NCBI GenBank assembly: GCA_947501845.1
Contig: CANMXP010000006.1
Coordinates: 124,001 to 188,000 of the forward strand
Origin: an uncultured Flavobacteriaceae bacterium
GTDB lineage: Bacteria; Bacteroidota; Bacteroidia; Flavobacteriales; Flavobacteriaceae
Direction: 5' to 3'
DNA: 64,000 bases
In this document: in pieces, positions 1 to 64,000 of the stretch
Layout of the letters: each line of letters starts with the position of its first letter
How positions within the stretch are numbered: the stretch's first letter is position 1
Made by a program: the position numbers and the translations under genes
Notes under the pieces: generated by a model
The model's database searches: none
What the model was told of the DNA's origin: nothing
The model's input: only the letters and a program-made list of their open reading frames with translations

Positions 1-317
1 AAAACATTTGTTTTATACACTTGCTCAAAATCCTCCATAGAAGTTTCAGAAAAAGGCTTATTAAGTAATGCCCCTGCATTATTAATTAGAACGTCTACCT
101 GACTCCAATTAGAACTAACAAAGCTCTCTACTTTCTTATAGTCATCATTTTTACTTAAATCAAATGACAATGCTGTTACATTTTTTAATTGAAGGTTTTC
201 TATGGGTTCACTATTTCTGGATAATGCCAATACATGATGACCTGCTTCAGCAAATAATTGGACTAACTCGAAACCAATACCTCGGCTCGTTCCTGTTATG
301 ATAATGTTTTTACTCAT
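1..317 (-). CDS. SDR-family oxidoreductase, 3' part cut by window edge
   Basis: The visible 105 codons are the amino-terminal half of a short-chain dehydrogenase/reductase. A Rossmann nucleotide-binding motif TGTSRGIG lies at residues 8-15 and the structural NNAG motif at 79-82, both in the positions usual for classical SDRs. The active-site Tyr-x-x-x-Lys would lie beyond the window edge, so the substrate cannot be guessed. The start codon overlaps the last 8 bases of the upstream M28 peptidase gene (ATGAGTAA), so the two are probably translated from one message. Family assignment is firm; the specific reaction is unknown. Confidence 0.88.
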   Translation of the reverse strand, partial: MSKNIIITGTSRGIGFELVQLFAEAGHHVLALSRNSEPIENLQLKNVTALSFDLSKNDDYKKVESFVSSNWSQVDVLINNAGALLNKPFSETSMEDFEQVYKTNV

Positions 318-1308
318 TGTTCATTTTTATTTCTTTAGCTTCGGCATTGACCATACCTTCTAAAGCTGGGATCATTTTATTTATAAAAGAAGTCATATGG
401 TCAAAGTCCATTTTATCTGCTTCATCATCCACATGGTGGTAATAATCAAAGTTTGTAAAATCGAAAGTAGAAATCGCTTGTGCAGGTATTTTAAACGCGT
501 TGAAAAAAGGATAATTATCTGAGCGTTTAAATAAATTATATGCTTTGGCTTGCGGTAAATACCCAACGACATCATCTTTTACATAACTATTTAGTTTTTC
601 GGCCATATTTGTTTTATGATACCCTGTTATATATGCCATCGTTTCATTTTCTGCTCTGGGAACTCCTATCATCTCAAAGTTAATCATAGTATATAAATTA
701 AGCCCTTCTTCTTTTAATCGTTTTGCCAAATGTTCAGACCCTTTTAACCCGATTTCTTCGGCCGCATATAGTGTAAACAAAATACTTCGTTTATTACTTT
801 TTGATTTAGCAAAATACTTTGCCCATTCTAAAACAGCCACTGTACCAGAGGCATCATCGTTAGCCCCGTTAGCTATAGTATCTCCATTTACAGCTTCTGC
901 TGTACCAATATGGTCGTAATGGGCCCCTAATATTACAAATTCATTTTTCAGTTCTGGATCCTGCCCTTGAACATATCCTACGACGTTGTAACCAACAATC
1001 TCCTTTAAATTAAAACTATCTCGATAAGTTATAAAGTAAGGTTGAACCTCATTTTCTTTAAAAAAATTTTCAATAAAAACTGCCGCTTTTTCAATACCTA
1101 AGCTTCCCGTATTTCTTCCTTCCAGGTCATCTGAAGCTAAATATTCTAAACTCGATTTTACAGCTTCTTTTAAAACAACTGGTGTTGGCACGGTTTTAGA
1201 AATCGATACCACTTTTTCTGTATTTGTATTCTTTACTTCTGAAATCTTTTTTTGCGAGCCACACCCCAGAATTGTTATGGCTACTATAATACTTAGAAAA
1301 TTTCTCAT
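310..1308 (-). CDS. M28-family zinc aminopeptidase, lipoprotein
   Basis: This is a 332-residue peptidase of the M28 (aminopeptidase Y/S-like) family. A lipoprotein signal ends in ILGC with Cys16, so the enzyme should be anchored in the envelope and face the periplasm or surface. Zinc-ligand motifs are visible: HYDH at 130-133, NDDASG at 150-155 and AAEEIGLKGS at 182-191, with a final His in a YYHH motif near residue 290. The set of metal and general-base residues looks complete, so the enzyme should be active, probably clipping amino-terminal residues from imported peptides. It is followed with an 8-base overlap by the SDR gene. An insulating terminator lies upstream, between it and the pyruvate dehydrogenase genes. 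Confidence 0.9.
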   Translation of the reverse strand: MRNFLSIIVAITILGCGSQKKISEVKNTNTEKVVSISKTVPTPVVLKEAVKSSLEYLASDDLEGRNTGSLGIEKAAVFIENFFKENEVQPYFITYRDSFNLKEIVGYNVVGYVQGQDPELKNEFVILGAHYDHIGTAEAVNGDTIANGANDDASGTVAVLEWAKYFAKSKSNKRSILFTLYAAEEIGLKGSEHLAKRLKEEGLNLYTMINFEMIGVPRAENETMAYITGYHKTNMAEKLNSYVKDDVVGYLPQAKAYNLFKRSDNYPFFNAFKIPAQAISTFDFTNFDYYHHVDDEADKMDFDHMTSFINKMIPALEGMVNAEAKEIKMNNE

Positions 1309-1334
1309 AAAAATCTTATTAATCTTTAAAGATA

Positions 1335-1371
1335 AAAAAAACCTGTTTCAAATAACTGAAACAGGTTTTTA
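1335..1371 (-). terminator. Rho-independent terminator after pdhC
   Basis: A perfect 11-base stem (1340-1350 with 1357-1367, six-base loop) is followed on the minus strand by a run of T. It sits about 60 bases after the E2 stop codon and just before the M28 peptidase gene, so it should end the pdhA-pdhC message. Confidence 0.8.
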
Positions 1372-1427
1372 TATTTATGATTTCCACTTCGATAAACTAA
1401 GTGTTCAGAATAATAATTTAAATTGAA

Positions 1428-3044
1428 TTATACCAACATAGTTACTGGGTTTTCAATATACCCTTTTAATGTTTGTAAAAATTGTGCTCCTGTAGCTCCA
1501 TCAACGGTTCTATGGTCACATGCTAAAGATAGTTTCATGGTATTTCCAACAACTATTTTACCTTCTTTTACTACAGGTTTTTCAATAATATTTCCTACTG
1601 AAAGAATAGCTGAATTTGGCTGATTGATAATAGAAGTAAAACTTTCTATACCAAACATACCTAAATTAGAAACTGTAAAGGTACTACCTTCCATTTCAGC
1701 TGGTGTTAACTTCTTGTTTCTAGCTTTTCCTGCCAATTCTTTTACGGCTGCTCCAATTTGTGGTAATGATTGCTCGTTTGCAAATTTAACCACAGGAACT
1801 ACCAATCCGTCTGGAACAGCTACTGCTACACCAACATGAACATGATTGTTTAATCGCATTTTATCAGCAAACCATTGTGAATTTACTTGTGGATGCTGTT
1901 TCAACGCTAAGGCACAAGCCTTAACAACAATATCGTTATATGATATTTTTGTATCTGGAATAGAGTTGAATTGTTTACGGAACGCTATAGCATTTTCCAT
2001 ATCAAACTCTACATTTAAATAATAATGTGGTGCGGTAAACTTAGAATTCGTTAATGCTTTAGCAATAGCTTTACGCATTTGCGAATTAGTTACCTCATCA
2101 AAATCTTCTTGTCCTGTTGGTACAAACTTGCCAACAGATGCTCCAGAAGCAGCTGGCACAAAATTCTCAACATCTTGTTTAATGATACGTCCGTTTTCAC
2201 CAGAACCTTGAACTTGAGATAAATTAATACCTTTTTCTTCTGCTATCTTTTTAGCTAATGGCGATGCATATATACGTCCACCATTTGAAGATGTCGCTGG
2301 TTTACTTGGTTTTGCTGAGCTTTGTTTAACTTCAGCTTTAGGAGCTTCAACTTTTGGAGCCTCTTTTTTAGGTGCTTCTTCAGTTTTTGCTGAATCTGAA
2401 GCTACTTTAAAGTTACTTGCTACATTGGCAACATCAGTTCCCGCTGGACCAATAATAGCTAATAAGTCATCTACTTTTGCAGAATCTCCTTCTTGCAGTC
2501 CTACATAAAGTAGTGTGCCTGCTTGAAACGATTCAAACTCCATCGTGGCTTTATCCGTTTCAATTTCGGCCAATATATCACCTTCTTCAACAACATCTCC
2601 TACTTTTTTAAGCCATGTTGCAACAGTTCCTTCTTCCATGGTGTCACTTAAGCGTGGCATGGTTACAACTATAACGCCTTCTGGCAGTTCAACTTCGCTC
2701 ACCGCTTCTTCGTTTGAAGTTGATTCAGCAGCTTCAATTGGCTCAGTTTCTTCTTTTACTTCAGTGGATGCACTATCACCACTTAATAAAGCGGTTATAT
2801 CTTCACCATCATCTCCAATAATGGCTAATAATTCATCTACTTTGGTTGTTTCTCCTTCTTGAACACCTATATGGAGTAAAGTCCCTTCGTTAAAAGACTC
2901 AAACTCCATAGTGGCTTTATCCGTTTCTATTTCCGCAAGAATATCGCCTTCTTCAACTTTATCGCCCACTTTTTTTAACCAAGCTGCAACCGTTCCTTCT
3001 TCCATCGTGTCGCTTAAACGCGGCATATTTATTACTATAGCCAT
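1428..3044 (-). CDS. pdhC: Pyruvate dehydrogenase complex E2, dihydrolipoamide acetyltransferase
   Basis: This 538-residue protein forms the core of the pyruvate dehydrogenase complex and transfers the acetyl group from lipoamide to CoA in the cytoplasm. Two lipoyl domains are present, with the modified lysines in ETDKATMEF motifs at Lys43 and Lys165. A Pro/Ala/Lys-rich linker follows, then a peripheral subunit-binding domain (about 259-295) and the catalytic domain, with the DHRTVDG active-site motif near 510-516. The gene starts 3 bases after the E1-alpha stop, so both are translated together. E1-beta and E3 are not encoded next to it. A two-lipoyl layout is common for this enzyme in Flavobacteriia. 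Confidence 0.96.
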   Translation of the reverse strand: MAIVINMPRLSDTMEEGTVAAWLKKVGDKVEEGDILAEIETDKATMEFESFNEGTLLHIGVQEGETTKVDELLAIIGDDGEDITALLSGDSASTEVKEETEPIEAAESTSNEEAVSEVELPEGVIVVTMPRLSDTMEEGTVATWLKKVGDVVEEGDILAEIETDKATMEFESFQAGTLLYVGLQEGDSAKVDDLLAIIGPAGTDVANVASNFKVASDSAKTEEAPKKEAPKVEAPKAEVKQSSAKPSKPATSSNGGRIYASPLAKKIAEEKGINLSQVQGSGENGRIIKQDVENFVPAASGASVGKFVPTGQEDFDEVTNSQMRKAIAKALTNSKFTAPHYYLNVEFDMENAIAFRKQFNSIPDTKISYNDIVVKACALALKQHPQVNSQWFADKMRLNNHVHVGVAVAVPDGLVVPVVKFANEQSLPQIGAAVKELAGKARNKKLTPAEMEGSTFTVSNLGMFGIESFTSIINQPNSAILSVGNIIEKPVVKEGKIVVGNTMKLSLACDHRTVDGATGAQFLQTLKGYIENPVTMLV

Positions 3045-3047
3045 AGC

Positions 3048-4046
3048 TTATAATTTATGTTGTATAAATGGATAATCTTCTTGTTCGTAAACCATATCGT
3101 AGAGCTGTTGCACTTCTGGAAATGGAGATTCTTCAGCAAATTTTTCACATTCTGCTACTTTATCTTTTACGCGTTTATCAATCACTTTTAAATCATCTGC
3201 AGATGCATATTTCTTTTCTAGAATAACATCTTTAACTTGAGTTATTGGATCTATTTTTTTGTACTCTTCAACTTCATCTTTAGTTCTATAATGCTGAGCA
3301 TCACTCATAGAATGCCCTCTGTAACGATAAGTTTTCAGTTCTAAAAATGTTGGTCCACCACCTTTACGTGCGCGTTGTATCGCTTCATCAAAAGCTTCAG
3401 CCACTTTTATAGGATTCATACCATCGACTGGTCCACAAGGCATTTCATAGCCTTTCCCTAATTTCCAAACTTCAGAATGGTTTGCTGTACGCTCTACCGA
3501 TGTTCCCATGGCATAGCCATTGTTTTCACAAACAAACACAACTGGAAGATTCCAAAGCATTGCTAAATTAAAAGTCTCGTGAAGCGAACCTTGTCTAGCA
3601 GCACCATCACCAAAACAACATAGAGTTACGGCATCACTATCATGATATTTATCACCAAAAGCGATACCTGCTCCCAAAGGAATTTGGCCTCCTACAATAC
3701 CATGACCTCCATAAAAACGATGTTCTTTGGAAAAGATATGCATAGAACCTCCCATACCTTTAGAAGTCCCAGTAACCTTTCCAAATAATTCTGCCATAAC
3801 ACGCTTAGGGTCTACACCCATACCTATTGGCTGCACATGGTTTCTATAAGCTGTAATCATTTTATCTTTAGTCAAATCCATAGCATGTAAAGCGCCTGCT
3901 AAAACTGCTTCTTGACCATTATACAAATGGAGAAACCCTCTTACTTTTTGTTGTATATAAACAGCTGCCAGTTTATCTTCAAACTTTCTCCAAAACAGCA
4001 TATCCTCATACCATTTTAGGTACGTTTCTTTAGTGATTTTTTGCAT
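3048..4046 (-). CDS. pdhA: Pyruvate dehydrogenase E1 component, alpha subunit
   Basis: This 332-residue protein is the thiamine-diphosphate-binding alpha chain of a heterotetrameric pyruvate dehydrogenase. The ThDP signature begins GDGAARQG and ends in the ENN triplet about 30 residues later. The phosphorylation-loop region with YRGHSMSD is also clear. It needs a beta subunit, which is not in this window. The gene is the first of a two-gene unit with E2 and is preceded by a near-perfect Bacteroidota promoter (4078-4106), which suggests strong constitutive expression. Confidence 0.96.
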   Translation of the reverse strand: MQKITKETYLKWYEDMLFWRKFEDKLAAVYIQQKVRGFLHLYNGQEAVLAGALHAMDLTKDKMITAYRNHVQPIGMGVDPKRVMAELFGKVTGTSKGMGGSMHIFSKEHRFYGGHGIVGGQIPLGAGIAFGDKYHDSDAVTLCCFGDGAARQGSLHETFNLAMLWNLPVVFVCENNGYAMGTSVERTANHSEVWKLGKGYEMPCGPVDGMNPIKVAEAFDEAIQRARKGGGPTFLELKTYRYRGHSMSDAQHYRTKDEVEEYKKIDPITQVKDVILEKKYASADDLKVIDKRVKDKVAECEKFAEESPFPEVQQLYDMVYEQEDYPFIQHKL

Positions 4047-4077
4047 CGACTAATATTAGGTTTTAATTAAGCAAATA

Positions 4078-4106
4078 CAAAAGTAATACATTGGCGGTTA
4101 TTGCAA
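4078..4106 (-). promoter_or_regulatory. Promoter of pdhA-pdhC
   Basis: On the minus strand TTG (4106-4104) is separated by exactly 18 bases from TACTTTTG (4085-4078). This matches the Bacteroidota consensus TTG-N17-23-TAnnTTTG. The element lies about 30 bases before the pdhA start codon. Confidence 0.75.
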
Positions 4107-4222
4107 AAACGTAAATTCATTAAAGTAAAAAAAATATCAAAAAAAAAACGCTTAACAGGCAATATTGCTTTTTTGACATTTTTTTATATCGAATGTTATG
4201 GTATTTAAAAAAAAGTATAAAT

Positions 4223-4705
4223 TCAAAGCACTGATTTATCAAAAACTAAGGGCAATAAGTTTTCAAGAGAATTAGATTTAGCTATTTTCCCTGTTTCTCC
4301 CATGAAATAAATTTCTATAGGGGCATTTTGTTTTATTTCATATTCTGCTATCGCTTGCCTGCATGCACCACAAGGTGGAATAGGTTTCGATGTTTGATTG
4401 TTTTTCGAGCCTGCAGAAATAGCTATTCGGAGTATCTTTGCATTTGGGTATTGAGAACCTGCATAGTAAATTGCTGTACGCTCTGCACATAACCCTGACG
4501 GATACGATGCATTTTCTTGATTATTACCTGTAATTATTTCACCATTATCCAGTAACAATGCTGCTCCAACATAAAAGCTTGAATAAGGAGCATAGGCATT
4601 TTTGCGTGCTTCAAAAGCTTTTTGCATAAGTAAAATGCCTTCCTTGGGGAGTTCATCTAAATCCTGATATATATATAATGTACTCTCTATTTTTATTTCC
4701 TTCAT
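4223..4705 (-). CDS. cdd: Cytidine deaminase
   Basis: This is a small zinc enzyme that deaminates cytidine and deoxycytidine to uridine forms for pyrimidine salvage. With the chosen start it has 160 residues. The zinc site is complete: Cys73-Ala-Glu75 (CAE motif, Glu75 as proton shuttle) and PCGACR with Cys112 and Cys115. An ATG 30 bases further upstream (4735) is in frame, but it lies inside the porV terminator stem, so the start at 4705 is preferred. The gene sits between porV and pdhA, all on the minus strand. Confidence 0.93.
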   Translation of the reverse strand: MKEIKIESTLYIYQDLDELPKEGILLMQKAFEARKNAYAPYSSFYVGAALLLDNGEIITGNNQENASYPSGLCAERTAIYYAGSQYPNAKILRIAISAGSKNNQTSKPIPPCGACRQAIAEYEIKQNAPIEIYFMGETGKIAKSNSLENLLPLVFDKSVL

Positions 4706-4733
4706 ATTTTTAAATTTACGAAATATTATAAAC

Positions 4734-4770
4734 AAAAAAACTATTGCCCAATATGAACAATAGTTTTTAA
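4734..4770 (-). terminator. Terminator after porV
   Basis: The sequence AACTATTG pairs with CAATAGTT across an 11-base loop, flanked by A and T runs so that it could work in both directions. It lies about 30 bases after the porV stop codon and should separate porV from cdd. Confidence 0.75.
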
Positions 4771-4796
4771 ATATATAAGAATTATTTAGTTGCTAA

Positions 4797-5999
4797 TTAA
4801 TACTCATTATACGTATCTGCTCCAATGTTAAAGGTTAAAGAGAAACGCAATGTATTTTCTAAAGGACTTTGTACTTTTGATGCCGAAAACAAGTACGACA
4901 GGTCAATATTTACAATATTCGCTTTGAAACCAGCTCCTAATGCTAAAAATTTTCTAGCGCCTTTATCTTCACTTTCGTTAAAATATCCTGTTCTAAATGC
5001 AAAAGAATCCTGATAAACGTACTCGGCTCCTAATGCCCATGTAAACTCTTTCAACTCTTCACTAAAACCATCTGGTGCATCACCAAACGATTGAAACATT
5101 CCTGTTAAAAAACTCACATCTGGATCTTTACCTTCTACTATAATAGTTGGCTCATCGGTATCCTGATTTTGGTCACCATCTGTATCAACATAACCATAAA
5201 CAGGTGGTGTTGGTACTAATAATTTTCCTATTTCTGCTGTAACGGCAACTTTATTATAATCATCAAATATAAAGTCGAACCCTCCTCCTAAACGTAAGTT
5301 TGTAGGTTGAAAATTCTCTATACCACCTTCATCATATTTAAATTTTGGACCTATATTTTGAATGGCAAATCCTGCTCGCCAACGACCATTAAAATCGGCA
5401 TAAGCTTCCTCCTCGCTTTGATAATAACCTGAAATATCTACACCAAATGTACTTGCTGGTTTAGCATCTCCATCAACTCCATCTAATTTTAAATCTGATC
5501 TTAGGTAACGCATTGCTACAGACATAGCAAATTGATCCGATAGCCTCAAGGCATAGGAAGCGTCTATAGTAAGCTCATTAGGTCTTTGTATTAATGCCGT
5601 AGAAAATTCGTCGGTTACAAACTCAATATCTCCTAAAGAAAAATATTTTAAACTTGCTGCAAATGCACTACGTTCGTCTAAACGATTAAAATAAGTAACA
5701 TTTCCTAAAAAAATATCGTTAACCAATTTACTCAAGTAAGGCGTATAACTTACCCCGATACCTGATTTAGTTTCTGAAAACACATATTTAGATGAGTTCC
5801 ATTGTTGTGAAAAGGCATCAACAGAAGTTGCTACCCCCATATCTCCCATAGCTGCAGCTCTTGCGTCTGGTGCTATTAAAACAAATGGCACACCTGTTGT
5901 TATAACTCTTCTATCTTGGTTTGGAAAAATAATTGTTTCTTGAGCATTTAGTTTTAGCACAAAAACAAAAGCTAATATTATTAATATTTTATTCTTCAT
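4797..5999 (-). CDS. porV: Type IX secretion outer membrane protein PorV (LptO)
   Basis: This 400-residue protein has a signal peptide (about residues 1-19, ending LNAQ) and the features of the FadL-like 14-strand barrel PorV. PorV receives cargo proteins from the type IX translocon and hands them to the sortase PorU for removal of the C-terminal signal and surface attachment. The amino-terminal stretch around PDARAAAMGDMGVATS is characteristic of the family, and the chain ends in the beta-strand pattern of an outer membrane barrel. It lies 99 bases downstream of porU on the same strand, the arrangement usual in Flavobacteriaceae, and has its own terminator. Confidence 0.93.
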   Translation of the reverse strand: MKNKILIILAFVFVLKLNAQETIIFPNQDRRVITTGVPFVLIAPDARAAAMGDMGVATSVDAFSQQWNSSKYVFSETKSGIGVSYTPYLSKLVNDIFLGNVTYFNRLDERSAFAASLKYFSLGDIEFVTDEFSTALIQRPNELTIDASYALRLSDQFAMSVAMRYLRSDLKLDGVDGDAKPASTFGVDISGYYQSEEEAYADFNGRWRAGFAIQNIGPKFKYDEGGIENFQPTNLRLGGGFDFIFDDYNKVAVTAEIGKLLVPTPPVYGYVDTDGDQNQDTDEPTIIVEGKDPDVSFLTGMFQSFGDAPDGFSEELKEFTWALGAEYVYQDSFAFRTGYFNESEDKGARKFLALGAGFKANIVNIDLSYLFSASKVQSPLENTLRFSLTFNIGADTYNEY

Positions 6000-6098
6000 G
6001 TATCAAATTTAGTTAACAAATATAATTTTTATTTTAAAACCCATCCGTGTTTAACTAGTAACTTATTCAAATATTCGACAACAAACAATTAAATACCA

Positions 6099-9000
6099 TT
6101 ACAATATGACAAGTTTTTCTATTTTTTCTACTTTTTTATTTAATAAGTTCGAATGAACCGTAAGCTTATAAATATAGACACCTTTACCTATTTTATCTCC
6201 AAAATCATCTCTACCATCCCAAACAATGTCTCTAGACAATGAGCTAGTTGTTTTTATACCTCCAGTTGTTTGCCCATTAATAGTCCTTACCAGTTTTCCT
6301 GAGACAGTGAATATTTGTATAGAAACGTCTAAAGGCTCCGAACTATTGTGGTTAAACCAAAATTCTGTATAATTTACGAAAGGATTTGGATAATTAAGCA
6401 CATTATTTATCACCAAGTCTTGATCTTTATCGAATACAACAAATTGAATTTCAGATGTTGAAGAATTATTATAGACATCCCAAGCTTTTAAAGTTAATGT
6501 ATGAAGTCCAGGCTCTAAGTCCCTAAATGGGTAGCTCACAACACCTTTTTGATAATCGTCTACTTCTGTTTGGTAATAATCGTTGAGAATTACTGGATTT
6601 GTTTCATCGCCATCTATTATTGCTACGATATCATGCCCAATCCCACTTGCTGTATTAATACCATTGGCATCTTCCATTTTAGCTAATAATGTGGGAGACT
6701 CATTTGTTATACCTCCTGATACAAAGTTCTCATCATTCATATATAACGTAATAACTGGCCCTATATCATCTGCTACTGCATTTTCATTTACCCCACCTAT
6801 TCTAACCGTATTAACACTCGCTCCAGATTGATCTTGGAACGATGCTGTATTTTTCGAATAAAAACTTACTTTTCCAAATCCTACAGGAATACCTATATCC
6901 TTTGGTACTACAAAATCAAACTCAAATTGTCCATCTTTCACAGATGCTTGTCCCCTGAATATAATTTCTCCAAGGGTTTCAAAATTTAATCTTACAGTTT
7001 GTCCACCATTTTGAACACCGTCATTTGCCAATGTTTGCCTGTTTATTGATTTATCATAGATTGTTGTTGATAGTGTTCCGGTGTAATTAGGTATTAAATT
7101 TCCAGAAACATCAACTACCTCTCCAGCTAATTTCACATAACTTAATGCTTTTAATGTATCTGTAGCCTGGGCAATAGGCACATCATTAATTTCCGTTAAT
7201 CGAATATTAGGTTTTGGAAATGCTAATTTCATAGCTGGGTCTCCAATAAAAAAGACCAAACGCCTTTGAGAATTATTGGATATTAAAGGATCATTTTTTG
7301 TCAGTCTCAATGCTTCAGCCATCGACGGATATTCATAATCCTCATAAATGTCATTATCACTATAAGAGAACAAATATTGTCCAAACTCTCTATTAAAATT
7401 AATCCCAAAAGTAACAAATACCTGCCTAGTGGTTGTAATTAATCCAACAGCTCCTGCTTGTTTATTCCAGAAAGTAAACTCGCCCGCAGTCTCCCTTAAT
7501 GGGTTATCAAACTTAGTAAACTCACAGGTAACAGTTACAAAACAATTAAGCCTGCAAAAATTACGAAAGCTATTAATGTCAGGCTTTAATAATATACGTT
7601 CTGCTGCCAAACCTTCTTCTCCTCCATGACCAAAATAATTTACCACCAAGGCCCCGTTATCAATGGCGTCGGCTATTTCTGAAGTGACATCTGGATATCT
7701 GTCCCCTCCAGCAGATGTCTCTTGTTGAAATGCATCAGAATGTATTTTTATAACATTTATAAATGGTTTTTCTTGTGTTACCCTATTCCCAATTTGATCT
7801 GTAGTTTCCTGCAAGCCTACTGGTATATCATTATCAGGATCATCAGATATAACCACAAAATTATTGCGCCAACTTCCAAAAGCTTCTTTTACGTAATACG
7901 ATTCTATTTTATCCACCATCTCTTTAGCGCGTTGTGGCGTATCTGCTAAAATTCTGCCTACGGCAATATCCAGTCTATCACTTACTACCATAGTACCCTC
8001 ATTAGTATCCATCATACCATAAAAATCATCAGAAATAAATGAGCTGGTTAGATTAAAACTATTATAAGAGTGCCACGAAGGAACGATATTTGTATTGTTT
8101 GGAATTCTATCTTTATAATCAAAAGAGCCGTCACCAAACAAGCATACATATTTTATCCTGTTTTCTGGTGTACTGGCATTATCATAAACATACTTAATAA
8201 GGTTTCTAATCGCTCCAATATCTTGGTTCCCCGAACTAAATTCATTGTAAATCTCATCTAGCCCAAATACTTTAACGTTTAAATTATTTTGTGTTCTATT
8301 TATGTTTGCTAAGCGTTCTGCTTCATTATACATGTTATTGGGAGCCACTATAATATAGTCTACATCCTGAAATACGCCTTGACTGTTTTGAAAAACGCTT
8401 CCTTTTATATTTTGATTATTAATTGTTGTTTTTGAATCTATCTTCGGTTCAAAATAATCTAAAGGAGTTACTGCTACGAAGGTTTTTAAGCTCCCTAAAG
8501 CAGAAGTGAAACTAAGACTAGAAGCTCCATCTGAGTTTATATAGTTCGAAACATTATATATATCGGTTATATCCCAAATTTCTGAAACTTGCGATGTATT
8601 GGTAATATTATATTGCCCTATGCCCGATATGGAGGCAACTTCACTGTTTTTAAATTGAAATTGTTTGTCAGAAAAATTTAGTGAACGTGTAGCTTCTATT
8701 GATATATAATCTAAATAAGCTTGCGTACTAGGATTTCCTTGGTTATCAAAATTAAGACCTACTTCTATTTTCGAACTGCTGACATTAACATTACTATTGA
8801 ATGAGGCCTGACTTGCCAAATTAGGAGATGTCGAACCACTCATGTTTAATGTTGAAACTGGTGCTCCATTCACAGTTACTTCTATCGTACTCAATGTTGT
8901 GGATGCTGCAGCCGTATATACTCTTAGGTTTATAGGTTCAGATGTCACTAAATCTGGAAAATCAAATTCAAAAACTTTATTATTATCTACATCAAACTTG

Positions 9001-9989
9001 TCACCAAACCAGCGCCTCCCCAAAAAAGCTATATTATGCTCATCGATTTCGTGGAATTTATAATCTTCAAATGTATTGATAACTAAATCTACGGTTCCTG
9101 ATGGCTGAATAAATTGTTGAATCCGTTTACCTAAACCAGAACTAACATTTATATAATAATAGGTCTTATCTGTATAGCAATTTATATTCGTATTACTCTC
9201 AGCATTATACGCCTTAGGCCCTTGAGCATAAAACAAAATATAATCCTCATTGTTAAAAACACCATCTTCTTCTCCTACAAATTTTATTGCATTTTCAGGA
9301 ACATCGAAAGGATATGCTACCGAATTAGAATAGGGTATCATGCGGCCTCCATGCCCATATAATTTTATATTTCTAGGGTCTACACTGTTTACATTGACTC
9401 CTAAACGTTGTAAAAAACTTTTTGACAATCTAAAAACACCTGTTTCATCAACATAAAATCGGTACCATTCTCCCGAGCTTAATGCCGAATTACTAATAAC
9501 TTTAGATGTATTGAAGCCTTTTCCTAGCGAAGTTATCCTATTATTAACCGTTCCATTTTTGTAGTCTAACTGAAATGAAACAACTTTTTTATAACCATTT
9601 CTAGAATCCTTAATAATAGGTGAAAGTTCAAAAAACACATATTGCTTACCTCTCACCTTAGAGTTTTTTAAGCTGAACTTTAATTTATTCGGAATCTTAT
9701 TTAAATCTAAATCTTTTAAACTTGTTCTAGAAATTGGTGCATACACAACATTATTAATAACTGCTGAAGATTCGTTTACCAAGCTATTCGTTTTCCACTG
9801 GTCTACAAATAATACACCTTCTTCAAAACCATAGGTGAAATTTCCGCTATTAAAAGAAGGTATTTCAATTTTATAATTTCCTCCAGAAATTGTTTTAGAA
9901 TCCTCCCAAGTAAGAGCATATCTTTTTTGTTGCGTAAATACAACTGTACAGACACTAAAAAACAATAAGAATAATGTTTTCTTTTTCAT
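6099..9989 (-). CDS. porU: Type IX secretion sortase PorU
   Basis: This 1296-residue protein is a gingipain-like (C25) cysteine peptidase that cuts the C-terminal domain from type IX cargo and links the cargo to the surface. A signal peptide is present (about residues 1-19). The catalytic His788 lies in YFGHGGEE and Cys822 in VTVTCEF, 34 residues apart. The protein ends in its own CTD-like fold beginning YPNPF and finishing KIEKLVIL. A more upstream in-frame ATG (10106) would bury the signal peptide behind 39 hydrophobic residues, so the start at 9989 is chosen. It faces gldJ across a shared control region. Confidence 0.94.
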   Translation of the reverse strand: MKKKTLFLLFFSVCTVVFTQQKRYALTWEDSKTISGGNYKIEIPSFNSGNFTYGFEEGVLFVDQWKTNSLVNESSAVINNVVYAPISRTSLKDLDLNKIPNKLKFSLKNSKVRGKQYVFFELSPIIKDSRNGYKKVVSFQLDYKNGTVNNRITSLGKGFNTSKVISNSALSSGEWYRFYVDETGVFRLSKSFLQRLGVNVNSVDPRNIKLYGHGGRMIPYSNSVAYPFDVPENAIKFVGEEDGVFNNEDYILFYAQGPKAYNAESNTNINCYTDKTYYYINVSSGLGKRIQQFIQPSGTVDLVINTFEDYKFHEIDEHNIAFLGRRWFGDKFDVDNNKVFEFDFPDLVTSEPINLRVYTAAASTTLSTIEVTVNGAPVSTLNMSGSTSPNLASQASFNSNVNVSSSKIEVGLNFDNQGNPSTQAYLDYISIEATRSLNFSDKQFQFKNSEVASISGIGQYNITNTSQVSEIWDITDIYNVSNYINSDGASSLSFTSALGSLKTFVAVTPLDYFEPKIDSKTTINNQNIKGSVFQNSQGVFQDVDYIIVAPNNMYNEAERLANINRTQNNLNVKVFGLDEIYNEFSSGNQDIGAIRNLIKYVYDNASTPENRIKYVCLFGDGSFDYKDRIPNNTNIVPSWHSYNSFNLTSSFISDDFYGMMDTNEGTMVVSDRLDIAVGRILADTPQRAKEMVDKIESYYVKEAFGSWRNNFVVISDDPDNDIPVGLQETTDQIGNRVTQEKPFINVIKIHSDAFQQETSAGGDRYPDVTSEIADAIDNGALVVNYFGHGGEEGLAAERILLKPDINSFRNFCRLNCFVTVTCEFTKFDNPLRETAGEFTFWNKQAGAVGLITTTRQVFVTFGINFNREFGQYLFSYSDNDIYEDYEYPSMAEALRLTKNDPLISNNSQRRLVFFIGDPAMKLAFPKPNIRLTEINDVPIAQATDTLKALSYVKLAGEVVDVSGNLIPNYTGTLSTTIYDKSINRQTLANDGVQNGGQTVRLNFETLGEIIFRGQASVKDGQFEFDFVVPKDIGIPVGFGKVSFYSKNTASFQDQSGASVNTVRIGGVNENAVADDIGPVITLYMNDENFVSGGITNESPTLLAKMEDANGINTASGIGHDIVAIIDGDETNPVILNDYYQTEVDDYQKGVVSYPFRDLEPGLHTLTLKAWDVYNNSSTSEIQFVVFDKDQDLVINNVLNYPNPFVNYTEFWFNHNSSEPLDVSIQIFTVSGKLVRTINGQTTGGIKTTSSLSRDIVWDGRDDFGDKIGKGVYIYKLTVHSNLLNKKVEKIEKLVIL

Positions 9990-10054
9990 CGTTAAAAACA
10001 ACGTAGTTATAGCTGTGTTATTATTAAAAAAAATAACAATTTTAAAAACTGCAT

Positions 10055-10062
10055 CAAAAATA
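10055..10062 (-). promoter_or_regulatory. Candidate -7 element for porU
   Basis: TATTTTTG on the minus strand matches TAnnTTTG and lies 66 bases before the chosen porU start. No well-spaced TTG is seen upstream, so this is a weak call. Confidence 0.4.
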
Positions 10063-10191
10063 CAATAATAAATTAGTAAAACATACGTTAATACAACACA
10101 AAACAATGGTTAAAAACGGTGAAATCATCGTTGTAATGTCAAAAAAATAGGGTGAAATACACTTTTTTTTGGTTAAAATGTAAAAAATAGC

Positions 10192-10220
10192 TTGTGTTAT
10201 TGGGTTTAATTCTTATATTG
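10192..10220 (+). promoter_or_regulatory. Candidate promoter of gldJ
   Basis: TTG at 10192-10194 is followed after 19 bases by TATATTG (10214-10220), one T short of the TAnnTTTG consensus. It lies about 35 bases before the gldJ start. Confidence 0.5.
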
Positions 10221-10254
10221 CAGCACCAAAAATATTATTAGCTTACTTAAAAGT

Positions 10255-11955
10255 ATGGATATGAAAAAAGTAGTAGCATTCAAGGTTCTATTAGTTTTAG
10301 CACTAACTGTAGCTTCAACTAGTTGTAAAAAATCTTCGAGTTCAAAAAATAGTTCTAGAGCTACCGGATGGCAAATTAACTCCAGAGAAGGTGGTTTTCA
10401 ATACAATACTGACTTCAGCGAACAGGAAACTGCTCCAGGGCTTGTATTTATTGAGGGCGGTACTTTCACTAAGGGACGTGTTCAAGATGATGTTATGCAT
10501 GACTGGAACAATAGTCCTACGCAACAACATGTACAATCTTTTTACATGGACGAAACTGAAGTTACCAATGCCATGTACATGGAGTATTTAGATTGGATAA
10601 AAAGAGTTTACCCACCAGCTGAAGAAAATTTTAGAGCCATCTATCATGGGGCTCTACCTGACACTTTAGTTTGGAGAAACCGATTAGGTTTTAATGAAGT
10701 AATGACGGAAAATTACTTACGTCACCCAGGTTATGGAGAATATCCTGTTGTTGGTGTAAGCTGGATTCAAGCAGTTGAATTTGCAAATTGGAGATCAGAC
10801 CGTGTTAACGAATACAACTTGGAAAAAGCGGGCTACTTAAAACGTGACGCAAAGATTACTGACGTTAATGCAGAATCAACATTTAGCACAGATACTTATA
10901 TCAATGCACCTACCTTGACATATGGTGGTAATGAAGAAGTTATTAATGGCGAAAAAAGAAATAAAAGATATGTTAGAACAGATGCAGATGGCAATGAAAG
11001 CAATATTTATGCTACTCGCGAAACTGGAATAATTTCACCAAAATATAGACTACCAACTGAAACTGAGTGGGAATACGCTGCTTTAGGGTTGAGTGAAATT
11101 AGAAATTACAACTTATACAGAGGGCGTAAAAAATACCCTTGGGATGGACAATACACACGTTCTGAGAAACGCAAAGTTCGCGGTGATCAATTAGCTAATT
11201 TCAAGCAAGGTAAAGGTGATTACGGTGGTATTGCAGGTTGGTCTGATGATGGTGCTGATATCACTAATGCTGTTAAGTCTTATGATCCTAACGATTTTGG
11301 ATTATACGACATGGCTGGTAACGTTGCCGAATGGGTTGCTGATGTTTATAGACCTATTATAGATGGCGAGTTTAACGACTTTAACTACTACCGTGGTAAT
11401 GTTTATACTAAAAATGCATTAAATGAAGATGGTACTGTAAAAGTAGTTACCGCCGATGATATTGTTTATGACACTTTACCTAATGGAAAAGTAATCGCTA
11501 GAAATTTACCTGGTGAAATAGCCCAAGTACCTATTGATGAAAATGAAACGTATTTACGTACTAATTTTGATAGAAGCGATGAAATAAACTTTAGAGATGG
11601 TGACAAACGTTCTTCTCGTTATTATGAAAGTTTTGGTGACGAAGAAGAAGATATAGATGGTGAAAAGAAAGATTCTGATACAAGAAAAATGTATAATTCT
11701 CCAAAACATCGTGTTACCAGAGATTCTTTAGGAAATATTATAAGAGAATACGATAAAGGAAGCAATAGAACTTCTTTAATCAATGATGAAGTTAGAGTTT
11801 ACAAAGGTGGATCTTGGAAAGACAGAGAGTATTGGTTAGATCCAGCTCAAAGACGTTACTTCCCACAAGATATGGCAACCGATTATATAGGATTTAGATG
11901 TGCAATGTCTCGTGTAGGTTCAAAATCTAAATCGAGAAACAAAACAAAAAATTAA
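10255..11955 (+). CDS. gldJ: Gliding motility lipoprotein GldJ
   Basis: This 566-residue lipoprotein (signal ending TSC, Cys24) carries a formylglycine-generating-enzyme-like (FGE-sulfatase) fold. The domain starts near residue 43 with PGLVFIEGGTF and ends with the typical YKGGSWKDR and IGFRCAMS motifs. GldJ is an envelope component needed for gliding and for stability of GldK, which forms the periplasmic ring of the type IX machine. The FGE fold is structural here. A second ATG two codons downstream (10261) could equally be the start. The divergent position next to porU/porV is conserved in gliding Flavobacteriaceae. A terminator follows. Confidence 0.94.
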   Translation: MDMKKVVAFKVLLVLALTVASTSCKKSSSSKNSSRATGWQINSREGGFQYNTDFSEQETAPGLVFIEGGTFTKGRVQDDVMHDWNNSPTQQHVQSFYMDETEVTNAMYMEYLDWIKRVYPPAEENFRAIYHGALPDTLVWRNRLGFNEVMTENYLRHPGYGEYPVVGVSWIQAVEFANWRSDRVNEYNLEKAGYLKRDAKITDVNAESTFSTDTYINAPTLTYGGNEEVINGEKRNKRYVRTDADGNESNIYATRETGIISPKYRLPTETEWEYAALGLSEIRNYNLYRGRKKYPWDGQYTRSEKRKVRGDQLANFKQGKGDYGGIAGWSDDGADITNAVKSYDPNDFGLYDMAGNVAEWVADVYRPIIDGEFNDFNYYRGNVYTKNALNEDGTVKVVTADDIVYDTLPNGKVIARNLPGEIAQVPIDENETYLRTNFDRSDEINFRDGDKRSSRYYESFGDEEEDIDGEKKDSDTRKMYNSPKHRVTRDSLGNIIREYDKGSNRTSLINDEVRVYKGGSWKDREYWLDPAQRRYFPQDMATDYIGFRCAMSRVGSKSKSRNKTKN

Positions 11956-11978
11956 TTTCTATTATTTATAATATAATT

Positions 11979-12010
11979 AAAAGTCCTAGCTAAATGTTAG
12001 GACTTTTTTT
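11979..12010 (+). terminator. Terminator after gldJ
   Basis: The stem AAAAGTCCTA (11979-11988) pairs with TAGGACTTTT (11998-12007) and is followed by further T residues, between gldJ and murF. Confidence 0.85.
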
Positions 12011-12034
12011 ATACATTTAATTCTACAAACTTAA

Positions 12035-13339
12035 ATGAAACCTTCCCCCTTGGAAATAGAACAATTACACGAACTTTTTTTACAATGCTATTCGGTATGT
12101 ACCGATACAAGAAACCTTAAAAAAGACGACCTGTTTTTTGCACTTAAAGGTGAAAATTTTAACGGGAATGCTTATGCAGAAGAAGCTTTAAAAAATGGTG
12201 CTAAATATGCCGTTATTGACGAAGCATCATATAATAATACGTCTCCATCAACTATTTTGGTTGATAACGTTTTAGAAACCTTGCAAGAATTGGCTTCTTA
12301 TCATCGAACCCATTTAAATATTCCTATAATAGCCCTCACAGGTAGTAATGGCAAAACAACAACCAAAGAATTAATTAATACTACCTTATCTCAAAAATAT
12401 AAAACCACAGCTACTATTGGTAATTTAAACAACCATATTGGTGTACCGCTAACATTACTTTCTATGACCAGTAACACTCAAATTGGCATTGTAGAAATGG
12501 GTGCTAACCATCAAAAAGAAATTGAATTTTTATGCCGTATAACTAAACCAGATTATGGCTATATAACCAATTTCGGAAAGGCACATTTAGAGGGTTTTGG
12601 AGGTGTTGAAGGCGTTATTAAAGGAAAAAGTGAAATGTATGATTTCCTAACCAGCAACAATAAAATGATTTTCGTTAATGGAGATGATCCCATTCAACTT
12701 GAAAAAACGAAAAATTCTAATAGAGTTATATTTGGTAAAAATGACCCTAATTTTGATATAAATATTGATTTCACTGAAGCACTTCCTTTTGTAAAATCCA
12801 AGTACAACGGGCTAGAAATTAAAAGTCGACTTATAGGTGATTATAATTTTAATAATATCGCAGCAGCTATTGCCATTGGCAACTATTTTAAAGTCGACGA
12901 TAATAATATAAAAGCTGCTATCGAAAACTATAGGCCTACCAATAATCGTTCTCAAATTATAGAAAAAGGCACTAATCATATTATTTTAGACGCCTATAAT
13001 GCTAACCCCACAAGCATGCGAGCTGCTTTATTAAATTTTGAAAAACAACAACCAGGCTCAAGAAAAATAGCTCTTATTGGGGATATGTTTGAACTTGGGA
13101 AATCAGCTAGAAAAGAGCATCAAGATATTACCGATTTGGCAACGTCTTTAAATATAGATCAGACTGTTCTTATTGGTGAAAACTTTTTTAAAACACAAAC
13201 CAAATCAAATACAACAAAACAATTTAAAGATTTCAATGATTTTAAAGACTGGTTTGATGGTCTTAAAATAGAAAACACGTCTATACTTATTAAAGGGTCT
13301 AGAGGTATGGCTTTGGAAAGAAGCTTGGAGTTTATTTAG
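12035..13339 (+). CDS. murF: UDP-N-acetylmuramoyl-tripeptide--D-alanyl-D-alanine ligase
   Basis: This 434-residue cytoplasmic Mur ligase adds D-Ala-D-Ala to UDP-MurNAc-tripeptide, the last soluble step of peptidoglycan precursor synthesis. The ATP-binding loop TGSNGKTT is at 102-109. The NNHIGVPLT motif, the EMGANH motif and the late DAYNANPTSM motif are typical of MurF rather than MurC, D or E. It is not in the usual dcw cluster here but stands alone behind gldJ. The gldJ terminator separates the two, so it probably has its own promoter in the 25 bases before the start or in the gldJ end. Confidence 0.95.
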   Translation: MKPSPLEIEQLHELFLQCYSVCTDTRNLKKDDLFFALKGENFNGNAYAEEALKNGAKYAVIDEASYNNTSPSTILVDNVLETLQELASYHRTHLNIPIIALTGSNGKTTTKELINTTLSQKYKTTATIGNLNNHIGVPLTLLSMTSNTQIGIVEMGANHQKEIEFLCRITKPDYGYITNFGKAHLEGFGGVEGVIKGKSEMYDFLTSNNKMIFVNGDDPIQLEKTKNSNRVIFGKNDPNFDINIDFTEALPFVKSKYNGLEIKSRLIGDYNFNNIAAAIAIGNYFKVDDNNIKAAIENYRPTNNRSQIIEKGTNHIILDAYNANPTSMRAALLNFEKQQPGSRKIALIGDMFELGKSARKEHQDITDLATSLNIDQTVLIGENFFKTQTKSNTTKQFKDFNDFKDWFDGLKIENTSILIKGSRGMALERSLEFI

Positions 13340-13391
13340 CTTAAAGAAGCTTTTATGATACCAGCCCTTTAGTTACAAAAAAGTCATATTA

Positions 13392-13703
13392 CTACTTTTC
13401 TTCTTCTATTTGATTTTTTAAATCTGCTAGCAATATTTCTATCTTATCTATAATCTGCTTGTTGTTTAGAGGTGACTTGTAAGGGGCTATGCCTTCACGC
13501 AAAATATCATCACTTCTTAATAACCAATTAAGATCTACTTCTGGAAATTCATGAATTATTTTAGTCAAAAAATTAATTGATATTTTCTTACCATTAACAT
13601 ATTGTGATAATTGAGAATAATTCATATCAAATTTATCAGCTAAATCGCTCAATTTGCTATACTTGGTCTTAATTAATTGCTTAAGCTTTTCTTCAAATTC
13701 CAT
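13392..13703 (-). CDS. XRE-type helix-turn-helix regulator
   Basis: This 103-residue protein has an amino-terminal helix-turn-helix of the XRE/Cro type (about residues 8-60; the recognition region includes MNYSQLSQYVNGKK). A short charged helix follows and may mediate dimerization (LLADLKNQIEEE). It is divergent from a small gene at 13815 that has a very strong-looking promoter in the intervening 111 bases, so it probably represses that promoter. The arrangement resembles the control switch of a mobile element, but no integrase or transfer gene is visible. Confidence 0.8.
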   Translation of the reverse strand: MEFEEKLKQLIKTKYSKLSDLADKFDMNYSQLSQYVNGKKISINFLTKIIHEFPEVDLNWLLRSDDILREGIAPYKSPLNNKQIIDKIEILLADLKNQIEEEK

Positions 13704-13745
13704 ATTTAGAATAATTATAAATTATACTAATAAGTAAAAAACATT

Positions 13746-13774
13746 TTGTTTATTTAATTATTGGTATATATTTG
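13746..13774 (+). promoter_or_regulatory. Strong promoter facing the small gene at 13815
   Basis: TTG at 13746-13748, an 18-base spacer and TATATTTG at 13767-13774 form a perfect match to the Bacteroidota promoter consensus, 40 bases before the next start codon. Confidence 0.75.
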
Positions 13775-13814
13775 TATGTAAATTCATTCAACACTGTACA
13801 AATATACACAAGCC

Positions 13815-14096
13815 ATGACAAATTTAAACAAATTATATACATTATACGACATACATGGTCACAAAGAACAAAAAGCTCTTAAAGATTTGCTGACTAATCA
13901 CCTCCCAAAAGAGTATACCAGCAAAGTCATAGATAAATTAAGAGCAAATAAAGTCTCCGTTGATTCGCAAACTGTTAGGAACACAAAAGCTGGTATTTCT
14001 AAAAATATTTTAGTCTTCAATGCTATACTTGAAATAGCTAAAGAGTATAAAACTATGTCTGATCGTTTGAAAAAAATTCTAAAAAATAATAAATAG
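13815..14096 (+). CDS. Small conserved-looking protein, possibly DNA-binding
   Basis: I do not recognise this 93-residue protein. It is basic and predicted to be mostly helical. The central part (about residues 50-75, containing VDSQTVRNTKAGISKN) looks like the turn and recognition helix of a helix-turn-helix protein, as found in small regulators of Bacteroidota mobile elements. It is the divergent partner of the XRE gene and lies behind a consensus promoter. A role in the same regulatory circuit is plausible but unproven. Confidence 0.6.
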   Translation: MTNLNKLYTLYDIHGHKEQKALKDLLTNHLPKEYTSKVIDKLRANKVSVDSQTVRNTKAGISKNILVFNAILEIAKEYKTMSDRLKKILKNNK

Positions 14097-14192
14097 CAAA
14101 GCCATAAACATACATTATCTAATTAGTCATAGCCCCATATATACTTATACACCTCCAATACTATAACCAAATATTGAAACTTTATCTACAAA

Positions 14193-14411
14193 ATGGCTGT
14201 AAACAAAAAATATCAAAAAAGAATCGAAGAAGGTTTTAAAGACATCTTTAAAACCGAAACTCAAAAAGGAAGCTTTGATGGTTTAATAACAATAGTTAAA
14301 GAGCCTTTGGTTAAACATCAAATTATTCAATTAGCTAAACTTTGTGAAGACATACCAGTTAGTGTAACCCTTAAAAATACAGCAGATGGTATATTTATCG
14401 AATTTTGGTAA
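14193..14411 (+). CDS. Small hypothetical protein
   Basis: This 72-residue protein has no family I recognise. It starts with a basic, helical stretch and ends with a beta-strand pattern (VSVTLKNTADGIFIEFW). It is likely transcribed with the gene at 13815, from which it is separated by 96 bases. A hairpin (14432-14439 with 14444-14451) follows. There is no signal peptide or membrane segment. Its codon use fits its neighbours, and it may be a small cargo gene of the patch between murF and tRNA-Val. Confidence 0.5.
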   Translation: MAVNKKYQKRIEEGFKDIFKTETQKGSFDGLITIVKEPLVKHQIIQLAKLCEDIPVSVTLKNTADGIFIEFW

Positions 14412-14551
14412 ATATTCTAATAAAATTTTTGTTTGATTGTGAGCAATCAAAAATTGACTATCAATTTTATTGAGGGGAATAGTCAAAATGGGGCCGTTTA
14501 GAAAGAAATTTTTAGGCGGTCTTTATTTTATATTGCTTATATCTCAAAAAC

Positions 14552-14585
14552 AAAAAAATCCTAAAGCAAATGCTTTAGGATTTTG
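14552..14585 (-). terminator. Terminator after tRNA-Val
   Basis: A 14-base perfect inverted repeat (14555-14568 with 14571-14584) begins one base after the discriminator base of tRNA-Val and runs into T residues on the minus strand. Confidence 0.85.
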
Positions 14586-14660
14586 TGGGCGCGAAGGGAT
14601 TCGAACCCCTGACCCCTTGGGTGTAAACCAAGTGCTCTGAACCAACTGAGCTACGCGCCC
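14586..14660 (-). tRNA. tRNA-Val (anticodon TAC)
   Basis: The minus strand folds into a complete cloverleaf. The acceptor GGGCGCG pairs with CGCGCCC, the anticodon stem CTTGG pairs with CCAAG around the loop TTTACAC (anticodon TAC, Val), and the T arm carries GGTTCGAATCC. The discriminator is A and CCA is not encoded. It lies 62 bases downstream of folC on the same strand and is followed by a terminator. Confidence 0.97.
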
Positions 14661-14722
14661 TCTAAATTGGACTGCAAATATAATGGAGTTTTTAATATTG
14701 CAAAAACTTTTTTAATAAAATT

Positions 14723-15946
14723 TTAAATTATTTCTGCAACCACAAATGTACTCCCTCCTATGAAAATAAAATCATTAAGATCTGATTCTTTTAAAGCACT
14801 CATATATGCTTCTTTTACAGAATTATAAGTCTCTCCTTTTAACCTATGCTTAGCAAAAATGCGTTTTAATGCATTCGCATTTAAACCTCTTTGAATATTT
14901 GGTTTACAAAAATAATAAGTCGCTTCTTTTGGAAATAAATCGACAATAGAGCTCAAGTCTTTATCGTTAACTACACCTAAAACAATGTGCAGGTGCTTAT
15001 AATTCTCCTTATACATTTGAATTTGCCCCATAACATAACTCAATCCTTCCCTATTATGACCTGTATCACAAACCACTTTAGGAGCTTCGTTTATTATTTG
15101 CCACCTCCCTAACAACCCCGTATTATTAACTGTATTAAGCAGACCTGCCTTTAAGTGTTGTTCGGTAACTTTAAATCCCTTAGGTTTTAGCTCTTTTATA
15201 GCCTGAATCACTGTTTTTATGTTTTTAGATTGATAGGTTCCTAATAAATCAGATTCATATACTTTAGTAACTTCTTGATCTGCAAATACAATCTTAGAAT
15301 TATTCTTATTGGCTAAATCTTTAAAAACCGAAACTGTTTCTTCTTGGGTTTCTCCAATTACAACTGGTATATTTCGTTTTATAACACCTCCTTTTTCAAA
15401 AGCAATAGCTTTAAGTGTATCACCTAAAAACTGCGTATGATCTAACCCAATATTTGTTATTACCGAAACTTCTGGAATAATAATGTTTGTTGAATCTAGG
15501 CGACCTCCCAAACCAACTTCTATAACAGCAATATCGACCTTTTCTCTTGAAAAATACTCAAAAGCCATACCTACAGTCATTTCAAAAAACGATAAAGAAT
15601 TAACTTCTAAGAATACTTTATTTCGCTTTATAAAGCTTGTAACAAATTGCTTACTTATAACATCACCGTTTATTCTAATACGCTCTCTAAAATCTTTTAA
15701 ATGTGGGGATGTATATAATCCAACCTTATACCCTGCCTCTTGCAAAACAGATGCCAACAAATGGCTTGTGGAACCTTTACCGTTCGTTCCAGCAATATGT
15801 ATGGATTTAAAGTTTCGCTCTGGGTTATTTAAATAATCTGCTAATATTAAGGTATTGGATAAGTCTTTTTTAAATGCCGTTTTACCCTGTCGTTGATACA
15901 TTGGCAGTTGAGAAAACATCCAATTAAGTGTATCTTGATACGTCAT
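14723..15946 (-). CDS. folC: Folylpolyglutamate synthase / dihydrofolate synthase
   Basis: This 407-residue Mur-ligase-like enzyme adds glutamate to dihydropteroate and to reduced folates. The P-loop GTNGKGSTSH follows SIHIA near residue 52. The GLGGRLDSTN motif, a late CDTGHNREG motif and GGSTFVVAE near the C-terminus are typical of the family. The start codon lies 3 bases after the tonB-like gene, so folC is the last gene of the exbB-exbD-tonB-folC unit. That placement couples folate metabolism only by transcription, not by function. tRNA-Val follows. Confidence 0.95.
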   Translation of the reverse strand: MTYQDTLNWMFSQLPMYQRQGKTAFKKDLSNTLILADYLNNPERNFKSIHIAGTNGKGSTSHLLASVLQEAGYKVGLYTSPHLKDFRERIRINGDVISKQFVTSFIKRNKVFLEVNSLSFFEMTVGMAFEYFSREKVDIAVIEVGLGGRLDSTNIIIPEVSVITNIGLDHTQFLGDTLKAIAFEKGGVIKRNIPVVIGETQEETVSVFKDLANKNNSKIVFADQEVTKVYESDLLGTYQSKNIKTVIQAIKELKPKGFKVTEQHLKAGLLNTVNNTGLLGRWQIINEAPKVVCDTGHNREGLSYVMGQIQMYKENYKHLHIVLGVVNDKDLSSIVDLFPKEATYYFCKPNIQRGLNANALKRIFAKHRLKGETYNSVKEAYMSALKESDLNDFIFIGGSTFVVAEII

Positions 15947-15949
15947 TTG

Positions 15950-16801
15950 TTACTGACCTAATTTGAAGTTTACCTTTACAAAACCTATCTGTTTTGCTGG
16001 CGCTTTTGAGTCTGATCGCCATTTATGGGATAATGCTATTTTTTTTGCTGGTTCCAATAAACATTGTGCCGTGTTGGTAGTTCCTTTAACTCCTGGGACT
16101 GCCTCTATAACATTTCCGCTCCTGTTTACAACAATCTTCACTATAACAAGTCCCGATTCATTACAGTCCTGTTTTAACTTTTTATATGATGCCGCACCCC
16201 TTCCATTTAATCCGTAACCAACACCGCCACTTCCTGTTCCTTTCCCGCCAAAATAACTTGGAGCATAAGGATTACCATCTAATTGTCCCTTATCTCCAGC
16301 TCTGTTGTCGTTACCTTCACTACCTATTTCACTTCCCTCAGATTTACTTACGCCACCTATTAGAGCATCCAGTTTTTTCTTCTTCTCTTCCTGCTCTCGT
16401 TTCTCTTTAGCAATTCTATCTGCCTCTGCTTTTGCCTTGGCATCTGCAATAGCTTTCGCTTTTGCTTCAGCTTCTTTTTGTTTCTTTATAGCTATAGATT
16501 CTGCATTTTCCTGGGTCAATACTTCCTCCTTTGTCTCAGAAGCTTTAGTTGGTTCTGTTTTAGAAACATCTGGCTGAGGCGGTTCTTCTATTTTTCGAGG
16601 TTCTGACTTTACAGGTTTTAAAGGTTGTACTTTCCCTTTTCCAAAATTTGTATTTCCAAAGTTTACAGCAACTCCATACTCTTCAGGAGGATCCATATAA
16701 GGTGTTCCTACTACAAACAATAATAGCAGTAAAATAATCGCAATTAATGCGGTTAATTTTGCAGAATTTTTTTCATGTTTGGTTTTGAAATATTTCTTCA
16801 T
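15950..16801 (-). CDS. tonB: TonB/TolA-like energy transducer
   Basis: This 283-residue protein spans the periplasm and passes proton-motive energy from ExbB/ExbD to the outer membrane. A single membrane helix lies at about residues 14-33. It is followed by a Pro/Lys-rich stretch and then an Ala/Lys/Glu-rich region (about 100-145, repeated KAxAxAxAKAEA pattern) that resembles TolA. A Gly-rich linker leads to a C-terminal TonB-like domain (about 205-283) with two Cys residues in the positions of a possible disulfide. The long coiled-coil and the gene order make a Tol-Pal-like role possible as well as TonB. Confidence 0.85.
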   Translation of the reverse strand: MKKYFKTKHEKNSAKLTALIAIILLLLLFVVGTPYMDPPEEYGVAVNFGNTNFGKGKVQPLKPVKSEPRKIEEPPQPDVSKTEPTKASETKEEVLTQENAESIAIKKQKEAEAKAKAIADAKAKAEADRIAKEKREQEEKKKKLDALIGGVSKSEGSEIGSEGNDNRAGDKGQLDGNPYAPSYFGGKGTGSGGVGYGLNGRGAASYKKLKQDCNESGLVIVKIVVNRSGNVIEAVPGVKGTTNTAQCLLEPAKKIALSHKWRSDSKAPAKQIGFVKVNFKLGQ

Positions 16802-16809
16802 TATTAAAC

Positions 16810-17202
16810 TTATTTAGGTTTAACTGCAAGTATGACCTTAAATTTATTTCTATTAGCAATATCCATAACCTTAACTACATTCTCTACGGGAACCGACTTT
16901 TCTGCTCTTAAAACAATCGTTGGTTTTTCTTGTGAAGACAACGCTGCCAGCAATTCATTTTCCAACACACTTTCCCCAACACGTTTTTGATCTATATAAT
17001 AGGTCAAATCCTTTTTTATACTTACTGCAACAGACTTTTTATTCTCAGTTTTCCCACTGGCTTTTGGCAACACAATATCGATAGCATTAGTTGTAACAAG
17101 CGTTGACGCAATCATAAAAAATATGAGAAGTAAGAATACAATATCTGTCATTGAAGACATATTGAATTCTGGTGTTACCTTATTTCTTCCTCTAAAATTC
17201 AT
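16810..17202 (-). CDS. exbD: ExbD/TolR-family proton channel subunit
   Basis: This 130-residue protein has one amino-terminal membrane helix and a periplasmic domain. The essential membrane Asp is Asp20 in MTDIVFLLLIFFM. It works with ExbB as a proton-driven motor that powers TonB or TolA. It starts 1 base after the exbB stop and ends 8 bases before tonB. The short C-terminal domain has the two-layer pattern typical of ExbD. Confidence 0.93.
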   Translation of the reverse strand: MNFRGRNKVTPEFNMSSMTDIVFLLLIFFMIASTLVTTNAIDIVLPKASGKTENKKSVAVSIKKDLTYYIDQKRVGESVLENELLAALSSQEKPTIVLRAEKSVPVENVVKVMDIANRNKFKVILAVKPK

Positions 17203-17203
17203 A

Positions 17204-17905
17204 TTACGTAGGTTCGTTTAAATGATCTAAGAATTCTAAAGAATTAGCTTCCATTTGATATACAACTTTATCGGTCTTTACAACTAAGTGGTTATACGCA
17301 ATATAAGCAACAATACCTACAATTAATCCTGCAACGGTTGTTGTCATAGCAGTATAGAGTCCACTAGCCAAAACATCCATCTGTATAGTACCTCCAGCAT
17401 TGGCCAGCTCGAATATTGCTAATATCATTCCAATAACTGTTCCAAGAAATCCAATCATAGGGCCTGCACCAGAAATAGTTGCTAAAATACTAACATTCTT
17501 TTCTAACCCGTAAATCTCTAAACGTCCAGCATTTTCAATAGCTGTATTAATATCAGCAAGCGGTTTTCCTATTCTTGAAATCCCTTTACCAATTAATCTG
17601 GAAACTGGAGAATTTACTTGAGCACATAACATTTGAGCTGAATCAATTTTCCCATTACTTACATGGTCTTTAATTTGATTCATAAAATTTGAATCTACTT
17701 TTGAAGCAGCTTTGATAGCAAAAATGCGTTCAAAATAAATATAAATGGCTCCTACAAGTAATAAAAAAAGTACTGCTATAATAACTTGTCCAGCCGCACC
17801 GCCGCTACTTATTAATTCTATAATTGAAAGCGTTTTTTCAACTGATTCTTCATCTGTAATTAATTCCGCTCCCTCTTGCGTGTTTAGTAATAGTGTATAA
17901 AGCAT
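17204..17905 (-). CDS. exbB: MotA/TolQ/ExbB proton channel protein
   Basis: This 233-residue protein has three membrane helices (about residues 40-57, then two near 145-170 and 185-210) and the family pattern GPMIGFLGTVIGMI followed by AMTTTVAGLIVGI. It forms the pentameric stator ring of the ExbBD/TolQR motor. It is the first gene of the exbB-exbD-tonB-folC operon. A candidate -7 element (17923-17930) lies 17 bases upstream, and an unusual 15-base inverted repeat lies just beyond that. Confidence 0.93.
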   Translation of the reverse strand: MLYTLLLNTQEGAELITDEESVEKTLSIIELISSGGAAGQVIIAVLFLLLVGAIYIYFERIFAIKAASKVDSNFMNQIKDHVSNGKIDSAQMLCAQVNSPVSRLIGKGISRIGKPLADINTAIENAGRLEIYGLEKNVSILATISGAGPMIGFLGTVIGMILAIFELANAGGTIQMDVLASGLYTAMTTTVAGLIVGIVAYIAYNHLVVKTDKVVYQMEANSLEFLDHLNEPT

Positions 17906-17922
17906 ATAATTTAAATTTATTG

Positions 17923-17930
17923 CAAATGTA
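17923..17930 (-). promoter_or_regulatory. Candidate -7 element for exbB operon
   Basis: TACATTTG on the minus strand matches TAnnTTTG, 17 bases before the exbB start. No TTG is present at the normal distance, so activation by a bound protein is possible. Confidence 0.5.
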
Positions 17931-17950
17931 TAACGTTTCTTTTTCTATTA

Positions 17951-17992
17951 AAGTATAGCAAAAATCCTTTGACCTCTATTTTTGCTATACTT
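17951..17992. repeat. Perfect 15-base inverted repeat upstream of exbB
   Basis: AAGTATAGCAAAAAT (17951-17965) is repeated as its exact reverse complement at 17978-17992 with a 12-base spacer. It is AT-rich with no T run after it, so it does not look like a standard terminator. It lies 21 bases upstream of the exbB -7 element and 80 bases after nhaD. Confidence 0.7.
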
Positions 17993-18069
17993 ATTAGTCT
18001 TTATTTCAATTTTTTGAGAATAGCAATTTTATATTTGAGCTCTCGATAAATTCGAGAAATATTTTTTAT

Positions 18070-19461
18070 TTAAAACATTGTTCTGGTTACCATAAATGCG
18101 GCAGATCCCACAAGAAAACCAACTAAAGCCAACCAAGAAATCTTTTTTAAATACCAGAAAAAATCTATTTTTTCCATTCCCATAGCTACAACACCAGCTG
18201 CAGATCCTATAACCAACATACTACCTCCTGTTCCAGCAGAAAAAGCTATGAAATGCCACAACTCATGATCTAATGGCTCAGAAAACATTCCTAAACTAGC
18301 AGCTACCAATGGCACATTATCTATAACTGCAGAACCTACACCTAATAATAGCACAACTAAATCAGATACACCTCCAGAGTGTATTTCAGTTCCTAATTGA
18401 GGCATTGTTTCTTGTAACGATGATGCAAATCCAAACAAGATACCTAAAGATTCCAAAGCGGCTACGGCCATCAATATACCTAAAAAGAATAAGATACTTG
18501 GTAATTCTATTTTTGATAATGAATAATGCACTGGACTGTGGTGTGCATGGGCATCACTTTCTTCTGAGTCAAACTCGGTCAGACTAAATTTAGAACTACT
18601 ATAAATTTCGGCAAAAATAGCTACCACACCTAATGAAAGCATCATCCCAACGTAAGGAGGTAAGTGTGTTATCATTTTAAATATTGGTACAAATACAATA
18701 GCACCCAACCCTAGATAAAGCATTGTACTACTGAATTTCGATTTCTTTTTTTCCTGAACTTCTTCAACTTCTAAATCGCCTTTAAAGGCTGGTAAAAATG
18801 ACGCTATTAATGATGGTACAGCCATACATAATAGTGAAGGCACAAACAAATACCCTATTAAATGTCCTGTGGTTACTTTTTTACCAATCCATAACATCGT
18901 TGTTGTTACATCGCCAATAGGTGACCAGGCACCTCCTGCATTGGCAGCAATAATAATTAAGCCTGCAAACCAAATACGCACCTCTCTATCCTTTACAATT
19001 TTTTGAAGTATTGAAATAAGTACTATTGTTGCTGTTAAGTTATCTATAATGGCCGAAAGAATAAATGCCAAAATGGAGAAAATCCATAAAATCTTAGTCT
19101 TCTTTTTAGTCTTTATAAAGTCTTTAATCGTAGAGAATCCATCAAAGTAGTCAATAATTTCAACAATGGTCATGGCCCCTAAAAGAAACACCAGTATTTC
19201 TGACGTTTTACCTAAATGATGCAACAGGGTTTCTTCCATGAGATGTGTTTTTTCATCTAATGAAAATTCCCCAAAGCCTTCCAATAAAGCATGCTTAGAG
19301 GAATCAAACCATTGCGGGAAGCTTTCTAAACCTAATGCTATTAATGCCCAACAAATAGCCATCATGACCAATGCTGGAATAAGTTTATCAATTTTAATAC
19401 TGTGTTCTAATGTAATGGCTAAATACCCCATTACAAATACTAAAATAATTGCTGCTTCCAT
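18070..19461 (-). CDS. nhaD: NhaD-type Na+/H+ antiporter
   Basis: This 463-residue inner membrane protein has about a dozen hydrophobic segments and the pattern of the NhaD/ArsB-like ion transporter superfamily. The stretches ILSAIIDNLTATI and GVGSAVIDNVPLVAA are the two symmetry-related halves with buried Asp residues that are characteristic of NhaD. It exchanges sodium (or lithium) for protons, as expected in a marine bacterium. It begins 10 bases after the amino acid dehydrogenase gene, so the two are co-transcribed. A small hairpin TCTCGA/TCGAGA (18041-18056) follows the gene. Confidence 0.9.
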   Translation of the reverse strand: MEAAIILVFVMGYLAITLEHSIKIDKLIPALVMMAICWALIALGLESFPQWFDSSKHALLEGFGEFSLDEKTHLMEETLLHHLGKTSEILVFLLGAMTIVEIIDYFDGFSTIKDFIKTKKKTKILWIFSILAFILSAIIDNLTATIVLISILQKIVKDREVRIWFAGLIIIAANAGGAWSPIGDVTTTMLWIGKKVTTGHLIGYLFVPSLLCMAVPSLIASFLPAFKGDLEVEEVQEKKKSKFSSTMLYLGLGAIVFVPIFKMITHLPPYVGMMLSLGVVAIFAEIYSSSKFSLTEFDSEESDAHAHHSPVHYSLSKIELPSILFFLGILMAVAALESLGILFGFASSLQETMPQLGTEIHSGGVSDLVVLLLGVGSAVIDNVPLVAASLGMFSEPLDHELWHFIAFSAGTGGSMLVIGSAAGVVAMGMEKIDFFWYLKKISWLALVGFLVGSAAFMVTRTMF

Positions 19462-19471
19462 AAATTAAATA

Positions 19472-20698
19472 TTATATTAATTGGTTGAGTGCTATTTCAT
19501 ATGCTGTAGCACTAATCTCTGTTTTTAATTGATTTTTATTATGCACTTTTTCCAGTGCCTCTTTAATTATATTTGAGGTATCATTAAATATAGCCTCATC
19601 TGTCATTTGTACCTTTCTCTCCATAAAATATGCAAACACACGAGCCATACCACAATTTGAAATAAAATCTGGAATTAAACTCACTCTATAGTCTGTGTGC
19701 TCCATAATGGGTCCGAAGAAAATTTCTTTATCAGCAAAAGGCACATTGGCCCCACAAGAAATAACTTCTAAACGGCTATCGATCATTTGATCTATTTGAT
19801 GAAGTGTAATTAAACGTGATGCTGCACAAGGTGCAAAAATTTCTGTTTCTATAGACCAAACCTTTTCATTAGCCTCATCGAAAGGCATTAAATCATCACT
19901 AACTAATGTGTTTCCATTTTTTGCAAGAAAGAGACTTGTAATTTCTTCAAAAGTAAAACCTTCTTCATTAATTAAACCTCCTGAAATATCTATAATCCCA
20001 ACAACTTTAGCTCCCATTTGAGACAAATAAAAAGCCGCTGCGGCACCTACGTTCCCAAACCCCTGAATCACCGCCCGTTTTCCTTTAACAGAACCACCAT
20101 AAATATGATAATACTGTTTAACAGCTTCGGCAACGCCAAAACCAGTAATCATATCTGCTACCGTATACTTTCTTGATATGTCTGGGGAATAACGAGGACT
20201 TTCTATCACTTTGATAACACCGTGCCTCAGTTGTCCTATTCTATTTATTTTATCTGCTTCGGTTGGTTTAAAGTGTCCATTAAAAACCCCTTCTTGCGGA
20301 TGCCAAACACCACTTTCTTCTGTAATTGGAATCACTTCATGTATCTCATCTACATTTAAATCGCCGCCTGTACCATAATAACTTTTTAATAATGGAGATA
20401 CCGCAGCATACCAACGTTCTAATACATCTTTTTTTCTAGGATCTTTAGGGTCGAAGTTTATGCCCGATTTTGCTCCTCCAATGGCTGGTCCAGAAACTGT
20501 GAATTTAATTTCCATGGTTTTAGCTAAAGACAAAACTTCATTCATATCTAGTCCATTTCGCATACGTGTTCCACCACCAGCGGCTCCTCCACGTAATGAA
20601 TTTATAACAGTCCAGCCTTCGGCATATGTTTCTGGATCTTTCCAATTAAAAACAATTTCAGGGTCTTTATTTTCGTATTTTTTTAATAATTTTTTCAT
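19472..20698 (-). CDS. Glu/Leu/Phe/Val dehydrogenase family enzyme
   Basis: This 408-residue enzyme belongs to the ELFV amino acid dehydrogenases, which reversibly deaminate an amino acid to its 2-oxo acid with NAD(P). The catalytic region is visible as GPAIGGAKSGINFDP (Lys in GGAKSG), then GTGGDLNVDE, and the nucleotide-binding motif GFGNVGAAAA. The chain is shorter than large glutamate dehydrogenases and longer than typical leucine dehydrogenases, so the substrate is not settled. It precedes nhaD by 10 bases. A -7-like element TATATTTG lies about 110 bases upstream. Confidence 0.88.
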   Translation of the reverse strand: MKKLLKKYENKDPEIVFNWKDPETYAEGWTVINSLRGGAAGGGTRMRNGLDMNEVLSLAKTMEIKFTVSGPAIGGAKSGINFDPKDPRKKDVLERWYAAVSPLLKSYYGTGGDLNVDEIHEVIPITEESGVWHPQEGVFNGHFKPTEADKINRIGQLRHGVIKVIESPRYSPDISRKYTVADMITGFGVAEAVKQYYHIYGGSVKGKRAVIQGFGNVGAAAAFYLSQMGAKVVGIIDISGGLINEEGFTFEEITSLFLAKNGNTLVSDDLMPFDEANEKVWSIETEIFAPCAASRLITLHQIDQMIDSRLEVISCGANVPFADKEIFFGPIMEHTDYRVSLIPDFISNCGMARVFAYFMERKVQMTDEAIFNDTSNIIKEALEKVHNKNQLKTEISATAYEIALNQLI

Positions 20699-20810
20699 TT
20701 CTATTTTTAAGTTGATTCATTATATAGCTTACATTTAATTTTGTCCGAAGGTTAGATTAAACGTAGCTAAAGCTGAGTCATGAAGAAAATGATTTAAATT
20801 ATTATGGTAA

Positions 20811-20818
20811 CAAATATA
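20811..20818 (-). promoter_or_regulatory. Candidate -7 element for the dehydrogenase-nhaD unit
   Basis: TATATTTG on the minus strand is an exact TAnnTTTG match, about 110 bases before the dehydrogenase start and just after anmK. The TTG partner is not clear. Confidence 0.4.
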
Positions 20819-20857
20819 AAAAACTAAAAGTCCTTTATGGGGATTTTTTTATTATTT

Positions 20858-21922
20858 TTAAGGTAGGTATATTTTACCAGAACTATGGTCTTTTGTTGCT
20901 CCAGTAACACTTTGTAAGCAATTTATTTCATCCCTTAGTTTAAGCACACCTAAAAGCCCGAAAATCAATGCTTCCTTAAATTCTACAACCGTATTTGAAG
21001 GTATTATTATTTTATGTTTTGAATACTGCTTGAGCCTAGTTATTAAATAATTATTGTAAACGCCTCCCCCTGTAATGAGCACAGAACCCTGCTCCTTTTT
21101 ATTTATTTCTCTGGCTAATTGGATCGCTATATGTTCAACAAAAGTCCTTAGAATATCTTTCGTTTCTAATTGAAAAGCATCAATTAAAGGGAAAATATGT
21201 TCATTGACCCATTCTAAGCCTAAAGATTTAGGATAATTCTCTTTATAAAAAATGAGACTATTTAATTTGTCAAGCAGTTCATCATTCAAACTGCCTGTCG
21301 CAGCTATTTTGCCTCCATCATCATAATTAAATCCAATTAATTTAGCATAGTGATTTAAAACAATGTTTACGGGGCAAACATCATATGCTATCCTTTTATT
21401 ATTTAACTCTGTGGAAATATTAGCGAATCCACCCAAATTCAAGCAAAAATCATACTTAGAAAACAATAATTTATCACCTATTGGAACTAATGGTGCTCCT
21501 TGCCCTCCAAGTTCAACATCCTGAACCCTAAAATCGCAGACCACTGTTTCACTGAGTGATTTTGCCATCGTTGGCATATTTCCTATTTGATATGTTATTC
21601 CACGTTCTGGCTTATGCAAAGCAGTATGCCCATGTGAAGAGATAGCATCAATGGTTTTTATATTATTTTTATTGATGAAGTCCTTAATTACACTTGATAA
21701 ATAATCCGTATAATCTTTATCTATATGTTGTAATTCAGCAGTATCGTAAGTAACTAAATTTCGAAGTGTTTTTTCCCAACTTGAATTATAAGCAACAGTC
21801 TCAGAATGTATTATTTCAAAATGCCATATCTTATCCAATTCGAATTGTACGTAAATGACATCAACTCCATCTAATGATGTTCCTGACATCACACCAATAA
21901 CACTGTACTTATTTTTTATCAT
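20858..21922 (-). CDS. anmK: Anhydro-N-acetylmuramic acid kinase
   Basis: This enzyme opens and phosphorylates 1,6-anhydro-MurNAc to MurNAc-6-phosphate during recycling of cell wall fragments. The diagnostic GVMSGTSLDGVDV motif is near residue 11 of the chosen 354-residue form. SHGHTALH, NLGGFANIS and the ATP-site motif LITGGGVYNNYL are also present. An ATG six codons upstream (21940) is possible, but MIKNKYSVIG is the better fit to the family. The gene is divergent from the acyl-CoA dehydrogenase gene. Confidence 0.94.
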   Translation of the reverse strand: MIKNKYSVIGVMSGTSLDGVDVIYVQFELDKIWHFEIIHSETVAYNSSWEKTLRNLVTYDTAELQHIDKDYTDYLSSVIKDFINKNNIKTIDAISSHGHTALHKPERGITYQIGNMPTMAKSLSETVVCDFRVQDVELGGQGAPLVPIGDKLLFSKYDFCLNLGGFANISTELNNKRIAYDVCPVNIVLNHYAKLIGFNYDDGGKIAATGSLNDELLDKLNSLIFYKENYPKSLGLEWVNEHIFPLIDAFQLETKDILRTFVEHIAIQLAREINKKEQGSVLITGGGVYNNYLITRLKQYSKHKIIIPSNTVVEFKEALIFGLLGVLKLRDEINCLQSVTGATKDHSSGKIYLP

Positions 21923-21969
21923 ATTGTGTAAAAATAACAATACTTATTAAAAATATGACACCAAAAGAC

Positions 21970-21977
21970 TATATTTG
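21970..21977 (+). promoter_or_regulatory. -7 element for the acyl-CoA dehydrogenase gene
   Basis: TATATTTG matches TAnnTTTG exactly, 39 bases before the start codon at 22017. It also argues against the in-frame ATG at 21975, which would lie inside the promoter element. Confidence 0.55.
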
Positions 21978-22016
21978 CACATATTTTTTATCAAATCAAC
22001 AGTAAATCGAATAATT

Positions 22017-23159
22017 ATGGATTTTAATCTTTCAGAAGAGCATATTATGATACGTGATGCTGCTCGCGATTTTGCGCAAACCGAATTACTTCCTGGTGTT
22101 ATTGAACGTGATAACAAGCAAGAATTTCCTGATGAATTAGTAAAAAAAATGGGGGAATTAGGGTTTATGGGGATCATGGTAGACCCTAAATACGGTGGCA
22201 GTGGTATGGATGCTATTTCTTATGTTCTTATTATGGAAGAACTATCAAAAATTGATGCTTCCGCTTCGGTGATGGTTTCTGTAAACAATTCATTAGTTTG
22301 TTATGGGTTGGAAGCTTATGGCTCAGAAGAACAAAAACAAAAATATTTAACAAAATTAGCAACAGGTGAATACCTTGGAGCCTTTTGTTTAAGTGAACCA
22401 GAAGCTGGTAGTGATGCCACTTCACAAAAAACTACAGCTATTGATAAAGGCGACCATTACTTAATTAATGGTACGAAAAACTGGATCACTAATGGTGGCC
22501 GAGCAGATGTGTATTTAGTAATAGCACAAACCGATAGAGACAAAGGTTCACATGGTATCAACGTTTTTATTGTTGAAAAAGGAACGGAAGGCTTTCATGT
22601 TGGACCAAAAGAAGACAAATTAGGTATTCGCGGAAGTGACACGCATACATTACAATTTAATGATGTAAAAGTCCCTAAAAAAAATAGAATAGGCACTAAT
22701 GGTTCTGGATTTAGGTTTGCTATGAAAACCTTATCTGGTGGACGTATTGGTATTGCATCACAAGCCTTAGGAATTGCATCAGGTGCTTACGAGTTAGCTT
22801 TAAAGTATTCAAAGGAACGAAAAGCTTTTGGTACAGAAATTTGCAATCATCAAGCTATTGCCTTTAAATTGGCCGATATGTATACCGAAATTGAAGCAGC
22901 CCGCCATTTGGTTATGAAAGCTGCCTGGGATAAGGATCAAGGAAATAATTATGACAAATCTAGTGCGATGGCTAAACTGTATGCCTCTAAAGTCGCTATG
23001 GAACATACCGTTGAAGCTGTACAAATACATGGTGGTAATGGTTTTGTAAAAGAATATCATGTAGAACGCCTTATGCGTGATGCAAAAATCACACAGATTT
23101 ACGAAGGAACTTCTGAAATCCAAAAAATTGTAATTTCAAGAAGTTTAATAAAGGAATAA
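22017..23159 (+). CDS. Acyl-CoA dehydrogenase (short/branched-chain type)
   Basis: This 380-residue flavoenzyme introduces the alpha-beta double bond into acyl-CoA. The FAD/substrate motifs LSEPEAGSDA and WITNGGRAD are present, as is the C-terminal IYEGTSEIQ motif, where the Glu is the usual catalytic base of short-chain enzymes. Length and motifs match butyryl-CoA or 2-methyl-branched-chain dehydrogenases; the exact chain length cannot be read from the sequence. An upstream in-frame ATG at 21975 overlaps a promoter-like element and is rejected. Two hairpins (23175-23198 and 23238-23280) follow it. Confidence 0.93.
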   Translation: MDFNLSEEHIMIRDAARDFAQTELLPGVIERDNKQEFPDELVKKMGELGFMGIMVDPKYGGSGMDAISYVLIMEELSKIDASASVMVSVNNSLVCYGLEAYGSEEQKQKYLTKLATGEYLGAFCLSEPEAGSDATSQKTTAIDKGDHYLINGTKNWITNGGRADVYLVIAQTDRDKGSHGINVFIVEKGTEGFHVGPKEDKLGIRGSDTHTLQFNDVKVPKKNRIGTNGSGFRFAMKTLSGGRIGIASQALGIASGAYELALKYSKERKAFGTEICNHQAIAFKLADMYTEIEAARHLVMKAAWDKDQGNNYDKSSAMAKLYASKVAMEHTVEAVQIHGGNGFVKEYHVERLMRDAKITQIYEGTSEIQKIVISRSLIKE

Positions 23160-23237
23160 ACCTTTTTTACTTTCAAAATCTGTCGATTAACAGGTTTTAA
23201 CTTCTTAATTAGATTACAAAACAGTTCATATTCCTAT

Positions 23238-23280
23238 AGTTCAACTCTTATTTAGACGAAATAATAGTTGAACTTTTTTG
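23238..23280 (+). terminator. Terminator between acyl-CoA dehydrogenase and arsenosugar genes
   Basis: AGTTCAACT (23238-23246) pairs with AGTTGAACT (23266-23274) and is followed by a run of T. A weaker stem, AAAATCTGT/ACAGGTTTT, lies at 23175-23198. Confidence 0.7.
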
Positions 23281-23346
23281 TTAAGTATTTTTAAATTTTT
23301 CGACATAACTTCAATAGATTTTTATCTTTAGTAAAAATTAAATTTC

Positions 23347-23682
23347 ATGCAAAAGACATATTACGACCCTGCTGACCTTAAAAAATTTGGAAAAATAAGT
23401 GAATGGAATCAAGAATTAGGTGATAAATTTTTTGAATACTACGGTAAAGTTTTTGAAGAAGGTGCGCTTACAGCTCGAGAAAAATCCTTGATAGCCTTAG
23501 CGGTTTCGCATACCGAACAATGTCCCTACTGTATAGATGCTTATACAAAAGATGGCTTACAACGTGGCATTACTAAAGAAGAAATGATGGAAGCACTTCA
23601 TGTCGGAGCCGCTATAAAAAGTGGCGCAACATTAGTACATGGTGTACAGATGATGAACAAAGTGAATAAATTAGAAATGTAA
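23347..23682 (+). CDS. AhpD-like (carboxymuconolactone decarboxylase fold) protein of arsenosugar cluster
   Basis: This 111-residue protein has the AhpD/CMD helical fold, with the redox pair Cys59-Pro-Tyr-Cys62 followed by a conserved DAYTK stretch. AhpD-type proteins use the Cys pair for thiol redox or peroxide chemistry. This subtype is found next to the radical SAM enzyme ArsS and is described as an arsenosugar biosynthesis-associated peroxidase-like protein. It is the first gene of the cluster and is separated from arsS by 109 bases that hold a REP-like hairpin. The reaction within the pathway is not established here. Confidence 0.87.
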   Translation: MQKTYYDPADLKKFGKISEWNQELGDKFFEYYGKVFEEGALTAREKSLIALAVSHTEQCPYCIDAYTKDGLQRGITKEEMMEALHVGAAIKSGATLVHGVQMMNKVNKLEM

Positions 23683-23733
23683 GCAAAGAACCAATTTTGA
23701 AAATTAAAATTGTGTGAATTGTTTACCATGAGT

Positions 23734-23768
23734 CTTTCGTATTCGCTCAAAGCAAGCTCTGTCGAAAG
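23734..23768. repeat. REP-like palindromic repeat, copy A
   Basis: CTTTCG (23734-23739) and CGAAAG (23763-23768) form the base of a hairpin. Read on the minus strand, the unit contains GAGCTTGCTTTGAGCGAA, close to the CTGAGC-(2-4 bases)-GTCGAAG motif of the other copies in the window (44210, 44580, 48091, 53219). It sits between two genes of the arsenosugar cluster. Confidence 0.6.
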
Positions 23769-23791
23769 GCTTATAAAATTAGAATAAATTA

Positions 23792-24847
23792 ATGGCAACA
23801 AAATCCCTACATAAACGCGAAAGTGATTTAGCTAATAGCAATAGACAGCTTGAAATTTTATCGAATGGCATATTTCAAAATGGCGAATTACCGACATTTA
23901 AGAATAAAATTGCTGAGACGAATCAATTTCCTTTAAAAGCCAAAAAGTTAGAAATCCTTCAGATAAATGTCGGTTATATGTGCAACCAAGTTTGCGAACA
24001 TTGTCATGTAGATGCTGGTCCGGATCGTAAGGAAATTATGACCAGAGAAACGATGCAACAGTGTTTGGATGTCATTAAAAATACAGGAGCGCACACCTTA
24101 GACCTTACTGGAGGTGCTCCAGAAATGAACCCGAATTTCAGATGGTTTGTAGAAGAAGCTTCCAAGGCTGGCATTAAGGATTTTATTGTTCGTTCAAACC
24201 TCACTATAATAAGAGCCAATAAAAAATATTACGACCTACCAGAATTTTTTAAGAAGCATAATGTACACGTCGTGTCATCGATGCCGCACTGGACTCGTGG
24301 AAAAACAGATAAACAGAGAGGAGATGGGGTTTTTGACAAATCTATAAAAGCACTACAAGAGTTAAATGCCGTAGGATATGGCATGCCAGAGAGCAACCTT
24401 CGATTAGATTTAGTTTATAATCCATCTGGTGCTTTTTTACCTGGAGATCAAGCATCCATGGAAAAGGATTTTAAAAAAGCATTAAAAGAAGATTTCAATA
24501 TTCGGTTTCATAATCTATTTGCTATTACGAATTTACCTATTAGCAGGTTTTTAGATTATTTAATTGCTTCAGAAAATTACGAAGATTATATGTATTCTTT
24601 GGTAGAAGCTTATAATCCAGCTGCTGTAGGCAACGTTATGTGTACCAATACACTATCTGTTAGCTGGGATGGTTATTTATTTGACTGTGATTTTAATCAA
24701 ATGCTAGAATTACCCGTAAACAGCAAAGTAAAACATATTTCTGAGTACAACGAAGCGCAGCTAGAAGGACGTAACATTGTTATTTCTCAACACTGTTATG
24801 GTTGTACTGCTGGAGCAGGAAGTAGCTGCCAAGGCGTTGTTGCTTAA
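23792..24847 (+). CDS. arsS: Arsenosugar biosynthesis radical SAM enzyme ArsS
   Basis: This 351-residue protein has a radical SAM core with the cluster motif Cys64-x3-Cys68-x2-Cys71. The C-terminal domain of the DUF3641 type ends in a Cys-rich tail (Cys335, Cys338, Cys346). ArsS homologues join the 5'-deoxyadenosyl group of SAM to dimethylated arsenic, giving the first arsenosugar nucleoside. Some family members carry selenocysteine near the end; here the tail has only Cys codons. The rhodanese gene starts 3 bases downstream, so the two are co-translated. Identification rests on motif layout plus neighbours and is strong. Confidence 0.93.
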   Translation: MATKSLHKRESDLANSNRQLEILSNGIFQNGELPTFKNKIAETNQFPLKAKKLEILQINVGYMCNQVCEHCHVDAGPDRKEIMTRETMQQCLDVIKNTGAHTLDLTGGAPEMNPNFRWFVEEASKAGIKDFIVRSNLTIIRANKKYYDLPEFFKKHNVHVVSSMPHWTRGKTDKQRGDGVFDKSIKALQELNAVGYGMPESNLRLDLVYNPSGAFLPGDQASMEKDFKKALKEDFNIRFHNLFAITNLPISRFLDYLIASENYEDYMYSLVEAYNPAAVGNVMCTNTLSVSWDGYLFDCDFNQMLELPVNSKVKHISEYNEAQLEGRNIVISQHCYGCTAGAGSSCQGVVA

Positions 24848-24850
24848 TTT

Positions 24851-25345
24851 ATGAACAAAACATTTTTTTACATATTTATATGCGTTGCTTTTTCGGGGTT
24901 TTCTCAAAATAGCCTTAAATCATTATTAAAAAAATATAATACTGAAAGCGTGCCTTATATTTATGTAAAACAATTAAAAAAACAAACAACACCTCCTATA
25001 CTCTTAGATGCTAGAGAATTGCCCGAATACCAAGTAAGCCATCTAAAAAATGCTATTTTCATTGGATATGACAAGTTTAAAATAGAAAGTATTCAGAAAA
25101 AAATCCCTAACAAAAACACTAAAATAGTTGTTTACTGCTCCTTAGGAATACGCTCTGAAACCATAGCAGATAGTCTTAAAAAAGCAGGTTATAAGCATGT
25201 GGAAAACTTATATGGTGGTATTTTTGAATGGAAAAATAATAATTTACCCATTTATAATTCAGCAGAAAAAGAGACAGATAGCATACATGCCTTTTCTAAA
25301 GAATGGAGTAAATGGGTAAAAAAAGGGGTAAAAGTATATGAATAA
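24851..25345 (+). CDS. Secreted rhodanese-like protein
   Basis: This 164-residue protein has a signal peptide (about residues 1-19, ending GFSQ) followed by one rhodanese domain. The LLDARELPEYQVSHL motif and the active-site loop with Cys96 in YCSLGIRSE are intact, so it could carry a persulfide. Rhodanese genes are known next to arsS, but a periplasmic location is noteworthy because ArsS and ArsM are cytoplasmic. It overlaps the following glycosyltransferase gene by 8 bases, which indicates tight coupling. Function in the arsenosugar pathway is inferred from position only. Confidence 0.88.
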   Translation: MNKTFFYIFICVAFSGFSQNSLKSLLKKYNTESVPYIYVKQLKKQTTPPILLDARELPEYQVSHLKNAIFIGYDKFKIESIQKKIPNKNTKIVVYCSLGIRSETIADSLKKAGYKHVENLYGGIFEWKNNNLPIYNSAEKETDSIHAFSKEWSKWVKKGVKVYE

Positions 25346-25967
25346 AGAACTCGTTATTGTTTTTGTGAAAAACATAAAGCTAGGAAAAGTAAAAACAAGA
25401 CTCGCCAAAACGATTGGTAATCAAGGTGCTTTTAATGTATATGGTGAACTAGTTAAAGTTACCGAAGAGGCTACTCAAAATCTTCGAGCAGATAAACGAA
25501 TTTATTTTTCTGATGCTGTAATAAACACCAAATGGAAAAACGATTATAAAACGATTCAAGAAGGTAAAAACTTAGGCGAACGTATGAAAAACGCTTTCAC
25601 AAAAGGGTTTGATGATGGCTACGAACGCATTGTTCTTATAGGTTCTGATTTACCTGATATTAGCTTAGTACATATTGAAGGCGGATTAAAAAGTTTAAAT
25701 AGCAATGAGGTTGTTTTTGGACCTGCTATTGATGGTGGTTACTACTTAGTAGGAATGACAAAAATGTACCATTCTATATTTAACAATAAACCTTGGAGTG
25801 AATCTCATTTATTACAAGTAACACTAGAAGAATTAGATCATGAAAACATATCTTATACTTTATTAGAAGCCTTAAATGACATAGACACTTTTGAAGATTT
25901 AGAGGCATCAGAATTTTATAAATCTAACTTAGTACTACAAGAAAATATCAAGCAATTAAATCTTTAA
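25338..25967 (+). CDS. TIGR04282-type arsenosugar glycosyltransferase
   Basis: This 209-residue protein has a nucleotidyl/glycosyltransferase A fold related to CofC (DUF2064). The start VIVFVKNIKLGKVKTRLA, the metal-binding LIGSDLPDI and the GPAIDGGYYLVG motif are typical. Members of this subfamily are repeatedly found with ArsS, ArsM and a TIGR04283-type protein and are annotated as arsenosugar biosynthesis glycosyltransferases; the acceptor and donor have not been proven for this one. It has no membrane segment, so it should act in the cytoplasm. Confidence 0.88.
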   Translation: MNKELVIVFVKNIKLGKVKTRLAKTIGNQGAFNVYGELVKVTEEATQNLRADKRIYFSDAVINTKWKNDYKTIQEGKNLGERMKNAFTKGFDDGYERIVLIGSDLPDISLVHIEGGLKSLNSNEVVFGPAIDGGYYLVGMTKMYHSIFNNKPWSESHLLQVTLEELDHENISYTLLEALNDIDTFEDLEASEFYKSNLVLQENIKQLNL

Positions 25968-26013
25968 ACCACAATTATTTAAGCATTGGTGAAATTATTT
26001 TAAAATGATAACG

Positions 26014-26044
26014 ACTTAATAATGAATTAAATTCATTATTAAGT
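26014..26044. repeat. 31-base perfect palindrome upstream of the DM13/type IX cargo gene
   Basis: A 15-base arm (26014-26028) is mirrored exactly at 26030-26044 around a single central A. It lies 18 bases before the start codon at 26062. It lacks GC-rich pairing and a T run, so an operator or 5' leader hairpin fits better than a terminator. Confidence 0.65.
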
Positions 26045-26061
26045 AACGTTAAAAATACACC

Positions 26062-26772
26062 ATGAAAAAAATTTTACTCTTTCTTGCCCTTCTGCTAACC
26101 TACCAAACAAGTATTTCTCAATGCGAAAGAGCAGCTAGTGGCTTTGGAAATAATACAATGACTACATCTTATAATATATCTGGAGACGTTACTGTGACCT
26201 TGAATGCAAACAATACGGTTACGTTAGATTTAGAATCTAATTTCAGTACGGCCTCTGGTCCAGATGTAAGAGTTTATTTAATCGACTCTAAAGGGGAATC
26301 AGATAATGCAATAAGAAATTCATCTGTTGTAGACTATCCTGCAACCGACATTATAGAATTTGGCCTAATTACAACATTTAATGGTGCTAGTTCTTTTACT
26401 GTAAATATTCCAGGGTCTGTAAACATACTCGAATTTGACAAAGTATATTTTAATTGTTTTGCAAATGATGTTTTATGGGATTTTGGTTCTTATACACCAT
26501 TTACATCTGGTACTTGCACATTAAGCCTTGAAGACAATACCCTTAACAAAATATCTATTTACCCAAATCCTACAAGCAATTTGATTCGAATTGTGAGTCC
26601 AACAAATGAAATCGTTCAAATACGTATTTTTAATACTCTAGGAAACCTCATTTACCAAAAAGAAAAGCGATTAAATCAAGATATAGACGTATCAGGCCTT
26701 AAATCTGGAATCTATATTTTATCCGCAACTTCAGACAGAAAAAATATTTCTAAAAAGCTGATAATTAAATAA
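26062..26772 (+). CDS. DM13-domain protein with type IX sorting tail
   Basis: This 236-residue secreted protein has a signal peptide (about 1-19), a middle domain (about 30-155) that resembles DM13, and a C-terminal type A sorting domain starting YPNPTSN and ending SKKLIIK. DM13 domains carry a conserved Cys (here in YFNCFANDVLWDFG) and are proposed to act in electron transfer at cell surfaces. The tail marks the protein for export by the type IX system, whose PorU and PorV are encoded in this window. It lies between arsenosugar genes but has its own upstream palindrome. The DM13 call is by pattern only. Confidence 0.75.
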   Translation: MKKILLFLALLLTYQTSISQCERAASGFGNNTMTTSYNISGDVTVTLNANNTVTLDLESNFSTASGPDVRVYLIDSKGESDNAIRNSSVVDYPATDIIEFGLITTFNGASSFTVNIPGSVNILEFDKVYFNCFANDVLWDFGSYTPFTSGTCTLSLEDNTLNKISIYPNPTSNLIRIVSPTNEIVQIRIFNTLGNLIYQKEKRLNQDIDVSGLKSGIYILSATSDRKNISKKLIIK

Positions 26773-26850
26773 GGATGTTTATATAAAAATCTTCTATTTT
26801 TGATAGCATAAAGCTTAGAGGACTCAATTATTAATTCCAAAGAATACAAG

Positions 26851-27663
26851 ATGATAAAATACATAAACGAAACCACTAAATACCTACAAAATAAAGGTTT
26901 TGAATCTCCTGAAATTGGTATCATACTAGGCACAGGATTAGGTCAACTCATCAACGAAATAGACATTATAAAAGAAGTTAGCTATAATCACATTCCCAAC
27001 TTTCCAACTGCAACGGTTGAGTTTCATAAAGGGAAACTAATTTATGGTAAACTTGCTGGCAAAAAAGTGGTGATTATGCAGGGGCGTTTTCATCTATACG
27101 AAGGCTACACATTACAAGATGTGACCTATCCTGTTCGTATTATGGAAAAACTGGGCATTAAAACGTTACTAGTTTCTAACGCTGCTGGAGCCATTAATTT
27201 AAATTTTAAAAAAGGGGAATTAATGCTTATTGAAGACCACATTAATTTGCAAGGTAGCTCTCCTCTGGCATTTAAAGGTGTTGAAGAATTAGGAGAACGC
27301 TTTACAGATATGAGTGCTCCCTACGATGCTGAAATTAATTTGAAATTTGAAAGCATTGCCAAAGCAAACCATATTAAATTACACAAAGGTGTTTATGCAA
27401 GCGTTGTGGGACCGCAATTAGAAACAAGAGCAGAATACCGTATGTTAAAAATTCTTGGGTCTGATGCAGTTGGAATGAGTACCGTACCTGAAATCATTGT
27501 GGCTAACCATTTAAAATTAAAAGTAGCAGCCGTGTCAGTTTTAACAGATGAATGCGACCCAGATAACTTAGAACCAGTTAATATTTCGGATATCATTGAA
27601 AATGCAGCAAAAGCAGAGCCTGATATGATCTCCTTATTTAAAGAACTTATTAAGACCTTATAA
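26851..27663 (+). CDS. Purine-nucleoside phosphorylase
   Basis: This 270-residue enzyme belongs to the trimeric PNP/MTA phosphorylase family, which splits purine nucleosides with phosphate. The phosphate loop GIILGTGLGQL is near residue 24. VIMQGRFHLYEGY, SNAAGAIN and VSVLTDECDP are the other family motifs. It starts 78 bases after the DM13 gene and ends 3 bases before arsM. That coupling to arsM suggests it removes adenine from the arsenosugar nucleoside made by ArsS, although ordinary purine salvage is possible. Confidence 0.9.
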   Translation: MIKYINETTKYLQNKGFESPEIGIILGTGLGQLINEIDIIKEVSYNHIPNFPTATVEFHKGKLIYGKLAGKKVVIMQGRFHLYEGYTLQDVTYPVRIMEKLGIKTLLVSNAAGAINLNFKKGELMLIEDHINLQGSSPLAFKGVEELGERFTDMSAPYDAEINLKFESIAKANHIKLHKGVYASVVGPQLETRAEYRMLKILGSDAVGMSTVPEIIVANHLKLKVAAVSVLTDECDPDNLEPVNISDIIENAAKAEPDMISLFKELIKTL

Positions 27664-27666
27664 ATT

Positions 27667-28638
27667 ATGAGTAACTATTTAGAAACCACTCACGATGTAT
27701 ACAAAGAAGCCGCTTTAACACCAGATGTTGGGCTATGCTGTACCACAAATCCAATTTGGGAATTACCAGGATTAAAAATCCCAAAAATCATGCAAGAAAT
27801 GAACTATGGCTGCGGAAGCACTGTACATGCACGTGATTTAACTAATAATCCTAAAATGCTATATGTTGGTGTTGGTGGCGGCATGGAATTGTTACAATTC
27901 GCATATTTTAACCGTCAAAAAGAAGGTGTTGTAGGTATTGATGTGGTTGATGAAATGTTAGAAGCGTCACGCAAAAACTTTATTGAGGCTGAAGCACAAA
28001 ACGATTGGTTTAAAAGTGAGTTTGTAGATCTAAAAAAGGGGGATGCTATGAATCTTCCTGTTGAAGATAATAGTATTGATGTGGCAGCCCAAAACTGTCT
28101 GTTTAATATTTTTAAGGCAGACGATCTTAAAAAAGCCATCGCAGAAATGTATCGTGTTTTAAAACCTCATGGCAGATTGGTAATGAGCGATCCTACATGC
28201 GAACAACCTATGAATGATACATTACGTAACGACGAAAGACTCCGTGCTTTATGTTTAAGCGGTAGTTTACCAATTGCTGAATATGTAAAAGCATTAACAG
28301 ATGCTGGCTTTGGCACTATCGAAATTAGAGCAAGAAAACCATATAGAATATTAGACCCCAAACATTACCCAACAGATGAACTCATTTATATTGAATCTAT
28401 TGAAGTCGCAGCAATAAAAGATCCAATGCCTGCAGATGGCCCTTGCATCTTTACAGGAAAAGCGGCTATTTATTACGGTGGTGAAGATTTTTTTGATGAT
28501 AATGCAGGTCATGTTTTGTTAAAAAACCAACCTTTGGCTATTTGCGATAAAACAGCTGGTGCCATACAAGCACTAAACAGAGACGATATTTATATTTCAG
28601 AATCCACATATCATTATGATGGTGGTGGGTGTTGCTAA
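27667..28638 (+). CDS. arsM: Arsenosugar-type arsenite methyltransferase ArsM
   Basis: This 323-residue SAM-dependent methyltransferase has the SAM-binding motif GVGGGMELL (68-76) and VVGIDVVDEML. Candidate arsenic-binding cysteines are Cys24-Cys25 and Cys49, and a Cys pair (322-323) closes the protein. ArsM methylates trivalent arsenic and supplies dimethylarsenic to ArsS. This longer subtype with a C-terminal extension is the one found in arsenosugar clusters. It is coupled by a 3-base gap to the phosphorylase. The last codons also form the upstream arm of a GC-rich hairpin that overlaps the stop codon. Confidence 0.92.
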   Translation: MSNYLETTHDVYKEAALTPDVGLCCTTNPIWELPGLKIPKIMQEMNYGCGSTVHARDLTNNPKMLYVGVGGGMELLQFAYFNRQKEGVVGIDVVDEMLEASRKNFIEAEAQNDWFKSEFVDLKKGDAMNLPVEDNSIDVAAQNCLFNIFKADDLKKAIAEMYRVLKPHGRLVMSDPTCEQPMNDTLRNDERLRALCLSGSLPIAEYVKALTDAGFGTIEIRARKPYRILDPKHYPTDELIYIESIEVAAIKDPMPADGPCIFTGKAAIYYGGEDFFDDNAGHVLLKNQPLAICDKTAGAIQALNRDDIYISESTYHYDGGGCC

Positions 28639-28662
28639 ACACCCACCCAATCACATCATTTT
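28624..28662 (+). terminator. Terminator overlapping the arsM stop codon
   Basis: GGTGGGTGTT (28624-28633) pairs perfectly with AACACCCACC (28638-28647); the loop holds the first bases of the stop codon. A T run follows about ten bases later. It would end the arsM message where two gene sets converge. Confidence 0.65.
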
Positions 28663-28680
28663 TTCAAAGTTTAGTAACCT

Positions 28681-29415
28681 TTAATAACCTGCTAAACTTA
28701 TTATTTCATTAGGTTTTAGTGCGCTTAATTCTATAATACTCTTACCAGATTTTTTCATAGCTTTTCTAATAAGATAGTTTCCTGCCCTATACCCTATAGA
28801 AGTTCTACCATCAGGGTGTTCTCCCATAACCCATTTATTATAACTTGCATCAAGCGGAAGGTCTAAAATTTCTTTCACCCAACTATCAGTCTCATTAGTA
28901 AAGGAATTTTCATCACATATATAACCCGTTTGTATTTCAGCAAAGACAACTGCTAAACCCTCATTAACCATAGCATTAGGAATTCCATATCCAAATTTAT
29001 TATCATATATAGCCCAACCTCGTGCCAAATGATGGAATTCATGAAACACGACACTTCTAATTCCCAATTCAAGAGAATCAACAATACCTCCATGATAACT
29101 GTTGGAAAGCTGAACGGCAATTGTTGGAGGCGAATTCCATTCGGTTCTTCCTGTTACACCTCCAACGCGATCCAAATCCCAATTAACACTCTCAACAACA
29201 ACTTTTATGCTGTCTGGAAGATTTGGCAAAACATTACGAACTTCTTCTCCTGACTTATTTGTCAATTCACTGATAAATATTTTTTGCGATTCTGTGAACT
29301 TAAGCGAATCTTCCTGAAAGAGTATTTCCACTTGCCTTAATTGAGTTTTTTTTGAATTACAGGCAAGACTGCAAAACATGAATACAATTAAAATAAAGCC
29401 CTTTAGTATTTTCAT
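28681..29415 (-). CDS. Zinc-metalloprotease-like lipoprotein (DUF2268-like)
   Basis: This 244-residue protein has a lipoprotein signal ending SLAC (Cys19) and an HEFHH zinc-binding motif within VVFHEFHHLARGW. A downstream Glu in NAMVNEGLAVVFAE could be the third ligand, as in gluzincin-type enzymes. The pattern resembles the DUF2268 predicted peptidases. It is the last gene of the sigma/anti-sigma operon, 6 bases after a DUF4097 gene. A role in sensing or remodelling the envelope is an inference from position. Catalytic residues appear intact. Confidence 0.75.
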   Translation of the reverse strand: MKILKGFILIVFMFCSLACNSKKTQLRQVEILFQEDSLKFTESQKIFISELTNKSGEEVRNVLPNLPDSIKVVVESVNWDLDRVGGVTGRTEWNSPPTIAVQLSNSYHGGIVDSLELGIRSVVFHEFHHLARGWAIYDNKFGYGIPNAMVNEGLAVVFAEIQTGYICDENSFTNETDSWVKEILDLPLDASYNKWVMGEHPDGRTSIGYRAGNYLIRKAMKKSGKSIIELSALKPNEIISLAGY

Positions 29416-29421
29416 TTTATA

Positions 29422-30144
29422 TTAACCTTTCCTTATGTAAATATTCCCTGAAACGGTTTCCATTACCAACGGAAGCGTTCCTCCATTAATTTGTTTTGAA
29501 ACCTTGTTATTAAATGACTTGCTGTGCTTCCCAAGTTTAGCTTTTTCAAAATCCATATCAGAATATATAGTACCTGTTACAGACTTTGCATGAAGCTTTG
29601 CCTTATCAACTATAATATCTAATGCGCCACTTATTGTTTTTAATCGTAATTCTCCACTATATTTTTTGATAGTAATATCCCCCGAAATTAAATCAGTTAC
29701 CAAATCACCTTCAAAAGCATTTATAAAAACGCTTCCTGATATACTTTTAATCTTGAGACTTACATTTTTGGGTACAATGACCACATAATTAATATCTGAT
29801 GTGGTGCAACAGTTACAATTACCATTTTTTCCATTTTTATTAGAATAATAGACATTTCGCTTTTTACTTTTAAAATAATCTCCAAAATCTGAATATAACT
29901 TTAACTGTCCTGAGCTATTTTCTCTCTTAATGCTGTACTTATCATTTCCTGTGCCATCATCGATATTTATTGATGCTCTTACTATAATTTCATTAGTATT
30001 TCCGTGCTCAACTTTAATATCTTGAGCAAACTTAAAGTTGAGAAAAACCTCTTGATCTTTATAAATTTGTGTTTTTACTTCTACTTGTTTTTGGGCGTTA
30101 AGCGTCATCACGCTTAACAGTGCCATTACTATTAGGTGTTTCAT
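29422..30144 (-). CDS. DUF4097 beta-strand repeat protein
   Basis: This 240-residue exported protein (signal about 1-17, ending LNAQ) has the repeated short beta-strand pattern of DUF4097/adhesin-like proteins (ISGSVFINAF, LISGDITIKKYSGEL, TVSGNIYIRKG). Each turn would stack as a right-handed beta-helix. A CNCC cluster (around 95-100) is unusual for the family. It is preceded by a similar gene in the same operon. The family is often encoded next to ECF sigma/anti-sigma pairs in Bacteroidota; its biochemical function is not known. Confidence 0.82.
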   Translation of the reverse strand: MKHLIVMALLSVMTLNAQKQVEVKTQIYKDQEVFLNFKFAQDIKVEHGNTNEIIVRASINIDDGTGNDKYSIKRENSSGQLKLYSDFGDYFKSKKRNVYYSNKNGKNGNCNCCTTSDINYVVIVPKNVSLKIKSISGSVFINAFEGDLVTDLISGDITIKKYSGELRLKTISGALDIIVDKAKLHAKSVTGTIYSDMDFEKAKLGKHSKSFNNKVSKQINGGTLPLVMETVSGNIYIRKG

Positions 30145-30167
30145 TTTACTGTTCGTTTTTTGAATGA

Positions 30168-30938
30168 TTATTTTTTTCTCAGGTATACGTTTCCGGTTGA
30201 TGACCTAAGCACTATGTTTACGCCCCCTCCATTGAGCTTACTTTCAATTTTGCGATTAGCCCCAACTACTTTCATACCGTCTAGAGCCTCTATTTTTAAT
30301 TCAAAATCAGTGTAGATAGTTCCCATAGTAGAACGTAATTCTAAATCGGCTTTTGTATTGGATGGTAAGGACACATCTACAACCCCAGTTGAACTATGTA
30401 GTGTGATTGGTGATGATTGATTAACATTAACAAAATCAACATTAATAGTTCCTGTTTCTGAATGTGCGGTAATGGGACCTGTGACGTCATTAAACGTAAT
30501 ATTACCTACAGTACTGTTAACTTCAATTTCAGAAGAGAATCCTTCAAAAGTTACAGAACCTAGATTTCCACAATCTATATGAATATCTATTGTTTTAGGA
30601 AGCTCTATTTGAAGATCTTTGCGTTGCATCCACGATTTTAAATCTTTAACACGTAATACACTTCCTTCTTGACGCATTGAAAATCCAAATCCAGTATTGT
30701 CTGTCCCTCCCGAATAGACAGCTTTTAATCCTTCAGCACGTTCATTATTTGTTTTATTATGTCCAATATTATTGAACTTTAACACATTACTTGAACCTGC
30801 TGTTATCTTAACTTTAGTTCCTGTTTCTATATAAACTTTAGAGATTCCATTTAAGTTTTTGGTATAATCCTCCTGTGCATAAGAGAATACAAAGCTCAAA
30901 AAAACCATTAGATTTATAATAATTCCTGTTCGTTTCAT
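30168..30938 (-). CDS. DUF4097 beta-strand repeat protein
   Basis: This 256-residue protein has a signal peptide (ending YAQ) and a beta-helix-like repeat (VTFEGFSSEIEVNSTVGNI and similar turns with SETGTINV, HSSTGVVDV, RSTMGTIY, RSSTGNVYL). It is the first of two tandem DUF4097 genes and ends with the same NVYLRK type of motif as its neighbour. An upstream in-frame ATG at 30983 would overlap the anti-sigma gene and put 15 extra residues before the signal peptide, so the start at 30938 is preferred. Likely an envelope-exposed stress protein; function unknown. Confidence 0.8.
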   Translation of the reverse strand: MKRTGIIINLMVFLSFVFSYAQEDYTKNLNGISKVYIETGTKVKITAGSSNVLKFNNIGHNKTNNERAEGLKAVYSGGTDNTGFGFSMRQEGSVLRVKDLKSWMQRKDLQIELPKTIDIHIDCGNLGSVTFEGFSSEIEVNSTVGNITFNDVTGPITAHSETGTINVDFVNVNQSSPITLHSSTGVVDVSLPSNTKADLELRSTMGTIYTDFELKIEALDGMKVVGANRKIESKLNGGGVNIVLRSSTGNVYLRKK

Positions 30939-30960
30939 GTTTTTTGATTTTAATTTTTGA

Positions 30961-31752
30961 TTAAATAATTTGCAAAATACCATCGTTTACCTGCTCCTTT
31001 ACAAAATCTGGTGTGTCCGAATGCTCTAATAGTTGTTTCATTGGAGCGATAGCGCGTTTCTCTTGGATCTTTACCAAAAATTGAATAATGGCAATTTGTA
31101 AACTTGGGCTCTTCTGCGTTGTTAGAGCTTCAATAAACGCATCTTTTACCATGATTGATTCTGGAAATTCTGATAGTGCTTCTGCTGCAGCCAGTCGCAC
31201 ATTAATATTCCCATCATATTGCATACGTTCAATTAAAGCTTCTAATATTTTAACATCTGGTTTTTCAAAACCTTCAGTATAGTTTACTGCTTGAATTCGT
31301 TTACTTACGGACTGGTTTTCAATCATAGCCAAAACCATCCCTTCTTTTAATTCATTCGTTTCTTTTTGTAATGCTATTATTTGTTTATTAGCATCTTTTC
31401 CTGTCTTATGGCTTCCTAAAAAATACCCCATAAATAGAAATATTATAGAAGCTGCCACTTGAAATGCACGTTTCCACGGAAACTCTTTTTCTTGTTTATT
31501 AAACTGGACAACTTTTGGATTTAACAGCTGTTTTTCTTCCTCAAGAAGCTCATAAAATTCTTCTCTTAAGTTTTCACTTGGCACTTGTTCTTCCTCATCA
31601 TTGAATGCTTTAAAAAGTAAAATTGTTTCATCATATAACACCTTACAATTAGCACATGTCTCTATATGTTTCTGTACTTGTTCAGCCTCATCGGTGGTTA
31701 ACTGATCGTCAATAAAATCTACTATACGCTGTTCTATATTGTTACAATTCAT
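30961..31752 (-). CDS. Anti-sigma factor with periplasmic HEAT repeats
   Basis: This 263-residue protein starts with a zinc-finger anti-sigma domain (Cys3, His29, Cys33, Cys36 pattern of the zf-HC2 type) that should hold the sigma factor. A single membrane helix lies at about 96-114. The outer part contains two to three HEAT-like helical repeats (about 165-263, with VRLAAAEALSEF and LQIAIIQFLVKIQEKRAI). The gene begins 2 bases after the sigma factor gene. The HEAT domain is an unusual sensor choice and may bind a protein or peptide in the periplasm. Confidence 0.87.
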   Translation of the reverse strand: MNCNNIEQRIVDFIDDQLTTDEAEQVQKHIETCANCKVLYDETILLFKAFNDEEEQVPSENLREEFYELLEEEKQLLNPKVVQFNKQEKEFPWKRAFQVAASIIFLFMGYFLGSHKTGKDANKQIIALQKETNELKEGMVLAMIENQSVSKRIQAVNYTEGFEKPDVKILEALIERMQYDGNINVRLAAAEALSEFPESIMVKDAFIEALTTQKSPSLQIAIIQFLVKIQEKRAIAPMKQLLEHSDTPDFVKEQVNDGILQII

Positions 31753-31754
31753 GG

Positions 31755-32309
31755 CTATATGGTTTTTAAATAAACCGTTTTTATTTTTTTTATAATTCGA
31801 TGCATTTTCACCTTTACAGCACCTTCACTACTTCCTACTATTTCAGCTATTTTATCATACTTTATACCTTGAAATCTATTTAACACAATTAATTCCCTTT
31901 CATCCTTATTCAATGTTTTTAAAACTTCGTGTAAATGTGTCACATTATCATTTTTTTCAATTAAGTCATCTTCACTTTTACTGGTTACAAGCTCTATATC
32001 AGTATTCCTTGAAGTCTTTTTTGAGCTCTGGTAATAATCTGAAAATTCATTTCTTGCAATCCTAAAAATCCATGATACAAATTGACCTCCCTTATAAGAT
32101 TCTCTGTAACGCATCACTTTATAAAATACAGTTTGAGTTAAATCTTCACAGATAGCTTTGTCTCTTACCATTTGAAAATAAAAATTGTACAACCGCTTAT
32201 TATAGCGTTCAAAAATATGAGCCATAGCATCTAAATTACCTTGAGATACATCAAGCATTAATTCTTCGTCGGTTAGCTTTTTCAATTCTATTTTGTTGTG
32301 GTTTGGCAT
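31755..32309 (-). CDS. ECF-type RNA polymerase sigma factor
   Basis: This 184-residue protein has sigma region 2 (about 22-90, with EDLTQTVFYKV) and region 4 (about 125-178, GIKYDKIAEIVGSSEGAVKVKMHR) and nothing else, as in extracytoplasmic-function sigma factors. It leads an operon with its anti-sigma factor, two DUF4097 proteins and a protease-like lipoprotein, which are its likely targets by autoregulation. An ATG four codons upstream (32321) is possible; the chosen start has AAGG a few bases before it. Confidence 0.92.
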   Translation of the reverse strand: MPNHNKIELKKLTDEELMLDVSQGNLDAMAHIFERYNKRLYNFYFQMVRDKAICEDLTQTVFYKVMRYRESYKGGQFVSWIFRIARNEFSDYYQSSKKTSRNTDIELVTSKSEDDLIEKNDNVTHLHEVLKTLNKDERELIVLNRFQGIKYDKIAEIVGSSEGAVKVKMHRIIKKIKTVYLKTI

Positions 32310-32457
32310 AAAGACCTTCAATTTATAAAAAGGTTACACCAGTCCTTCATTTTTTTTAGAATGTGTCTTCGGATGATGTAAGTAATAATGTAAATTACAG
32401 ACTTAAATTTATCTTGAAGAGTTTATTAGTTATAGATTTATAATTATTCAATTTAAA

Positions 32458-33336
32458 ATGAAGCAACTAACGTATATCATTGTCTTTTTATTTTTTTCCT
32501 GCGCAGGTTCTAAAAAAGTTGCTAAAGAAACAACAAAACCTACATCTGTTCCAGCAACTCAAGTTAAAATTGATACCGCTAGTACGACACTTAGTAAAAC
32601 TATAAAAGATACTGATGCTAATGAACAACCTATAGAAACCGCTATAAAAACTGAAAAATTCGATCAAGTTTTAACAAAAAGAATTTTAGACGAGCATGAG
32701 TTATGGAACGATCTTTTACAAAAGTATGTTTCAAAAGATGGCAACGTTAGTTATAAAGAACTCAAAAAAGAACAAAAGGATTTCTATGGTTATCTTCATG
32801 TTTTAAACTTAATGTATCAACATGAAAGTTTTAAAACACGTTCTAAAGAACAAAAACTCGCTTTTTGGATCAACGCCTACAATGCGTTTACTGTAGATTT
32901 AATTTTACGTAATTATCCACTAAAAAGCATAAAGGACTTAAAAAATCCGTGGAAACAACGCCATTGGAAATTAGGTGACAAATGGTATAATTTAGATGAA
33001 ATTGAACACCAAATTTTACGTAAAATGAACGAACCTAGAATTCATTTTGCCATTAATTGTGCTTCATTTTCTTGTCCTAAATTACAAAATAAAGCGTTTA
33101 CAGCTAGCAATTTAGAAACACAACTCACCAATGCTACAAAAGAATTTTTAAATGACCCCACTAAGAATAACTTATCTAAAAACTCAATTAAAATCTCAAA
33201 ACTGTTTCAATGGTTTGCTAAAGATTTCAAACAGGATGGGTCATTAATCGATTTTCTTAACCAATATTCAGAGATTAAAATTTCTGATAAAGCAAAAAAG
33301 ACTTTTAAAGACTATAATTGGAATTTAAATGAGTAA
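32458..33336 (+). CDS. DUF547 lipoprotein
   Basis: This 292-residue lipoprotein (FFSC, Cys15) has a Thr/Lys-rich linker and a DUF547 domain (about 90-285). Family motifs are FWINAYNAFTVDLIL, EIEHQILRKM and HFAINCASFSCPKL with two conserved Cys. DUF547 proteins are of unknown function but often accompany glycosyltransferases and arsenosugar genes in marine bacteria. It overlaps the TIGR04283-type gene by 8 bases. A second DUF547 gene lies at 40275. Confidence 0.85.
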   Translation: MKQLTYIIVFLFFSCAGSKKVAKETTKPTSVPATQVKIDTASTTLSKTIKDTDANEQPIETAIKTEKFDQVLTKRILDEHELWNDLLQKYVSKDGNVSYKELKKEQKDFYGYLHVLNLMYQHESFKTRSKEQKLAFWINAYNAFTVDLILRNYPLKSIKDLKNPWKQRHWKLGDKWYNLDEIEHQILRKMNEPRIHFAINCASFSCPKLQNKAFTASNLETQLTNATKEFLNDPTKNNLSKNSIKISKLFQWFAKDFKQDGSLIDFLNQYSEIKISDKAKKTFKDYNWNLNE

Positions 33337-34024
33337 AGTATCCATAATTATTCCCATGTTAAATGAAGCAGATCATATTAAGAATCTGCTTACTCATCTT
33401 TTGGAACATTCATCAAAAGGAAACATAGCTGAAGTAATTATTGTAGATGGAGGAAGTACAGACGGATCAATTAACATTGTTTCAAAATATAAATCTGTAA
33501 AACTTCTAAATTCATCTAAAGGACGTGCTAAGCAAATGAATCTGGGGGCAAAAAATGCCACGGGCAGTATTCTTTATTTTTTACATGCCGATTCGTTCCC
33601 TCCTAAAAATTTTGACGCACTTATTATAAACGAGGTTAAAAAAGGTAATGAAGCTGGATGTTTTAGAATGAAATTTAATAGTAATCATTTGTGGCTTAAA
33701 CTTGCTGGGCAACTCACTCGATTACCTTGGAAAGTGTGTCGAGGTGGTGACCAAAGTCAGTTCATAGCGGCTACACTTTTTAATGACATTGGTGGTTTTA
33801 ATGAAAATTTCACTATTTATGAAGACAACGATCTCATTGCAAAATTGTACAATCGTAAACAATTCGTTGTGATTCAAAAATGGTTAACAACCTCAGCAAG
33901 ATGCTACTGTTCAAATGGTGTTTGGAGATTACAATACCATTATTGGAGAATTCATCTAAAAAAGTGGATGGGCGCCGATGCTAAAGAGCTAAACCGTTAT
34001 TATAAAAAGCATGTTTACCAATAA
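33329..34024 (+). CDS. TIGR04283-type arsenosugar glycosyltransferase
   Basis: This 231-residue family 2 glycosyltransferase has IIPMLNEADHI, VDGGSTDGS and the metal-binding FLHADSFPP in order within the first 100 residues. The C-terminal half, with GGDQSQFI and GGFNENFTIYEDND, matches the TIGR04283 subfamily that accompanies ArsS. It is translated with the DUF547 lipoprotein by an 8-base overlap. Together with the TIGR04282-type protein it completes the usual glycosyltransferase pair of arsenosugar loci, although the sigma/anti-sigma operon lies between them. No membrane segment is seen. Confidence 0.87.
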   Translation: MSKVSIIIPMLNEADHIKNLLTHLLEHSSKGNIAEVIIVDGGSTDGSINIVSKYKSVKLLNSSKGRAKQMNLGAKNATGSILYFLHADSFPPKNFDALIINEVKKGNEAGCFRMKFNSNHLWLKLAGQLTRLPWKVCRGGDQSQFIAATLFNDIGGFNENFTIYEDNDLIAKLYNRKQFVVIQKWLTTSARCYCSNGVWRLQYHYWRIHLKKWMGADAKELNRYYKKHVYQ

Positions 34025-34068
34025 CCTATTGATTGGGTTAGATAAAAGAATAATCAGGATAAATAAAA

Positions 34069-34800
34069 CTAATCCTTATTCCTACCCTTTTCATTAGGAT
34101 ATAAAGCGGGCAAGTTATCACTTTGAAAAACATCTTTTGAATTTAAATTCATTGCAGATACCTTACCTTTAAATGCTGCACCCGTATCAATATTCCAAAC
34201 ATTGGCAACATGCATTGGCATATCTGAATTAAAGTTAGTCGTTGGTGTGTGCCCAATATAAATTTCTTTATAATGCTTTAAACGCTTAGGATACAGAAGG
34301 GAATCTTCTTTTATATTACTATCCATTGTTAAAGCCATTTCCCAAAGTGTTCTATCAAAATAAAATGTTTCTTTAAACACTTCTTTTTTCACGCCGTGCA
34401 TGGATGTAAAACCTGCATGGACAAATAAACGGTTTTCATCGTCTATATGATACAGAGGCATATTTTCAAAAAACTCTAAATGCTCCTTTTTTTCATCAGA
34501 AGAGAAAGATGCATAACTCTCCATGGTCTCTTTTCCTCCATGGATATACCAAACAGAGTTAACATCCTCAGACCTCAACCAATTCTCACACCAAACATCA
34601 TGGTTCCCTTTTATAAAAACACAGTTTATTTTTTGAGATAGTTCTATTAAAAATTGAATAACTTGAGCAGATTCACTCCAACCATCTACATAATCTCCCA
34701 TAAAAACAAGCGTATCCTCATCTTTAACTTCAATTTTATTTAATACTTGAATTAACGCTTTTAAGCCGCCATGAATGTCCCCTATTGCAAATATCCTCAT
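34069..34800 (-). CDS. Calcineurin-like metallophosphoesterase
   Basis: This 243-residue cytoplasmic enzyme carries the metal-binding set GDIHG (7-11), GDYVDG (about 36-41) and GNHD (about 64-67), plus a C-terminal GHT motif. The layout is that of PrpA/ApaH-like serine/threonine protein phosphatases. The substrate is unknown. It stands alone, convergent with the arsenosugar glycosyltransferase gene and 209 bases from the downstream envelope operon. The metal site looks complete. Confidence 0.9.
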   Translation of the reverse strand: MRIFAIGDIHGGLKALIQVLNKIEVKDEDTLVFMGDYVDGWSESAQVIQFLIELSQKINCVFIKGNHDVWCENWLRSEDVNSVWYIHGGKETMESYASFSSDEKKEHLEFFENMPLYHIDDENRLFVHAGFTSMHGVKKEVFKETFYFDRTLWEMALTMDSNIKEDSLLYPKRLKHYKEIYIGHTPTTNFNSDMPMHVANVWNIDTGAAFKGKVSAMNLNSKDVFQSDNLPALYPNEKGRNKD

Positions 34801-35009
34801 GAGTATTTTTTTTGCAAAAGTAATTTTTTTTAAAAGTTAAAAAAATTAATCACTTAAAAATCCTTCTATATTTCATATTGACTTAACGCTACCTGAACAT
34901 ACGATGATTTTACACCCCAAAATTGGGCGTATAAAAAGAAAAAACACTAATAATGAATTTTGTTTAGGTATATATGGTAAGACTCCTAAGCAAAGCCATA
35001 ATATAGTAA

Positions 35010-36266
35010 TTAAAAATATTGTCCTATGCCAAATACAAAACCTTTTGTTGCATTTTTAGTAATGCCATGACCATAATCAATTCTAAAAATGGCATTATAT
35101 ATTTTTTTATGAATAAAGCGGAGTCCTAAACCAGGATATACTTTAAGATTGTCTTCTTTACTAAAATCCCCAAAATCACCTCCTGGGTTTCGCCAAGTAC
35201 CGCTATCTATAAAAGCATTGCCTTGTAAAACAAACCAGTTTTTTTCGTACAAGGTATGTCGGTACTCGGTATTAAGCACGATAACCCCAGTTCCTCTATC
35301 TATAGTATTCCCAACACCTCTTACATTTAAATTATTATCTACAGAAAAAGGGGCAAAGGGTGTTTTGTCATTTGTTGACAAACCCATTCTTAACCTGGAA
35401 GCCCAATTACCTCGTTCTCCAATACGCTTAAAGAAAAAGAAGTCATTCCAACCAATAAAAAAGTCAGGCAGCATAGCATCAGTAGATGTTACATACTGAA
35501 AGTTAAACTGACTTCGAAATCCAGATATATATTGATAATAATAGTCTAAGTTACTATACTCATAAATTCCTTTTACTAGCCATTTATGGACATTTAATTC
35601 TGGCCTGTTGCTAATATTTTCTCCCTTAAACTTATAGTCTTCAGTAAAATAATTAAGTCCTAGTTCAAATCTGTTTTTAAAGTTAATTTCATATAACCCT
35701 AAAACTTCAAATGATTTATTATTGTATTTATAATCAGCTGTTTCGCCTTCAAAAAAAACAGGCTCCTGCGTGGTTAAGTCCTGATGATTAATGGCCAATC
35801 CAAACTTATTAGAAAATAAATAAGGGGCTCTAAAATTTACAGCATAAGAACTATAAATATCTTTTTGGTAAAAACCCCCAACAGTAATATTTCTTCCAAG
35901 GGCATTAAACTCATAGAGTCCCGCACGATATGCAAACTCGTCATCATTAGTAGTATAAATATTTAAAGATGGAATAAGGGTAAAGTTCTCTTCAATATTG
36001 TAAAACACATTGTATTGGTTCTCTTCAGAAGGAAACACTTGATAATAAGCATGAGACACCGAAGGCAATCGTTTTAAACGTAAAATATCCTGTTCTATGA
36101 CTAAAGAATCCAACTTTTCGTCCGATTTAATCGTAGATATACTTTTTATAAATGAGGCTTTTAACTTTTTATTACCTTGGATTTTAAGATCATGTACTAC
36201 TTTCTCCTGTCCATAAGAATACAACCCTGAAACAAGAAATAATAATATGATTGTTCTTTTAAACAT
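35010..36266 (-). CDS. Omp85-like (BamA/TamA family) outer membrane protein, copy 2
   Basis: This 418-residue protein has a signal peptide (about 1-19), a single POTRA-like domain (about 22-95) and a 16-strand-type barrel ending in GIGQYF with terminal Phe. The Omp85 loop signature appears as NVRGVGNTIDRG. It is a tandem paralogue of the gene at 36305: the last third is nearly the same and the middle differs. The pair lies at the end of an operon with a lipoprotein and a GH113-like protein. It may export or assemble a surface lipoprotein; function is inferred. Confidence 0.85.
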   Translation of the reverse strand: MFKRTIILLFLVSGLYSYGQEKVVHDLKIQGNKKLKASFIKSISTIKSDEKLDSLVIEQDILRLKRLPSVSHAYYQVFPSEENQYNVFYNIEENFTLIPSLNIYTTNDDEFAYRAGLYEFNALGRNITVGGFYQKDIYSSYAVNFRAPYLFSNKFGLAINHQDLTTQEPVFFEGETADYKYNNKSFEVLGLYEINFKNRFELGLNYFTEDYKFKGENISNRPELNVHKWLVKGIYEYSNLDYYYQYISGFRSQFNFQYVTSTDAMLPDFFIGWNDFFFFKRIGERGNWASRLRMGLSTNDKTPFAPFSVDNNLNVRGVGNTIDRGTGVIVLNTEYRHTLYEKNWFVLQGNAFIDSGTWRNPGGDFGDFSKEDNLKVYPGLGLRFIHKKIYNAIFRIDYGHGITKNATKGFVFGIGQYF

Positions 36267-36304
36267 GGAGGATAAAGTTATGCGTTAAAAATAAAACATT
36301 AAAA

Positions 36305-37576
36305 TTAAAAATATTGGCCTATCCCAAAAACGATTCCATTAGTAGCATCATTCCCTATTCCATAGCCGTAATCTAATCTAAAAACAGCATTAAAGATTCT
36401 TTTATGAATAAACCTAATACCTAATCCTGGATAAAATTTAACAGTACTACCATCAAACAACTCTCCCAAATTGCCTCCCGGGGTTCTCCAGGCTCCTGTA
36501 TCGACAAAGGCATTACCCTGCAAGACGAACCAACCTTTTTCGTATAGTGTTTGCCTATACTCGGTATTAAGAACAATGGCTGCCGTCCCCCTATCGATGG
36601 TATTACCTGCGCCTCTAATATTTAATTGGTTATCTACAGCAAAAGGTGCAAATGGACTGGTATCATTAGATGCGTAAGCCAACCGTAATCTATTCGCCCA
36701 ATTTCCCCTGCTACCTATCCTTTTAAAATATTCAAAGTCGTTACGTCCAATAAAAAAGTTCCTCAAAAGATCATTTTCTCCACTAGCACCAGTAACTATT
36801 CTATAAGTTAATATACTTCTAAATCCACTTTGGTATTGATAGAATATATTAATATTATTATATTCATATTCACCTATAACAGCCACCTTATTAGCATTAA
36901 GTTTCATAGGAGTTCCGTTAGGCAAACTTCCTTCTAAAAAACTATAATCTTCGGAACCAATATTTAAACCTATCTCCAACCGATTATGAAAATTTGGTTC
37001 ATACTGAAGTTTAATTTCAAATGCCCTGTTAGCAAATTTATAATTTACATCATCTCCATTATCAAAAAAAACAGGTTCTTGCGATACTAAATTTTGATAA
37101 TTTATGCCAATTCCTAATTTACGGGTAAATAAGTTTGGGGCTTCCCAAAAAGCACCATACGAATCGAATACATCTCTGGCATAAAAACCACCTATAATTT
37201 GATTCCTACCCAAAAAATTAAAATCGAATACCGAAGTTCTAAAAGCAAATTCTCCATTGTTATCTGTAGATATATTTAACCCAGGAATAATGGCAAAATT
37301 CTCTTCTACAATATAGGTTAAATGATATTCCCCGTTACTTTCTAATTCTAATTTATATTCAACATTAGCTACCGAAGCCAATAACTTTAAACGCCTTACA
37401 TCTGAAGCTATTTTAGTTGAATCCAGAACCGAACCTTTTTTCACAAAAGCCAATCTTTTTAAAAATGCTGTTTTAGTTCTTTTATTACCCGCTATGCTTA
37501 TTTTGTCAATACTATTTTCTTGCGCATATGAACATGTGAAAAAGAACATTAATACTAGTGCTACTATCTTTTTCAC
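36305..37576 (-). CDS. Omp85-like (BamA/TamA family) outer membrane protein, copy 1
   Basis: This 423-residue protein has a signal peptide (ending YAQ), one POTRA-like domain (about 22-95, IAGNKRTKTAFLKRL) and a barrel with NIRGAGNTIDRG and the final GIGQYF. It is short compared with BamA, which has five POTRA domains, so it is probably not the essential assembly factor. The start codon overlaps the stop of the upstream lipoprotein gene by 4 bases. The paralogue at 35010 follows after 38 bases. Confidence 0.86.
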   Translation of the reverse strand: MKKIVALVLMFFFTCSYAQENSIDKISIAGNKRTKTAFLKRLAFVKKGSVLDSTKIASDVRRLKLLASVANVEYKLELESNGEYHLTYIVEENFAIIPGLNISTDNNGEFAFRTSVFDFNFLGRNQIIGGFYARDVFDSYGAFWEAPNLFTRKLGIGINYQNLVSQEPVFFDNGDDVNYKFANRAFEIKLQYEPNFHNRLEIGLNIGSEDYSFLEGSLPNGTPMKLNANKVAVIGEYEYNNINIFYQYQSGFRSILTYRIVTGASGENDLLRNFFIGRNDFEYFKRIGSRGNWANRLRLAYASNDTSPFAPFAVDNQLNIRGAGNTIDRGTAAIVLNTEYRQTLYEKGWFVLQGNAFVDTGAWRTPGGNLGELFDGSTVKFYPGLGIRFIHKRIFNAVFRLDYGYGIGNDATNGIVFGIGQYF

Positions 37577-38307
37577 TGTGCAATAAATTTTTTATTGATA
37601 ACTAAATTCACCCAATTATCTTCACTTACATCCATTAAAGTGAAATTATAAGTGCCATTTAAAGTTAAAAATGGAGGCGTTTCTGTTGTAATATTCAAAA
37701 CAACATTATTAGTTTTATAATATTGAAAATGATTTTCGAAGGTATAAGTACCAGATAACAGATTGTTTTGGGCATCAGAGATTACCTGAAAATAAATAGT
37801 ATTATCCCCAACGGCATTATCAATCCATGTAAAATGGGGCATTCCAGAATTACTTTGATCAATATCAACATTTTCGGTCCAAATGGTAGGTTTTGAAATT
37901 TGTTTGGTTCTAATGGGGTTCGAAATTTTTATTTCTCCTTCTAATTCGAATGTAACTATAACCCATTTCTCGGTATCAGAAACCTGAGTAAACTTTCCTA
38001 AATAACCATTAAAAAAAGGAGCGTTTTGTAAAAATACTCGTGTATAATTTGAAAAAATACTGTTATCGACTTGAGTGTTTGTCGTTTCGTAATATCTAAT
38101 ATCCGAAGCGCCTTCTTCAGGGTAATAAAACGTTAAAACTTCTTTAGTAATATTATCATTTGCCGCACAGGCTATAACGGCTCCTTTTTCAAAAATTCTA
38201 TCTTCTAAATAAGATGCTAAATTCGGTGGTTCTTCATCATGACCATTGGAACATGAAAGTATAACCAGAGCTATAAATACAGATAATATTTTATTTATAT
38301 GAGCCAT
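37573..38307 (-). CDS. Lipoprotein of unknown function
   Basis: I do not recognise the fold of this 244-residue protein. It has a clear lipoprotein signal (ILSC, Cys19) followed by an acidic residue stretch that may direct surface export. The rest is predicted to be beta-rich, with many aromatic and Asn residues. It overlaps the GH113-like gene by 17 bases and the first Omp85-like gene by 4 bases, so it should be made in fixed ratio with both. A role as substrate or partner of those barrels is possible. Confidence 0.75.
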   Translation of the reverse strand: MAHINKILSVFIALVILSCSNGHDEEPPNLASYLEDRIFEKGAVIACAANDNITKEVLTFYYPEEGASDIRYYETTNTQVDNSIFSNYTRVFLQNAPFFNGYLGKFTQVSDTEKWVIVTFELEGEIKISNPIRTKQISKPTIWTENVDIDQSNSGMPHFTWIDNAVGDNTIYFQVISDAQNNLLSGTYTFENHFQYYKTNNVVLNITTETPPFLTLNGTYNFTLMDVSEDNWVNLVINKKFIAQ

Positions 38308-39301
38308 AATGTGCCTTTATCAAAGCCTCCACAGGTTTATTTTGTGGTGTAAACCTTGAATTTTTTTCGCCACCAACAAAATCATGGTTATGATACCATT
38401 TCCAGATAAATCCACCAGAGAACCAGTCTTCTTTCCAAAACGTATTAAACAATGCTTGTGTTGTATTCGTTTGTGCGTCCAAATTAACTTGTATCATACT
38501 TCTATCACTCTTCCAAGGTTCTTTTCCTGAATAATCAACACTTCTATACCCAAATTCTGTAAATAAAATAGGCTTGCTATATTTTTTGGATAATTTACTA
38601 ATCACTTCTTTATGTTTTTCCCAACCAGCTAAACATTCTTCTACAGTTGGTGTTTTATTATAACTTACTGGAAAATACGCATCCACTCCAATAAAATCCA
38701 TCGAACTCCAAAAAGGCGTTCGTTTAAACTCATCCCAATTAGCAGCATAAGTCAACTTTCCTTTGTAAACTTGTTTTATTTTTTTAATAAGTTCTAGCCA
38801 GTAATCGGGTCTGTTAGTAATAAACTTTTCTAACTCAGTTCCAATACAAAAAATCTCGGCTTTTACTTCTTGAGCTAATGTGGCATATTCTATAATAAAC
38901 TTCGAATATGCCCCCTCCAGAGTCTTCCAATCCGCTTCATTTTTCATTTCTATATACCCAGTAAATTCGCCACGCCAAACCCAAATTTGAGGCTTTAACA
39001 TTATTTTGATCTTCTTTTTTCGAAGCTCTTCAATATATTGTTTAGCACCTTCTTTAGTCTCTCCAAACCATTGTCTTTTCGTGTTAAACACAACTTCTGG
39101 ATGAGCCAGATCTCTAATAAATCCGAAAGGCATCACTGCTGCATAATTAGCATTTAGGTCAACAACAGGTTTGATATGATTACTATTTACCGCTTCATTA
39201 GCCGCTACAAAACTTACTCCGTTAATTTTTTTAACCTGAGAAATGCAAGATTGAAGAAAGAAAATAGAGAATAATACAATTAGGAGTTTGAATCTTTTCA
39301 T
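38291..39301 (-). CDS. GH113-like TIM-barrel glycoside hydrolase lipoprotein
   Basis: This 336-residue lipoprotein (LQSC, Cys19) has the TIM-barrel pattern of family GH113 and its relatives, which include beta-mannanases. The likely acid/base Glu156 is in IGTELEKF and the nucleophile Glu249 is in LFTEFGYRS. Substrate-binding aromatics (WVWRGEF, WKWYHNHDF) are present. Many Bacteroidota have such proteins outside polysaccharide loci, and no SusCD pair is nearby, so an envelope glycan is as likely a substrate as a dietary polymer. Encoded within the six-gene envelope operon. Confidence 0.82.
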   Translation of the reverse strand: MKRFKLLIVLFSIFFLQSCISQVKKINGVSFVAANEAVNSNHIKPVVDLNANYAAVMPFGFIRDLAHPEVVFNTKRQWFGETKEGAKQYIEELRKKKIKIMLKPQIWVWRGEFTGYIEMKNEADWKTLEGAYSKFIIEYATLAQEVKAEIFCIGTELEKFITNRPDYWLELIKKIKQVYKGKLTYAANWDEFKRTPFWSSMDFIGVDAYFPVSYNKTPTVEECLAGWEKHKEVISKLSKKYSKPILFTEFGYRSVDYSGKEPWKSDRSMIQVNLDAQTNTTQALFNTFWKEDWFSGGFIWKWYHNHDFVGGEKNSRFTPQNKPVEALIKAHYGSYK

Positions 39302-39354
39302 AATAATTTATAGAATGGACTTTCAAAACTCCTAATTTACTATTTTATTAATCA

Positions 39355-40239
39355 TTAAAACAGCGCTCTTAAACCTATATTAAATGTTTTTCCTAAACCT
39401 GTATCTGTGCCGCGCACAAAACTAGTATAAAGCGTCTCTATGTTTAAAACATCTGTTAATTGATATTTAACACCACCACCAAGGGCAGTAAAATCTTGAG
39501 AAAAATCATTACCCGCATCTATTAATTGAGAATGTTGAACCAAAGCTAAAATTGTAAATTTCGAACTTGGGAAATAGCTTAAAAACACACCTGGAGTCAA
39601 ACGTAAACTATTGTTTGCAAAACTATCCTCTTTCTTTCCAAAATTATACTCAGTATTTAACTCAGAAAATAACTGCCAATCGCCTCCTGCAAAACTGTAA
39701 TCATAGAAAAAACGGTTTTGAAAAATAAATCCTTTTTGGTCTAAAAACACACCATCTTCAACTTCATTATCTACTAAGGGGATATGTATAGCAGTTTGAA
39801 TAGTAAAATTACTAACACTTTTAATAGGGTTAAACTTAATGGCTGGCGCAAAAGATGTAAATCCAGAACGCGCGCTACCTCGTTCTCCATCAAAAGAGAA
39901 TACATCCAAGGCATCTCTTCCTCCAATAACATTAGATCTAAACTCTAATAACAAACCTATATTAAAATTATTATTTTCTGATACGCCTGTAAAAACATCT
40001 ACAGTAGAAGTGAAAAATGTATTTCTTGGGATACTTTGTTTATCACCATTTGGTCCAAATAAATCTTTTGTTTCTGTATATAAATTATTAAACCATTTAA
40101 TATCCCATTGACCTTTCTTTAATAATTTTGATGGTGTATATGTTTGAATAACACTTCCCTGATCTTGGTCTTCTTCCTGTGAAAACCCAGAAAATGATAT
40201 GGTTGCGATTGCTAGTAATGTTATTATTATTCTTTTCAT
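39355..40239 (-). CDS. Outer membrane beta-barrel protein, unknown role
   Basis: This 294-residue protein has a signal peptide (ending GFSQ) and alternating hydrophobic strands ending in a terminal Phe (NIGLRALF), typical of an outer membrane barrel. It contains no motif that I can tie to a known transporter, though the length is near that of phenol-degradation-type outer membrane proteins. It lies between a DUF547 gene (35 bases upstream) and the GH113-like gene (53 bases downstream) and is probably part of that operon. Confidence 0.75.
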   Translation of the reverse strand: MKRIIITLLAIATISFSGFSQEEDQDQGSVIQTYTPSKLLKKGQWDIKWFNNLYTETKDLFGPNGDKQSIPRNTFFTSTVDVFTGVSENNNFNIGLLLEFRSNVIGGRDALDVFSFDGERGSARSGFTSFAPAIKFNPIKSVSNFTIQTAIHIPLVDNEVEDGVFLDQKGFIFQNRFFYDYSFAGGDWQLFSELNTEYNFGKKEDSFANNSLRLTPGVFLSYFPSSKFTILALVQHSQLIDAGNDFSQDFTALGGGVKYQLTDVLNIETLYTSFVRGTDTGLGKTFNIGLRALF

Positions 40240-40274
40240 TTTATTTATTTTTTGATTTGTTATTTATTATCTTT

Positions 40275-40985
40275 TTATTGTTTATTTACACTCCAGTTAT
40301 ATGGAAAGTAGCTTAGTTTAAAATTACTAGGTATTTTTTCCGTTCTGTATTTATTAATAAAATCTATTTCCGATTTACCTTTCATCGTAAAATCTCCTTT
40401 GTACCATTCCATAATTTGTGAAACTTGTACACGTTTCTTTTTTGCATTCACCCTTAAAAAACTACCGTTTAATGCTTTCTTTGTTTGTGTATCCATTTGG
40501 GAGTCTAAAGTACTTGGCAGGTATGCCTTATTAATTAAAGGAGGACATCCCAAAGCGCCACAGACTAATACAAAATGAAAACGGGCATCATTAAATTGTG
40601 CTCTTAACAACTTATGCTCGATATCATTTAAAGTAATTTTCTTTCCACCTAAATTATAGGTCATTTTATCAAAAAAACCAGCATGGTCTAAAGGAGATTT
40701 TGTTGGATAGTTATCTATAATTCCCTTTATTACCGATAGGTTGTAAGCATTTATCCAAAATGCTTGATAGTTTTTAGCATCACTTTTTGATACTGAAATC
40801 GTTTCTGCTAACTTTAAAACATTATTAAGAGGATCTTTGTCAGCATTAATTTTTGCATATGCCACCTTTCCATTTGAAATATATGCTTTAAAAAATGCAT
40901 CTGCCTCATTAAAAAATAAATTCACTTCTTGAGAAAAGCCTTTTAAAGTGACTAGCATTATTGTAAATATTAAATATTTTTTCAT
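40275..40985 (-). CDS. DUF547 protein, exported
   Basis: This 236-residue protein has a signal peptide (about 1-18, GFSQ) and one DUF547 domain (about 40-230). The motifs FWINAYNLSVIKGI, DIEHKLLRAQ and HFVLVCGALGCPPL mirror those of the DUF547 lipoprotein at 32458, including the two Cys residues, but it lacks a lipobox. It is the first gene of the envelope operon that runs to 35010. It is divergent from the oxidoreductase gene at 41192, with 206 bases between them. Confidence 0.85.
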   Translation of the reverse strand: MKKYLIFTIMLVTLKGFSQEVNLFFNEADAFFKAYISNGKVAYAKINADKDPLNNVLKLAETISVSKSDAKNYQAFWINAYNLSVIKGIIDNYPTKSPLDHAGFFDKMTYNLGGKKITLNDIEHKLLRAQFNDARFHFVLVCGALGCPPLINKAYLPSTLDSQMDTQTKKALNGSFLRVNAKKKRVQVSQIMEWYKGDFTMKGKSEIDFINKYRTEKIPSNFKLSYFPYNWSVNKQ

Positions 40986-41191
40986 CGTTTTCGTTTTTAT
41001 TAATTACAAAGTAACAATACCTCTGTCGAACTATATGTTAGCTAACTTACATTGTTAAAAAAGATTTTCTGACGTCTTAAAGAGGCCTCAATCCTTACAT
41101 TCATTTTTCAATTTAAATCAATTCTAAATTAATAAGCATAAGATAAGTTATTATCTTTAGCTTCGACCTAATATCAAATAACTAACAAATT

Positions 41192-42490
41192 ATGGAACAC
41201 ATTGTTATTATAGGAAATGGCATTTCGGGCGTAACAGCTGCCAGGCATATTCGTAAACTATCCGATAAACAAATTACCATTGTGTCTGCCGAAACAGATT
41301 ATTTCTTTTCGCGCACAGCGCTTATGTATGTGTACATGGGACATATGAAATTTGAACATACACAACCTTACGAAAATTGGTTTTGGGAAAAGAACAGAAT
41401 CAATCTTAAAAAAGGATATGTTAAGCATATTGAAACTAAAAGCAAGATTCTTCATTTCTCAGAAGGAGATACTCTGCAATATGATAAACTTATTATCGCT
41501 ACAGGCAGTAAACCTAATAAATTTGGATGGCCTGGTCAAGATTTAGACGGTGTTATGGGGATGTACCATAAACAAGATTTAGAAAATTTAGAGAAATATG
41601 CCCCCAATAATAAAGTATGTAAACGTGCCGTAATTGTTGGCGGTGGATTGATAGGTATCGAACTTGCCGAAATGCTCAATAGTCGTAATATACCTGTTAC
41701 CTTTTTGGTGAGAGAAGATAGTTTCTGGAATGGTGTTTTGCCAGAAGGAGAATCTACTATGATTAATAGACATATAAAGAATCACCATATAGATTTAAGG
41801 CTAGGCAACAATTTAAAAGAGATCATTTCTGATGAAAACGGCAAAGTTAAATCTGTAATCATACAAGAAACAGGGGAAGAAATTTCTTGTGATGTCGTTG
41901 GCCTTACTGCTGGTGTTTCTCCTAACATTGACTTTATAAAGGAGTCGGACATTGAAACGGGGCGTGGTGTTAAAGTAAACAGGTTTTTAGAAACCAATAT
42001 TCAAGATATATATGCTATTGGTGATTGTGCCGAACAACATGAAGGCATTAATGGTCGCCGTCCTATTGAAGCTGTGTGGTACACAGGGCGTATGATGGGC
42101 GAAACAGTTGCGCAAACCATTTGTGGTAACCGTATGCAATACAATCCTGGGCATTGGTTTAACTCTGCTAAATTCTTAGATATTGAATATCAAACCTACG
42201 GATGGGTATTCGCCAATCCTAGAAAAAATGAAGCTCATTTTCACTGGAAACATACCGATGACACCAAATGTATAACCGTTTGTTACAGCACAAATACAAA
42301 TGCTTTTTTAGGCATCAATACTTTCGGTATTAGAATGAGACACGACATATTTGACAAGTGGCTTACAGAAAAAAGAGATGTTAATTATGTCATGGAACAT
42401 CTTGCAGAAGCCAATTTTGATCCAGAGTTTTATAAAACTTACGAATCTGATATTTATTCTGCATTTAAAAATGAATTACAAACCGTATAA
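41192..42490 (+). CDS. NAD(P)/FAD-dependent oxidoreductase
   Basis: This 432-residue flavoprotein has the two Rossmann folds of the ferredoxin/rubredoxin reductase type: GNGISGVTAARHI for FAD (residues 7-20) and GGGLIGIELAEML for NAD(P)H (about 150). IYAIGDCAE is the second FAD motif. The C-terminal 110 residues have no obvious domain. It is followed after 9 bases by a membrane polyferredoxin, so the two probably form an electron-transfer unit. Such a pair is seen with TIGR04283-type and DUF547 genes, which suggests a redox step in the same pathway. That link is inference. Confidence 0.88.
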   Translation: MEHIVIIGNGISGVTAARHIRKLSDKQITIVSAETDYFFSRTALMYVYMGHMKFEHTQPYENWFWEKNRINLKKGYVKHIETKSKILHFSEGDTLQYDKLIIATGSKPNKFGWPGQDLDGVMGMYHKQDLENLEKYAPNNKVCKRAVIVGGGLIGIELAEMLNSRNIPVTFLVREDSFWNGVLPEGESTMINRHIKNHHIDLRLGNNLKEIISDENGKVKSVIIQETGEEISCDVVGLTAGVSPNIDFIKESDIETGRGVKVNRFLETNIQDIYAIGDCAEQHEGINGRRPIEAVWYTGRMMGETVAQTICGNRMQYNPGHWFNSAKFLDIEYQTYGWVFANPRKNEAHFHWKHTDDTKCITVCYSTNTNAFLGINTFGIRMRHDIFDKWLTEKRDVNYVMEHLAEANFDPEFYKTYESDIYSAFKNELQTV

Positions 42491-42499
42491 AAATATATC

Positions 42500-44089
42500 A
42501 TGAGCAATAAATTAAATCATAGTATGTCTTTAGCAAAACCAGATGCTGTAGACATTTCGAACAAACAAAAAGTAGCTTTGGCGATTGGTATTTTAGGGTT
42601 ATTCATATTAGCTCTTGCTTTATTTAACACTAACTTTCCTAACAAAGGATTATTCTTAACCTTATCATTAGGGTTCATTGCTATTGGCACAATAATCTAT
42701 TCCAGAGATGCCTATTTAACCAAATTGGAAGGCATAAAAAATGATGGTGTTTGGTTTAAATCCATATCATCTCGCGGAATTTGGGGTTGGATTCTGGGAG
42801 TTATTCTAACAGCATTTTATATTGTATTATATTTTTATCCGCAATATTTAGGGTTGGGTAAAGATGGCACAGAAAACACAGGCTTGATTTCACTTTTTGA
42901 TCCTTTAAGCAATCTATTAAGTGGAAGAAATGCCAGCCAGTGGTTTGTTTATGGAACCTTATACACAGTTGCTATTTTGGTATTTGGTTACAAATTCATG
43001 CTTAAATATAGACATAATAGGTATCAACAATTGCGAACGGCTTCTGTCATGTTTTTTCAATTGGGCTTTGCCTTTTTAATTCCTGAATTTATGTATGTTA
43101 TGAATTCTGATTTACCTTATTATGATTTAAAAAGCGTATGGCCTCTTAACTATTATATTTTTGATGAATGGTCTGTAAAAGCATTTCTTTCTAACGGAAA
43201 TATTGGATTAGGATTCTTATTATTTGGTATCATTTCTATTTTTCTTATCACACCTATTTTAACCTATAAATATGGAAAACGCTGGTATTGTTCGTGGGTT
43301 TGCGGTTGTGGCGGTTTAGCCGAAACTGCAGGTGATTCATTCAGACAATTATCTTCTAAAAAAATGTCTGCCTGGAAATTAGAACGCTGGTTAATTCATA
43401 CAGTACTCGTATTTTCTGTAGTTATGACTGTGGCTATGGTATATACCTATTTGGGCTATGACCATAATGCTTTTTGGCTTACTAAAGGTGTATTTATAAG
43501 TTTAGTTATAGGATTCTTAACCGTTATTTTTGCAGGTGTTATGTATTTTAAACGTCATGAACTTGGTAAAGATGCCAGATACGGAGCCATTGGTTACTTT
43601 GTGGTTATTGTCTTATTGGTTACCATGCACTTTACAGGCACAAGCGAAAATGTATTTTTTATAAAAGGAGGTGACTTACGTTCAGCTTACGGTATCTATA
43701 TAGGCTCTATATTCTCTGGCGTTATTGGTACTGGGTTTTATCCTATTTTAGGAAGTAGAGCTTGGTGTCGTTTTGGGTGTCCTATGGCTGCTATTTTAGG
43801 ATTTCAACAACGATTATTCTCTAAATTTAGAATTACAACCAACGGCGGACAATGTATTTCATGCGGTAACTGTTCTAACAGTTGCGAAATGGGAATTGAT
43901 GTTCGTGCCTATGCTCAAAAAGGTGAAAATATAGTACGCTCTAGTTGTGTTGGCTGTGGTATTTGTAGTGCAGTATGCCCAAGAGGTGTTTTAAAATTAG
44001 AAAATGACACTATGGAGGGACGCATCAATCCAACAGAAATATTATTAGGAAACAATGTCGATTTAATGGATCTTGTTAATAAGAAATAA
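42500..44089 (+). CDS. Membrane-bound 4Fe-4S polyferredoxin (NapH-like)
   Basis: This 529-residue protein has about eight membrane helices and two C-terminal 4Fe-4S clusters: Cys-x2-Cys-x2-Cys-x3-Cys in CISCGNCSNSC and again in CVGCGICSAVC. Two extra Cys pairs in the membrane part (WYCSWVCGCGG and WCRFGCPMA) match the NapH/CcoG-like pattern. It should move electrons between the cytoplasm and the membrane, with the upstream flavoprotein as donor or acceptor. The GIY-YIG element lies 120 bases downstream. Confidence 0.88.
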   Translation: MSNKLNHSMSLAKPDAVDISNKQKVALAIGILGLFILALALFNTNFPNKGLFLTLSLGFIAIGTIIYSRDAYLTKLEGIKNDGVWFKSISSRGIWGWILGVILTAFYIVLYFYPQYLGLGKDGTENTGLISLFDPLSNLLSGRNASQWFVYGTLYTVAILVFGYKFMLKYRHNRYQQLRTASVMFFQLGFAFLIPEFMYVMNSDLPYYDLKSVWPLNYYIFDEWSVKAFLSNGNIGLGFLLFGIISIFLITPILTYKYGKRWYCSWVCGCGGLAETAGDSFRQLSSKKMSAWKLERWLIHTVLVFSVVMTVAMVYTYLGYDHNAFWLTKGVFISLVIGFLTVIFAGVMYFKRHELGKDARYGAIGYFVVIVLLVTMHFTGTSENVFFIKGGDLRSAYGIYIGSIFSGVIGTGFYPILGSRAWCRFGCPMAAILGFQQRLFSKFRITTNGGQCISCGNCSNSCEMGIDVRAYAQKGENIVRSSCVGCGICSAVCPRGVLKLENDTMEGRINPTEILLGNNVDLMDLVNKK

Positions 44090-44209
44090 TAAATACAGTT
44101 TGCAGTATTCATAGGTAATTAAGAGTTTTTTACATTTCAATATTTAATACTTGATCATTGTATAAACTAAATGAAAAACTGAAGCAAAAAGACAAATTAA
44201 AATGATGTT

Positions 44210-44238
44210 GTCATGCTGAGCCTGTCGAAGCATATTCT
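44210..44238 (+). repeat. Left inverted repeat, copy B
   Basis: This copy contains CTGAGCCTGTCGAAG, the core shared with the other REP-like copies. The start codon of the GIY-YIG gene begins 5 bases after it. Confidence 0.65.
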
Positions 44239-44243
44239 ATAGA

Positions 44244-44558
44244 ATGAAATTTTATTATGTTTACATACTACATTGTTCAGATAAAACCTATTATACAGGT
44301 ATGACAAATGATTTAGAAAGAAGAATTAATCAACATGAATCTGGTTATAGGAAAGATAGTTATACGTATTCAAGACGACCAATTAAACTCAAATGGTATT
44401 TACAATGTACTAATCCAACAGAAGCTATTAAAATTGAAAAACAAATTAAAGGATGGTCTCAACGAAAAAAAGAAGCATTAATTAACGAAAATTGGAAAGA
44501 TTTAATCGAATTCTCTAAAAATTATACTGAATATGAACATCCTGATAACCGAGAATAG
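44244..44558 (+). CDS. GIY-YIG nuclease family protein
   Basis: This 104-residue protein is a minimal GIY-YIG endonuclease domain of the UPF0213/YhbQ type. The strand pair is YVYIL (5-9) and YYTGMT (16-21), followed by conserved Arg residues (ERR, 25-27) and the metal-binding Glu of KIEKQIKGW (near 65). There is no DNA-binding tail, so it probably cuts a structured or repeat DNA. It is flanked by an inverted pair of REP-like repeats, and its stop codon lies inside the right repeat. Confidence 0.92.
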   Translation: MKFYYVYILHCSDKTYYTGMTNDLERRINQHESGYRKDSYTYSRRPIKLKWYLQCTNPTEAIKIEKQIKGWSQRKKEALINENWKDLIEFSKNYTEYEHPDNRE

Positions 44559-45087
44559 TCCTCGACAAGCTCGGACTGACAGTCGTTTTTTCAATTGTCT
44601 TGCAAGATATTATACACTTCTTGTTTTTTCTTTGATTTGTTTTTTTGCCTTATCGGCTTCAGCCCAAAAATCGTATAAAAAATCATATTACGATAACGGG
44701 AGTATTAAATCTGAAGGATGGATACACAATAATAAGAAAATAGCATATTGGACGTTTTATTATCCAAACGGGCGTATTGAAAAAGAAGGTCATTTCCAAC
44801 AAGATAAACCTATAAAATATTGGTATTTTTACATCGAAAACGGCAATAAAAGATCGGAAGGTCATTATATTAATGGTAAAAAAAATAATTGGTGGTTATT
44901 TTATGACGATATGGAAAGGGTTAATCATAAATGCCAATTAAAAGACAATCAAAAAAATGGTTACTGTTTGATGTATAAAAACGAAAAACTGGTTGCAGCA
45001 AGAAAATACATAGCTGGTAAAAAAATTAAAGAGTGGACAGATTTCAAGTCCTTTAGGAAAGAAAACAAACTATCTGATCTTCAATGA
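44533..45087 (+). CDS. MORN/YwqK-like repeat protein, exported
   Basis: This 184-residue protein has about four copies of a short motif (YDNGSIKSEGW, YPNGRIEKEGHF, NGNKRSEGHY) of the MORN/YwqK kind. A hydrophobic segment (about 27-45, ending ASAQ) looks like a signal peptide but starts unusually late. The first 18 residues are encoded by the end of the GIY-YIG gene and the right repeat of the element. No other ATG is available, so the native start may have been displaced. It overlaps the next glycosyltransferase gene by 4 bases. Confidence 0.72.
   Translation: MNILITENSPRQARTDSRFFNCLARYYTLLVFSLICFFALSASAQKSYKKSYYDNGSIKSEGWIHNNKKIAYWTFYYPNGRIEKEGHFQQDKPIKYWYFYIENGNKRSEGHYINGKKNNWWLFYDDMERVNHKCQLKDNQKNGYCLMYKNEKLVAARKYIAGKKIKEWTDFKSFRKENKLSDLQ
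44552..44580 (-). repeat. Right inverted repeat, copy C
   Basis: Read on the minus strand this is GTCAGTCCGAGCTTGTCGAG and onward, matching the left repeat. It also contains a small hairpin, AGTCC/GGACT (44557-44561 with 44573-44577). Confidence 0.65.
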
Positions 45088-45776
45088 CCCATATAAAAGT
45101 TATCATACCTGCTTATAACGAAGCAGAATCGATTACCCATGTTATTAATGATATTCCAACCAGCGTTGATGAAGTCATTGTAGTGAGCAACAACTCTACT
45201 GATGATACGGAAGTTAATGCAAAAAAAGCTGGAGCAACTGTTTTAACCGAAACCAAAAAAGGTTATGGGTATGCCTGTTTAAAAGGAATGGATTATATCT
45301 CACACCAAGAAAAAAAACCAGATATTGTTGTTTTTTTAGATGGTGATTACAGTGATTACCCTGAAGAATTAACAAAAATTGTCACCCCTATTATAAATGA
45401 CAGCATCGATTTTGTAATCGGTGCACGTGTAAAACGACTTAGGGAACAAGGCTCAATGACGGTGCCTCAAATTTTTGGAAATTGGCTAGCAACGACATTA
45501 ATGAGAGTGTTTTTTCGCGCAAAATTCACAGATCTAGGGCCTTTTAGAGCTATTAAATATGAAAAACTGTTAGTGCTTAACATGGAAGACAAAACATATG
45601 GCTGGACCGTAGAAATGCAATTAAAAGCGCTAAAACAAAAATTTACATATACCGAAATACCAGTTAATTATAGAAACAGAATAGGCGTTTCAAAAGTTTC
45701 AGGTACGGTAAAAGGTGCTATATTTGCAGGCATAAAAATTTTAGGTTGGATTTTTAAATACAGTATTAAAAAATGA
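45084..45776 (+). CDS. Family 2 glycosyltransferase (polyprenyl-phosphate sugar synthase-like)
   Basis: This 230-residue protein has the GT2 start VIIPAYNEAESI, the SNNSTDDT segment and the metal-binding FLDGDYSDYPEEL. Its length and lack of membrane helices match dolichyl/polyprenyl-phosphate mannose synthases of the DPM1 type. It would load a sugar on a lipid carrier at the inner face of the membrane. It overlaps both neighbours by 4 bases and precedes a cellulose-synthase-like enzyme and a GT-C type enzyme, which could use its product. Confidence 0.87.
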   Translation: MTHIKVIIPAYNEAESITHVINDIPTSVDEVIVVSNNSTDDTEVNAKKAGATVLTETKKGYGYACLKGMDYISHQEKKPDIVVFLDGDYSDYPEELTKIVTPIINDSIDFVIGARVKRLREQGSMTVPQIFGNWLATTLMRVFFRAKFTDLGPFRAIKYEKLLVLNMEDKTYGWTVEMQLKALKQKFTYTEIPVNYRNRIGVSKVSGTVKGAIFAGIKILGWIFKYSIKK

Positions 45777-47263
45777 TTTCTCACACTATTGTTATCATAA
45801 TATATACCATTGCACTTTTGCTTATATTCCTATATGCATTAGCGCAATTAAATCTTCTATTTAATTACATCAGCGCTCAAAAAAAATGTGATGATTGTTC
45901 AAAATTTGATCTTTCAAATCCAGATGAAATTCCATATGTAACCATACAACTGCCCGTTTATAACGAAATGTATGTTATGGAACGTTTGTTAGATAATATC
46001 GCAGAAATAGATTACCCTCAAAACAAATTAGAAATACAGGTTTTAGATGACTCTACAGATGAAACTATAGAAACTACTCGCCAGCAGATAGAGCATTTAA
46101 GATTGGCTGGATTAGATATTAAACATATTACCAGAACAGATCGAAGCGGTTTTAAGGCTGGTGCTCTTAAAGAAGGGCTGGAAGTTGCCAAAGGTGAATT
46201 TATTGCCATTTTCGATTCTGATTTCCTCCCTAAAAAAGATTGGCTAAAACGTACAGTTCCTTATTTTAAGGATGAAAATATTGGTGTTGTACAAACCCGC
46301 TGGGGACACATAAATCGTAATTATTCCATCCTTACCCGAATTCAAGCCTTTGCATTAGATGCCCATTTTACCTTAGAGCAAGTTGGCAGAAATAGCAAAG
46401 GACACTTTATTAATTTTAATGGTACTGCTGGCGTATGGCGCAAAGCATGTATTATTGATGCTGGTAATTGGGAAGGCGACACCTTAACCGAAGATCTTGA
46501 TTTAAGTTACCGTGCCCAATTAAAAAACTGGAAATTCAAATACCTCGAAAATGTAGAAACACCTGCTGAGCTTCCTGTAGTAATAAGCGCAGCTCGATCG
46601 CAACAATTTAGATGGAACAAAGGAGGTGCAGAAAATTTCAGAAAAATGATGTGGAAGGTGCTTAAAAACCAAAACATATCTCCTAAAACAAAAGTCCACG
46701 GGCTATTACACTTGCTTAATAGCACGATGTTTTTAAATATCTTAATAGTAGCAGTACTAAGCATTCCTATGCTATACATAAAAAATGAATATGCACATTT
46801 AAAGCCCTATTTTTATGTCATGAGTTTCTTTGTGCTCAGTACTATTATATTCTTTGTTTGTTACTGGATCATGTATAAAAATATTTATGGTAGCGGTATA
46901 AAAAACTTTATTCGTTATATAGGGATGTTCTTTGTATTTTTCTCCATAGCTATGGGCTTTTCATTACATAATTCGATTGCTGTTTTAGAAGGACATTTAG
47001 GCAAAAAGAGTGAATTTATAAGAACACCAAAATTCAACATCAACACATTAAAAGATAGTTGGAAAAATAATAAATACATAAAAAAAACAGTATCTGTTCA
47101 CGTTATTTTCGAAGGGCTTCTTATGGCTTACTTCGGCTTTGGTATGTACAGTGCTTTTATTGTAGGCGACCAAGGTGGAGACTTCGGACTTTTCCCTTTT
47201 CACCTCATGCTGTTTTTAGGTTTTGGATATGTATTTATTAAATCACTGACTTCTAAGGTTTAA
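45773..47263 (+). CDS. Membrane family 2 glycosyltransferase, cellulose synthase-like
   Basis: This 496-residue protein has one amino-terminal membrane helix, a GT2 domain (about 50-280) and four C-terminal helices. The processive-type signature is present: LDDSTD, FDSDFLP, TEDLDLSYR and QQFRW (D, DxD, TED, Q/RxxRW). It resembles CslA/glucomannan synthase and bacterial beta-glycosyltransferases. It starts within the previous gene (4-base overlap). The product may be a polymer or a single transfer to lipid; the sequence does not decide. Confidence 0.88.
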   Translation: MISHTIVIIIYTIALLLIFLYALAQLNLLFNYISAQKKCDDCSKFDLSNPDEIPYVTIQLPVYNEMYVMERLLDNIAEIDYPQNKLEIQVLDDSTDETIETTRQQIEHLRLAGLDIKHITRTDRSGFKAGALKEGLEVAKGEFIAIFDSDFLPKKDWLKRTVPYFKDENIGVVQTRWGHINRNYSILTRIQAFALDAHFTLEQVGRNSKGHFINFNGTAGVWRKACIIDAGNWEGDTLTEDLDLSYRAQLKNWKFKYLENVETPAELPVVISAARSQQFRWNKGGAENFRKMMWKVLKNQNISPKTKVHGLLHLLNSTMFLNILIVAVLSIPMLYIKNEYAHLKPYFYVMSFFVLSTIIFFVCYWIMYKNIYGSGIKNFIRYIGMFFVFFSIAMGFSLHNSIAVLEGHLGKKSEFIRTPKFNINTLKDSWKNNKYIKKTVSVHVIFEGLLMAYFGFGMYSAFIVGDQGGDFGLFPFHLMLFLGFGYVFIKSLTSKV

Positions 47264-47305
47264 AAGGTTTCTTTTTAGTATTTTGGTTTTTATTCAAATA
47301 CAAAC

Positions 47306-48808
47306 ATGCTTATAAACCCTGCCTTTTTTAAAATATACAGGATGCCTTTTTTAATGGTGGCATCGTGCTTGTTATTTTATATTTTCTTTGCCTACGATTT
47401 AACCAGAACAGATTATACAAAGCTTATCATGTTATATACTGCTTTGTTTTTTATATTCTATAAATTGGTTCAAATCCTAAAGCATAATATATCACTTTTA
47501 ACGTGGATTGCTTTTAGTTTTCGAGCCGTTTTTATTTTAGCGATTCCCAATTTATCACAAGACTTTTACCGTTTTATTTGGGATGGCCGCATGATTTTAG
47601 AAGGGGTCAACCCTTATTTATATACTGTTGAATCTTTTATAAGCAAAGGCGAATTTCCTGTTGCACAAGCACAGGAACTGTATGCAGGCATGGGCAATTT
47701 AAATGCAAGCCATTTTACCAATTACCCTCCTATAAATCAACTTTGCTTTGTTATAGCTGGTTTATTTGCTGGAAAAAGTATTTTGGGATCGGCTATAGTG
47801 ATGCGGTTACTTATCATAGCTGCCGATTTTGGCACTTTATATTTTGGCAAGAAACTACTCGAAAAGTTAAACATTCCTGTCCACAATATTTTTTGGTATG
47901 TTTTAAATCCGTTTATAATTATTGAACTCACAGGCAATTTACATTTTGAAGGCGTTATGATATTTTTCCTTATTTGGAGTCTGTATTTATTATATTCTGG
48001 AAAATGGCAATGGGCCGCTGTTGTTTTAGCTTTATCTATTTCCGTTAAATTAATTCCACTAATATTCTTGCCTTTGTTTTTTAGGTGGTTCACTTCGACT
48101 TCGCTCAGTGCAGGCACTTCGACTCTACTTAATAATGGAATTCGAGAAGAAGAAGAAGAAGAAGACAGCATTGCAAGGGCTGAGCGTCATGACAATCTCT
48201 TAAAACGGATTCCTGCCTTTAAAGGGCTTACTAAGCTAATTGGGTTTTACACTATAGTTATAGCAACTACCATAATACTTTTTATACCTTTTTACTCGTC
48301 AGAATTTATAAATAACTACACTCAAACGGTCGGACTATGGTTTCAAAATTTCGAGTTTAATGCTAGTATTTATTACATAGCTAGAGAAATCGGATACCTA
48401 TTTAGAGGCTATAACGAAATTGCTATTATAGGTAAAATAACGCCTATAATTGTAGTGCTGTTTATTTTAATTATAACGTTTTTCAGAAAAAACAAAACGG
48501 CTATAGAACTTATAACCGCCATGCTATTGGTTTTATCATTTTACTACTTTACAACCACTACTGTTCACCCTTGGTACGTAGCCACACTTTTAATACTATC
48601 TATATTTACTAAATACAAATTTCCTTTGGTCTGGAGTTTTGTTATTATACTAAGTTACTTGGCTTATATAAACCTTAACAAAGCAGACAAATCTGAAAAC
48701 CTGTGGGTTATTGGTTTAGAATATATTATCGTTTACGGCGTCTTTTTTTGGGAAGTCTTTATAAAAAAAGAAAGTCCTCAAACGAGTTTTAAGCGCTCTA
48801 TTCTATAA
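47306..48808 (+). CDS. Polyprenyl-phosphate-sugar-dependent mannosyltransferase-like (GT-C)
   Basis: This 500-residue multi-pass membrane protein matches the GT-C/GT87 type of mannosyltransferases, with DFYRFIWDGRMILEGVNPYLY as the conserved early loop and about eleven membrane helices. It probably transfers a sugar from a lipid-phosphate donor. Between two helices (residues about 263-297) it carries a low-complexity insert with TSTSLSAGTST and a run of seven acidic residues. That insert corresponds exactly to a REP-like repeat in the DNA (48091-48195). Reading frame is kept, so the protein is likely still made. The 3' end overlaps the convergent gene by 31 bases. Confidence 0.85.
   Translation: MLINPAFFKIYRMPFLMVASCLLFYIFFAYDLTRTDYTKLIMLYTALFFIFYKLVQILKHNISLLTWIAFSFRAVFILAIPNLSQDFYRFIWDGRMILEGVNPYLYTVESFISKGEFPVAQAQELYAGMGNLNASHFTNYPPINQLCFVIAGLFAGKSILGSAIVMRLLIIAADFGTLYFGKKLLEKLNIPVHNIFWYVLNPFIIIELTGNLHFEGVMIFFLIWSLYLLYSGKWQWAAVVLALSISVKLIPLIFLPLFFRWFTSTSLSAGTSTLLNNGIREEEEEEDSIARAERHDNLLKRIPAFKGLTKLIGFYTIVIATTIILFIPFYSSEFINNYTQTVGLWFQNFEFNASIYYIAREIGYLFRGYNEIAIIGKITPIIVVLFILIITFFRKNKTAIELITAMLLVLSFYYFTTTTVHPWYVATLLILSIFTKYKFPLVWSFVIILSYLAYINLNKADKSENLWVIGLEYIIVYGVFFWEVFIKKESPQTSFKRSIL
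48091..48195. repeat. REP-like repeat inserted in coding sequence, copy D
   Basis: The left part holds CACTTCGACTTCGCTCAGTG (48091-48110) and a second CACTTCGAC. A (GAA)6 tract lies at 48146-48163. The right end reads GTCATGACGCTCAGCC on the minus strand (48179-48194), so the ends face outward as in the GIY-YIG element. The whole lies in frame in the GT-C gene. Confidence 0.7.
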
Positions 48809-49002
48809 AGAGCCTGATCTCTATCGTCAAAAACTTCTATAAACGACAACTTAAAAGATTTACCAATAAAAGAATTATCATTTTTTAAGTCGTAATGATA
48901 AAGTGCTTTAGGATGTATTTCCTCAAAATCCAATTGTACACCATCATCAAACAAAAACGTGTAATAACCGTCTTCGTATTGTTGAAAAATTGCTGTTTCC
49001 AT
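48778..49002 (-). CDS. Small conserved-looking protein
   Basis: This 74-residue protein is acidic with a strand-rich pattern (YYTFLFDDGVQLDFEEI) and no signal peptide. I do not recognise a named family, but small proteins of this kind are common in Flavobacteriaceae. It overlaps the 3' end of the convergent GT-C gene by 31 bases. It lies 24 bases after the next minus-strand gene, with which it is probably co-transcribed. Confidence 0.6.
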   Translation of the reverse strand: METAIFQQYEDGYYTFLFDDGVQLDFEEIHPKALYHYDLKNDNSFIGKSFKLSFIEVFDDRDQALYRIERLKLV

Positions 49003-49026
49003 TTACAAATAATTTAATAAATACTC

Positions 49027-49308
49027 TTATTTCTCTTCTTCATCAAAATTTGTATCTGGTACTGGCGGGTTTGTACTAGAGACATCTTCTTCGTCACCAA
49101 AGTCTGCCATAGCTTTGGCTAAGCGTGTCCCTACTTTAACTAGATAGATAGCATCTTCCGTTTTTACTTCAACGGCTTCAATTAAATCATTATGAGCATT
49201 TCTAAATGAAATAATATGGTCATCATCATATCCATCAGGAAATTTTTCAACTAAAAGATTTAAAATATCTTTATTAAGTTTTTGATAATCTACAATAATG
49301 CGTTTCAT
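49027..49308 (-). CDS. Small conserved-looking acidic protein
   Basis: This 93-residue cytoplasmic protein has an amino-terminal helix-rich stretch (KLNKDILNLLVEKFPDGY) and a disordered acidic tail (FGDEEDVSSTNPPVPD). I cannot assign a function. The pattern DGYDDDHIISFRNAHNDLIEAVEV suggests a compact alpha/beta fold. It leads a two-gene unit with the protein ending at 48778. Confidence 0.65.
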   Translation of the reverse strand: MKRIIVDYQKLNKDILNLLVEKFPDGYDDDHIISFRNAHNDLIEAVEVKTEDAIYLVKVGTRLAKAMADFGDEEDVSSTNPPVPDTNFDEEEK

Positions 49309-49722
49309 TTTTAAAATTGGTTAAGTTTTAACATATATTGGTACTGTTAATATACAAATTAATTTTCGAAATAAATATTTTTTTTTAAGAATTTTCTCTC
49401 AGAAACAAACAAGGCAAATTTATACCTATTAGGAATAGATATTTTGGAATAAACGGAAGCTAGCTTTAAAATTCGGTGGCTCATCTGGTAAGCTACTTTT
49501 GAATTTGACTTCCTAATTTTCAAAAGCCCGAACGTGTGAACACATGTCATAATGTTCAGCTAAGTGCTATTACAAATGAAACATAAAAAATTTAATTTAA
49601 GGTTTTTTCTATATTATTTTTTATAAAAATTTTTCAAAAAGGAAAGAAGCATTTTTTAGACAGGTTCACAAAAAAAGGCTACCCTCATGGGTAGCCTTAA
49701 AGTATATACTTATTATTGCTGT
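49309..49722. other. Intergenic stretch of 414 bases
   Basis: This region has no supported gene. A 63-codon frame on the minus strand (49359-49550) has some helical character (KVAYQMSHRILKLASVYSKI) but no ribosome site or known motif. It may be a remnant. A terminator for the gene at 49723 lies at its right end. A tRNA-like fragment near 49480 (CTCATCTGGTAAGC) does not fold into a cloverleaf. Confidence 0.5.
49670..49700 (-). terminator. Terminator after the gene at 49723
   Basis: AAGGCTACCC (49675-49684) pairs with GGGTAGCCTT (49689-49698) around a four-base loop and is followed by T residues on the minus strand. Confidence 0.9.
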
Positions 49723-50091
49723 TTACAGCTTTTCTAATTTGGTAATCGTATTAACATCTGTTTCGACATCATTACCATCGGCATCTTTTGTTAATGCAAC
49801 TTCGGTGGTATAAGTTACCTTAAAACTTTCACCAACCATGGCTTGAGAGCTTAAATCGAAACTACCCAAAACAGTATCATCAACTTTCTGAAATGATAAC
49901 TTCTCTCCACCATCTCCTTGAACTGTAAAAATATAGGCACTACCGTCATGACCTTCATAAACGGCATCTACCTCCTTGGAATCTTGAATAACCAATTGCG
50001 CTTCACTTAAAGGCACTTCTGTCTTAAAACTTGATAATGTAAAAAACAGCATCATAAAACTACATAACATAAATAAAAACTTTGTTCTCAT
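49723..50091 (-). CDS. Exported small protein of unknown function
   Basis: This 122-residue protein has a signal-like amino terminus (MRTKFLFMLCSFMMLFFTLSSF) and a beta-rich remainder (YEGHDGSAYIFTVQGDGGEKLSF, GESFKVTYTTEV). It has no catalytic motif I recognise and could be a small OB-like or lipocalin-like envelope protein. An in-frame ATG 75 bases upstream (50166) would hide the signal sequence and is rejected. A terminator follows and a hairpin lies upstream in the 329-base leader region. Confidence 0.68.
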   Translation of the reverse strand: MRTKFLFMLCSFMMLFFTLSSFKTEVPLSEAQLVIQDSKEVDAVYEGHDGSAYIFTVQGDGGEKLSFQKVDDTVLGSFDLSSQAMVGESFKVTYTTEVALTKDADGNDVETDVNTITKLEKL

Positions 50092-50420
50092 TTTGATAAA
50101 ATTTAAAAAATTAAAATAAAATAATTTGCAGGAATCAACCTGTAGGTTAAGTTCATAATATACCAATAGCTTTACGTCTAAAGCTATTGATAGTTATTAT
50201 ATTATAAGTTACGCACCAGCATTTTTTTTAGATTTCAAAAAGTGGTTTTTAACTAAAGATTAACAAAAGGTTATTTAAATATTCTGCAAAAAAACAAACC
50301 TCTATTTAAACCACTTAATATTTCTATTTATTATAAAAACAAATAGATAACTTAATGATAAAGAAAAAAGATGAAGTAAATATTTATTGGTTGTCTTATA
50401 TAGTCATGCTATAGCTATTA
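50092..50420. other. Intergenic stretch with hairpin
   Basis: Nothing coding is seen in these 329 bases. An 11-base stem (CAATAGCTTTA at 50164-50174 with TAAAGCTATTG at 50179-50189) lies about 70 bases before the gene that starts at 50091. It has no T run and could be a leader structure or a distant end signal for the pseudouridine synthase gene. Confidence 0.5.
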
Positions 50421-51266
50421 TTAAAGCATTTTTAAAGTATTCAATTCCTGTTCTGTAAGATGCTTCCATGAGCCACGAGGAATATCCTTTTTAGTAAGGT
50501 GACCTATGGCTACGCAATCTAAATTTTCAATCTCATACTTTAAATAATCGAATATCGTACGAATGATCGTGTTTCCTGTATTTTTAACCTTAAGACCTAT
50601 TTCTTTTTTTGAAGCGCCCTGAATATAACTAATTTCTTCAACAGTAATTAATTTTCCTTCTACCTTAAAACCTGCTTGGATCTTTTTTAAATCTTCTAGT
50701 TTTAAGTTTTTATTCAATTCTATATGAAATAAGCGAGCTACGCCATTTTTAGAGTTTGTAAACTTATCTACAATACTATCATCATTGGTAAATAATAATA
50801 ATCCTTTAGAATTTCTACCTAAACGACCTATAGGTTTTATTCTGGATGTTGTTGCATTGGCAACTAAGTCCATCACCGTTCTTCCCTTACCTTCACTGGT
50901 CGTTGTTGCAAAACCTTTTGGTTTGTTAAGTAAGACATAAGCTTTTTTCTCTGGGTTAATACGAGCACCATCATAACGAACCTCATCTCCAATTTTAACT
51001 TTATAACCCATTTCTGTAATTACTTTTCCATTCACAGAAACTAAACCTGTTGCAATATGGACATCTGCTTCTCTACGAGAACATACTCCAGAATTGGCCA
51101 CATATTTGTTTAATCTAATCTCACTAGGGTTAGATGGTTTTTTATTTTGGTGATCATCATTCTTTTTAAAGGGGGCTTTTCCTTTTGCAAAACTTTTCTT
51201 GAAGTCTTTTTTAGAACCCCCAACCGAAGTTTTCCCTTTTCTTTGTCCACCTTGTTGCTTAGCCAT
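50421..51266 (-). CDS. RsuA/RluB-type pseudouridine synthase, catalytic Asp replaced by Gly
   Basis: This 281-residue protein starts with a basic, Lys/Gly-rich tail (1-45), then an S4 RNA-binding domain (about 50-96, IRLNKYVANSGVCSRREAD) and the synthase domain. The family catalytic motif is normally GRLDxxTxGLL; here it reads PIGRLGRNSKGLLLFTND with Gly150 where the Asp should be (codon GGT in place of GAT). The remaining motifs (VLLNKPKGFA, LFHIELNKNL) are conserved. The protein may bind rRNA without isomerising uridine, or another Asp may serve. The direct reading of the DNA is clear. Confidence 0.88.
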   Translation of the reverse strand: MAKQQGGQRKGKTSVGGSKKDFKKSFAKGKAPFKKNDDHQNKKPSNPSEIRLNKYVANSGVCSRREADVHIATGLVSVNGKVITEMGYKVKIGDEVRYDGARINPEKKAYVLLNKPKGFATTTSEGKGRTVMDLVANATTSRIKPIGRLGRNSKGLLLFTNDDSIVDKFTNSKNGVARLFHIELNKNLKLEDLKKIQAGFKVEGKLITVEEISYIQGASKKEIGLKVKNTGNTIIRTIFDYLKYEIENLDCVAIGHLTKKDIPRGSWKHLTEQELNTLKML

Positions 51267-51323
51267 GACTCTATTTTTCTTGCAAAGATATAGTTAAATT
51301 TATGATTGACGATTCAAGAATGC

Positions 51324-52286
51324 CTATTTGTTTTTGTCTTCGAACTCAACTGTAGATTGACGTGTTCTATCAACATAGAGCTTAGTAACATCTGGTCTTG
51401 AATAATGACCAACGGGATCGAAGTTTTGGCGCTCTTCCAATACACGGTTAAAATCAATTGTTTGTATAATCAAGCCTTCTTTATGCAAAACAGGTTCGAT
51501 TATCCATTCACCATCTGGTCCAGCAATACAACTACCTCCATTAGCCAAAATATCTGGGGCTTTATCTAATATTTTATCCAAATGTGGTGTCACTTTTGGA
51601 AAATCGCCTTTGGCCATTAAACTAGATACCGATATAACAAAAGAACGCGATTCTCGGGCTATAAAACGGGTAATATCTTTCGTATTATGATCACTTCCTG
51701 GCCAAACAGCAATATGCAAATCTTCCCCCAAACCATATAGAGCTGCTCTTGGCAAAGGCATCCAATTTTCCCAACAATTTAATCCACCAACAGTAAATTG
51801 TTTTAAAGAATGTACCTGCAAACCATTGCCATCGCCTGGAGACCATGTTAATCGCTCATCATAAGTGGGCTGTAACTTTCTATGCACCGATTGAATACTT
51901 CCTTCCGAATTGATGTACACCAAAGAAGCATACACGCTATGTCCGCCACGATCTAATGGACGCTCTATAACGCCTAAATAAACAGCTATTTTATGCTCTT
52001 TTGATAATGCACAAATAGATTTTAAATCGCCCTTTTCTATACAAATTGCATTAGACACATAATGTGCATGCAATTCTTTATTCACTGCTTTATTCCATTC
52101 TGCACCACCTGTTAATGCTAACCAAAATGGGTAACCTGGCACTAAACCTTCTCCAAAAACAATCAATTCCACACCTTCTTTAGAGGCATCTATGATTGAT
52201 TGCTCTACTTTTTTCAAGGTAGCTTTTTTATTCAACCAAACTGGTGAAATTTGAGCAAGTGCTACTTTTAATATATTATCTCCCAT
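51324..52286 (-). CDS. Nitrilase-type carbon-nitrogen hydrolase
   Basis: This 320-residue enzyme has the nitrilase triad Glu46 (VFGEGLVPGYPFW), Lys137 (HRKLQPTYDER) and Cys171 (NCWENWMPL). The CWENWMPL pattern is closer to true nitrilases (branch 1) than to amidases. It should convert a nitrile to an acid and ammonia; the substrate is unknown. Its start shares one base with the UbiA stop (TAATG), so the two are co-translated. The triad is complete. Confidence 0.9.
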   Translation of the reverse strand: MGDNILKVALAQISPVWLNKKATLKKVEQSIIDASKEGVELIVFGEGLVPGYPFWLALTGGAEWNKAVNKELHAHYVSNAICIEKGDLKSICALSKEHKIAVYLGVIERPLDRGGHSVYASLVYINSEGSIQSVHRKLQPTYDERLTWSPGDGNGLQVHSLKQFTVGGLNCWENWMPLPRAALYGLGEDLHIAVWPGSDHNTKDITRFIARESRSFVISVSSLMAKGDFPKVTPHLDKILDKAPDILANGGSCIAGPDGEWIIEPVLHKEGLIIQTIDFNRVLEERQNFDPVGHYSRPDVTKLYVDRTRQSTVEFEDKNK

Positions 52287-53188
52287 TAAATTCTATTTAA
52301 AACAACTGTAATATCAATCAATAAAATACTAAAAACACCTAGTACGATTATGAATTTTAATGTATTATGAAGTATAAGGTAATGTGTTTTTGTGTTATAT
52401 TTCCAGAGTACCGCCAAAAAGCACAGCAATAATAATGTACTCAAATAAAAATATAGATGCATATGCCCTACTTCAAACTTAAACAACAATAAATACGTTG
52501 GGATCAAGGTTAAAACAGATAAAATGGATAACATGACCTTAGATGTTTTTTCTCCATAAGTAATTGGAATGGTTTTATAATTCTGAGCCAAATCGCCTTT
52601 TATGTTTTCTAAATCTTTGGTAAGCTCTCGCATAGAAATAATTAAAAACAAAAACATGGCGTGCACAAAAATGACCGTTTCGAAATTTTTATAGTACATA
52701 AAAATGGCAAAAAATGGTGTTATGGTCAAAATAGCAGATGTTAGGTTACCTACAAACGGTAACTTTTTTAATTTATGGGAATAAAACCAAATACCAAATA
52801 TGTAAATAGAAAAGAAAAGAACTGCTTTAAAAGAAACATAGCTAGCCATAATCACTGCTAAAAAATTTAAAACAAAATAAAAAGAGAGTTTTGTATTTTG
52901 ACTTACCAATCTATCCAATCTGGATTTAATAGGTCTATTGATTAAATCTTTCTCCGAATCATAAAAATTATTTATAATGTACCCTCCTGCAATAGTTGCC
53001 GCAGATGCCAAAACAATCATGAACAAATTAAGATCGAAAATGACTTGCTTCAATGTTTTGTTATGAGCTAAAATATAGATGGATGTTAAATATTGAGCAA
53101 TAACAATAATTAAAATATTGTAGCCCCTTACAACAGAAAATAAACTAAAAAACTTAAGTAAAATATGTTTTTGCCTTCTGCTTAGCAT
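52286..53188 (-). CDS. UbiA-family prenyltransferase (geranylgeranylglycerol-phosphate type)
   Basis: This protein of about 300 residues has eight to nine membrane helices and the Asp-rich motif of the UbiA family (NNFYDSEKDLINRP). The subtype that lies next to mevalonate genes in Flavobacteriia is often annotated as geranylgeranylglycerol-phosphate geranylgeranyltransferase. The start is uncertain: ATG at 53188 (MLSRRQKH) is preferred, ATG at 53200 is possible, and a GTG at 53221 would overlap a REP-like repeat. It lies downstream of mevalonate kinase and uses prenyl donors that pathway can provide. Confidence 0.87.
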   Translation of the reverse strand: MLSRRQKHILLKFFSLFSVVRGYNILIIVIAQYLTSIYILAHNKTLKQVIFDLNLFMIVLASAATIAGGYIINNFYDSEKDLINRPIKSRLDRLVSQNTKLSFYFVLNFLAVIMASYVSFKAVLFFSIYIFGIWFYSHKLKKLPFVGNLTSAILTITPFFAIFMYYKNFETVIFVHAMFLFLIISMRELTKDLENIKGDLAQNYKTIPITYGEKTSKVMLSILSVLTLIPTYLLLFKFEVGHMHLYFYLSTLLLLCFLAVLWKYNTKTHYLILHNTLKFIIVLGVFSILLIDITVVLNRI

Positions 53189-53218
53189 AAAAAACGTCAT
53201 GTTTGTAATTCTGAAACA

Positions 53219-53243
53219 CACTTTGACTACCCTCAGCGCGAGA
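53219..53243. repeat. REP-like repeat, copy E
   Basis: On the minus strand it reads CTCGCGCTGAGGGTAGTCAAAGTG, a variant of CTGAGC-GAA-GTCGAAG. It lies in the 76 bases between mevalonate kinase and UbiA, right at the possible GTG start of the latter. Confidence 0.5.
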
Positions 53244-53264
53244 ATTTATAACGATAAGCGAAGT

Positions 53265-54194
53265 TTAGAAATTGTAAACGACCTCTAATTTATAGTCTCT
53301 GAGTGATTGTTTTGCTTTATCGATATCTTCTGTAAACCCAAGAATGTAGCCTCCGCCTCCAGAACCACAAAGCTTTAAATAATATTCGTTTGTTTCGATG
53401 CCTTTTTTCCAAAGTTCATGAAACTGCTGTGGGATCATAGGTTTAAAGTGGTTTAAAACGACTTTCGATAAACTCTTTGTATTTTTAAATAGCGACTTAA
53501 TATTTCCATTTAAAAAATCATCAATACAAGCATCGGTATGTTTTATAAATTGGTCTTTAAGCATACTACGGAAACCTTCTTGTTTCATGTTTTCCATAAA
53601 GATACTTACCATAGGTGCCGTTTCTCCAATAATACCACTATCTAATAGAAACACAGCATTTTTACCTTCATTCTTCTGTGAAGGAATCCCTGTTGCTTCA
53701 ATATTATCTTTAGAATTGATAAGAATAGGAATACTTAAATAACTATTTAATGGATCTAAACCAGAAGATTTTCCATGAAAAAAAGATTCCATTGCCGAAA
53801 AAATGGCCTTTAGTTTCAGTAGTTTTTCGCGGGTTAAATTTTCTAAAACCGTAATTTTGTTTTGGGCATATTTATCGTAAATAGCAGCAACCAAAGCACC
53901 ACTACTTCCTACACCGTAACCTTGCGGGATAGATGAATCGAAATACATACCAGCATTAACATGTTGTTTTAGTAATTCTATATCGAAAGTTACTAATTCA
54001 GAATCAACATTTTCTAAGTAACCAACAAACCCCTTTAAGCTTTTGTTTGATTCAATGGCCGTATCAGAAGGATTTTCATCCGTCTTTAAAGCACCGTTGT
54101 AAAAATTATAAGGAATAGATAAACCTTTGGAATCCTTAATGATACCATACTCTCCGAAGAGTAATATTTTTGAGTAAAAAAGAGGTCCTTTCAT
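53265..54194 (-). CDS. mvk: Mevalonate kinase (GHMP family)
   Basis: This 309-residue GHMP kinase starts KILLFGEYGII and has the ATP loop PQGYGVGSSGALVA at 90-103, with catalytic Asp in SSGLDPLNSYLS. The neighbours (diphosphomevalonate decarboxylase and a UbiA prenyltransferase) make mevalonate the likely substrate, in the pathway from acetyl-CoA to isopentenyl diphosphate used by most Flavobacteriia. It is downstream of a four-helix-bundle gene in the same direction. The kinase could also be phosphomevalonate kinase, since these GHMP enzymes are hard to tell apart. Confidence 0.85.
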   Translation of the reverse strand: MKGPLFYSKILLFGEYGIIKDSKGLSIPYNFYNGALKTDENPSDTAIESNKSLKGFVGYLENVDSELVTFDIELLKQHVNAGMYFDSSIPQGYGVGSSGALVAAIYDKYAQNKITVLENLTREKLLKLKAIFSAMESFFHGKSSGLDPLNSYLSIPILINSKDNIEATGIPSQKNEGKNAVFLLDSGIIGETAPMVSIFMENMKQEGFRSMLKDQFIKHTDACIDDFLNGNIKSLFKNTKSLSKVVLNHFKPMIPQQFHELWKKGIETNEYYLKLCGSGGGGYILGFTEDIDKAKQSLRDYKLEVVYNF

Positions 54195-54234
54195 AATTCC
54201 TAATGAAAAATTAATAATGCAAAGTTAATAATTA

Positions 54235-54579
54235 TTATTTTGATGATTTCACTATGCTAACTAACAATTTCAACATTTCCTGAGATTTAGGTTTAAATCG
54301 ATTAAATTCTTCTTTATTTATATATTCAGTAGCATGAAGTAAATCTAACCAATAATCTGTTTCATTAGCTTCTTTAAGACTTATTGACATTTTACTAGTA
54401 AAATCTGCTCTGCTTTGTGCAAACTCAGCTTCCCGAACATTTGCCCCAATAGATGTCCCAGATTTCAACAACTGCCTTGACATTACATATTCTTTTTTAT
54501 TATTGGCTAAGTCCTTGTATAAATCAACTATAGCAACTGCAAAATCAAAACTTTTAATTTTAATAATATTTTGTTTCAT
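54235..54579 (-). CDS. Four-helix-bundle protein (23S rRNA intervening-sequence family)
   Basis: This 114-residue helical protein has the motif LLKSGTSIGANVREAE at about 37-52 and ESxxExxYWLxLL-like spacing (KEANETDYWLDLL). It belongs to the four-helix-bundle proteins found as intervening-sequence-encoded proteins in 23S rRNA genes and as solo genes. It lies between the mevalonate kinase and decarboxylase genes with 40 and 58 bases around it. It is the only gene of that kind in the window and not near rRNA. Function is unknown. Confidence 0.88.
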   Translation of the reverse strand: MKQNIIKIKSFDFAVAIVDLYKDLANNKKEYVMSRQLLKSGTSIGANVREAEFAQSRADFTSKMSISLKEANETDYWLDLLHATEYINKEEFNRFKPKSQEMLKLLVSIVKSSK

Positions 54580-54637
54580 TAATGAATGTTAAAATTGATG
54601 ATTAAATATAGTCAATTTAATTCTTCATTATTACCTT

Positions 54638-55753
54638 TTAATTATTAATCAACTTCGCTCCAAATCCAATTTTATCGTTAATATACTGACCTTTTTGACA
54701 AAATACAACTAATTTATTCTTAATGAATTCACAAACTTGTTCACATTCACTTTCTGGGTACAAGACGTGTACATTGGCGCCCGCATCTAAGGTAAAACAA
54801 ACTTTTGAGTTAGTTTCCTGCCTAAATGCCCAAATCTTATTTATTATCTCTAAGGTATTTGGTTTCATTAAAATGAAATACGGCATACTGGTCATCATCA
54901 TGGCATGAAGCGTTAATGCCTCGCTTTCAACAATTTCAATAAACATATCTAAATCACCATCTTCAAATACCTTTATCAAAGTAGACATACTTTTATGGGC
55001 TTGTTTAAATCGTTCTTGCGCAAACGAGTGTCCATGCATTAAATTATGGCCAACCGTGCTGCTTACTTGTTTTTCGCCTTTATCAACCAATAAAATGGTA
55101 TCCTGATAATTCTTGAAATTTTTATGCACTTCAAAAGGGTACTTTACTCCAAATAAATCTGAGCTTCCATCAATTTCATCATGTTTTCCCCAGACTACTA
55201 AATCGCCTTCTAAACTCCTACAGGCACTTCCCGAGCCCAAACGTGCTAAAAAAGAGGTTTTTTGAATGAAAAAATCATTGCCAATCGACTTATCTGCTAC
55301 ATTTAAGGAGGCATCAGATTCAACCAGTAATTTTTCCACACTCATCAAGCATAAAGCCAAAGCACTCATACCACTTGCAGAGGAAGCAATACCAGAACTA
55401 TGAGGAAAAGTATTGGATGTTTCAATTTTAAAATGATAGTCTTTTAAAAATGGTAAATAAGCTTCAATGCGTTTGAAAAAAGTTTCAATCTTTGGTTTGA
55501 ACCCTTCCTTTTTATCACCATCTAAAAGAACATCGAAAGAGAAATCATCCTGACTTTCTTTTTTGGAAAAACTTAAAGTTGTTGTCGTTTTACAATTATC
55601 GAGCGTAAAACTAATTGATGGGTTCTCAGGGATTTGTTGTGCTTTTTTACCCCAATATTTAACCAAAGCGATATTACTAGGCGATGACCATGTAAAGCTG
55701 CCTTTTTCAACAGAACTAGTATAAGATTTAGGAATAAATTGTTCTTCTTGCAT
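54638..55753 (-). CDS. mvaD: Diphosphomevalonate decarboxylase
   Basis: This 371-residue GHMP-family enzyme makes isopentenyl diphosphate from diphosphomevalonate. Diagnostic motifs are SNIALVKYWGKK, the SGIASSASGMSALAL ATP loop, RLGSGSACRSL and FTLDAGANVH with the catalytic Asp. It is the first gene of a mevalonate unit with the four-helix protein, mevalonate kinase and UbiA protein. A -7-like element lies about 70 bases upstream. Confidence 0.94.
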   Translation of the reverse strand: MQEEQFIPKSYTSSVEKGSFTWSSPSNIALVKYWGKKAQQIPENPSISFTLDNCKTTTTLSFSKKESQDDFSFDVLLDGDKKEGFKPKIETFFKRIEAYLPFLKDYHFKIETSNTFPHSSGIASSASGMSALALCLMSVEKLLVESDASLNVADKSIGNDFFIQKTSFLARLGSGSACRSLEGDLVVWGKHDEIDGSSDLFGVKYPFEVHKNFKNYQDTILLVDKGEKQVSSTVGHNLMHGHSFAQERFKQAHKSMSTLIKVFEDGDLDMFIEIVESEALTLHAMMMTSMPYFILMKPNTLEIINKIWAFRQETNSKVCFTLDAGANVHVLYPESECEQVCEFIKNKLVVFCQKGQYINDKIGFGAKLINN

Positions 55754-55820
55754 GCTCGTTTAAATCTGCCGCCAAAGATTTTTCAAATCAAACTTTTATA
55801 GGTCGGCAATTAATATTTGG

Positions 55821-55828
55821 CAAAAATA
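55821..55828 (-). promoter_or_regulatory. Candidate -7 element for mvaD
   Basis: TATTTTTG on the minus strand matches TAnnTTTG and lies 68 bases before the mvaD start. No well-placed TTG is seen. Confidence 0.4.
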
Positions 55829-55921
55829 GGAAATATCAAATTGCTCACCTATTTGCAAATTATAATTTGACGCAACCAAATGACTACTTTCGCATCTATA
55901 TAACAAAATATTAAAAGCACT

Positions 55922-56296
55922 ATGAAAAGGATTGTTCTAATTTTTGCCCTTATTGGATTCATATCATCTTGCTCAGATGATGACAACACAACAAATCAAG
56001 ACACATTAAATGGAATCTGGCATTTAATCGATGTAACCTGTGAGTGCCTTCCTGTTGACTTCCAAAAAGGGGAACATGTTTGGAATTTTGATCTGTCAAA
56101 TAGCAAGGTAAATGTTGTTAATAATCCTGACGAAACTTTACAAATACTAGACACAGGAAACTACACTTTTTCATTAAAAGAAGGTAAAATAACTATTTTA
56201 ACGGTTGAATACGATTACTATTTTAAAAGTGGTAATTTGTTTTTATCAGACCGCCCCGAATTAGATGGCCCCTTAATGGAATTCACCAGAAATTAA
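55922..56296 (+). CDS. Lipocalin-like lipoprotein of unknown function
   Basis: This 124-residue lipoprotein (ISSC, Cys17, followed by an acidic SDDD stretch that may send it to the surface) has a beta-barrel-like pattern starting LNGIWHLIDVTC. That start is typical of the lipocalin-like proteins of Bacteroidota. A Cys pair (Cys40 and Cys42, DVTCECL) is unusual. It overlaps the convergent gene at 56293 by 4 bases. No partner gene is visible. Confidence 0.72.
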   Translation: MKRIVLIFALIGFISSCSDDDNTTNQDTLNGIWHLIDVTCECLPVDFQKGEHVWNFDLSNSKVNVVNNPDETLQILDTGNYTFSLKEGKITILTVEYDYYFKSGNLFLSDRPELDGPLMEFTRN

Positions 56297-56832
56297 GGTT
56301 CACTTGAAGATAATTCTAAAAGTTTTACCATAGTTTTATAGTTCCTTGCTGTTGCAGTTGTTTTGAGTTTACGCTCGAAAAAATTATTGTTATATTTTGC
56401 CTTTCCATAACCCGTAGAGCAATGGAAATAAATGCAGTTATCCGTTATAACAAACTCTTCGTTTGGATGTGATATTTTTGAAGCTTCAGCAATTAAGTCT
56501 TTATCTGGAATTGCATATAATAGTGTAAAATAGCTGTTCACTTTCTTTTCTTCAGGAAATGGGCAGTTATCAAAAACCTCTTGTAAATCTTGTGGTCTTT
56601 TTACAAGAATGGGAACTTCAAAACCAAAATGCGTTTTGATAGCTTCATGTATTTTTAATTCTAGCTTTTGGGTCTCTTTTTCTAATGCTTTAAAAATCAC
56701 ATTTCCACTTTGAATGTAAGTCTGTACTGATTCTAAGCCTATGTTAGAAAGCAATTCTCGCAACTCTGCCATGGGGATTTTCTTTTGTCCGCTAACATTA
56801 ATACCTCTTAAAAGTGCTATGTATGTTTTCAT
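56293..56832 (-). CDS. DUF1697 family protein
   Basis: This 179-residue protein is of the DUF1697 type: it starts MKTYIALLRGINVSGQKKIPM and has TYIQSGNVIF and HCSTGYGKAKYNNNFFERKL, all conserved in the family. The fold is alpha/beta; the function is unknown. It is convergent with the lipoprotein gene at 55922 and follows the toxin gene without a gap. It is not related to the toxin-antitoxin pair by sequence. Confidence 0.93.
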   Translation of the reverse strand: MKTYIALLRGINVSGQKKIPMAELRELLSNIGLESVQTYIQSGNVIFKALEKETQKLELKIHEAIKTHFGFEVPILVKRPQDLQEVFDNCPFPEEKKVNSYFTLLYAIPDKDLIAEASKISHPNEEFVITDNCIYFHCSTGYGKAKYNNNFFERKLKTTATARNYKTMVKLLELSSSEP

Positions 56833-57105
56833 TTAAAAATCTTGTTTCTGATTGAGAAATCTATAAACTAAGATGCCATATGGCTTTTTTACATAATGAA
56901 TGGAATAATTAAATCTTTCCAAAGAAACAATACGAACATTCTTGTAAAACACCTGAAAAGCTTCAGAAAAGTCTAAAATTAGATTTAATTGCTTATCAAT
57001 ATCCAACCAAAACTCATCTTCTTTACTTTTAAACGCCATAAAACATTTAGTTTTATAAAATTCAATTCTTGCTTCCCCGGTAAATTCAACACATTTACCT
57101 GACAT
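56833..57105 (-). CDS. RelE/ParE-like toxin
   Basis: This 90-residue protein has the RelE/ParE pattern: an amino-terminal strand, a long helix pair (WLDIDKQLNLILDFSEAFQVF) and C-terminal strands (VRIVSLERFNYSIHYVKKPYGILVYRF). Toxins of this family cut mRNA or block gyrase. It overlaps the antitoxin gene by 11 bases, as usual for such pairs. The C-terminal positively charged residue expected for RNA cleavage is not obvious, so the ParE or an inactive form is possible. The partner antitoxin appears to have lost its native start. Confidence 0.75.
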   Translation of the reverse strand: MSGKCVEFTGEARIEFYKTKCFMAFKSKEDEFWLDIDKQLNLILDFSEAFQVFYKNVRIVSLERFNYSIHYVKKPYGILVYRFLNQKQDF

Positions 57106-57304
57106 ATTGTGCTTTTATATCCCCCCAAGAATGCGTTTTCAAAGCTCCTTTATCATCCTTTTTAATCATTTCATCCATCATGGCCTTGTAAGCTTCTGAA
57201 GGCTCAGCAAAACGAGCTGCCGTATCTTCTAACGTATATTCAATATAATTTTTAAGCGAACGCTTTTGAAGTTTTGCCTGCTTTTCAAGAATTTCAATGG
57301 CCAT
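57095..57304 (-). CDS. Antitoxin, probably shortened by a stop codon
   Basis: This 69-residue protein starts MAIEILEKQAKLQKRSLKNYI and looks like the middle of a small antitoxin with a helix-rich DNA-binding start and a toxin-binding tail (about 40-69). Upstream, in the same frame, an ATG at 57340 opens MGKTKKLIE and is then broken by TAG (57311-57313), after which DD leads to this start. The upstream piece has an antitoxin-like start, so the gene has probably lost its first 12 codons through one base change. Internal start at 57304 may rescue it. Confidence 0.7.
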   Translation of the reverse strand: MAIEILEKQAKLQKRSLKNYIEYTLEDTAARFAEPSEAYKAMMDEMIKKDDKGALKTHSWGDIKAQYVR

Positions 57305-57340
57305 ATCGTCCTATTCTATCAGTTTTTTTGTTTTTCCCAT
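57305..57340 (-). pseudogene. Disrupted 5' part of the antitoxin gene
   Basis: ATG at 57340-57338 is followed by eight more sense codons (GKTKKLIE), then TAG, then two Asp codons that join the start at 57304. The frame and residue type fit an intact antitoxin amino terminus with one nonsense codon. Confidence 0.65.
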
Positions 57341-57371
57341 AATACAAATTATATATAAAACATATATCAAA

Positions 57372-58580
57372 CTAATATATACTTTTAGCAACTATAAAAG
57401 CACCTGTCCAAGCATTCTGAAAGTTAAATCCACCTGTAATAGCATCTACATTTAAAATCTCTCCTGCAAAATATAGGTCTTTATGAAGCTTACTTTCAAA
57501 AGTTTTAAAGTTTACTTCTTTTAAATCTATCCCTCCTGCAGTAACAAATTCATCTTTAAAGGTACTTTTACCTGTCACTTTAAATACTGCTTCTGTTAAT
57601 TGTAATGCTAAAGCTTCCAATTGCTGTTTATTTGTATCTGCCCAGGTTGTCGTCATTGACATATTGGATGCCAGCACTAATTGTTGCCATAACCTTTTAG
57701 GCAAGTCATATTGAGTAAACTTAAATACGGTTTTTTTTGCTAAATCTTGTTTGAATGCTTTTAAATCGCTTAAACAGTCTTCAAAAGGGTGTCTTATAAA
57801 ATTGACTTTAATTTGAAATTTATAATCACGTTTTGCTAACTCCAAAGCACCAAATGCCGATAGTTTTAAAATTGCAGGCGCACTCATACCTACATGCGTA
57901 ATGAGTAATGGCCCTTCTGACTCTAAGTGACTATCAACAACTTTAATTTCTACATTTTGAGCTACTACACCAGGGATATCTTTAATTCGCGTATCATTTA
58001 TATCGAAAGTAAAAAGTGAAGGTACTGGCTGCGAAATAGCATGACCCAACCTCTCCAGTAAGTTCCAAATCTTCGGATTACTCCCTGTTGCTATTATTAC
58101 TTTTTTGGATTTAAAATCGCCTTCGGTTGTATCTAATCTCCATTGGTCATCTTGCTGCTTAATAGATTTTACCGAGTGGTTGTACAGAACCTCAACGCCA
58201 TGCTTTTTTGCTTCACTTAAAAAGCAATCAATAATGGTTTGAGACGAGTTTGATACAGGAAATATACGGCCATCATCCTCAATTTTTAATGCTACGCCTC
58301 GCTTTTCAAACCATTCCATGGTATCACCCGTCATAAACTGGTGGAAAGGCCCCAACAATTCTTTTTCGCCTCTTGGATAATTCTGCACCAATTCTGAAGG
58401 TATAAACTCTGCATGCGTTACATTGCAACGTCCACCTCCAGATATTTTTACTTTTTGAAGCCCCTCTTTTCCACGTTCTAGAACGGCTACTTTTAAACTC
58501 GGGTTTTGCTCTGCTATATTAATGGCAGCAAAAAAACCTGCTGCGCCTCCACCAACAATTATAACGTCCTTTTGTTTCAT
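57372..58580 (-). CDS. HI0933/BaiN-type flavoprotein
   Basis: This 402-residue FAD-binding protein has GGGAAGFFAAI at the amino terminus (9-19), the family mark KISGGGRCNVTH (about 45-56) and a C-terminal FAGEILNVDAITGGFNFQNAW. The family is annotated NAD(P)/FAD-dependent oxidoreductase (HI0933-like); the reaction is unknown. It overlaps the GDPD gene by 4 bases (ATGA). It is not preceded by an iron-sulfur or quinone partner. Confidence 0.92.
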   Translation of the reverse strand: MKQKDVIIVGGGAAGFFAAINIAEQNPSLKVAVLERGKEGLQKVKISGGGRCNVTHAEFIPSELVQNYPRGEKELLGPFHQFMTGDTMEWFEKRGVALKIEDDGRIFPVSNSSQTIIDCFLSEAKKHGVEVLYNHSVKSIKQQDDQWRLDTTEGDFKSKKVIIATGSNPKIWNLLERLGHAISQPVPSLFTFDINDTRIKDIPGVVAQNVEIKVVDSHLESEGPLLITHVGMSAPAILKLSAFGALELAKRDYKFQIKVNFIRHPFEDCLSDLKAFKQDLAKKTVFKFTQYDLPKRLWQQLVLASNMSMTTTWADTNKQQLEALALQLTEAVFKVTGKSTFKDEFVTAGGIDLKEVNFKTFESKLHKDLYFAGEILNVDAITGGFNFQNAWTGAFIVAKSIY

Positions 58581-59266
58581 ATCCTATCTGGGAAATCGGA
58601 AATTATCCCATCCACTTTATCGTTTTTTATTCGAGAAATCGTTTTCTTATCGTTAACCGTGTAGGTAAACACCTTAAAACCAGAGTTTTTAATTTTAGAA
58701 ACCAATGTATTGGTTAACATTGTGTAATCTGGATGAATAGCAACTGCGTTCACAGCCTTTCCAAAAACGACAGCCTGATCTAAATTGGTATCTGTAAGCA
58801 CTCCCAAAGGTATTTTTTTATTGATTTTATAAACTTCAGCAAGTAAATCTTGCTGAAAGCTGGACACAATAAAATCTTGATATTCCCAACCTTTTTCCTC
58901 CACATACAAATCAATCATTTCACATGTTTTTTCAACGGTACCTTTTCCCTTCAATTCAATATTTAAAAGGCATTTTTTATCAATTAAGTTTAAAACCTCT
59001 TTTAAAGTCGGTATACGATATTGATCTTTCACTTTTAAATGTTTCAATTCTGAAAGTGTGTGTTCTGAAATTTCGCCACTTCCGTTGGTTATTCTATCTA
59101 AAGTAAAATCGTGAAACACAACTAATTCACCCGAAGCACATTTATGAACATCGATTTCAACACCATCAACATTAAGGTTTAAAGCATATTCAATAGATTC
59201 TATAGTATTTTCGACAACATAACCTTTTGCTCCCCTATGGCCTATTTTTAAACATGTTTTATTCAT
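58577..59266 (-). CDS. Glycerophosphodiester phosphodiesterase
   Basis: This 229-residue enzyme splits glycerophosphodiesters to glycerol-3-phosphate and an alcohol. The metal and catalytic residues are in IGHRGAKGYVVENT (His, Arg, Glu, Asn), VEIDVHK and VVFHD, and a late DGIISDFPD. A longer frame starting at 59494 has no signal peptide and overlaps the divergent gene at 59329, so the start at 59266 is chosen. There is no signal sequence, so it acts in the cytoplasm. Confidence 0.92.
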   Translation of the reverse strand: MNKTCLKIGHRGAKGYVVENTIESIEYALNLNVDGVEIDVHKCASGELVVFHDFTLDRITNGSGEISEHTLSELKHLKVKDQYRIPTLKEVLNLIDKKCLLNIELKGKGTVEKTCEMIDLYVEEKGWEYQDFIVSSFQQDLLAEVYKINKKIPLGVLTDTNLDQAVVFGKAVNAVAIHPDYTMLTNTLVSKIKNSGFKVFTYTVNDKKTISRIKNDKVDGIISDFPDRI

Positions 59267-59328
59267 TAATAAATTTTTATACCGAAAATATCTCTGTAAA
59301 TTTAGCATTATAAATGATGATCGCCCAC

Positions 59329-60171
59329 ATGAACAAGTTTCTTTTTTCAGTAATACTGTTAACAGCTTCGTGCAATCCAGAAAGCAAAAACGTGATTGCT
59401 GACTTGCCCAAAACATTAAATGAAGTTTCTGGAATAGAAACCGTATCAAATTCAAGTTTAATCTGGATGTTAAATGATAGCGGAAACGCTTCAAAAATTT
59501 ATGGTTTAAACAAAAAAGGCAAGATTATAGAAACTCTAAAAATTGATGCAAAAAATCGTGATTGGGAGGATTTAACGTCAGATAAAAAAGGCAACCTTTA
59601 TATAGGCGATTTTGGAAACAACACCAATGAACGGAAGAATTTAGTCATTTTAAAAGTGCATACAGCGTCTCTAAAAAATCCAAAGAAAATAGATATTGAG
59701 CGTATTTCTTTTAAATATTCAAACCAGAAAAAATTTCCTCCCAAAAAGAAAAAATTACATTTCGATTGCGAAGCATTTTTCCATTATAATGATAGTCTTT
59801 ATTTATTTACTAAAAGCCGTGTAAAAAATGACTTTGGCAAAACACATGTATATAAAATCCCTGCTAAAAAAGGGGATCATGTAGCAGAACTTGTTAATAC
59901 ATTTAGTTTTTGTGACGACTTACATTGTTGGGTAACTTCAGCCGATATAAGTGATGATGGCAAACAAATGGTTTTATTAACTCAAAAATCATTTTTGGTT
60001 TTTACCAATTTCAAATCTGATGATTTCTTTAGCGGTACACTTAAAACTTATAATTTTAAGAATATATCACAGAAAGAAAGTATTTGTTTTAAAGATAAAA
60101 ACACAGTTTATATTGCTGATGAAAAAGCCCATGGAGAAGGTGGGAATTTGTATGAATTTAAGTTGGAGTAG
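59329..60171 (+). CDS. Beta-propeller-like lipoprotein
   Basis: This 280-residue lipoprotein (LTASC, Cys15) has a repeated pattern typical of a beta-propeller, including WEDLTSDKKGNLYIGDFGNN and VTSADISDDGKQMVLLT. It resembles SdiA-regulated-type propeller proteins but I cannot name the family with confidence. An ATG 15 bases upstream (59314) is possible, but the signal peptide fits the later start. It is divergent from the GDPD gene, with 62 bases between the start codons. Confidence 0.7.
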   Translation: MNKFLFSVILLTASCNPESKNVIADLPKTLNEVSGIETVSNSSLIWMLNDSGNASKIYGLNKKGKIIETLKIDAKNRDWEDLTSDKKGNLYIGDFGNNTNERKNLVILKVHTASLKNPKKIDIERISFKYSNQKKFPPKKKKLHFDCEAFFHYNDSLYLFTKSRVKNDFGKTHVYKIPAKKGDHVAELVNTFSFCDDLHCWVTSADISDDGKQMVLLTQKSFLVFTNFKSDDFFSGTLKTYNFKNISQKESICFKDKNTVYIADEKAHGEGGNLYEFKLE

Positions 60172-60258
60172 TTATTTTGTTTGCCTCCAGATATAATCTA
60201 TAATTAAAAAAACACATTTCAAGGTCTGAATTGATGATATTCAGAAATGAGTTCAGGA

Positions 60259-63200
60259 TTAGAACCCAAATCCTAATCTAAAAGCTAAACGCAGACCGTC
60301 ATCACTGTTAAATGCTGATAAGTTTAGCGTCATCATATCTGCAGCATTGGCAAAAATACCACCTCCTATAGAAGTATTCCAATCATTTGAATGATCATTT
60401 GGATTTAGCAAGAAGGTATCATCAACCCAAACGCGACCGTAATCTATACCACCATAAAATCCAATATTCAAAGGTAATAAACCTGTTTTTACTTTGCGTA
60501 AATTTAATCGCAAATCCGTACTTTGCACAAAGGAACTCTTTCCTGTAAACCGTTCGTTTCTATAGCCCCTTAAACCATTATTTGCACCAATATTAGCTCC
60601 CTGATAAAACTCGAAATCATCTCCAAAATTAACATGTCCTTTCAGTTTGGTTGCCAATACTAATTGTCCGCTAGGCATTAGTTTATAATCGAACCCGAGT
60701 TCTGGAATTATATATGCAAACCCTTTAGATTTGTCCACATTATTTTTATAACCCGTTTGTAGTGCTACCATCATTCCTAAAGTTGGAAATGCTTCATTAT
60801 CGTAATTTTCATATTGGTATTTAGCATCTATACCATAAAAGTCGTTTTCAATTTCTATATTATCTCCAATAAACCGATCGTTAATAAAGCGTCCTTCCGT
60901 TTCTTCCACTTCATAAGATTCATATAATATTCCTATTTTAAAACTAGCACCTAAACGTCCTCGCCAAATTAGCGATGGTGCAAATTTTATTGTTTTTAAC
61001 TTAACACGATTATAATCTAAGCCTACATCCAGACCATCATTTTCATCTGCTTCAGGGTTTGGTGTATTATTACCAAATCCGAAGAAATTTACTGCATAAT
61101 TAGGGCTTGTAAATTGGGCTTGAAAGCCTAAATTCATATTTCCTATAACTTTTGCAAATTCGCCGTTATATCCAAAATCGAAACCTTGTGTTGCAAAATA
61201 ATACGCTCCAGAAATAGTATGCCTGGATGTAAAGGGGTTGCGCATAAAACCATAATTGGTCAGCGTATTAGCAAACCCGATTTTAAGCCCATCATCTGGA
61301 TTAGCACCTAAAGTGGGAATAAATTGATTACTACTATTTTTTAGTTTTTTATAGTCATATACATTTGTTTCGTAATCGTCTGTAAGCCTTTTTCTCCCAT
61401 TATTAGTAACGAATGTATTTGCTTTAGATTTGTAATCATAAATATCTAATCGCTTGCCATTTTTAATATCGTAGGTATCATTATTTTGTCCACCAATTAA
61501 CCGTATTCTAATAAGCTTATCTCCTTTACCAGAAACATCGAACACATCATCATCATCTAACCCATAAACCCATATTTCTTTAGTATTGGCACAGCTATAA
61601 GTACGTTGGTGAAAGACATCTGCTTTTTCGCCATTTTTTATTCTATAGGCAGTCACTTTAGTAAGTCCCTGAGGCATACGCTCTATTTGAAACCAATCAT
61701 CTTTATCGGTTCCCTTAACAACAGCAAACCTATTAATATGGTCGTAATATGTGTCGGAAATAGTTTGTAGATTATGGCGTCTTCCAATTAGTTTACGCTT
61801 AATATCTTTGATTGTTTCTTGACTAACTTCTGACGGAAAATTTAAAAATGCTTCATCAATAACAGTATCTGTCAAATGATCTACAATATACTTTACCTGC
61901 GCATCCCAAACATTTTTATCAGATTGGTTGATCAACGTCATATCTAAAGGATAAGGCTCTAAATTGAACCACTTGGGACTTTTTAAATCTTCTTCATAAC
62001 TCTGCATTAAACGTAACGAAGGAATTATAGTCGTTGCAAAACCAAGTAAAGCACCATCTGCCATAATAGAAAATGCCTGATCCCGATCTCTTGGCACAGG
62101 ACGGTATATTTTTTTACCTTTTTCTTTAAACTCTGCCCAACGCCATTGATCTTCATGTCTATCCCAATCACCAATCAACATGTCAAATAAGCGTGCTCTT
62201 ATGTAAGCAGCTTCATCTAAAACATGATCTTCATCTTCTTTTAATTCTTTTAGCAAATCATCTGTGCTTATTAGCTCATTTGAAAAACCAAAACTCGCCT
62301 TATCACCATGACCAGAATCTGCACGTTCTTCAATCATATAAAGTTCATTTCCAAATTCACTATTAAATTGACCTAAGACAGATTGCTTTGGCACATAATA
62401 AAGTACTGGATTTGTATGATAAACACCTACAGCATCAGATAGCGTCCCTATTGTAAAAGGGGCATAGGGGTGCGATCCTGTAAAAACATCCAATAGTAAG
62501 CCTTGTGTATAGGAATCATTGAACTGACCTTCTATATATTGATCTTTAAATGCCACTGCCTGTAAATACTGAATGGCATTTTTACGCAGGGCCCTCATTA
62601 CATATTCTCTTCCTTCATTATCTTTTAATCGTAAAGATTTTGACTGGTGTCCGCCTCCCTTTCTTACTGGGGTTAATCCTCCAAAAAGTGTATCAAGCCT
62701 TACCGTAGGCGCCTTAACTTTAGTACTAAAGGCATCACGATAACGTTCTCCCCAAAATAGCTTATAGGCACCTCCTTTGGTTGTTTCTTCTTTAGAATAA
62801 ACAGAGGCCATTACTTCTTTTTCGGTAGACGCTTTATAATTTTTAATTGCTTTTACTGCTTCGGCTTCTAAAACTTGTGTTTGAAATACAACAACATCAT
62901 TTTCAGTCGAATAAAAACGAACGTACGAAGAACCATCTTTAAACACATCTAATCTTGCATACCCCTGTGCTCCATAAGAAAATTGCCCGTTTCCAACATT
63001 GCGAGTAGCCATTTCTTTGGAGCCAGATCCACTTACAATTTGAGGTAAATTATCCTGAACGATATATTGCAAATTATGATCGTGCCCAGATACAAAAACG
63101 ACTTTATCATTTTCCTGAGACAACGTAATAATGCGTTTTTTAAACTCATTATACATTTTATTTTGAGTATCTACAATCGTTACACCTCCTGTTTTACGGA

Positions 63201-63963
63201 TTAAATTTTTTAGCGTCCCTAAAATAGGAATGGGTTTCATATGGCTTTGAAATCCATATTGTCCACCGTGAGAACCATTAGTAAACATGGGGTGGTGCAA
63301 GGCTACAATGGTTGTTTTTCCTCTTGCTTTTTTTATTTCACTTTCAAATTCATCAAAAAACTTGGTTCGTGTTTTTATTTCGCAATCATCGTTTATGGTC
63401 GGGTGCTTGTTCCAATCGGTAAGATACCATTCAGAATCCACAACCATCATAACGATATCATCAGAGATCTTTACTTTTTCAATAGGACAACCATTTTCTG
63501 GCAGAAATGTATTTTTTCCTAAGATATTTTCAATATACTTTTCCTGTCTTTTAAGCCCTTTAAGTCCGTTGTTATACCAATCGTGATTCCCTGGAATAAA
63601 AACCGTTTTCCCTTTGAAGCCTTTTACTGCTTCTGTTTGAATATTAAGTTGGTGTTCTGCAAACTCCCTGCCTTCGTTTTCTTTTTTTGGTAAGCCTTTT
63701 GGATATATATTGTCTCCTAAAAAAAGGGCCGTGCTATTCTTTGAAGCCTTACTTAATGCTACTTCAAATGATTGTAAAGCTTTTGAGGAAGTGCCTAAAG
63801 GAGAATTACCTGCATCACCTATTAAATAAAAAGAATGTACGATCTCCTTATCTGGGAAAGCATGGTCTACACCTGCCTCGGCATATTGCGGTTTATAGGT
63901 AGCGCAAGCACTAAATATAAACAAAGCAATTAAAGTCAAGATAGCCTTATAGTTAGTATTCAT
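60259..63963 (-). CDS. Metallophosphatase fused to an outer membrane barrel
   Basis: This 1234-residue protein starts with a lipoprotein signal (FSAC, Cys20) and a calcineurin-like phosphatase domain (about 45-340). Its metal motifs are GDAG, LGDNIYP, GNHDWY, ALHHP and SGHDHN. A middle region (about 400-860) of unknown fold follows. The last 370 residues form a barrel of the Omp85/surface-antigen type with the GLRGYRNERFTG loop and terminal Phe. A single chain would place an active phosphatase on the outer membrane. Such fusions are known in Bacteroidota; the substrate is not known. Confidence 0.87.
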   Translation of the reverse strand: MNTNYKAILTLIALFIFSACATYKPQYAEAGVDHAFPDKEIVHSFYLIGDAGNSPLGTSSKALQSFEVALSKASKNSTALFLGDNIYPKGLPKKENEGREFAEHQLNIQTEAVKGFKGKTVFIPGNHDWYNNGLKGLKRQEKYIENILGKNTFLPENGCPIEKVKISDDIVMMVVDSEWYLTDWNKHPTINDDCEIKTRTKFFDEFESEIKKARGKTTIVALHHPMFTNGSHGGQYGFQSHMKPIPILGTLKNLIRKTGGVTIVDTQNKMYNEFKKRIITLSQENDKVVFVSGHDHNLQYIVQDNLPQIVSGSGSKEMATRNVGNGQFSYGAQGYARLDVFKDGSSYVRFYSTENDVVVFQTQVLEAEAVKAIKNYKASTEKEVMASVYSKEETTKGGAYKLFWGERYRDAFSTKVKAPTVRLDTLFGGLTPVRKGGGHQSKSLRLKDNEGREYVMRALRKNAIQYLQAVAFKDQYIEGQFNDSYTQGLLLDVFTGSHPYAPFTIGTLSDAVGVYHTNPVLYYVPKQSVLGQFNSEFGNELYMIEERADSGHGDKASFGFSNELISTDDLLKELKEDEDHVLDEAAYIRARLFDMLIGDWDRHEDQWRWAEFKEKGKKIYRPVPRDRDQAFSIMADGALLGFATTIIPSLRLMQSYEEDLKSPKWFNLEPYPLDMTLINQSDKNVWDAQVKYIVDHLTDTVIDEAFLNFPSEVSQETIKDIKRKLIGRRHNLQTISDTYYDHINRFAVVKGTDKDDWFQIERMPQGLTKVTAYRIKNGEKADVFHQRTYSCANTKEIWVYGLDDDDVFDVSGKGDKLIRIRLIGGQNNDTYDIKNGKRLDIYDYKSKANTFVTNNGRKRLTDDYETNVYDYKKLKNSSNQFIPTLGANPDDGLKIGFANTLTNYGFMRNPFTSRHTISGAYYFATQGFDFGYNGEFAKVIGNMNLGFQAQFTSPNYAVNFFGFGNNTPNPEADENDGLDVGLDYNRVKLKTIKFAPSLIWRGRLGASFKIGILYESYEVEETEGRFINDRFIGDNIEIENDFYGIDAKYQYENYDNEAFPTLGMMVALQTGYKNNVDKSKGFAYIIPELGFDYKLMPSGQLVLATKLKGHVNFGDDFEFYQGANIGANNGLRGYRNERFTGKSSFVQSTDLRLNLRKVKTGLLPLNIGFYGGIDYGRVWVDDTFLLNPNDHSNDWNTSIGGGIFANAADMMTLNLSAFNSDDGLRLAFRLGFGF

Positions 63964-64000
63964 ACGAGGGTTTTATGGATGATTAAAGATACTAATTAAA

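Follow-up and report, generated by a model that had tools for sequence, protein, structure and literature searches.

At the polyferredoxin-YwqK junction in the genome of an uncultured Flavobacteriaceae bacterium, a short gene for a predicted GIY-YIG nuclease lies between two inverted copies of a REP-like repeat. The window, i.e., the whole 64,000-nucleotide stretch of DNA that was analyzed, contains the following features of this unit and its repeat:

About 44186..44597, + strand: whole unit, the stretch common to copies at unrelated loci in the genus (blastn of window 44000-44900)
44191..44212, + strand: GACAA-N12-TTGTC, two opposed tag-like motifs at the left REP, within the shared stretch and with a putative role in the unit
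44209..44237, + strand: left REP, with TGTC tag, 5-bp stem ATGCT/AGCAT and inner part GAGCCTGTCGA
44244..44558, + strand: GIY-YIG nuclease gene (PF01541), 104 aa, presumed catalytic residues conserved
44553..44581, - strand: right REP, inverted, with TGTC tag and stem AGTCC/GGACT; contains the nuclease stop codon
48093..48108, - strand: solo type-A REP core, in frame within ORF 47306-48808

An earlier note on this DNA had described a tiny GIY-YIG gene between two ends that match at 22 of 29 positions, with its stop codon inside the right end, no transposase of known type, and solo copies of the repeat core nearby. This description holds. The best 29-base inverted pair is 44209-44237 with 44553-44581, at 22/29; the 104-aa ORF is the only gene between the ends; its TAG stop (44556-44558) falls within the right arm; neither the ORFs nor a profile search gave a transposase gene within the unit; and a second copy of the core begins at 48093. 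The extent given there (44210..44580) is correct for the arms, but the unit is somewhat larger: matches to related units at three other loci (L066, L115 and L143) begin at 44186-44191 and stop at 44569-44597, and the DNA on either side is unalignable.

Chance pairing of the arms was rejected: against the observed 22/29, 60 mononucleotide shuffles gave at most 20 matches and 120 random window places of equal geometry at most 21. The left arm reads TGTC-ATGCT-GAGCCTGTCGA-AGCAT and the right arm TGTC-AGTCC-GAGCTTGTCGA-GGACT; the two arms share one fold, a 5-bp stem with an 11-base inner part. One of the seven mismatches lies in the inner part. The other six amount to three stem base pairs altered on both sides, with T-A, G-C and T-A in the left-arm stem corresponding to G-C, T-A and C-G in the right arm, and because of these paired changes we consider the arms to be hairpins. 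The folding energies of the two window arms are not unusual relative to shuffles (z -0.78 and -0.65), and with gapped scoring the window locus is not outstanding, the best inverted flank match being a different pair that scores 26, within the range of control genes. It is the paired stem changes, rather than the gapped score, that make the window locus convincing.

The repeat core, CTGAGC-N2..5-GTCGAAG, occurs twice in the window (44216 and 48093; mean of 0 in 100 shuffles) and 35 times in the genome, compared with 0 for the reversed pattern. Among 29 distinct copies, taken from 30 of the 35 genomic places, the two positions just outside the core form Watson-Crick pairs in 76% and 86%, compared with 35% and 41% with shuffled partners (p = 5e-4 each). 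These outer pairs use different bases in different genomic copies, and positions further outside the core give no pairing signal among the 29 copies. The pairing pattern points to constraint on the repeat hairpin. As for known Rfam RNAs, the one match, a sub-threshold CRISPR repeat at 44259-44287, lies inside the coding sequence and was taken as chance.

The protein encoded between the arms matches PF01541 with 60.9 bits (cut-off 22.6) and, judged by its sequence, is a member of the GIY-YIG endonuclease superfamily and a predicted nuclease. R27, H31 and E65 are invariant in 62 proteins, and Y7, Y17 and G19 are conserved at 90% or more; among these positions are those that we take to be catalytic. 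Relative to four copies, dN/dS is 0.06-0.10 (the L240 row, 0.30, in which the lengths are not aligned, is excluded, and L238 has no row), a range indicative of a functional gene under strong purifying selection. The AlphaFold model of the protein has a pLDDT of 84.7. The structures nearest to it are the UPF0213 entries 1zg2 (E 1.5e-5) and 1ywl (5e-3), followed by Slx1 (E 0.03) and the GIY-YIG domain of UvrC (E 0.17). UPF0213-type single-domain GIY-YIG proteins have the same fold and family as the window protein. Phage and defense families were also considered, and none matched it.

PF01541 matches number ten in the host genome and fall in nine genes. Two of these genes are multi-domain and seven are short; six of the short ones are intact, and the seventh is frame-broken and accounts for two matches. 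By eye, palindromic repeats of differing types lie at or beside all seven short genes, on one side only at L040. At that locus (G000:C10:113860), a type-G nuclease gene adjoins tRNA-Leu(caa) (517-599, minus strand), and the 3' end of the tRNA is repeated beyond the far side of the nuclease gene, as if the unit had entered the tRNA gene.

Inverted repeats also flank short GIY-YIG genes in the genus as a whole. The genus set consisted of 12 genomes including the host, with 107 distinct short ORFs from a subset of listed loci; pieces of broken genes are counted, and identical proteins and contig-edge genes were removed from an initial 127. An inverted-repeat score of at least 28 was obtained at 50 of the 107 ORFs, compared with 1/51 window control genes and 7.1% of mismatched flank pairs, the latter being a conservative control because they include true matches between loci of the same repeat type; the other 57 ORFs scored below this threshold. 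Nuclease units occur in tandem, two or three at a time and spaced about 280-590 bp, at L101, L104, L079, L107, L119, L125 and L135. In the family sample described below, L242 (G024:C15) has a pair of nuclease genes separated by 1036 bp whose match scores are the same, which probably reflects recent duplication.

A second set, mostly from Alphaproteobacteria, was drawn from a scan of genome contigs (77 usable loci from the best 80 of 535; L173, L177 and L213 were dropped). Scores of at least 30 were found at 62/77 short GIY-YIG genes and at 7/306 control genes, taken from the same loci at a distance of 1 kb or more; 15 of the 77 fell below 30. Hairpins tagged [CT]GTC occur on both sides within 200 bp at 38/77 nuclease genes versus 2/312 controls, and other tags gave far lower counts in the same test (C[TC]TC, 3/77 vs 1/312; CTGC, GACG and CTGT, 0/77 each). 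The usual arms are CGTCATCCTCGGGCTTGACCCGAGGATCCA and CGTCACCCCGGCGAAGGCCGGGGTCCA, and the orientation of the nearest REP in this set is not fixed (45 heads out, 50 heads in). The excess of repeats near GIY-YIG genes on which the earlier reading depended is therefore present in both sets. Repeat flanking is not a trait of all GIY-YIG genes: the four multi-domain genes that could be measured (UvrC-like L007 was left out, its flank being too short) score only 18-20.

REP arms were found further afield as well. A tblastn search yielded 40 plasmid records and 24 phage records, and 12 of these 64 were examined. Repeat arms are present at eight, from Shinella, Sphingobium (two), Sphingomonas parapaucimobilis, Methylobacterium (two), Planktothrix and Spirosoma. 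The remaining four, from Sphingomonas paeninsulae, Cupriavidus, Cetobacterium and a Rhizobium phage, are distant relatives of the UPF0213 type and, unlike the window unit, have no REP arms. At the nuclease of a Rickettsiales bin (L197), the arms score 33.

The type of repeat follows the subfamily of nuclease. Ten REP types were set by reading the flanks before any tree existed. On a tree of 125 proteins, 111 of them labelled, these types require 10 changes, against a minimum of 9 and a shuffled mean of 76.7; the tree is built on few columns and leaves many forks unresolved, and proteins under 75 aa were left out. Because near-copies could inflate the match, the rows were thinned by identity. 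Under 70% identity, 41 rows give 11 changes (lowest of 300 shuffles, 22), and the nearest relative has the same REP type in 35/41, where 5.9 are expected. Under 60%, 25 rows give 9 changes, which is the minimum (lowest shuffle, 14). Under 50%, 17 rows give 9 changes (lowest shuffle, 10), and the nearest relative is of the same type in 6/17 (1.1 expected). Nuclease subfamily and REP type thus correspond almost one to one.

Nine nucleases were also compared across phyla by best local score. A Sphingomonas nuclease with a CTGAGC..GTCGAAG repeat and an Ignavibacteriales nuclease with a ATTCCTGC..GCAGGAAT repeat are each nearest to a nuclease of their own repeat type, and for a Roizmanbacteria nuclease with a type-E repeat a type-E nuclease ranks second. 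For two of the nine queries (Planktothrix and one Methylobacterium), the nearest nuclease does not have a like repeat, and four queries have repeats beyond the ten types. Among 12 alphaproteobacterial genomes, the core CTCGGGCTTGACCCGAG is found in all three whose nuclease has that repeat and in two of the other nine.

These results bear on whether the genes and repeats are mere bystanders, i.e., whether REPs serve as terminators or gather in neutral spacers, with small dispensable genes falling between them by accident. The 2013 REP survey describes REPs as mostly intergenic (PMC3733652), as such an explanation would have it, and our controls were same-stretch genes and multi-domain GIY-YIG genes. 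We nevertheless consider it highly improbable, given that neither kind of control gene has the pattern and that nuclease subfamily matches repeat type.

An association was also found at the level of whole genomes. In a family sample of 60 genomes from 59 genera, 22 contain a nuclease of the clade at E <= 1e-12. The median number of core copies is 11 in these genomes and 0 in the 38 without (p = 9e-7), and at least five copies are present in 16/22 and 4/38, respectively; the reversed pattern occurs 0 or 1 times per genome. Four genomes thus hold at least five copies with no clade nuclease at this threshold, and three have the nuclease and no type-A copies, the nuclease flanks there being of type B or C by reading. 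Among 61 genomes around Shinella (30 with and 31 without), the effect is weak: the medians are 1 and 1 and the means 13.3 and 2.2 (p = 0.044, or 0.066 without the center genome), with at least 10 copies in 9/30 versus 2/31 (Fisher p = 0.02). The weakness likely arises because the nuclease cut-off spans clades with other repeats while the pattern covers one loop class. The co-occurrence of repeat and nuclease that the earlier note had proposed as a check accordingly exceeds chance clearly in the family and weakly in the Shinella sample.

The same genomes speak to whether the repeats are mobilized by RAYT/IS200-type (Y1) transposases encoded elsewhere in the genome. PF01797, which covers Y1 transposases of the RAYT class, matches in 28/60 family genomes, and its presence alone gives a slight trend (p = 0.046). 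This trend is not significant once the genomes are split by nuclease (p = 0.09 among nuclease-less genomes, p = 0.67 among nuclease bearers), whereas in the 32 Y1-less genomes the core medians are still 12 with the nuclease and 0 without (p = 7e-4), and on this ground Y1 transposases were rejected as the cause of the repeats. The tag, moreover, is TGTC/CGTC rather than GTAG, and the survey saw no CGTC repeats flanking tyrosine transposase genes (PMC3733652). Mobilization by Y1 enzymes is in our estimate exceedingly improbable.

Position varies between relatives. At the polyferredoxin-YwqK junction, the alleles of the 12 genus genomes, as read, comprise two with the unit intact, three with it decayed, one with a solo repeat, and six with neither repeat nor gene. 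Empty sites at this junction, which the earlier note had proposed looking for, are therefore found, and the gene is not in the same place in all relatives, an outcome that would have counted against that reading. On a tree of the neighboring DNA, nuclease presence requires at least three changes among the 12 genomes; old presence followed by later losses is a possible history of the site. No target-site duplication was noticed in the alleles read by eye. The downstream MORN-repeat ORF (44533-45087) differs, by eye, in its N-terminus and signal peptide between alleles with and without the unit, and the insertion seems to have replaced the start of this gene.

Units 82-86% identical in DNA occur at unrelated places in four genus genomes (G002, G003, G007 and G008), with homology ending near the repeats; in G002 and G003 the unit has an internal stop. 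Of 219 pairs of related units within the genus, tandem neighbors included, both flanks are homologous in 75, one in 58 and none in 86. Solo repeats vary likewise. The loop at window 48091-48124, in the predicted membrane protein ORF 47306-48808, is variable, and its REP types differ between genus genomes: a tolerant scan gave type A in G000 and G006, type B twice in G004, and type D in G001 and G003, and by eye there are other types in G007, G008 and G009, with the frame, as shown, unbroken throughout. Rickettsia palindromic elements (RPE) occur inside protein-coding genes, and the loop resembles them in being a palindromic repeat within such a gene. Units and solo repeats alike occupy different positions in related species.

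Repeats also form gene-less dimers of fixed length. In the alphaproteobacterial genome G087, 16 of 18 repeat pairs picked from listed places are 85-86 bp apart, and of the 14 dimers read (L272-L281 and L286-L289), all with CGTC/GACG ends, 13 are 116 bp long and one is 115 bp. Their outer flanks differ and share weak motifs. These flanks resemble weak inverted repeats, possibly part of a larger palindromic target or unit. These dimers are the counterpart of REPINs.

A host function for the nuclease, namely that of a co-adapted repair factor that is kept near the REPs to remove or resolve their hairpins or cruciforms and mobilizes nothing, would agree with the strong purifying selection. It would also agree with the likeness of the model to Slx1, a nuclease that processes branched DNA. 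Such a role is hard to reconcile with a gene that is present, decayed or absent within one genus and with the tandem multiplication of nuclease units, and it does not explain why a repair gene would be bounded physically by its own repeats. We consider it improbable.

The explanation that best accounts for the data, to which we assign a probability of roughly 0.7, is that the locus holds a small selfish unit, in which the gene for a single-domain GIY-YIG nuclease is enclosed by two copies of a hairpin repeat that the nuclease recognizes. The nuclease and the REPs are associated, and we infer that the nuclease cleaves and moves them. The proposal of the earlier note, a minimal repeat-mobilizing unit comparable to REPs with their RAYT but built on a GIY-YIG nuclease, gains support from the polymorphic site, the related units at unrelated places, the repeat excess, the matched types and the co-occurrence in the family genomes, with the nuclease as the putative mover.

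The strongest rival is that the gene encodes a free-standing homing endonuclease. In that case, the REPs would be moved by other means, and the gene would parasitize them, its product cutting one type of REP and the gene being copied in by repair. The Seg type are free-standing GIY-YIG homing endonucleases, and the window gene is like them in encoding a small GIY-YIG nuclease, with no intron or intein, and in being a probable selfish gene. It differs from them in not being bound to one allelic site, in being bounded by its own dispersed repeat, and in the many gene-less copies of that repeat. Homing would equally predict REP-type specificity and dependence on the presence of repeats; also in its favor, one genus genome has a solo repeat and no nuclease at the polyferredoxin-YwqK site, and the Shinella homologue, although not the window protein, weakly matches a homing endonuclease model in PADLOC (E 3e-4). 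Six genomes, however, have neither repeat nor gene at that site, and the four family genomes with repeats and no clade nuclease can be remnants. The data favor a mobilizer over a homing parasite without settling the matter, since the abundance of repeats tracks the nuclease rather than Y1 transposases, the one other enzyme class tested. Homing is in our judgment unlikely.

If the unit is a mobilizer, we propose that the nuclease would bind its cognate REP when extruded as a hairpin or cruciform, e.g., in single-stranded DNA at replication forks, and would cut it at or near the tag. GIY-YIG enzymes hydrolyze DNA without a covalent protein-DNA intermediate; the nuclease therefore cannot itself join ends, and transposition in the manner of RAYT is excluded. 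Spread would instead depend on host break repair, in which the REP or the REP-nuclease unit is copied from a donor into the break or, alternatively, a cut-out hairpin unit is captured. REPINs are thought to be served in trans by RAYTs, and gene-less repeats and repeat dimers could similarly be passengers served in trans by the nuclease.

REPs are common in bacterial genomes, and those of the GTAG kind are associated with the enzyme class RAYT. The present system has in common with GTAG REPs and their RAYT (TnpA-REP tyrosine) transposases, which form REPtrons and REPINs, the short dispersed hairpin repeats. As in a RAYT REPtron, an enzyme gene is flanked by inverted REPs and the enzyme subtype is matched to the REP type, and as with REPINs there are gene-less dimers of fixed length. 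It is not a member of this class: a GIY-YIG hydrolase takes the place of the Y1/HUH transposase between the repeats, TGTC/CGTC stands where the GTAG tag would be, and the joining step, unlike that of RAYT, would have to come from the host. It also lacks the transposase gene of an insertion sequence. Among the matches listed for the open-licence PMC literature, preprints excluded, no link between GIY-YIG nucleases and REPs was found.

A closer relation is to the CGTC REPs. According to the 2013 survey, these have an unpaired CGTC tag, often TGTC or CCTC, an 8-9 bp stem, a 4-5 base loop and a CCA tail, and RPE-6 and RPE-4 of R. conorii are equated there with CGTC families (PMC3733652). The survey also notes that a dedicated transposase is apparently lacking and leaves the question open (PMC3733652). 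The CGTC/TGTC tag, hairpin stem, short loop, CCA tail and wide spread described there (Di Nocera et al. 2013, PMC3733652) are common to the system here, in which the repeats on either side of GIY-YIG genes include CGTCATCCTCGGGCTTGACCCGAGGATCCA and TGTCATTCCTGCGAAGGCAGGAATCCA, both like CGTC REPs. Both window arms begin with TGTC, and the 35 core copies in the genome are dispersed as CGTC REPs are. The window repeat departs from them in its 5-bp stem and 11-base inner part, and in having ATT rather than CCA after the stems, and we therefore file it as a TGTC-tagged relative and not as a member of CGTC-1 to -4. Elsewhere in the same system, the CTCGGGCTTGACCCGAG and ATTCCTGCGAAGGCAGGAAT hairpins have the stem and loop lengths of CGTC REPs, and arms of the D type, like many alphaproteobacterial ones, have the CCA tail. 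The earlier note was right to call the repeat REP-like and did not name its kinship to the described CGTC/TGTC REPs.

The GIY-YIG nuclease is a strong candidate for the missing enzyme of the CGTC/TGTC REPs. A wider claim is one that we put forward tentatively, at a little under even odds: that there is a widespread class of mobile DNA without a transposase, whose spread relies on a single-domain GIY-YIG nuclease of purely hydrolytic chemistry. Each nuclease subfamily would have its own type of TGTC/CGTC-tagged hairpin repeat and would propagate it by hairpin cleavage, the joining of ends falling to host repair. Perhaps dRS3 repeats would also belong to this class, as would Rickettsia palindromic elements and, in Alphaproteobacteria and Bacteroidota, the CGTC REPs.

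For REPs of the CGTC kind there is now a concrete candidate enzyme, with matched enzyme-repeat pairs in several phyla, and the question of the enzyme can be put to a direct test with small proteins and 30-base oligonucleotides. If the proposal is true, joining chemistry is not needed for a nuclease to sustain genome-wide repeat families, and the activity of such a nuclease could account for in-frame palindromic insertions in genes.
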